From positions 1 to 32,298 of the forward strand of contig PLLR01000064.1 in assembly GCA_003141335.1 (NCBI GenBank): a stretch of 32,298 bases of DNA. Direction: 5' to 3'. This document shows, in pieces, positions 1 to 32,298 of this stretch. The notes under the pieces are model-generated. The model worked only from the letters and a program-made list of their open reading frames with translations. It was not told the origin of the DNA and ran no database searches. Position 1 is the stretch's first letter. Every line of letters begins with the position of its first letter. Position numbers and translations under genes: made by a program. The stretch is from Methanoregula sp. (lineage in GTDB: Archaea; Halobacteriota; Methanomicrobia; Methanomicrobiales; Methanospirillaceae).

Positions 1-1571
1 TCAGTTCCGATCAGTTCTTCCCGTGAATGACCGGTAACCCGCACAGTCGCAGCGTTCACGTCACTGATCTTTCCATCAGGATTAATAGTGACGAGCGGGT
101 CAAGGCTTGCCTCAATCAGACTCCGGTTATACAGGTTTGCGATTTTGAGTTCAGTCAGTATTCTCTCTCTCTCGGTTATATCCCGTGCGAAACAACAGCA
201 GTACTGTTTTTCCTTGAATTCGAGGTAATTGAGGACCATTTCAACAGGGATTTCCCGGCCGTCCTTTGTCGTAAAGGCAGTTTCGATCGTAAGTTGGCGA
301 TCTCGCTTGGTAATCTCCCAGGTCTCATTCCAGGAAAAGCGCGTGTCGCTTGATAATATATCAAAAATGTTTTTTGAAGCAAGTTGCAAAGTAGAGAAAA
401 CCAGGACCTCCCGGGCTTTTGTGTTCATATAAACGAAACGCCCTTCAACGTTGATCCAGATGATCATATAGGAGGCGTTATCCATGGCAAACTGGGTGAA
501 TTGTAACTGGAACTCCGCCTTTTCACGATGGGAGATCTCATCATAGAGCTGCTTGTTGAGGTCCTGCATCTCCTTTCTCTGTACCTTGACAAGATCGTCA
601 ATATCCTGTTCTGTTTTTTTCAGGTTTTCCTTCAATTGTCTCAATTCGGTGATATCCAGCCCCGCACCATGATATTTTTTTAAGGTACCGTACGAATCAA
701 AAATTCCACGGAATTTCCAACGTTGCCACCGATGCTCTCCTTTGGGTGTTATTGTACGGAATTCCTGGGTTGAAACCGGGTGGTTTTTATCGATCGATGC
801 GAAACTGCTTTTGATTTTTGTAAATTCAGATTCAGGAATGACCGGCCGCCATTCATGCCCCAGAAGATCCGCTTTTGACTTTTGCAGCGTGTGGCAGTAG
901 ATTTCATTGACAAAGGTGATGGTACCGTCAGGTTCGAATTGGCAGACGTATTCAATTTCATCCATTCCGGGACCCGATGGGATGAATCCGGTATCTATAC
1001 ATCCGTTTTGTTCAGATCCAACCGGTACATCGATCATGAGCGAAACGCCCGGGTCCCCGTTTTCAAAAAAAACCGGGCTAATCGTGAGCATAGACGGGAA
1101 CAAATGGTCTCCCGATACAATCATAACGGGGTTTTGGGATTCTTTTTCTTTCAGCCCTTCTTTTATTAATGCTGGCAATCCAGGATGGCTTTGCACAACA
1201 AACGGCAGCTGTTCAATAGTTTTACCGACAATTTCCTTTTTTGATATTTTCAGGAATTCAGACAAGGGATCGTTGATATCAACAACTATCAGCCCATGAT
1301 TTATCAGTATTACATAATTCTTCGATAATTTTAGTACAGCAGCAGCTTGTAATTTATTTGAAAGGGAATAGATCTTTGAAGAACTGTAATGTTTGACGGT
1401 GACACTACCTTGACTCTGGAGCCGGTCAAGGTATTTAGCAACGGAATTGCGGTGAATGCCCAGCATTTTTGAAATGGTTTTAATGTTTAACCCTTCCGGA
1501 TGCTCATATAACAACTCCTTAATGATGGAGATTTCATCCTGAAATTTTTCGACTGCCATCATGTATTGCAT
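1..1571 (-). CDS. Partial multi-PAS sensor/regulator with N-terminal winged HTH; C-terminus beyond left edge of window
   Basis: Manual minus-strand translation is open from ATG at 1571 (or 1562/1559) to base 1: M(QYM)MAVEKFQDEISIIKELLYEHPEGLNIKTISKMLGIHRNSVAKYLDRL... (HTH), then PAS-like blocks DEIEYVCQFEPDGTITFVNEIYCHTLQ, QFTQFAMDNASYMIIWINVEGRFVYMN...REIPVEMVLNYLEFKEKQYCCCFARDITERE, NRSLIEASLDPLVTINPDGKISDVNAATVRVTGHSREELIGT. Absent from the ORF track because no stop lies in the window. Confidence 0.88.
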   Translation of the reverse strand, partial: MQYMMAVEKFQDEISIIKELLYEHPEGLNIKTISKMLGIHRNSVAKYLDRLQSQGSVTVKHYSSSKIYSLSNKLQAAAVLKLSKNYVILINHGLIVVDINDPLSEFLKISKKEIVGKTIEQLPFVVQSHPGLPALIKEGLKEKESQNPVMIVSGDHLFPSMLTISPVFFENGDPGVSLMIDVPVGSEQNGCIDTGFIPSGPGMDEIEYVCQFEPDGTITFVNEIYCHTLQKSKADLLGHEWRPVIPESEFTKIKSSFASIDKNHPVSTQEFRTITPKGEHRWQRWKFRGIFDSYGTLKKYHGAGLDITELRQLKENLKKTEQDIDDLVKVQRKEMQDLNKQLYDEISHREKAEFQLQFTQFAMDNASYMIIWINVEGRFVYMNTKAREVLVFSTLQLASKNIFDILSSDTRFSWNETWEITKRDRQLTIETAFTTKDGREIPVEMVLNYLEFKEKQYCCCFARDITERERILTELKIANLYNRSLIEASLDPLVTINPDGKISDVNAATVRVTGHSREELIGT

Positions 1572-1600
1572 GACGATACGGTATTTAAGGTTTTTCGATC

Positions 1601-1628
1601 ATGTTGTGCACTTATGTTGTGCATGCAC
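1601..1628. promoter_or_regulatory. Candidate operator upstream of the PAS/wHTH gene: 10-bp direct repeat ATGTTGTGCA (1601-1610, 1614-1623) with palindromes GTGCAC and GTGCATGCAC
   Basis: Exact direct repeat with 13-bp period and the perfect palindrome GTGCATGCAC (1619-1628), located 30-57 bp upstream of the minus-strand start and next to a TATA-like TTAAATA (about 1583-1589). Confidence 0.4.
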
Positions 1629-1763
1629 TAAAATTTTTAAATCGATGACCAGATATCTAATTAATTCCTTGTTGTGAGGTTTTACGTATGTGATTCATCG
1701 TTGGAACCGCCTCAACGGTATGGTTGCTCAGGAAAAAAATTTGATGTGAAGGTGGATTACAAG

Positions 1764-1922
1764 ATGCAAGAAATCTGTGTGGGATTTGAAGTGGCTCTCC
1801 CTGAAAAAAAGCTAAAGAATAAAATATGTACGCTTTGTTATGGCACGGGTAGTATAACACAACCAAATGGAGTAAAGGTTCCCTGTCCAAGAGGTTGTTC
1901 GGGTTACTATCCACCACATTGA
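1764..1922 (+). CDS. Zinc-knuckle microprotein with one DnaJ-like CxxCxGxG motif (52 aa from ATG 1764; ORF track start GTG 1674 gives 82 aa)
   Basis: MQEICVGFEVALPEKKLKNKICTLCYGTGSITQPNGVKVPCPRGCSGYYPPH; SD-like AAGGTGG at 1749-1755, 8 nt before the ATG. Confidence 0.6.
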   Translation: MQEICVGFEVALPEKKLKNKICTLCYGTGSITQPNGVKVPCPRGCSGYYPPH

Positions 1923-1957
1923 AAAGATGCGTGTTGAACAACATCCGGAGGTGATAT

Positions 1958-2332
1958 ATGGGACAGGAAAATGAGACGTACCTTGCGGAAAAAGAGGAGG
2001 AGTTGGTAAACCTTCTCTCCGGGATAGGGATCAAAAGAAACGTTGCCAAGGTACTCGTGTTCCTCGCAAAAACACCGACGGTAACATCCCGTGCGATTGA
2101 CCGGGGGACCGACCTCCGCCATCTTGAGGTGGCCACGGTGATGCAATACCTGAAGAAACAGGGTTGGATCAAGAGCCAGGAGAACAAAGCCAAGAGCAAG
2201 GGGAGACCGGTGAAGATCTACGAGTTGGCAAAACCTATCCCCGAGATCGTGAGCGGTATTGAAAAAGAAAAGATAAAAGAGGCAAACGACCAGCTCCAAC
2301 TAATCCAAAAATTACGAAACTACGTCATTTAA
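1958..2332 (+). CDS. Winged-helix transcriptional regulator (TrmB/MarR-like), 124 aa
   Basis: Strong SD GGAGGTGAT just upstream; ...LLSGIGIKRNVAKVLVFLAKTPTVTSRAIDRGTDLRHLEVATVMQYLKKQGWIKSQENKAKSKGRPVKIYEL has wHTH architecture with a GRP(V)KIYEL wing. Confidence 0.78.
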   Translation: MGQENETYLAEKEEELVNLLSGIGIKRNVAKVLVFLAKTPTVTSRAIDRGTDLRHLEVATVMQYLKKQGWIKSQENKAKSKGRPVKIYELAKPIPEIVSGIEKEKIKEANDQLQLIQKLRNYVI

Positions 2333-2435
2333 TCTCACGATCCCGCACTATTTTTTTCGTCCGCTGGATCTGTTCCCTGTTACAAATCAAAACAATCCAG
2401 CCGGCAGTACGCATTCTGGTGTACGGAACCACGGG

Positions 2436-2888
2436 TTATTTTGATTCAAGGACAGGAATACGATCAAGTTCTCCGGTGTAAAGTACGTGTAAAAGCCGGT
2501 CCGCCCCCCTCCTGACCGGTAGTGAGATCTCCTCCCCCGTTCCGGCACGTTCCGGCTGGATGCCGATAAGTATGATCCTTTCTACAATATCTGAGAGAAA
2601 GTCAATGAGAAATGAGAGGGGGAGCTGGTGGGTTCCCATACTCACATCCTCAATTTTGTCCCGCGGAATGATCCGGTATTCCCCCGGGGAGATGCCCATT
2701 GCTGCAGCGTCAACAAGTACAAGACAGGATGGCCGGGTTTTCCGTATTATCCCGGTGAAATTCTCTGGTGCGGTTCCGCAGGCGAGTGGGATCCAGTCAT
2801 CTTTCCTGAACCGCTCAGCCACATAGATACCAACACCATCGTCCCCATTCAGTGGATTGCCGATGCCAAGCAGGATGTTTGTTGTCAT
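2436..2888 (-). CDS. Hydrogenase maturation protease (HycI/HyaD family), 150 aa
   Basis: MTTNILLGIGNPLNGDDGVGIYVAERF (GxGNxLxGDDGxG motif), VDAAAMGISPGEYRII, STHQL-like MGTHQLPLSFLI, IGIQPE. Confidence 0.88.
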   Translation of the reverse strand: MTTNILLGIGNPLNGDDGVGIYVAERFRKDDWIPLACGTAPENFTGIIRKTRPSCLVLVDAAAMGISPGEYRIIPRDKIEDVSMGTHQLPLSFLIDFLSDIVERIILIGIQPERAGTGEEISLPVRRGADRLLHVLYTGELDRIPVLESK

Positions 2889-2936
2889 GGTCTGAGAGTG
2901 ATCCCTTTTCTATTTTTATTTCAGACAGTTTGGGGT

Positions 2937-4334
2937 TTACATGAACACTAGTATCTCCGGTTGCAGTGTCTGGAGATCGACTACCACAGCCTGAGCCGGT
3001 GTAGGGTTTACGTTCATCTGTTTCTGGAATGCGGTCTGGGACTGCCATGTACCAGCATTAATCCCGAGCACGCCCCGGTACTGGGTCAGTCCACGGATGT
3101 GGACATGACCGGTGTGCAGGATTTCGGGCAGCGGGTCGATAATCAACCTGTCAGTTTTTCCTGCGGCGATGGGGGTCTTGCGCCCGTATGCCGGAGCAAG
3201 ATGCCGGCGCTGGAGCATCTCCTCCATCATGAGCCCGCTCTGTTCATAGGATGCACCGGGAATCAGTCCGATCATGTCATCGATCGATCTGCCGTGATAC
3301 ATGAGAACCCGCACTCCCTGAAGGTTGACGAGCGCCGGGTTCTCGACAAGCATGCAGTTCTCCGGGAATTTTTTTGTAAATTGTTGCGGAATCACCGGTT
3401 GCGGCTCTGCACCCCGGACCACATCGTGGTTACCCGGTGAAATGATAATCTTCATGCGTGAAGGAAGATCCCGCATCATTGCACCGAATGCATCATACTG
3501 TTCATAGATATTTTTGATCACCAGTTCGCTTTCCTGTCCCGGATAGATACCGATACCATCGACAAGGTCTCCTGCAATCAGGAGATACGAGAAATCAGAA
3601 TCCGAAAGCCAGTCTGCGAACCGGTTCCAGCACGCTTCAAGGAACGTGTCACTGCCGACATGGATATCTGAGATAAAGACCGCTTTGCCCGGCTGCTCAC
3701 TTTTGTACGGGGTGTTGTCGATACGTATGTCCGGGCGGTACAGCTGCTCGGCAAAAAAGAGTTTCCCGTCATTGGAGAGTTTTCCCTTCACCCCGATAAC
3801 TTCATCCTGGATAATCCGTTCTGCATCGGAAAAGACCGGGCGGTCTTTTCTGAAAAGCACGGGAATGTTTGCAGAAGAATCCTCTATCTCGGCAATCCGG
3901 TGACCGTTTGTCGTCGTCTTAACCTCGACAACCATGCCAATGATAGTACATTCTTCCTGGCGATAGCGGGTATTCCGGGTAAGTGCCTCGATGGGCATCG
4001 CACTGCACCGGCTCCGGATCATGCCTCCCAAACGGTTATACCGGTCACGGAAATAGTAGAGATAATCACTAGTCCCGTTCACACAGCCGGATGTACCCGG
4101 GCTGCCGCTGATCACTTCAACTGATGGGTCGGTGAGAAACCGCGTCCCGTCTCGTGTGACAGTCATGCCGGGGATATGTTTTGCCGAAACTACGATGGCC
4201 TCTCCGGGAACCTGTGCGATGATGCGTTCGATGAGATCCGGCTCATTCTTTTCCTGGATATAACGCACGACATCGGGATGCACCTGCAGCTTGGTCTCAA
4301 GAAACCGGAGCGTGATCTGCTGTGCATCGAGCAT
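2937..4334 (-). CDS. polB: DNA polymerase D (PolD) small subunit DP1; likely start at 4334 (MLDAQQ), ORF track start 4433
   Basis: OB-fold followed by calcineurin-like phosphoesterase motifs: AVFISDIHVGSDTF, LLIAGDLVDGIGIYPGQE, IIISPGNHDVVR, YHGRSIDDMIGL, ILHTGHVHIRG, INAGTWQSQTAFQKQMNVNPTPA, typical of archaeal DP1. Confidence 0.93.
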   Translation of the reverse strand: MLDAQQITLRFLETKLQVHPDVVRYIQEKNEPDLIERIIAQVPGEAIVVSAKHIPGMTVTRDGTRFLTDPSVEVISGSPGTSGCVNGTSDYLYYFRDRYNRLGGMIRSRCSAMPIEALTRNTRYRQEECTIIGMVVEVKTTTNGHRIAEIEDSSANIPVLFRKDRPVFSDAERIIQDEVIGVKGKLSNDGKLFFAEQLYRPDIRIDNTPYKSEQPGKAVFISDIHVGSDTFLEACWNRFADWLSDSDFSYLLIAGDLVDGIGIYPGQESELVIKNIYEQYDAFGAMMRDLPSRMKIIISPGNHDVVRGAEPQPVIPQQFTKKFPENCMLVENPALVNLQGVRVLMYHGRSIDDMIGLIPGASYEQSGLMMEEMLQRRHLAPAYGRKTPIAAGKTDRLIIDPLPEILHTGHVHIRGLTQYRGVLGINAGTWQSQTAFQKQMNVNPTPAQAVVVDLQTLQPEILVFM

Positions 4335-4475
4335 GGATAGTATATTGGTCACCAAGAAAATATAGGGTTTTATCTTAACACCGGAACACAGGTTGAATTC
4401 AGCGGGCTGTTTATAAATGATTGATATGCTCATCAGATGTAGATAATAATACGAGATTACAGCGGATCCTGCTCC

Positions 4476-5096
4476 ATGTATGATATATTCAAGATGGTGT
4501 TCCTTGGTTTTGTGATCGGTCTGACCGGAGCGCTCGCACCTGGTCCAACACTGGTTGCAACCATCAACGCATCGATTGCCGGTGACTGGACGACCGGGTT
4601 GAAAGTGTCACTCGGCCATGTAATCGTAGAACTTTTTCTCGTTATACTGATACTTTTGGGATTGGCGACAGTTGCACTTCCCCATACCTCAGCGATTGCA
4701 GGAATTGGTGGGATTGCTCTGGTTGCATTCGGGGCATTGACGATCGCAGGAAGTAGGAAGGCAACCATGAGAACCTCTTCTCTCCAAACGGTTGCTAATC
4801 CCTATATGGCAGGACTTGTTACCAGCGCGGCAAACCCGTACTTCTGGATCTGGTGGCTCTCAATAGGAAGCGCAATGGTAATTGCGGGGCTCCAGGGCGG
4901 AGTGGTGCTTGTAGGAGCTCTTATGATCGGGCACTGGTCTGCAGATACCGTATGGTTAACGCTGGTCTCAACCGGCGTGTCCAAAGGCAGGACAATCGTT
5001 TCTGATACTGCATACCAGAAGATCATTGTCCTCTGCGGAATTTTCCTCATCCTTTTTGGGGTGTACTACTTATCACGCCTGTTTTTCTCACCATGA
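4476..5096 (+). CDS. LysE/RhtB-family amino-acid exporter, 206 aa
   Basis: MVFLGFVIGLTGALAPGPTLVATINASIAGDWTTGLKVSLGHVIVELFLV...; hydrophobic, GAxxPGP motif of LysE family. Confidence 0.85.
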   Translation: MYDIFKMVFLGFVIGLTGALAPGPTLVATINASIAGDWTTGLKVSLGHVIVELFLVILILLGLATVALPHTSAIAGIGGIALVAFGALTIAGSRKATMRTSSLQTVANPYMAGLVTSAANPYFWIWWLSIGSAMVIAGLQGGVVLVGALMIGHWSADTVWLTLVSTGVSKGRTIVSDTAYQKIIVLCGIFLILFGVYYLSRLFFSP

Positions 5097-5179
5097 AACC
5101 CACGACATTTTTAATGCCACATGGTTAATTATGAAGGGTTAAACACTATAATTAAAAATCAGATAAAGAGCGCAAAGAA

Positions 5180-5887
5180 ATGGCAGATAATGATAATAAA
5201 CGGGATATCCGCACGCTGGTTTCACAATTCCGCACAAGTGATCACTGGGCGGTGTCCCTGGCGCGCGATCTGCTCTGGATCGTTGCGGTTGTCGGAGGTA
5301 TCGCTCTTGCCCTGTTCCTCATCTGCGGTACCTGGCCTGCAGTTGTTACCATTGAATCCCAGAGTATGGTTCCTCATATGAACGTAGGGGACCTTGTTGT
5401 CGTCGTCCAGAAGGATCGGTACGGTTCTTTCGAAACATGGGTTGATGGTAATGCCTCCGGTACACTAAAGTTCCAGGATTACGGCGATGTCATCATCTAC
5501 AAGCCCAACGGGATAACAACAGTTCATCCCATCATCCACCGTGCGATCCAGTATGTCGAACCTGGCTCGGTGACCGAAATGAAAGGGAAGAAACTACCCA
5601 TCAATTATACAGCTTCCCATAGTGGGTATATCACGTGGGGAGATAACAACCGGTATCCCGATCAGCTGTCAAATTACCCTGGTATCGGCCAGATAGAACC
5701 GGTAAAAAATGAGTGGATAGTCGGAAAGGCGCTCTTTACGGTACCAGTTGTCGGGTATCTCCCCCTCCATATCGTTGAAGTGACTATTGTCATCGTTGGC
5801 ATCATGGTAATCCATGAGCTATACCTGCGGTCACGGCAGGACAAACCGGGGAAGCAGCCAAAGAAAAGCGGGAAAAAACAGCGCTAG
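5180..5887 (+). CDS. Signal peptidase I (S26, archaeal type), 235 aa
   Basis: TM segment followed by IESQSMVPHMNVGDLVVV (catalytic Ser box), DVIIYKPNG...PIIHRAIQYV, ITWGDNNRYPDQ, and a C-terminal TM. Confidence 0.9.
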   Translation: MADNDNKRDIRTLVSQFRTSDHWAVSLARDLLWIVAVVGGIALALFLICGTWPAVVTIESQSMVPHMNVGDLVVVVQKDRYGSFETWVDGNASGTLKFQDYGDVIIYKPNGITTVHPIIHRAIQYVEPGSVTEMKGKKLPINYTASHSGYITWGDNNRYPDQLSNYPGIGQIEPVKNEWIVGKALFTVPVVGYLPLHIVEVTIVIVGIMVIHELYLRSRQDKPGKQPKKSGKKQR

Positions 5888-5902
5888 CTCGTTTCGGTTG
5901 TT

Positions 5903-6988
5903 ATGTCAGAGATTTCAAACCTCCTCTCAGATGTACTCGGGGGACATCGCCTTACTGAGGCAGAAGCAACCCGGCTTCTGGACACACGGGGCCGGGAAGT
6001 TTTCCAAATTGCGTCTGCGGCAGATGAGATGCGAGAGCGCCATGTGGGGGATATTGTCACCTATGTGAAAAATCAGAATCTGCATGTGACCAATATCTGT
6101 AAGAACCTCTGCGGTTTCTGCGGCTTTGGCAGGAGTGCGGGTGATGAAGGGGCATACTGCAATGATAAGGCAGCAATTCAGGCAAAGGTACATCTCGCCT
6201 TAAAACGGGGTGTTACTGAGATCTGTCCGCTGAGCGGGGTGCATCCCGAATTTACAATCGACACCTACTGTGATCTGATCACGTGGGTGCACGAGGTGGG
6301 ATCGCATATTCATCTGCACGCGTTCAGCCCGGATGAGGTTTCTCATGCAGCCTCCAGGAGCAATCTCTCCAGCGCTGAGGTTCTTGGACGATTAAAGGCT
6401 GCAGGACTTGGTTCGTTACAGGGTACTGCAGCAGAGATCCTTGTGGACTCCGTGAGAAAGGTGATATGTCCCCGTAAACTAGGCACGGCTGAATGGGTGC
6501 GTATTATCAAAGAAGCACACACCCTGGGGATCTCATCGACGGCTACCATCATGTACGGTTCCTATGAAACTGCGAAGGACCGTGCTGAGCATCTTGGCAT
6601 CCTGCGCAATATTCAGGATGAGACGCACGGCTTTACCGAACTGGTTCCCCTGTCATACATCCACACAAATACTCCGCTCTATAAAGAAGGCATTGCCCGC
6701 GCAGGTGCGACCGGTCGGGAGGACCTGCTTATGATCGCAGTTTCCCGGCTGTTCCTGGATAATTTCGATAATATTCAGGTCCCCTGGGGGAAGCTGGGAC
6801 TAAAGATGTCGCAGATGACGTTGATGGCCGGAGGCAATGATCTTGCCGGTACAATGTTTTCTGATGATGTCACTGCGGATGCGGGGGCAAGCGATGCAGA
6901 TTACCTGGATCCCGCTGTCATGGAACGGATGGTTTCAGACCTTGGGAGAACCCTGCAAGAGCGGACAACCCTGTACGAGCTGGTATAA
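5903..6988 (+). CDS. cofH: CofH-like radical SAM protein (FO synthase subunit 2 family), paralogue 1, 361 aa
   Basis: Radical SAM CX3CX2C (CKNLCGFC), HLHAFSPDEV, GLGSLQGTAAEILVD, TATIMYG, DETHGFTELVPLSYIHTNTPLY; family-level match to CofH/MqnC/MqnE. Confidence 0.82.
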   Translation: MSEISNLLSDVLGGHRLTEAEATRLLDTRGREVFQIASAADEMRERHVGDIVTYVKNQNLHVTNICKNLCGFCGFGRSAGDEGAYCNDKAAIQAKVHLALKRGVTEICPLSGVHPEFTIDTYCDLITWVHEVGSHIHLHAFSPDEVSHAASRSNLSSAEVLGRLKAAGLGSLQGTAAEILVDSVRKVICPRKLGTAEWVRIIKEAHTLGISSTATIMYGSYETAKDRAEHLGILRNIQDETHGFTELVPLSYIHTNTPLYKEGIARAGATGREDLLMIAVSRLFLDNFDNIQVPWGKLGLKMSQMTLMAGGNDLAGTMFSDDVTADAGASDADYLDPAVMERMVSDLGRTLQERTTLYELV

Positions 6989-7074
6989 TAAACACAGAGC
7001 AAATTGCCTGCATTCATTTTTTTTAAAAGGAAGTGCAACGATTAGCCGGTATTTCATTTTTATATAAAAAAAGT

Positions 7075-7374
7075 TCAGAGAAGTTCCAGCGCCTGCCGCC
7101 CGGTCATACCGATCCGGATCCCGCGCCCGAAAGCAGACCGGTTTGCCTCCTTGATAATCCCTTTGAGGATATCATCGGTATCTATGATTGACGGTCCGAT
7201 TGCGGGTCTCACCTTTGCTGCGGGATAGCTGAATGAATCAAGTGCAGCAACATCAAAAGCTCCGCACCCAACCATCCCTACATCGGTCATTACAGCGACA
7301 AGATTCGCCGGGCCGAGAGGGATAATATATCCCTCTGCAATTTTTCTGGTCAGTTGAACTTCAACCTGTTCCAT
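7075..7374 (-). CDS. DUF1805 / YunC-like protein, 99 aa
   Basis: MEQVEVQLTRKIAEGYIIPLGPANLVAVMTDVGMVGCGAFDVAALDSFSYPAAKVRP...; PLGPANLVAV and GCGAFDV blocks are characteristic of DUF1805. Confidence 0.72.
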   Translation of the reverse strand: MEQVEVQLTRKIAEGYIIPLGPANLVAVMTDVGMVGCGAFDVAALDSFSYPAAKVRPAIGPSIIDTDDILKGIIKEANRSAFGRGIRIGMTGRQALELL

Positions 7375-7489
7375 AGATCTCCTGTAGAGATGGTTGGCGT
7401 AGGGAAATAATAATCATGTGGCATAAGAATACGATACATTTACTTTTAACCGGATGCTACACAGCCTGAAGAATTTCCTGGAGCGAGGT

Positions 7490-8578
7490 ATGGAGAAAAA
7501 CCTGCGGATCCTGCTGGATGATGTGAAAAACGGCTACCGGCTGAGCGAAGAAGAAGCACTGGATCTGTTCCATGTCCGGGATCGACGGGTCTGGGATATT
7601 GCAGCAACTGCTGATGAGGTGCGCGAACAACGGGTCGGTAACGATGTCACCTATGTCAGAAACCAGAATATCAATGTGACAAATCTTTGTGTTAACTCCT
7701 GTGGTTTCTGCGGTTTTTCAAAAAAACCCGGCGATGACGGCATCTATTTTCATGACAAGTCCGAGATCCAGAAGAAGGCGGCCCTCGCAAAAATGCGCGA
7801 AGTATCCGAGATCTGTACGGTCAGCGGGCTCCACCCGGATTTTAATGCCCGATCCTATTGTGATGTCTACCGCTGGATTCATGAGGCTGCACCCGGGGTC
7901 CACCTTCATGCAAGCAATCCGATGGAAGTTGCATTTGCTGCCAAAAAGAGCAATATGAGCACACAGGAAGTGCTGACCGTGATGAGGGAGGCGGGACTCG
8001 AGTCAATGTGCGGGACTGCAGCGGAGATCCTTGTTGATGTCGTCCGTAAAAAAATCTGTGCGCAGAAGGTTTCAACAGAGGAGTGGGTGCGCATTATCCG
8101 GGAGGCGCATGCCATGGGCATTCCAACGACTGCAACGATCATGTATGGTCACTGCGAGAGTGATGAAGACCGGGTGCATCACCTGGCAATCCTGCGTGAA
8201 ATTCAGGACGAGACGCACGGGTTCACAGAATTTGTCCCTCTCTCTTTTATCCATATGAACACCCCCCTCTACCGCGCAGGAATCGCGCGGGCGGGAGCGA
8301 CAGGAAGAGAAGATCTCCTGATGGTTGCCGTGTCACGCCTCTTTCTGGACAACTTTAAAAATATCCAGGTTTCGTGGGTGAAAGAGGGGATCAAGATGGC
8401 CCAGTTGGGTTTAATTGCCGGTGCCAACGATCTTGGAGGAACGATGTTTGAAGAGAGCATATCAAAAGGGGCGGGAGCGGTCAATACCGATTATCTCGAT
8501 CCCGCTGAGATGCAGCGGGTTGCAGAGGATGTGGGCAGACCCCTCCGGAGGCGCACCACGCTGTATGAGCTGATCTAA
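7490..8578 (+). CDS. cofH: CofH-like radical SAM protein, paralogue 2 (start 7490 MEKNL preferred; ORF track start 7454)
   Basis: CVNSCGFC radical SAM motif; long identical blocks with the 5903-6988 gene (TATIMYG, QDETHGFTE, GIARAGATGREDLLM.AVSRLFLDNF); HLHASNPMEV, GLESMCGTAAEILVD. Confidence 0.82.
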   Translation: MEKNLRILLDDVKNGYRLSEEEALDLFHVRDRRVWDIAATADEVREQRVGNDVTYVRNQNINVTNLCVNSCGFCGFSKKPGDDGIYFHDKSEIQKKAALAKMREVSEICTVSGLHPDFNARSYCDVYRWIHEAAPGVHLHASNPMEVAFAAKKSNMSTQEVLTVMREAGLESMCGTAAEILVDVVRKKICAQKVSTEEWVRIIREAHAMGIPTTATIMYGHCESDEDRVHHLAILREIQDETHGFTEFVPLSFIHMNTPLYRAGIARAGATGREDLLMVAVSRLFLDNFKNIQVSWVKEGIKMAQLGLIAGANDLGGTMFEESISKGAGAVNTDYLDPAEMQRVAEDVGRPLRRRTTLYELI

Positions 8579-8594
8579 AAAACGTATTCGTTTT

Positions 8595-9149
8595 TCAACC
8601 GTGGTTGCGTTTCACAAGCCGGACAATTTTATCCCCGATCTTCTGTGCGTTCTGAACGGCCTCCGCATCGTTTAGTACATCTCCTTTATGGTACCCCGTC
8701 CCCTTGACATAACCCAGCGATGAAAATTCATGCGTGCTTAAGAACCCCTCAAGCGTCTGGATCGTCCTGCTTGCACCCTTATGTGCCTGCACAGCCACTG
8801 CGATACCTTTCCTTCCTGCAAGCTTCCGGTCATGGTAGAGGGAATACGTGCGGTCGATGAAGTTTTTAAGGTGGCCGCAGACATCGTAGTAATAGGTAGG
8901 TGAGCCGATGATGAGTACATCGCAGTCCAGCACTTTTTGAATCACGGTGTCCCAGTCATCGTTCTCGATTACGCACCACTTCTTCTCCTTGCATTTCTCA
9001 CAGCCCAGACACGGGTGGATCTTCTTTCCCGCGAGCGAGACAAATTCGGTTTTGATCCCCGCATCATCACAGCGTTTGAGGATGACGTTGACCAGATCCG
9101 CGGTATTGCCATCCTTACGCATGCTTCCCGATATCCCGAGCACTTTCAT
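8595..9149 (-). CDS. Iron-sulfur flavoprotein (Isf-like, NADPH-dependent FMN reductase fold), 184 aa
   Basis: MKVLGISGSMRKDGNT (FMN phosphate loop), CLGCEKCKEKKWC (compact CX2CX2CX5C cluster as in archaeal Isf), IIGSPTYYYDVCGHLKNFIDR. Confidence 0.88.
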   Translation of the reverse strand: MKVLGISGSMRKDGNTADLVNVILKRCDDAGIKTEFVSLAGKKIHPCLGCEKCKEKKWCVIENDDWDTVIQKVLDCDVLIIGSPTYYYDVCGHLKNFIDRTYSLYHDRKLAGRKGIAVAVQAHKGASRTIQTLEGFLSTHEFSSLGYVKGTGYHKGDVLNDAEAVQNAQKIGDKIVRLVKRNHG

Positions 9150-9157
9150 ATGTTATC

Positions 9158-9601
9158 CTAGACCTGTGGATTAATGATAGTTTTGATAACAGGATCGGAT
9201 GTGAGTTCCCTGAATGCAGTAAGGATCTCTTCCTTTGGATCATGCTGCCGGAACAAAAGATGTGATGAGCAGGAGCAGTCGCTGCAGCCAAAACCTGGAA
9301 TCCCCGAATCGCTGAGCGCCTGAGCAAGTCTGCATTCGCATCGCTCCTGTGTCACTGCAAAGATTGCGTAACGTAGAGAAAAACCCGGGTTGGTGAGGAG
9401 ATAATCCACATGCCATTTCGGCTGCTTGTCGCGCAGGTGGGCAAGTGAAATGTGACGCCCGAGCCGTTTTAACCCGCCGCTACCGAGGGCTGATCCAACA
9501 TAGATATGCCAGCCAGCCCGAAAAGTGAGGTTTCCCAATGCACCGACCCGGACTGTGCATTCGTGATTTTCAAAGACGAGACAGTAAACTCCCTTATCCA
9601 T
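9158..9601 (-). CDS. GIY-YIG/DUF123-family nuclease-like protein, 147 aa
   Basis: KGVYCLVFENHECTVRVGALGNLTFRAGWHIYVGSALG.GGLKRLGRHI......KPKWHVDYLL-type pattern (here QPKWHVDYLL), GFGCSDCSCSSHL. Confidence 0.85.
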   Translation of the reverse strand: MDKGVYCLVFENHECTVRVGALGNLTFRAGWHIYVGSALGSGGLKRLGRHISLAHLRDKQPKWHVDYLLTNPGFSLRYAIFAVTQERCECRLAQALSDSGIPGFGCSDCSCSSHLLFRQHDPKEEILTAFRELTSDPVIKTIINPQV

Positions 9602-10196
9602 AACCGCTCTTTATGAGTTCCTGTGCGACAGCAATGTGCCGGCTGCCACCCTGTTCAACCGGTTCCCCATGACCGGGGTAAAGCCCTTCAACATCAAGAA
9701 GTGAGAGCCGGTCGATCGATCGTGCAAGTTCCATCCTGCTACCCCCCGGAAAATCATAGCGTCCGAAACAGCCGTCAGAAAAAACAGTATCTCCACTGAT
9801 GAGCACAAGATCCCGCTCAGAAAAGAGGCAGATGCTTCCTGGTGTGTGACCCGGTGTATGAAGGACTTTTAGTTCGCCGATGATGTCACCCTCGCCAAGG
9901 ATAATATCGGGAGCAATGCCAGGAGAACGAGCGCCAAAGTGCATGGAAAGGCTCTGGGTGTCATCAATAAGTCCTCTGGCATCGTTTTTATGAATGGCGA
10001 CCTTCGCCTTGCACATATGGGCGATCTCTTTTACACGAGCGGTGTGATCAAAATGGCAGTGAGTCAGGACGATTGTATCAATCTCGTCTTTGTATGGCCT
10101 GATTGCCATTGGCAGCACGCCCGCGTCAACGAGAACCGTGCCGAAAATATAGGAGTTCGCATAGCCCGACTGTTCGGGAATCCATCTCACCTGCAT
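9594..10196 (-). CDS. MBL-fold metallo-hydrolase (start ATG 10196; ORF track start TTG 10202)
   Basis: THCHFDHTARVKEIA, HTPGHTPGSICLF, ISGDTVFSDGCFGRYDFPGGS, LYPGHGEPV metal-binding motifs. Confidence 0.92.
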   Translation of the reverse strand: MQVRWIPEQSGYANSYIFGTVLVDAGVLPMAIRPYKDEIDTIVLTHCHFDHTARVKEIAHMCKAKVAIHKNDARGLIDDTQSLSMHFGARSPGIAPDIILGEGDIIGELKVLHTPGHTPGSICLFSERDLVLISGDTVFSDGCFGRYDFPGGSRMELARSIDRLSLLDVEGLYPGHGEPVEQGGSRHIAVAQELIKSGYG

Positions 10197-10221
10197 GCAC
10201 AATAATAAGGACTCCCGACAG

Positions 10222-11514
10222 ATGTTTCTTATGGATTCGCTTATCCGCAGGTGTGCTTCTGGTGTTCCGCCGGAACTCGAAGTAGTGGCACGAGCGGAAG
10301 GGATGGATCCGGCGCGCTTTGCACGGGGTATTGCAGCCGGAAGGATTGTGGTTCCGGCAAACCCGAAGCGGGTGCACCGGCAGTGCGCGATTGGTGAAGG
10401 GTGTCAGGTCAAAGTAAATGTGAATATCGGAACCTCTGGTACCCGCTGTGATCCTGCGCTTGAAGAGGAAAAGGCAACAGTTGCACTGAGTAATGGTGCC
10501 GATGCGCTCATGGACCTCTCCACAGGAGGGGATCTTGTCGCGATCCGGAAAAAAATCCTTGCGTTTGATACTACGGTAGGAACCGTGCCGATCTATGAAG
10601 CGGTACGCCGGGCGGGCAATGCAGGAGATGTGGATGCAGATCTCCTGTTCCGTGTGATCCGGGAACATTGTGCGCAGGGTGTGGACTTCCTCACGCTTCA
10701 CTGCGGTGTGAACCGGCAGGCACTCGCGGCGCTCAGGAGCGATCCGCGGGTGATGGGCGTGGTGAGCCGCGGGGGGGCGTTCCACTGTGCGATGATGGTG
10801 CACCGCGATGAGGAGAACCCGCTCTACGCTGAGTACGATTACCTGATGGAGATCCTCGCGGAGCACGATGTCACGATTAGCTTGGGTGACGGGATGCGTC
10901 CCGGTTGCCTTCAGGATGCAGAGAAACTTGCAAAATCGGTGGAGTACGTCACGCTTGGAACGCTCGCGAAGCGGGCGCACACAGCCGGTGTCCAGCGGAT
11001 GATTGAAGGTCCCGGTCACATGCCGCTCGATCAGGTGGGCTATAATGTGCGGATGATAAAAGAGATCACCGACCATGCGCCGCTCTACCTGCTCGGACCG
11101 CTCGTCACCGATATTGCGCCCGGCTACGATCATGTCGTGGCAGCCATCGGTGGGGCTACTGCCTGTCTCAACGGTGCTGATTTCCTCTGCATGGTCTCTC
11201 CCAGCGAGCACCTTGCCCTTCCGGATGTTGCTGACATCATCGAGGGGACACGGGTGGCAAAGATCGCCGCCCATGTGGGCGACACCGTCCGGAAGCACGA
11301 GGGCTGGCGGATGGAACGCGAGGTGCGGATGGCCGAGGCCCGGCATGAGCTCGACTGGGATACCCAGTTCAAACTCGCCCTCTTTGGCGACCATGCAAAG
11401 AAGATCCACTGCCGCGACGGGGATATGGAGACCTGCTCGATGTGCGGGGATCTGTGTGCAATCAAGGTGGTGAACGAGCTGTTTGGGACGGGGAAAAAGA
11501 ATAAGAAGAAATAA
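10222..11514 (+). CDS. thiC: Phosphomethylpyrimidine synthase ThiC (start uncertain: 10195, 10222 or 10231)
   Basis: VNVNIGTSGTRCD, GADALMDLSTGGDL, DFLTLHCGVN, VSRGG, SLGDGMRPGC, EGPGHMPL, and C-terminal CSMCGDLC (CX2CX4C) 4Fe-4S motif. Confidence 0.95.
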   Translation: MFLMDSLIRRCASGVPPELEVVARAEGMDPARFARGIAAGRIVVPANPKRVHRQCAIGEGCQVKVNVNIGTSGTRCDPALEEEKATVALSNGADALMDLSTGGDLVAIRKKILAFDTTVGTVPIYEAVRRAGNAGDVDADLLFRVIREHCAQGVDFLTLHCGVNRQALAALRSDPRVMGVVSRGGAFHCAMMVHRDEENPLYAEYDYLMEILAEHDVTISLGDGMRPGCLQDAEKLAKSVEYVTLGTLAKRAHTAGVQRMIEGPGHMPLDQVGYNVRMIKEITDHAPLYLLGPLVTDIAPGYDHVVAAIGGATACLNGADFLCMVSPSEHLALPDVADIIEGTRVAKIAAHVGDTVRKHEGWRMEREVRMAEARHELDWDTQFKLALFGDHAKKIHCRDGDMETCSMCGDLCAIKVVNELFGTGKKNKKK

Positions 11515-11520
11515 CGATTT

Positions 11521-11922
11521 TCATTTTTTTAATAAATTCAGTATCCGAACTGCAAGGTACGCCGCGTTCTCACCGTTATCTACACCAACGCACGCAACCG
11601 GCACACCTTTTGGCATCTGGGCAATCGCGAGGAGTGCATCCAGTCCGTTGAGGGTCCCGCTGACCGGGACGCCGATAACCGGTTTATCAGTCTTTGATGC
11701 AATAACGCCAGGAAGTGCCGCGGAAAGCCCGGCGATTGCGATGAACACCTTTGCTTTGCTCTTTTTAATATATGAGTCCAGCTTGTCCGGGTCACGGTGA
11801 GCGGAGATTATCTGATCATCATAGGACACCTTATTCTCTTCCAGGACTTTTTTCACTTTTTCCGTAATGGCTGCATCAGATGCGGATCCGGAAATTACTG
11901 CGATGTCTGCCATATCTGCCAT
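11521..11922 (-). CDS. purE: Phosphoribosylaminoimidazole carboxylase, PurE family, 133 aa
   Basis: [86 protein letters not shown]. Confidence 0.92.
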
Positions 11923-11968
11923 CCAAACTTATATCCTGTCTATATAAATATAGTATGGGCAGATCCAC

Positions 11969-13557
<1,589 letters not shown>

Positions 13558-13617
13558 GGTAAAAAACAACAAAAGCGTACAAATTTATCAGGTTCGATTC
13601 ACAAGAGATGATTAACT

Positions 13618-14037
13618 ATGTGTGATACAAAGCCGATAAAACTGGGTTTTGTCGTTGCGGAATTCAACCGTGACATTACCTATATGATGGAGATCGAAGG
13701 AAGAGAGCACGCCGCGTTTCTCGGAGCAGAAGTGACCGAGTGCCTGTATGTACCTGGTGCCTATGACATGCCGCTGGCGATCAAGAAGATGCTACAGGCA
13801 GGAAAAGTTGATGCAGTCGTTACCATAGGCTGTGTTATCGAAGGCGCTACCCAGCATGACGATATTGTCGTACAGCATGCAGCCCGGAAGATTATTGATC
13901 TCTCGCTTGAATTCGGTAAACCGGTAACTCTCGGTATTTCCGGGCCCGGTATGACACGCCTTGAGGCGAACGAACGGATCGATTATGCAAAACGGGCTGT
14001 CGAATCAGCCATCAAACTTGTCCAGCGATTGAGATGA
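13618..14037 (+). CDS. ribH: 6,7-dimethyl-8-ribityllumazine synthase, 139 aa
   Basis: [72 protein letters not shown]. Confidence 0.93.
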
Positions 14038-15173
14038 GACAACTCTCGGAGAAGATTGCGGCTGTTGCGCCGTCAGCCACCCTTGCGATCTCCGATAAGG
14101 CAAAGAAGATGCAGCGGGAGGGCATCGATATCATCAGCCTCTCGATTGGTGAACCGGACTTCGATACTCCCCGGCATATCAAGGATGCCTGCATTGATGC
14201 GCTGAACCGGGGTGAAACGCATTACGCACCCAGTAACGGCATTCCCGAACTCCTCTCTGCCATCGGTGAAAAAATAACAAAAGAGAATCACTTCAGCTGC
14301 CGCCCTGAACAAGTGATCGTTGCCTGCGGTGCAAAGGATGCGATTTACGATGCGATGGAAGCGGTCCTGAACCCGGGCGATGAGACCATCCTTTTGACAC
14401 CAGCATGGGTTTCCTATGAACCATGCGTCCAGATTGCAGGGGGGAAAATTGTCCAACATGCGGTCAATTCCAAGACATTCCAGCTCGACGACTCCCTTCT
14501 GGAGCGGGTGAATGCAAAGACAAAGATGATCGTTGTAAACTCGCCCTCAAACCCGTCAGGTGCCGTTTTTGACAAATCATCGATGCAGCTCGTTGCAGAT
14601 CTCTGCGAAGACTACGATATCTATGCAATGTCGGATGAGATCTACGAGAAGCTGGTGTACGCCAAAGAGCACCTCTCGCTTGCTGCACTCGGGGATATGG
14701 CGCACCGTACAATCACTATCAACGGTTTCTCGAAGGCGTACGCGATGACCGGGTGGCGGCTGGGCTATGCTGTAGCACCGATCCAGATCATCCGGCAGAT
14801 GTCCAAGGTGCAGCAACACTCGGTCAGCCAGGCAGCCACGTTTGCGATGTGGGGTGCAGTGGCAGCGCTCAAAGGGGACCAGAGTTGCGTCGGGGAGATG
14901 CGAACTGAGTTTGACCGGCGAAGAAAATACATCATATCTGAGTTAAACCGGATGGGATACGAGACTGCGCCGGCGGACGGGGCGTTCTATGCATTTGTGA
15001 AAGTGTGTGGAGATGATAGGGAGATTGCCAACCGCTGGCTTGAGCAGGGACATGTTGCCACTATGCCTGGCAGTGCATTCTACGCGCCCGGGTGGATCCG
15101 ACTCTCGTATGCAACCTCGATGGAAAAATTAAAGGAAGCGATGAGGCGAATCCGGCAGCTTGGCGTGCAATAA
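14034..15173 (+). CDS. Class I/II PLP-dependent aminotransferase (aspartate aminotransferase-like), 379 aa
   Basis: [78 protein letters not shown] overlap with ribH. Confidence 0.93.
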
Positions 15174-15190
15174 CTCCCGTTCAAATTTCA

Positions 15191-16060
15191 TCACGTTTTT
15201 TTCCGATCTTTTCTCCACCAGATCTTTGCAAATGTTGAATCACCGGATATGACGATCTCAGGTCCTATTGTCCAAATCAGCGGTTTGAGATAATCAGCCA
15301 TCACCCGTTCCTGTTCCTCTGTCATTACATTAAACCGGCGCCGGAAAAATGCGGTCATCTCATCCAGAGTTGTAAACCGGTACTCTTTCTTGAGAGGGAG
15401 CATCTCGACGTTTGCATAGATGCCCAGCTGGTACAGGACTCCAAAGAGGCAATCGGCTTTTGGCCCAGGATGATATTCCGATCCATGGAGCGGTTTCCAG
15501 AGATCAGCATACATTCTCTCCCAGAACGGCATGTCAACAAACCAGAACAGATATACGGAATCCCGCGAAGCAGCATTCATTTTTTGGAGTGCCATCCGGA
15601 TATCCTCCATCGTGAGCGAGAGCGAGGCGATCACTACATCATACTGCCCGTCAAGATCGCTGGCGGGATCGATATCCTCCCAGCGTTTTTGGATAGTTGT
15701 TACATTGGTAATACCCTCTTTTCTCATCCGCTCGTTAAGGATTGCAACCATTCCTTCACCGGGCTCAATTGCAGTAATCTCCTTTACCCGTGGTGCAAGC
15801 GGGATGGCAAGAGTACCCGGCCCAGCACCGATATCCAGCACCCGGGAATTTTTGGTGATATCCATACCTCCAATCGTTGTCATTACGCGGTCGTCATACT
15901 CGCTGCGGGAAGTATAATCGTACCGCTCTGCATTCTCCCGACGGTTCCAATTATGTGAGGGATCATCGAAATGCTTCGATGACTCGTGCAAGCTCTGCCG
16001 TGTCTTCCAGATCTCATTCCAGTCTGGATTTATGGGCGGTTGTATTGGTGCAGGGCTCAT
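15191..16060 (-). CDS. Class I SAM-dependent methyltransferase, 289 aa
   Basis: SRVLDIGAGPGTLAIPLAPRVKEITAIEPGEGMVAILNERM (motif I/II), DVVIASLSLTMEDIRMALQKM. Confidence 0.85.
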   Translation of the reverse strand: MSPAPIQPPINPDWNEIWKTRQSLHESSKHFDDPSHNWNRRENAERYDYTSRSEYDDRVMTTIGGMDITKNSRVLDIGAGPGTLAIPLAPRVKEITAIEPGEGMVAILNERMRKEGITNVTTIQKRWEDIDPASDLDGQYDVVIASLSLTMEDIRMALQKMNAASRDSVYLFWFVDMPFWERMYADLWKPLHGSEYHPGPKADCLFGVLYQLGIYANVEMLPLKKEYRFTTLDEMTAFFRRRFNVMTEEQERVMADYLKPLIWTIGPEIVISGDSTFAKIWWRKDRKKT

Positions 16061-16128
16061 AGCATTGAGTATGCATCCGGCCGGTTAAAAGTATCTGTCC
16101 GGGCAGACTCTGTCTATAAAAAAGGGAA

Positions 16129-17316
16129 TTATTCGTGTCTGAGTGCATCAATCGGGTTGAGGTTAGCTGCCCGCCACGCAGGATAGATACCGCAGATCAG
16201 GCTGATGACAATACCGAATGACATTCCGTAAACAATATGGATAAGACTTGAATATACGAACAGGTACTTCGTGGTTTTTAGCAGCACACTGCTGATCGCA
16301 TATCCACCAAGGAGACTCATGGCCCCTCCAATAAGGCTTCCAACGACACCGAGGATCAAAGCCTCGTAAAGAAACATCGACATCACTTCTTTTCGCTGCG
16401 CTCCGATACTGCGCATGATGCCGATCTCCTTGATCCGTTCGGTCACTGACATCATCATGATATTGAGAATGGAAACTCCTGCAACCAGCATTGATATGCC
16501 ACCGATTGCTGACACGAATGTGGTGATCTGGCCGAATGCTGAAAAAATGGTTTCCATTGTCTTACGTGTATCCACAACGTCAACGATTTTATCCCGCTTG
16601 TTCATCTGATTTTCGATAGCAGTTTTAACGGCCGGGAGGTCATCCAGATTCTTCACCTTGATAACCACTTTGTCGTAATCATCGCGATTATATGTCTCGT
16701 CGAACCAGTCCTTTGTCACGACTATTGCGGAGTCGGTGCTGACATCAAAGGCCATCCCGCGCTCCTCGATGATTCCGGTCACCCGAAGTGTACCTTTATT
16801 CCCATCAGTCCCGATTGCGATCCGGGATCCAACTTTGACATTATGGTCCGTAGCGAATGTGGATCCCACAAGGCATCCCGAGTTGCCGCGGCTGTACCCC
16901 CCCTCTTTCAATTTCAGGAGATCCGGGACATCATCCGGGTTAAGGCCGTAGATGGCTGCAACGATGTCATCGCTCCCCACACCGAGTTTCATGCGATCCG
17001 AAGTCTGAAGTATAGGGATCGCTACATTCGGGGCAGAAGCACGTTTTATCTGCTGGAAATTTTGTTCTGTTATTCTGAGTGATGATGATCCCCCGGCACC
17101 CCCGCTGAAACCTCCCATAGTGCCACCTACATGGGGTGTTACAATCACGCTGTCACCGACAGTTTTCAGGCTATCTGAAACAGTGAGCACTAAACTATTG
17201 CCAAGAATTCCCATGGATGCAATTGCAACCACCCCGATAACGATTCCCAGCATGGCAAGGGTTGACCGGAGCAGATGGATCCTGATATTGCGTTTGGCAA
17301 TTTCCCAAAAAATCAT
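16129..17316 (-). CDS. ABC transporter permease, MacB/FtsX family, 395 aa
   Basis: N-terminal RSTLAMLGIVIGVVAIASMGILG, periplasmic-type domain, C-terminal SVTERIKEIGIMRSIGAQRKEVMSMFLYEALILGVVGSLIGG, WRAANLNPIDALRHE. Confidence 0.93.
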   Translation of the reverse strand: MIFWEIAKRNIRIHLLRSTLAMLGIVIGVVAIASMGILGNSLVLTVSDSLKTVGDSVIVTPHVGGTMGGFSGGAGGSSSLRITEQNFQQIKRASAPNVAIPILQTSDRMKLGVGSDDIVAAIYGLNPDDVPDLLKLKEGGYSRGNSGCLVGSTFATDHNVKVGSRIAIGTDGNKGTLRVTGIIEERGMAFDVSTDSAIVVTKDWFDETYNRDDYDKVVIKVKNLDDLPAVKTAIENQMNKRDKIVDVVDTRKTMETIFSAFGQITTFVSAIGGISMLVAGVSILNIMMMSVTERIKEIGIMRSIGAQRKEVMSMFLYEALILGVVGSLIGGAMSLLGGYAISSVLLKTTKYLFVYSSLIHIVYGMSFGIVISLICGIYPAWRAANLNPIDALRHE

Positions 17317-17990
17317 TCCACGATCCTCCCATCTGCAATACGGATAGTTCTATGGGAATATTTTGCGATATTCGGGTCATGGGTAACCATGATGATTGTG
17401 GTGCCCTTCCGGTTGAGTTCTGACATCAGTTCCATGATGCCGGCACCAGTCTTTGAATCAAGGTTGCCCGTTGGTTCGTCACAGAGCAGGATGTCAGGGT
17501 CATTGATGAGTGCCCGGGCAACAGCGACTCTCTGCTGCTGACCGCCAGAGACTTCCGTGGGTGTGTGGGTGAAGAGCGAATCATCCAGCTGGACCGCCCG
17601 GAGCGCTGCACGCCCTTTTTCCGGGTCCACCGCTTCCTGGGATTTCAGCATCATCGGGAACGTTACATTCTCGATGATGTTCAATAGCGGGAAGAGGTTA
17701 AAATACTGGAATATAAATCCGATCCGGTCTCTCCGGAGATCGGTAAGCTCTTTATCGGACATGTCCCCGGTACGGGTACCGCTGATATAAATGTCTCCGG
17801 CTGTTGGCGTGTCAAGGCACCCCATCAGGTTCAGGAGCGTAGATTTTCCGGAACCCGAAGGCCCCATAATCGAGATGAACTCACCCCTCCCAACCTTGAA
17901 GTTTATACCATCAAGCGCGGTAACATCGCCAGAAGGGAGCGGGTACACTTTGACTACGTCTTTGAACACCATGACGGGGTGTTCGTCCAT
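17313..17990 (-). CDS. ABC transporter ATP-binding protein (MacB/LolD family); start 17990 preferred over 18032
   Basis: GPSGSGKSTLLNLMGCLDTPTAGDIYISG (Walker A), TEVSGGQQQRVAVARAL (signature), ILLCDEPTGNLDSKTG (Walker B). Confidence 0.95.
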   Translation of the reverse strand: MDEHPVMVFKDVVKVYPLPSGDVTALDGINFKVGRGEFISIMGPSGSGKSTLLNLMGCLDTPTAGDIYISGTRTGDMSDKELTDLRRDRIGFIFQYFNLFPLLNIIENVTFPMMLKSQEAVDPEKGRAALRAVQLDDSLFTHTPTEVSGGQQQRVAVARALINDPDILLCDEPTGNLDSKTGAGIMELMSELNRKGTTIIMVTHDPNIAKYSHRTIRIADGRIVE

Positions 17991-17998
17991 AGAAGTGG

Positions 17999-19165
17999 TC
18001 ACTTCTTGTTCCTTCTCACGTAGAAGTACCATCCGCCGATACAGGCCACGAGTACAATCACCACAGCGATAATGGGAAAGAGAAGATTTGATCCCCCACT
18101 ATTCTGTGAATTGGTAGCAAGTGCTGAAATTTGTACGTCCTGCTGAGACATGTACAGGTTACCATCCGTATCCTTGTACGACAGTTGAATCGGGATACTC
18201 GAAGTGCTATTTGCCGAGAATGTAACCTCGAAGCTCCCAAAATCATCAGGTTTGAGCGCACCAACAACATAGGTCTTATATGGGTCCTGCGGAACCGCTG
18301 GTGAAAGTGAAGTTACCATGACCGTATTTGCCGTTTCCAGCCCGGCATTGTTCACATCACCGGTGATGTGGTAGATACCGCTTTCAGATTTTACCTGGAC
18401 ATTGCTGATAACGGGGTTTGCCTGCTTTTTATCGATTCCAAACGTAATCGGCAGATACATCTTCTCTTTGTGAGGATTATTACCGTTGTTATACGTTAAT
18501 GTTATAACAAGTGTAGTCTCCTGATCGGGTGTTACCGTGAAATTAACCGGCGTTTTAGCACCAGACGCAAGGTTCCCGAAGAAAATTTTTGTCGGTGTTG
18601 CGGTTATCCCCGTTCCGGAAACATCAAGCATTACGCTCCTTACATCATTTTTCCGGGGATTAGCCACTTGCATGTAAATAGTCTCTCTCTTCCCTTGGGT
18701 AAAGGTGTCGGGTTTGTCGATAACTGTTAGTTCGAGTGGTGTGTTATCTACCTGTACCGTTGCCCGGTAGTAAAGACTGTCTGCATCGCGGAAGCTCAGG
18801 GAAAATGTGGGGTAATACGTTCCATCAGGGGCATCAGCGACAACGGAAAAAACGAACGATTGCCTCTGGAGAGGACCGATATTGGCTGAGGAATCGTAGG
18901 GTGTGCTTGTGAGCCTGATATTTTTGTCACCGATGGTTACATGATTTACCACGACACTCTGGTCAGAGTTGCCGTTGGTAACATATACCATGACGGTACC
19001 AATATCATCGGTAAAAAAAGTTCCAGGATCATACGTAACATTGGACACATAGACATTGCCGGCGGCAATAATGGACTCCGGTGTCTGGAATGCGGTTACC
19101 GCACCAATCCCTGTGCTGAAAATCAGGCAGAGAGCTATGAGTATAATAAATCGTGTGTTTTTCAT
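17999..19165 (-). CDS. Secreted/membrane-anchored COG1361-like S-layer-domain protein, 388 aa
   Basis: N-terminal signal-like MKNTRFIILIALCLIFSTGIGAVTAF; beta-rich repeats; C-terminal TM LLFPIIAVVIVLVACIGGWYFYVRRNKK. Confidence 0.82.
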   Translation of the reverse strand: MKNTRFIILIALCLIFSTGIGAVTAFQTPESIIAAGNVYVSNVTYDPGTFFTDDIGTVMVYVTNGNSDQSVVVNHVTIGDKNIRLTSTPYDSSANIGPLQRQSFVFSVVADAPDGTYYPTFSLSFRDADSLYYRATVQVDNTPLELTVIDKPDTFTQGKRETIYMQVANPRKNDVRSVMLDVSGTGITATPTKIFFGNLASGAKTPVNFTVTPDQETTLVITLTYNNGNNPHKEKMYLPITFGIDKKQANPVISNVQVKSESGIYHITGDVNNAGLETANTVMVTSLSPAVPQDPYKTYVVGALKPDDFGSFEVTFSANSTSSIPIQLSYKDTDGNLYMSQQDVQISALATNSQNSGGSNLLFPIIAVVIVLVACIGGWYFYVRRNKK

Positions 19166-19834
19166 TTAAATTCCTGTCATGGTATAGACAATATAGAGAA
19201 TGTAAACAACAACCGGAATGCCCACGCAGAGTGCGGAATCCCTTTCAGAAAGCTGTCGGGCATTTCTCATGCCAAAGATCCAGATATTTGCGCTCCAGAG
19301 GAGAAATACGATAGAAATAATTGAAATGATCTGGGTCATTTCCATCATTGCAGGATCATGCATCAGTGCTTTGACCGCTTCCTGGATCAGCTGGGGGTCC
19401 TGGGCTGCGGCTGTAGTAATTTCAGGAACAATGACTCTTGGGATATACTGGATCGCAACAATCACGGTTAGTATCGCTCCGAAAATCTGGGGAAGATAAC
19501 CATACCCTATAAACTCAAACGATCTTTTAAATGTCCCCTTACCCTTGAACAATGATGATATAAGATAGAATACGCCAGCCCATATCCCCCAGAAGATGAA
19601 TATCCCAAATAAAGCACCAAGAATAGTAGAAATGGCGATTATTGATTCCATACCAGGAATCAATCCTGCCATCATCTTTCCCGTTAATCCCCCGATTAAA
19701 TAGGCGTACATTGCTGAGACAATCCCCAGTGCGAGTACGATAAGTCCGGGAATTTTGAGACTTTCCTTTTCCGCGATTGCATCCTGGAAAAATGCCCCGG
19801 GTCTGATGAGAATATCAAAAAGTGAATGTTTCAT
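19166..19834 (-). CDS. Yip1-domain integral membrane protein, 222 aa
   Basis: MKHSLFDILIRPGAFFQDAIAEKESLKIPGLIVLALGIVSAMYAYLIGG...; multi-TM, RPGAFF start typical of YIP1-like proteins. Confidence 0.78.
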   Translation of the reverse strand: MKHSLFDILIRPGAFFQDAIAEKESLKIPGLIVLALGIVSAMYAYLIGGLTGKMMAGLIPGMESIIAISTILGALFGIFIFWGIWAGVFYLISSLFKGKGTFKRSFEFIGYGYLPQIFGAILTVIVAIQYIPRVIVPEITTAAAQDPQLIQEAVKALMHDPAMMEMTQIISIISIVFLLWSANIWIFGMRNARQLSERDSALCVGIPVVVYILYIVYTMTGI

Positions 19835-20068
19835 CCCATAATCACCTGTTCCGCTTGTGGATCTTTTTGTTGTTGCAGGAATAACAACTTCATTACAGAT
19901 TTTCTCCAGAGTATATTAATGGTATGGAAGGCGAAATCTAAAGTGTTGTTCGTGTGTTTAATAGTAAGGAATTGCCCTTTACACCTGAAGGGTGTGTGAG
20001 GAAGCTGTTTCATCCCTTGTGTCTTTTGCGATAAGCAATTAAAAAAAAATTCAAAGATTATTTTTTTA

Positions 20069-20308
20069 TCACGGGTTCTGGGCTTCCGAGAGCGCTTCAC
20101 GCGCCTTATCCACCATGTTCTGGGCTGCGGTTATTTTTGGTTTTATCATGGCGTACTCTTTCTTGTCAAATGATGCTTGCGCTTCCTTATATAGGCTATC
20201 CGCCCGGTCAATCCGTCCCTTGGCCTTGGTGACATTGGAGCCCTCGCTCTTTGCCATATCCACTTCTTCCTGCACAGCAAGCACCTGCCCACAGAGATCT
20301 TCTAACAT
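20069..20308 (-). CDS. Small helical/coiled-coil protein, 79 aa, unknown function
   Basis: MLEDLCGQVLAVQEEVDMAKSEGSNVTKAKGRIDRADSLYKEAQASFDKKEYAMIKPKITAAQNMVDKAREALSEAQNP; 7-bp overlap (ATGTTAG) with the upstream ORF. Confidence 0.65.
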   Translation of the reverse strand: MLEDLCGQVLAVQEEVDMAKSEGSNVTKAKGRIDRADSLYKEAQASFDKKEYAMIKPKITAAQNMVDKAREALSEAQNP

Positions 20309-20865
20309 ACTGCGGACTCTTCTGCTTTTGCAGAATCTTCCTCAAGTTTCTGCCTCCTGCGTTCGCGTACCGCCTCTTTTGCTTCCGCCTGCCCCTGAAT
20401 TATGTTTTGCAGTTCATCCTCGACTTCTTTGATGGTCTCAGCAAGCACAGAGGCGAAATTGGTGCGATTGTCTTTTGATTCTTCGTACCCATCATAGGCG
20501 CCGTATGCCCCTCCAGCAGCTGCACCGCCGATAGCACCGGTGATCGCATCCCCAAGTCCTTCATCCTTTCGCAGCACATTGCCGAGAATACCTCCTAGTC
20601 CTGCACCCGTAATCACATCCATCACACCTTTGGAGATCTCTTCTCTCTCGCGGGTAACGGTGTAAGTGACCTTGACATTCTCATTCTCAACGGCGATATC
20701 AAGGTGGCCCTGCTCGTCCGTATGTTTCACATGCATCTGTGCAGTGGTCTCTTTGAGCACCTGCCGGGTGATCTCGGTTCCCTTGAGCGCAAGATGTGAC
20801 ATCAAACGCTCGGTGAAATCCTGGTAATGTGACGATACTCCCTGACTATAATAGATGAAGACCAT
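20302..20865 (-). CDS. Glycine-zipper-containing hypothetical protein, 187 aa
   Basis: ITGAGLGGILGNVLRKDEGLGDAITGAIGGAAAGGAYGAYDGYEESKDN plus C-terminal charged helix; translationally coupled to the 79-aa ORF. Confidence 0.68.
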   Translation of the reverse strand: MVFIYYSQGVSSHYQDFTERLMSHLALKGTEITRQVLKETTAQMHVKHTDEQGHLDIAVENENVKVTYTVTREREEISKGVMDVITGAGLGGILGNVLRKDEGLGDAITGAIGGAAAGGAYGAYDGYEESKDNRTNFASVLAETIKEVEDELQNIIQGQAEAKEAVRERRRQKLEEDSAKAEESAVC

Positions 20866-21000
20866 GGCGCTCGTTACTCCTCAATGATATACTTATCAGA
20901 AGGTTCAAGAATAAATGTTTGATTTTTTTGATCTGATGAATTGAAGATTTCAATTTTGTTACGCACAATTTCCCTTGAAGTAACATCGCGCAATTGCATT

Positions 21001-21062
21001 AAAATAGTGTACACATTCATGCGCAGTGTACAAATTTGTTGCACAATGTATATATTTATACA
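21001..21062 (+). promoter_or_regulatory. Candidate TrpY-like operator/promoter of trpB2: TGTACA boxes at 21008-21013 and 21027-21032, TATA box TATATTTATA at 21051-21060
   Basis: AGTGTACACATT...AGTGTACAAATTT direct repeat with 19-bp spacing; TATA about 25 nt before ATG 21080 suggests a leaderless transcript. Confidence 0.55.
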
Positions 21063-21079
21063 AATTAAAAGTACTCGAT

Positions 21080-22438
21080 ATGCAAACAAAAATCCTTCTC
21101 GATGAGGAGCAGATGCCAAAAAAGTGGTATAATATCCAGGCGGACTTACCGTCCCCGCTGGATCCACCACTCCACCCAAAGACCCATAAACCGATCGGGC
21201 CTGAGGATCTTTCTGCAATCTTTCCCATGGATCTGATCCGGCAGGAAGTCACCACTGATCGCCATATTGACATCCCGGAAGAAGTGCGGGAGGTACTGCG
21301 GCTCTGGAGACCAAGTCCTCTCTACCGTGCCCACCGGCTTGAAAAATTTTTAAAAACTCCGGCGAAGATTTACTACAAGTGGGAGGGGGTCAGCCCGGCC
21401 GGGAGCCATAAGCCCAACACCGCGGTTCCTCAGGCGTATTTCAACATGAAGGCAGGAGTCGAGAGGTTAGCGACCGAAACGGGTGCCGGGCAGTGGGGCT
21501 CAGCGCTTGCATTCGCAACGATGCTCTATGATCTGGAGTGTACCATCTACATGGTCCGATCAAGCTACACGCAGAAACCCTACCGGAAATCGATGATGCA
21601 CGTCTGGGGTGCTGAATGCATCCCCAGCCCGAGCACCAAGACGAATGCCGGCCGGGCAATGCTCGAAAAAGACCCTGATACCCCGGGAAGTCTTGGGATG
21701 GCCATATCTGAAGCGGTTGAGGATGCGGCATCCCACAGCAACACCAACTACGCTTTGGGCTCGGTGTTGAACCATGTCTGCCTTCACCAGACTGTTATAG
21801 GTCAGGAGTGCCGCGAGCAGCTGGCGATGGTTGACGATTATCCGGATGTCGTGATCGGGTGCGTTGGCGGCGGGTCCAACTTCGCCGGCATCTCGTTCCC
21901 GTTTGCCGGGGACAAGCTGACCGGAAAGCACAAGGATGTGGACATCATCGGTGCCGAACCGGCATCCTGCCCCACGCTGACAAAAGGGTTATTCACGTAC
22001 GATCTTGCCGATGAAGCCGGTTACACCCCACTCCTCAAGATGTTCACGCTGGGCCATGACTTTGTTCCGCCTACCATGCATGCGGGGGGTCTCCGTTACC
22101 ACGGCGATTCCCCGATTGTCTCCCGGCTTGTGAATGACGGTGTGATGCGGGCTGTAGCCTACCACCAGAGCGAAGTCTTTGATGCAGCCCAGACCTTTGC
22201 CCGGACGGAAGGAATCATTGTAGCCCCCGAAACGTCTCATGCGGTAAAATCAGCTATTGATGAGGCGCTCAAATGCAAAAAGACGGGAGATACAAAGACT
22301 ATCCTGTTCAACTGTTCCGGCCATGGCAATTTCGATATGTCGGCATATGATGACTATTATGCCGGTAAACTGGTGGACTACGAATACCCGGATGAGCTGA
22401 TCAAGGAAGCCATTGCCCGGATCCCCATAATTTCCTAA
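21080..22438 (+). CDS. trpB2: Tryptophan synthase beta chain-like protein, TrpB2 type (start 21080 MQTKILL; ORF track 21026)
   Basis: [44 protein letters not shown] (PLP Lys), [28 protein letters not shown]; TrpB2 features (SHKPNTA, GAGQWG). Confidence 0.93.
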
Positions 22439-22451
22439 AAACCCTTTTTTT

Positions 22452-23561
22452 ATGAAACGCATCGGATTTCTCATCAACCCTGTTGCCGGTATGGGAGGAG
22501 CCGTGGGGCTCAAGGGAACTGATGGCAACGTGGAAGAAGCCCGACGTCGTGGGGCATTGCCGCTCGCAAAAAACCGGGCAAAAATTACCCTGCACTACCT
22601 TAAAAATAATCAGGACCTGATTTTTCTCACCCCCTCTGGTGCAATGGGAGAAGATGCACTCAGGGAAACCGGTGTGCGGCATGTGCAGGTTGTCAGCCAT
22701 GCAGGGAATCACAGTACTGCACATGATACAAAGATTGCAGTGCAGCGGTTTTTTGAAGAGGGTGTTGACCTGATCCTGTTCTGTGGTGGTGACGGAACCG
22801 CCCGGGATATCTTTGATGTGGTGGGCCGGAATGTGACGATCCTCGGCATCCCTGCCGGTGTGAAGATGTACTCGGCCGTCTTTGCTATCGATCCGTCAAC
22901 GGCAGCGGAAATTGTGACAAAGTACGAGATACAATCATTGCGGGATTCAGAAGTGATGGATGTGGATGAAGATGCATACCGGGCAGGGGAACTGAAAACT
23001 CACCTGTATGGCATTGCCCTTGTCCCGTCAGTTGCAGGAAAGACCCAGATCTCAAAACAGATATTTGAAGAAAGCAATGAAGAACGTGCAAAAGGGGAAA
23101 TCGCCCGTTTTTTCCACGAGATCATGATCCCGGATGTGCTCTACATCCTTGGTGCAGGAACAACTACGGAATTCATTGCCCGCGAAATCGGGGTGAATAA
23201 AACCCTGCTGGGCGTCGATGCGGTAAAAAACGGGAAAACCGTTGCCATGGATATCGATGAAAAAACGCTCTGGGCTTTGCTTGAGCACGGGTATGAGGCA
23301 AAAATTATCCTCAGCCCGATCGGTGCACAGGGTTTTATCCTTGGCAGGGGAAACCAGCAGATCAGTGCACGTATCGTACGACGTGTGGGGATCAGCAATA
23401 TCATTGTCGTTGCTACCCCGCACAAACTCCGGGAAACACCTGTCCTCTACGTAGACTCCGGGGATCCGGTGCTTGATGCGGAGTTTGGCGATACGGTTCT
23501 GGTGGTCTCGGGCTACCGCATGGCCCAGCGAAAGCGCATCTACCAGCCAGAGCGTGGATAA
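22452..23561 (+). CDS. ATP-NAD kinase family protein (COG3199-like), 369 aa
   Basis: MKRIGFLINPVAGMGGAVGLKGTDG, FCGGDGTARDIFDVV, GIPAGVKMYSAVFA, GRGNQQISARIVR. Confidence 0.88.
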   Translation: MKRIGFLINPVAGMGGAVGLKGTDGNVEEARRRGALPLAKNRAKITLHYLKNNQDLIFLTPSGAMGEDALRETGVRHVQVVSHAGNHSTAHDTKIAVQRFFEEGVDLILFCGGDGTARDIFDVVGRNVTILGIPAGVKMYSAVFAIDPSTAAEIVTKYEIQSLRDSEVMDVDEDAYRAGELKTHLYGIALVPSVAGKTQISKQIFEESNEERAKGEIARFFHEIMIPDVLYILGAGTTTEFIAREIGVNKTLLGVDAVKNGKTVAMDIDEKTLWALLEHGYEAKIILSPIGAQGFILGRGNQQISARIVRRVGISNIIVVATPHKLRETPVLYVDSGDPVLDAEFGDTVLVVSGYRMAQRKRIYQPERG

Positions 23562-23568
23562 AAAAGGA

Positions 23569-24834
23569 TTAGTTTTTCTGGGGCGCTTGTGGCGGTTTCA
23601 AGAGTGCGAATGCGATCACAAGGCCAATGACTGCAAGTGCAAGCACATACGGGAACACCCCGAGATAGGATCCCGTTGATGTCTTGATGAACCCGGCAAG
23701 TTGTGGTCCAACAATGCCACCTGCGCCGTATGCAAGGAACATCACACCGTAGCACCGCGGGTAGTCACCGGTGCCGAAATAACTTGCCGTAGCAGTCGGG
23801 GTGATGGCCAGCCAGCCTCCCAGGCATCCCCAGAGTACGGCAAACACAAGGATGTATACCGGCACGGACGGGATCTGCCAGATGAGCAGTGATGCCAGTG
23901 CGATCAGTACGAAGGATACCATCGCGGTATTCCGGGGGGTCAGCTTGTCCGTAAGGGTGCCAAAGACCGGGCGCCCAAAGCCGTTGAAGACGGCAAAGGC
24001 GCCAACGAGCATCGTGGCAAGCCCGGCCTCAACACCAACATCGACGCCAACGGGCTTTGCGATGCCAATCGCCATGAGCCCGGCAAGACAGCCGATGAAG
24101 TAACAGGCCCAGAGTGCGTAGAATGTGGAGGTTTTCAGCATCTGCTCGCGTTTGAATTCGCAGGTGACTGCCTGACCGGCTGCCGGGGCAGGAGGTGTCC
24201 ATCCGGCAGGCCTCCACCCGGTTGCAGGGAATTTCAGGGGCAGTGCGAGTACGACGATCAGGATGATAAATGCTATACCAAACACCCTGAATGTGTTCAT
24301 GACCCCTGTGGCATCGATGAGGAATCCTGCAATATTGGCAGTCAGCACTGCAGAGAACCCGAACCCGAGCAGGGTCAGACCAACTGCCAGCCCCCGGCGA
24401 TCCGGGAACCAGCGGGCTGCAACGGCGACAGGGACTCCATAAGCGATGCCAACGCCAATTCCGGCAATCACCCCGTAAAATAGGTAGAGCCACTGGACAG
24501 AGCCGGCAAACGACGAGAGGAGCCAGCCAAGCCCGGTGAGACATCCGCCAACGATTGTAATGTTCCGGGGACCATATTTTTCGATATATTTACCGGTAAA
24601 CGGCATTGCTATGGCAAAGAATGCCAGGAAGACTGAAAACGGCAACAGGATCTCACTTGCGGACACGGCCTGACCCAGGTCCTTGGTGAAGTGGTTGGTA
24701 AGCGGTCCGACAAAGACGCTCCACGAATAGATAGATCCCAGACACAGGTTAATAACCATGCCGAGTATAACAAGCATCCAGCGCCCTTTTTCAGGGTCCA
24801 TCCCGAATAGTTTTTCCTGTACTATCTCGCTCAT
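23569..24834 (-). CDS. OFA-family (oxalate/formate antiporter-like) MFS transporter, 421 aa
   Basis: VILGMVINLCLGSIYSWSVFVGPL, GIGVGIAYGVPVAVAARWFPDRRGLAVGLTLLGFGFSAVL, NGFGRPVFGTLTDKLTPRN. Confidence 0.88.
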   Translation of the reverse strand: MSEIVQEKLFGMDPEKGRWMLVILGMVINLCLGSIYSWSVFVGPLTNHFTKDLGQAVSASEILLPFSVFLAFFAIAMPFTGKYIEKYGPRNITIVGGCLTGLGWLLSSFAGSVQWLYLFYGVIAGIGVGIAYGVPVAVAARWFPDRRGLAVGLTLLGFGFSAVLTANIAGFLIDATGVMNTFRVFGIAFIILIVVLALPLKFPATGWRPAGWTPPAPAAGQAVTCEFKREQMLKTSTFYALWACYFIGCLAGLMAIGIAKPVGVDVGVEAGLATMLVGAFAVFNGFGRPVFGTLTDKLTPRNTAMVSFVLIALASLLIWQIPSVPVYILVFAVLWGCLGGWLAITPTATASYFGTGDYPRCYGVMFLAYGAGGIVGPQLAGFIKTSTGSYLGVFPYVLALAVIGLVIAFALLKPPQAPQKN

Positions 24835-24863
24835 TTTTTCCTCATAAAAAAAAAATTTTAAGA

Positions 24864-26759
24864 TTATTCCTCCAGCGTTGATATGTCGCCGGGGTCGATC
24901 CCCATCTCTTTTGCCTTGAGAACACGGCGCATGATCTTCCCGCTCCGGGTCTTGGGGAGCTTATCAACAAATTCAATTTCATGAGGTACCGCAATCGGAC
25001 CGAGCGTGGTCCGCACATGGTGGACAAGGTCCTGTTTCAGGTTGTCACTTGGCTGGTGACCAACGCGGAGAATCACAAAGGCTTTAATCGTGTTCCCTTT
25101 TACTGAATCCGGTTTGCCAATTACGGCGGCTTCTGCCACTGCCTTGTGGGATACGAGGGCACTCTCCACTTCAGCGGTGCCGATATTGTGGCCTGCGACT
25201 ATGATGATATCATCGGCACGCCCGAGAATCATAATATAGCCGTCCTTGCCCTTGACTGCAAGATCGCCCGCCGTGTAAAGGTTATCAATGGTGTACCAGT
25301 ACTCACGGTACCGTTCATCGTCATTGTATAACGTGCGCATCATGGCCGGCCATGGCGAGTTGATAACAAGGAATCCCATGGTGTTCGCCGGGACAGGATT
25401 TCCGGATTTATCAACGACATCAGCTATGATACCGGGAATAGGTTTTCCTGCAAATCCCGGGCGCATCTTTTCGCCAATCATGGTGGTGATCAACAGCATT
25501 CCTGTCTCCGTCTGCCACCAGGTATCGACAATGGGGCACCTGTCCTTTCCAATCACATGATAGTACCATTCAAATGCTTCAGGGTTCAGGGGCTCGCCAA
25601 CTGACCCGATGATCCGCAGCGAGTTCAGGTTGTACTTGTTGGGCCAGCTCTCGCCCACCTTCATGAACGTACGGATGGCGGTTGGGGCTGTATACAAGAT
25701 CGTGATTTTCTGCTCCTCAATGAGATTCCACCAGCTTCCTGCATCCGGATAATCCGGGGTCAGTTCGGTAATAAAAACAGTGGCGCCGACAGCAAGCGGT
25801 CCGTAGATGATATAACTGTGCCCGGTGACCCAGCCCGGATCGGCAGTACACCAGAAAATATCATTGTCCTTGATATCAAAGACATATTTGCTCGTGTAAT
25901 GTGTCCCGACCATGTACCCGCCACAGGTATGCACCACCCCTTTTGGCTTTCCCGTGGATCCGCTCGTGTACAATATGAAAAGCGGATCCTCCGCATCCAT
26001 GACTTCGGGCGGGCATTCATCGGAAACCCCCTCCATCACCGCATAGAAATCCAGCTCGCGTGTCGGATGGAGATCAGGACACGGTTCCTTTCTTCGGAGT
26101 ACAATGACATGCTCTACCGTAGGGGCGTTAATAAGAGCTTCATCAACGATTGCTTTCAGCTGGATTGCTTTCCCGCGGCGGACTGCAATATCCGCTGTTA
26201 TAACGACCTTTGCTTCAGCGTCCTGAATCCGCAGGTTCAATGCTGCTGCGGCGAATCCTCCGAATACCACGCTGTGTGTTGCACCAATCCGTGCACAGGC
26301 AAGCATTGCAATTACCTGTTCCGGGACAAGCGGCATGTAAATACAGACACGGTCTCCTTTTTTCACCCCGATTTTCTTTAATGCATTTGCAAAGCGCATT
26401 ACATGAGACAGGAGTTTCTGGTAAGAATAAACACGCTCTACGCCACCTTCCCCCCGCCAGATGAGGGCGACCTTGTTGCGCCGGTGGTTGTTGACATGCC
26501 GGTCAAGACAGTTGGCAGTGATGTTGAGTTTTGCATTCGTGAACCACTTGGCATAGGGGTAATTCCATTCCCTGACAGCATCCCAGGGCTTGATCCAGTC
26601 AAGCTGGAGTGCCATCTTGCTCCAGAATGCATCAGGGTCTGCGAGGAACTCGTCATACGCCTTCTGGTAATCCCCAATCCAGGAATTTCGCTTGTATTCC
26701 GGTCTAGGTGTATAATATTTCATCTCCTCAACAAGTTTGACATCAAAGTTTTCAGCCAT
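24864..26759 (-). CDS. acs: Acetyl-CoA synthetase (AMP-forming), 631 aa
   Basis: ILYTSGSTGKPKGVVHTCGGYMVGTHYTSKYVFDIKDNDIFWCTADPGWVTGHSYIIYGPL, DTWWQTETGMLLIT, GRADDIIIVAGHNIGTAEVESALVSH, PKTRSGKIMRRVLKA. Confidence 0.95.
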   Translation of the reverse strand: MAENFDVKLVEEMKYYTPRPEYKRNSWIGDYQKAYDEFLADPDAFWSKMALQLDWIKPWDAVREWNYPYAKWFTNAKLNITANCLDRHVNNHRRNKVALIWRGEGGVERVYSYQKLLSHVMRFANALKKIGVKKGDRVCIYMPLVPEQVIAMLACARIGATHSVVFGGFAAAALNLRIQDAEAKVVITADIAVRRGKAIQLKAIVDEALINAPTVEHVIVLRRKEPCPDLHPTRELDFYAVMEGVSDECPPEVMDAEDPLFILYTSGSTGKPKGVVHTCGGYMVGTHYTSKYVFDIKDNDIFWCTADPGWVTGHSYIIYGPLAVGATVFITELTPDYPDAGSWWNLIEEQKITILYTAPTAIRTFMKVGESWPNKYNLNSLRIIGSVGEPLNPEAFEWYYHVIGKDRCPIVDTWWQTETGMLLITTMIGEKMRPGFAGKPIPGIIADVVDKSGNPVPANTMGFLVINSPWPAMMRTLYNDDERYREYWYTIDNLYTAGDLAVKGKDGYIMILGRADDIIIVAGHNIGTAEVESALVSHKAVAEAAVIGKPDSVKGNTIKAFVILRVGHQPSDNLKQDLVHHVRTTLGPIAVPHEIEFVDKLPKTRSGKIMRRVLKAKEMGIDPGDISTLEE

Positions 26760-26975
26760 GTGTTCACCAATTATACATCATTAATCATGTTAGATTTTTA
26801 TTTAAAATTTGGTACAGGTCAATAACCCGAAAAAAGGAATTTTTTTATTGGCATAAATAACTCTGCATAAAAACCCCAAGAACAGTGTACTTGGAATGAT
26901 TATCCTTTTTCAAGCGGTGAAAACGATATCCGATATAACAAGAATTATCTATCCATATTTTTCAATATAGGATCG

Positions 26976-27890
26976 ATGCTTAAAAAGTTCAAAGGGTGCC
27001 TGCTTGGTGCTGCAATTGGCGATGCGCTCGGTATGCCCAACGAAAGCACATCCCCCAACCTCAAAAAGATGAAGTACGGGTACCGTCGCCCGTACAAAAA
27101 CCATCCAAATAAAGGACTAAATCCTGGACAATATACGGATGACACCCAGCTGATGATCCTTGTCGCGACACTCCTCGCTGACGGAAAATATAATGAGGAA
27201 CGATACTTCGCTGCACTCAGTGAGCTCTATGATCGGGGCAAGCTCCGCTTTCCTGATGGATCGGTTTCATCCGTATGCGAGCACCCGGTAAAAGAGAACG
27301 TCCCCCAGAAAGGAGTGAAATCCACCACCTCCGGATGCCTTCCGATTGCGATCCCTTTCGGTTTGGCATTCCCTGATATGAATGAGGGATGTGAGCGTGC
27401 CGTGAGAGCCTGCAATGTCACCCATACTCATCCGGCAGCGCATGCAGCAGTATCAACCTTTGCAACTCTTCTCTACCATACGATCCACGATACACCGGAT
27501 CCCCTTGAAAGAGCTCTGGATAAAGCTCAGGTTGAAGATGAGGTGCTTGGGGGAAAAATTAAAAATGCACTTATACTGGAAAAAGAAGGAATGGAGACCG
27601 AAACAGCATTACTTAAAATTGGAAATGATGTGTCTGTTTTCCAGACTCTCCCGATTGCGATCTTCCTGATCAACAGGTATTCTAAACCATCTGATCTCCT
27701 TACGGTAGCAGCCAATGCGGGTGGAAATACCGATACTATTGGACTTATCTGTGGTGCATACCTTGGTGCAGCTAAAGGTATCGATGCACTTCCAGCGGAT
27801 TTATTGGAAGGGATTGAAGACAGGCAGCGGATAGAACTCCTTGGGCAACGGTTATACACCCTATATTCGCATAAACTGGAGCAGATGTAA
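26976..27890 (+). CDS. ADP-ribosylglycohydrolase (DraG/ARH-like) family protein, 304 aa
   Basis: GCLLGAAIGDALGMPNE, YTDDTQLMIL, THTHPAAHAAV, NAGGNTDTIGLICGAYLGAAKG. Confidence 0.92.
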   Translation: MLKKFKGCLLGAAIGDALGMPNESTSPNLKKMKYGYRRPYKNHPNKGLNPGQYTDDTQLMILVATLLADGKYNEERYFAALSELYDRGKLRFPDGSVSSVCEHPVKENVPQKGVKSTTSGCLPIAIPFGLAFPDMNEGCERAVRACNVTHTHPAAHAAVSTFATLLYHTIHDTPDPLERALDKAQVEDEVLGGKIKNALILEKEGMETETALLKIGNDVSVFQTLPIAIFLINRYSKPSDLLTVAANAGGNTDTIGLICGAYLGAAKGIDALPADLLEGIEDRQRIELLGQRLYTLYSHKLEQM

Positions 27891-27978
27891 AGTAATTTCT
27901 CCAATTTCCTGTATTTTTTAAAAATCTAAACCAGTCGGGCCTAAAAAGCATTAAATTTTTACAATCGGATATTCTGTT

Positions 27979-28965
27979 ATGAAAATTGCGATTATCGGGG
28001 CTTCCGGTTATGCCGGTGGTGAGCTGATACGCCTCCTCGTTCACCACTCCACCGCAAAGGTTACCTGTGCCACTTCCCGTAAACTTGCGGGAACACCCCT
28101 TGATCAGGTTCATCCCCACCTCAAAGGATTTACCGATCTCAAATTTGAAAACCCGGATATTGACAACATTGATGCAGACGTTGTATTTCTCGCAGTTCCT
28201 CACACAGCTGCAATGACCTATGCAGGCAGACTGTTGTCGAGAGGAATAAAAGTAGTGGATCTCAGTGCCGATTACCGTTTACCAAAAGAGATCTATGAGA
28301 AGGTGTACGGGGTCCCCCACTCGGATTATTTCCCGGCACCTTACGGTATCCCTGAGCTTCACCGGAAGGAATGCGTCAATGCAAAGTTCGTTGCAAATCC
28401 CGGGTGTTTCCCAACCGGGGCAACTCTTGCGGCAGCTCCCCTGGCAAAATATGCTCACACGGTAATCTTTGACTCAAAGACCGGTGTGAGTGGTGCGGGG
28501 GACAATCCCTCAGCAACCACGCACTATCCGAATGTAGGGGACAATATCGGACCCTACAAATGGACAACCCATCGCCATCTGGCTGAGATGAAACAGGAGC
28601 TTACCTGGCTCGGGTCAAAAGCGAAATGCTATTTCACCCCCCATCTTGTGCCAGTTAATCGCGGCATTCTGACAACGGCCCACATCCTGCTCAATGAGCC
28701 CCTGGGGCAAGAAGATGTTGAGAAAATATACCGCGATTTCTACAAAGGGGAATTCTTTGTGCGGTATCAGAAGCCCTCACTTGCCGCGGTCCGCGGAAGC
28801 AATTTCTGTGATGTCATGGTCGAAAGTGAAGGATTGCGTGTCGTGGCAATATCTGCCATAGACAATCTCGTGAAAGGGGCAAGTGGCCAGGCAATTCAGA
28901 ATATGAATCTTATGTGTAGTCTAAAAGAACAGGACGGACTAATTGGGGCAGGTATGCTGCCGTAG
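27979..28965 (+). CDS. argC: N-acetyl-gamma-glutamyl-phosphate reductase, 328 aa
   Basis: [70 protein letters not shown]. Confidence 0.96.
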
Positions 28966-28975
28966 GTGAATAATA

Positions 28976-29470
28976 ATGCTGGTAAAGGATACAATGACAA
29001 AAGACCCTATTGTGTGCACTGCTGAAACATCCCTCCGCGACGCAGTAGGTTTAATGAGGAAGCATCATATCGGCGGGCTTCCGGTTATGGAAGGCACGGA
29101 ACTCATCGGCATGCTTACAGAATCTGATCTTATCTCGCTCCTTGAATCTGAAAGGATCTCCGATGACCTTTGGCTGCCATCTCCCTTTGAGATTATCGAG
29201 ATCCCTATCCGTGAGTACATCAACTGGGAGAAGACAAAACATGCACTTCGCAACATCGGGGATATGCAGGCAAAAAAGGTAATGACGCACCGGGTAATCA
29301 CCGCAACAGAGGACATGGATATCGAGGCAGCTGCGTCACTGATGCTTAAAGAGGGGATCGCACGCCTTCCAGTAATCCGGGGAAAAAAACTGGTAGGGAT
29401 TCTGACAAGGGCAGATATCATCAATGCAGTTGGGTCGTCCCATTCTGCCAAAGAGGGAGCTGATACGTAA
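28976..29470 (+). CDS. CBS-domain-pair protein, 164 aa
   Basis: Two CBS repeats: VKDTMTKDPIVCTAETSLRDAVGLMRKHHIGGLPVMEGTELIGMLTESDLI and VMTHRVITATEDMDIEAAASLMLKEGIARLPVIRGKKLVGILTRADII. Confidence 0.93.
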   Translation: MLVKDTMTKDPIVCTAETSLRDAVGLMRKHHIGGLPVMEGTELIGMLTESDLISLLESERISDDLWLPSPFEIIEIPIREYINWEKTKHALRNIGDMQAKKVMTHRVITATEDMDIEAAASLMLKEGIARLPVIRGKKLVGILTRADIINAVGSSHSAKEGADT

Positions 29471-30628
29471 ATGACGTTTCAAAGTATCTGTGCAGTCAAG
29501 GGTGTAAAAGCATATGGGATGAAAGAAGGAAAGTTCGGGCTGACACTCATCCGTGCAAGCGGAACAGCAGCTGGTGTATTTACCGAAAATCTTGTCAAAG
29601 CAGCTCCCATTGAACTTATGCGCAAACAGATAAAAAAGGGGACAATGGAAGCAGTAATCGCAAACAGCGGGTGTGCCAATGCCTACACCGGAAAAAGAGG
29701 ATATTCAGATGCTGTTGCGATGACCGGGTTTGCAGGTTCTGCACTGGGTGTTGAACCGGATCAGGTTGGCGTTGCCAGTACAGGAGTCATTGGACGGTAT
29801 CTCGATCTCCCGCTTATTCAACGCCAGTGTGAGGCAATTGCACCGAAGATCGAATGTACCCAAGAAGCTGAAAACCTTGCAGCCCAGGCCATTTTGACGA
29901 CCGATACGTTTCCCAAACATGCACTCGTACAAAAAGAAACGTTCACTATTGGGGGAATTACCAAGGGAAGCGGGATGATCGCACCGAACATGGGGACAAT
30001 GCTCGCATTTATCTATACCGATGCGGATATCGGTGCAAAACCCCTGACGCAAGCCATCAAACTAGCTACCAGACGCACATTCAACCGCGTCGTCGTTGAT
30101 GGGGATATGAGTACGAATGATATTGCGCTTTGCACAGCAACAGGGGAATCAGGAAAGGTAAATCCTGCTGAGTTTTCACGTGCTCTTGAGGAGTGCTGTC
30201 GTTTGCTTGCACAGCAGATCGCGGCAGATGGTGAAGGTGCTACAAAATTAATAGAGGTGACCGTGAAGGGAGCGCAAAAGGAAGACGCGGCCGCAAAAGT
30301 TGCCCGCACCGTTATTGAGTCGCCCCTGGTAAAGACTGCTGTCTATGGGGAAGATCCAAACTGGGGAAGAGTGGTTGCAGCGGCCGGGCGTGCGGGTGTT
30401 GAGTTTGATCCGAATGCAATTTCACTCTGGATCAGCGATGGTACTGAGAGGTATCCGCTGGTCAGGTCCGGAGAGATTATCGCAGATCTGAAGAAGGCAA
30501 AAGGGGCAATGCACGGTAGGAAAGTGGTCTTTATTCTTGACCTTGCAGCGGGAAAAGAAGAAGCAACCGCATGGGGCTGCGATCTCACCGAACGCTACGT
30601 TGAGATCAACGGGAGGTACACCACATGA
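29471..30628 (+). CDS. argJ: Glutamate N-acetyltransferase / amino-acid acetyltransferase ArgJ, 385 aa
   Basis: [29 protein letters not shown] (autocleavage Thr), [28 protein letters not shown]. Confidence 0.96.
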
Positions 30629-31500
30629 TGAAGCGCGAGGATGTTCTTATGGAGGCGCTGCCCTACATCCAGCAGTTCCATGGCAAGACTATCGTGATCA
30701 AGCTCGGTGGGCATGCGATGGTGGACCCGGTTGTCCTCGAAAATGCCATCCGGGATGCAGTACTCCTCCATTACGTGGGAATTCGCGTGGTACTTGTGCA
30801 CGGGGGTGGCCCTGAAATATCTGAAAAGATGAAGGCGATGGGCAAAGAATCCGTCTTTATCGGGGGACTGCGGGTGACTGACCCGGAAACCCTCGAGATC
30901 GCCCAGATGGTTCTTGTTGGTAAGATCAACGCCGGGATTGTGTCCCTGATCGCTAAATGCGGCGCCCGTGGTGTCGGGCTCTCGGGCAGTGACGGCAACC
31001 TGATCATCGCAAAGAAGATGGATCTCCAGAAAATAGAGATCGGGGGTGTGCAGAAAGAAGTTGATCTCGGGCATGTCGGCGAGATCGAATGCATCGATCC
31101 GGCAATCCTGAACACGCTGCTCGATACGAGTTATATTCCGGTTGTCGCACCGATAGCGATTGATCGTTCTGGCAGGAGTTTAAACATCAATGCCGACACG
31201 GCAGCCGGCGATATTGCCGTTGCACTCAAAGCCTACAAACTCGTGAATATGACTGATGTAGACGGGGTTATGGACGCAAAACGGACTATGGTATACCGGA
31301 AACTGACCATCAATGAAGCGAATGCCATGCGGAAATCCGGGGCGATTGGTGAAGGGATGATCCCGAAAGTGAGTTCGGTGATCAGGGCAGTAGAAAATGG
31401 CGTGAATTATGCGCATATCATCAATGGCAACACCGAGCACAATCTCATTCTCGAACTCTTCACCCGAGACGGTGTCGGGACGATGATCTCCTTAAAATAA
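30625..31500 (+). CDS. argB: Acetylglutamate kinase, 291 aa
   Basis: [66 protein letters not shown] overlap with argJ. Confidence 0.96.
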
Positions 31501-31568
31501 CCGTTTAAAAAAATTACAGAGCGGCATTTTATTAAAGCATAATATCAAATTTCTAGAGAGGTTACGGA

Positions 31569-31997
31569 ATGGACAATACGCTGAAGATAGTTTCAGGTGT
31601 AGTTATTGCGGTGCTGGCTGCCTGTGTGGTATTTTTTGTTATCTTCAATCAATCAGTAATAACGGTGTCACCTTCAGCGGATACTTCAGTTCAGAGTAAG
31701 GTTACGGTCTATTTCTTTTACGGTGAAGAATGCCCGCATTGCCATAACGTGATGCCGTTCATCCAGAATCTTTCAATAAAATATCCTGATGTGGATTTCC
31801 AGATCCTCGAGACCTGGCATAACGAGACCAATGCTAATTTTTTCAATATGATGAACGATCAGTTCCGGGTACCAAATAATAAAAGAGGTGTCCCGGAAGT
31901 AATGGTGGTCGGAAATAATACTCCTCTTATCGGAGAAGGTGACATTCCTGCATACCTAGAAGGCGTCATTCTCGAACAATTAAAAAAAAAGCAGTAA
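31569..31997 (+). CDS. Membrane-anchored thioredoxin-like protein with CPHC motif, 142 aa (0-frame product)
   Basis: N-terminal TM LKIVSGVVIAVLAACVVFFVIF then VTVYFFYGEECPHCHNVMPFIQNLSIKYPDVDFQILETWHNETN...GVPEVMVVGNNTPLIGEGDI. Confidence 0.85.
   Translation: MDNTLKIVSGVVIAVLAACVVFFVIFNQSVITVSPSADTSVQSKVTVYFFYGEECPHCHNVMPFIQNLSIKYPDVDFQILETWHNETNANFFNMMNDQFRVPNNKRGVPEVMVVGNNTPLIGEGDIPAYLEGVILEQLKKKQ
31982..31991 (+). other. Candidate -1 frameshift/slippage site: A9 run ending in A_AAA_AAG heptamer (31985-31991), one codon before the TAA stop
   Basis: 0 frame: CAA TTA AAA AAA AAG CAG TAA; -1 frame: AAA AAA GCA GTA ACT GAT GGA ACG ... continues into a second thioredoxin-like domain. Confidence 0.5.
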
Positions 31998-32298
31998 CTG
32001 ATGGAACGGAATTTCATAAGACCACTTTTTCATCAAATGTTACATCACTAAACGCGACCATCAGCGCATTTTATTTCTATGGTGACGGCTGCAGCCATTG
32101 CGAGAAGGTAAAACCCCTAATCGCAGATCTCCGCGAGAAATACCCCGAACTCGATATACAGATGTTGGAAGTCTACAATAACGTGACAAATCAGGAGACG
32201 TTTGCCCGGATGAGCCGACAGTACGGTGTCAGCAGTCCAGGAGTGCCAACAATCTATATCGGTACTACTGCAATGGTCGGGGATGTTGATATTAAAAA
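31991..32298 (+). CDS. Second thioredoxin-like domain (CSHC) in the -1 frame, no canonical start codon; runs off right edge
   Basis: Manual translation: AVTDGTEFHKTTFSSNVTSLNATISAFYFYGDGCSHCEKVKPLIADLREKYPELDIQMLEVYNNVTNQETFARMSRQYGVSSPGVPTIYIGTTAMVGDVDIK. Open from after TGA at 31940-31942; no ATG/GTG/TTG before the domain. Confidence 0.72.

Follow-up and report, generated by a model that had tools for sequence, protein, structure and literature searches.

Among the described systems nearest to the gene reported here is dnaX of Thermus thermophilus, in which a run of nine A residues (A9) in the coding sequence gives rise to a short and a long product and the length of the run is conserved (PMC1088944, PMC3711429). 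A nine-base run conserved among homologues has been taken as a sign of functional transcriptional slippage, and selection against slippage is visible from a run length of nine in many bacteria (PMC1088944). The Methanoregula gene described below shares the A9 run and the two products, but dnaX is a replication gene transcribed by a bacterial RNA polymerase. In dnaX the long product comes from the run of templated length, and so it does in one mirror-image species of Methanoregula; in the Methanoregula gene itself it gives the short one. Slippage in dnaX has been measured, whereas in Methanoregula we infer it from sequence.

Two archaeal cases are also close. The alpha-L-fucosidase gene fucA of Saccharolobus solfataricus is split by a -1 shift at an A-rich site (PMC8037382, PMC8211752); a 2021 paper described it as the sole gene in Archaea for which expression through -1 frameshifting had been demonstrated (PMC8037382). 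It has the site A_AAA_AAT, a putative stem and rare codons, and its relatives are mostly uninterrupted, whereas the Methanoregula gene has a run of 9-10 A residues, no conserved stem and 21 loci across the genus. The magnesium chelatase genes of Methanocaldococcus and Methanococcus, which are predicted to undergo frameshifting, are likewise archaeal and combine an A run with a -1 shift (PMC3711429). They differ in belonging to another protein family and to a cluster that also spans several bacterial genera; in reporter cassettes, longer A runs from this cluster gave more frameshifting (PMC3711429).

In protein architecture the comparison is with the DsbD/CcdA thiol-disulfide relays, in which one or more thioredoxin-like domains likewise adjoin a polytopic domain that has two invariant cysteines. 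Unlike the Methanoregula gene, DsbD has neither a tandem pair of thioredoxin domains nor a frame break.

We propose that one Methanoregula gene encodes two proteins through a programmed slip at a run of nine or ten A residues, most likely during transcription by RNA polymerase. Transcripts with the templated number of A residues would stop just past the run and give a membrane-anchored protein with a single thioredoxin domain. Those that gained one A, or lost two, would enter the -1 frame and give a protein of about 490-500 aa, ordered as anchor, first thioredoxin-like domain (Trx1), second thioredoxin-like domain (Trx2) and DsbD/CcdA-like membrane domain, while those in the third frame would stop at once.

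Layout of the locus

The window, meaning the whole stretch of DNA that was analysed, comprises positions 1-32,298 (+ strand) of contig PLLR01000064.1 from Methanoregula sp., assembly GCA_003141335.1. The features that concern us lie towards its right end.

29471-30628: argJ-like gene, upstream of the argB-like gene
30625..31500, + strand: argB-like upstream neighbour, a synteny marker outside the recoding signal
31569..31997, + strand: ORF1 (short product), 142 aa, N-terminal membrane anchor and Trx1
31731-31742, + strand: CPHC motif of Trx1 in ORF1
31982..31990, + strand: A9 slippage run, in the codons TTA AAA AAA AAG
31985..31991, + strand: A_AAA_AAG heptamer, in phase with ORF1 and overlapping the A9 run
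31995..31997, + strand: TAA stop of the unshifted frame, directly 3' of the A9 run
31999..32001, + strand: TGA stop in the third (+1) frame, directly 3' of the run
31991..32298, + strand: ORF2 (linker and Trx2), read in the -1 frame, which is open from 31943
32090-32101, + strand: CSHC motif of Trx2 in ORF2

ORF1 ends in L K K K Q followed by the stop, the lysines being encoded by the A9 run. Its Trx1 matches Pfam Thioredoxin with an E-value of 4e-4, slightly short of the curated cut-off, and Thioredoxin is also the Pfam match of Trx2. An earlier note, made from the sequence of the window, had described a 142-aa CPHC protein ending just past A9, an A_AAA_AAG heptamer in phase with it, and a second thioredoxin frame open from 31943 with no start codon before the fold; it had assigned only a short peptide to the ATG at 32001. 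The coordinates bear out each of these statements. In the window the ORF2 frame has no ATG, GTG or TTG ahead of the CSHC motif, and its first start codon lies 57 codons past the A run.

The right edge of the window (32298) is a placeholder of two Ns for a scaffold gap within the gene (L032 900-901), on a contig of 69 kb. Following the frame past this edge, a check that the note had proposed, showed that it runs on into a membrane domain: coding resumes beyond the gap with the rest of that domain (LSLPLVIFAAMVDSANPCG...GWMG, then a stop). Comparison of this genome with G035 shows that part of the linker between Trx2 and the membrane domain is absent at the gap. The note's one-domain and two-domain products thus stand as a short and a longer form from a programmed frame change, but its picture of the longer form as an extracytoplasmic protein with two thioredoxin domains was incomplete, as a DsbD/CcdA-like membrane domain follows them.

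Two other long A runs (A9, A10) occur in the window, at 20041 and 24846. In contrast to the run at 31982, they lie between the listed long ORFs.

The frame break in relatives

We searched 60 relatives, 46 of which gave matches, and extended the search across the order to 232 genomes. Twenty loci of the genus, including that of the window, were read base by base; a twenty-first (L152) came from a named genome collection, the records there being Methanoregula or Methanoregulaceae. All 21 recoded loci, some in single-contig genomes, show the -1 relation at A9 or A10, a recurrence far above what chance would give, and the comparison of orthologues that the note had recommended finds both the A run and the frame break conserved. 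The unshifted frame stops 0-5 codons after the run in 20/20 of the loci read in detail, and in these the +1 frame stops after 0-8 codons. Where the contig is long enough, the -1 frame stays open over about 360 codons; it is interrupted by the contig end in G032 and by the two-N gap in the window's own genome. The ORF1 of a further locus, L165 (G013), ends on A10 and its contig breaks soon after; it is probably another recoded locus.

Across the 232 genomes of the order the -1 layout was found only in g1, and g20 relatives have a stand-alone ORF1. No comparable frame break was seen in the distant bacterial and archaeal relatives that were checked. Nor did 65 other runs of A9 or longer in two single-contig congeners (G033 and G011) yield a convincing second case. 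Forty-five runs were examined in G011 without finding a further convincing recoded gene; three apparent frame changes there were rejected because by eye they look like spurious open frames. A9 matches number 142 genome-wide in G011 and 32 in G033.

Pairwise dN/dS, from pairs in which dS was often near or above 1, lay at 0.09-0.27 in Trx1 and at 0.12-0.40 in the linker together with Trx2; the membrane domain gave 0.06-0.18. Both the ORF1 and the ORF2 parts are under purifying selection, and values of 0.06-0.40 rule out a decaying or spurious downstream frame. The window does come from a draft assembly with a gap adjoining the site, and the earlier note had listed a sequencing or assembly error or a chance mutation among its alternatives. 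These are excluded by the -1 relation shared by 21 loci, with the same frames in 20+ other genomes, single-contig ones included, and with purifying selection downstream; we give error or gene decay practically no weight.

The same evidence bears on phase variation, in which replication slippage would change the length of the run in the DNA and toggle the long form between cells or strains. Runs of A9-A10 are mutable in principle, and Methanoregula has been reported as over-rich in coding runs of 8-9 A/T bases, its genome being the only archaeal one with a significant excess of them in coding genes in a 2010 survey (PMC2831843). However, among the 21 two-domain loci not one has the 'on' frame (0/21) or the +1 frame (0/21). 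Loci with A9 and loci with A10 share the -1 relation, and the length of the run has been altered by flanking substitutions, not indels. We therefore regard phase variation as extremely unlikely and, like sequencing error and decay, it was rejected on the frames of the orthologues and on dN/dS. That some programmed change of frame takes place is very probable.

Fused, split and mirror forms

Relatives without the frame break provide natural controls. The gene order argJ-argB-this gene is common to the orthologues checked, the fused and mirror forms among them, so the recoded, fused and mirror loci are positional orthologues. In G016 and G020 the gene is fused in a single frame and has no long A run. 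G019 (L058) is also fused, as a single frame of 632 aa with three tandem thioredoxin domains and the membrane domain. In G022, G006 and G008 there are two genes; the separate ORF2 begins at an ATG of its own and brings a second membrane anchor, and ORF1 ends without an A9-10 run.

These split genes are instructive for the view that ORF1 and ORF2 are two overlapping genes everywhere, with re-initiation or translational coupling starting ORF2 at a near-cognate codon next to the ORF1 stop. An NTG codon does often overlap the stop where this is TGA (CTG in several loci, TTG in G010, GTG in G024). Most loci with a TAA stop, however, including that of the window, have no ATG, GTG or TTG before Trx2, and this holds for ORF2 in most species. 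The candidate starts in the recoded loci have no Shine-Dalgarno-like motif, and ORF2 alone would lack an N-terminal anchor. Where ORF2 is a gene of its own it has both a start and an anchor, and the A run has gone. An independent start for ORF2 was rejected on the missing start codons and missing Shine-Dalgarno-like motif, and we consider overlapping genes very unlikely.

G034 (L052) has lost Trx2 and carries an A10 run, at 701-710, in frame. Read without slipping, it yields the long protein, made of Trx1 and the membrane domain; each of the other frames meets a stop within two codons. Judged by its sequence it is a mirror case: a short and a long product are still predicted, with the short one arising by slipping.

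Trees of the two halves of the gene place the recoded form in several deep clades with the other forms interspersed, although not all of the deep forks are well supported. This suggests an early origin of the recoded layout within the genus and more than one later loss. The two halves do not always agree. In the window gene (L032), G000 and G035, ORF1 groups with G025, G005, G026 and L152, while Trx2 and the membrane part group with G034, G022, G006, G008 and G001. This discordance suggests recombination within the recoded gene.

Probable slippage, by polymerase or ribosome

The same two proteins could also be made from a uniform mRNA, by -1 programmed ribosomal frameshifting at A_AAA_AAA or A_AAA_AAG. 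An in-phase copy of one or other heptamer is present in every locus, and -1 frameshifting is the one type demonstrated in Archaea, in Saccharolobus fucA (PMC8037382). The heptamer needs only seven A residues, however, and the run is never shorter than nine (A9 or A10 in 21/21 loci) although its codon phase varies three ways. The two further A residues are unexplained by ribosomal frameshifting, and their lysine positions are not conserved in non-recoded homologues. No KKK was found in the non-recoded homologues compared. The codon alignment was made with an A inserted in silico, and only the first two lysine codons in it are naturally invariant.

The codons around the run compensate for one another. 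A final A in the preceding codon occurs in 14/14 loci that have AAG as the third lysine codon and in 1/6 of those with AAA (Fisher p 4e-4; the loci are related by descent and the counts not fully independent, and this and the later p-value are indicative only). Leucine at the run is encoded by TTA in 8/8 loci where the A is needed and in 0/5 where it is not, against a background of 2.6% of the leucine codons in these genes. Among those eight loci it is the sole invariant codon of 20 shared leucine columns. Such compensation would also be expected under ribosomal frameshifting if A_AAA_AAA, with its seven A residues, were the site, the leading A being needed with AAG.

The earlier note had proposed A_AAA_AAG as the slip site, followed by a weak stem. 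The heptamer is present in the window, but AAG is not conserved: the third lysine is AAA in six of the 20 loci. The tRNA set of G011 includes a separate tRNA-Lys(CUU), and AAG would presumably be the poorer codon for ribosomal slipping there, re-pairing poorly after a -1 slip. The stem (GATGGAA with TTTCATC) also exists; in the window's own sequence the fold of the 60 nt that follow the run has a z-score of -2.5 against shuffles, a modest structure that would favour ribosomal frameshifting. It is not conserved in relatives, however: the fold z-scores range between about -2.5 and +2.5 and reveal no common structure, and a conserved downstream stem was rejected. Such a stimulatory structure usually accompanies -1 ribosomal frameshifting but is not indispensable to it.

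The third frame provides a further distinction. Stops in the +1 frame come early (combined p 0.007 over 8 clades, again indicative only), which ribosomal frameshifting does not explain. As only slippage in the transcript reaches this frame, the early stop counts in favour of transcriptional slippage.

The direction of the shift is -1 in every two-domain locus, the sole departure being G034, which is in frame and has lost Trx2. The authors of GeneTack read a direction that never varies as pointing to ribosomal frameshifting (Antonov et al.; PMC3711429). The same source states that under transcriptional slippage the direction is 'not necessarily' kept among orthologues (PMC3711429), so a uniform -1 direction is compatible with slippage by the polymerase.

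Taking these comparisons together, it is probable that two proteins are made from the one gene by a slip at A9-A10 and that this slip is mainly transcriptional, the mechanism that the earlier note had listed as an alternative. Ribosomal frameshifting as the main route, including the note's slip at A_AAA_AAG with a stem, is possible but doubtful, although transcriptional and ribosomal slipping may both contribute.

The membrane domain and a possible function

The membrane domain has two invariant cysteines, in NPC and CTGG motifs, and its predicted helices would place both within the membrane. It matches the DsbD NCBIfam model very weakly (E 0.014). Within Pfam its best match, above the cut-off when the domain is searched alone, is SfLAP (PF11139), and a sequence search of the PDB with the domain gave no hit. 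A structure model with a mean pLDDT of 71 bore out the thioredoxin fold of Trx2; its membrane part was too weak for the fold to be assigned. A fold search of the PDB with the model matched thioredoxins and glutaredoxins. The two top Foldseek hits were adrenoceptor entries with TM-scores near 0.2, which we dismissed as meaningless.

By analogy with DsbD/CcdA relays, the long form may supply its outer thioredoxin domains with reducing power passed through the membrane. The short form could then be a free partner of the long form or its acceptor.

Discussion

The Methanoregula gene is very probably a case of recoding, strongly conserved, in a domain of life where such recoding is barely documented. 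A literature search that lay mostly outside subscription journals and did not cover the GeneTack database found no programmed transcriptional slippage in Archaea and no report of archaeal RNA polymerase slipping on A9; the gene may have been listed earlier, for example in the GeneTack database. We lean, with some reserve, towards regarding it as the first well-conserved programmed transcriptional slippage in an archaeal gene, with stuttering at A9-A10 setting the ratio of two forms of a membrane thiol-redox protein and with the default and slipped products exchanging roles in one species.

The natural variants, with A9 or A10, three codon phases and fused, split and mirrored genes, make the question of polymerase or ribosome directly testable. 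As ORF2 has no start codon, annotation of one frame at a time would miss a Methanoregula redox protein of about 500 aa. Slipping at the run would govern how much small anchored thioredoxin is made relative to full trans-membrane reductase.
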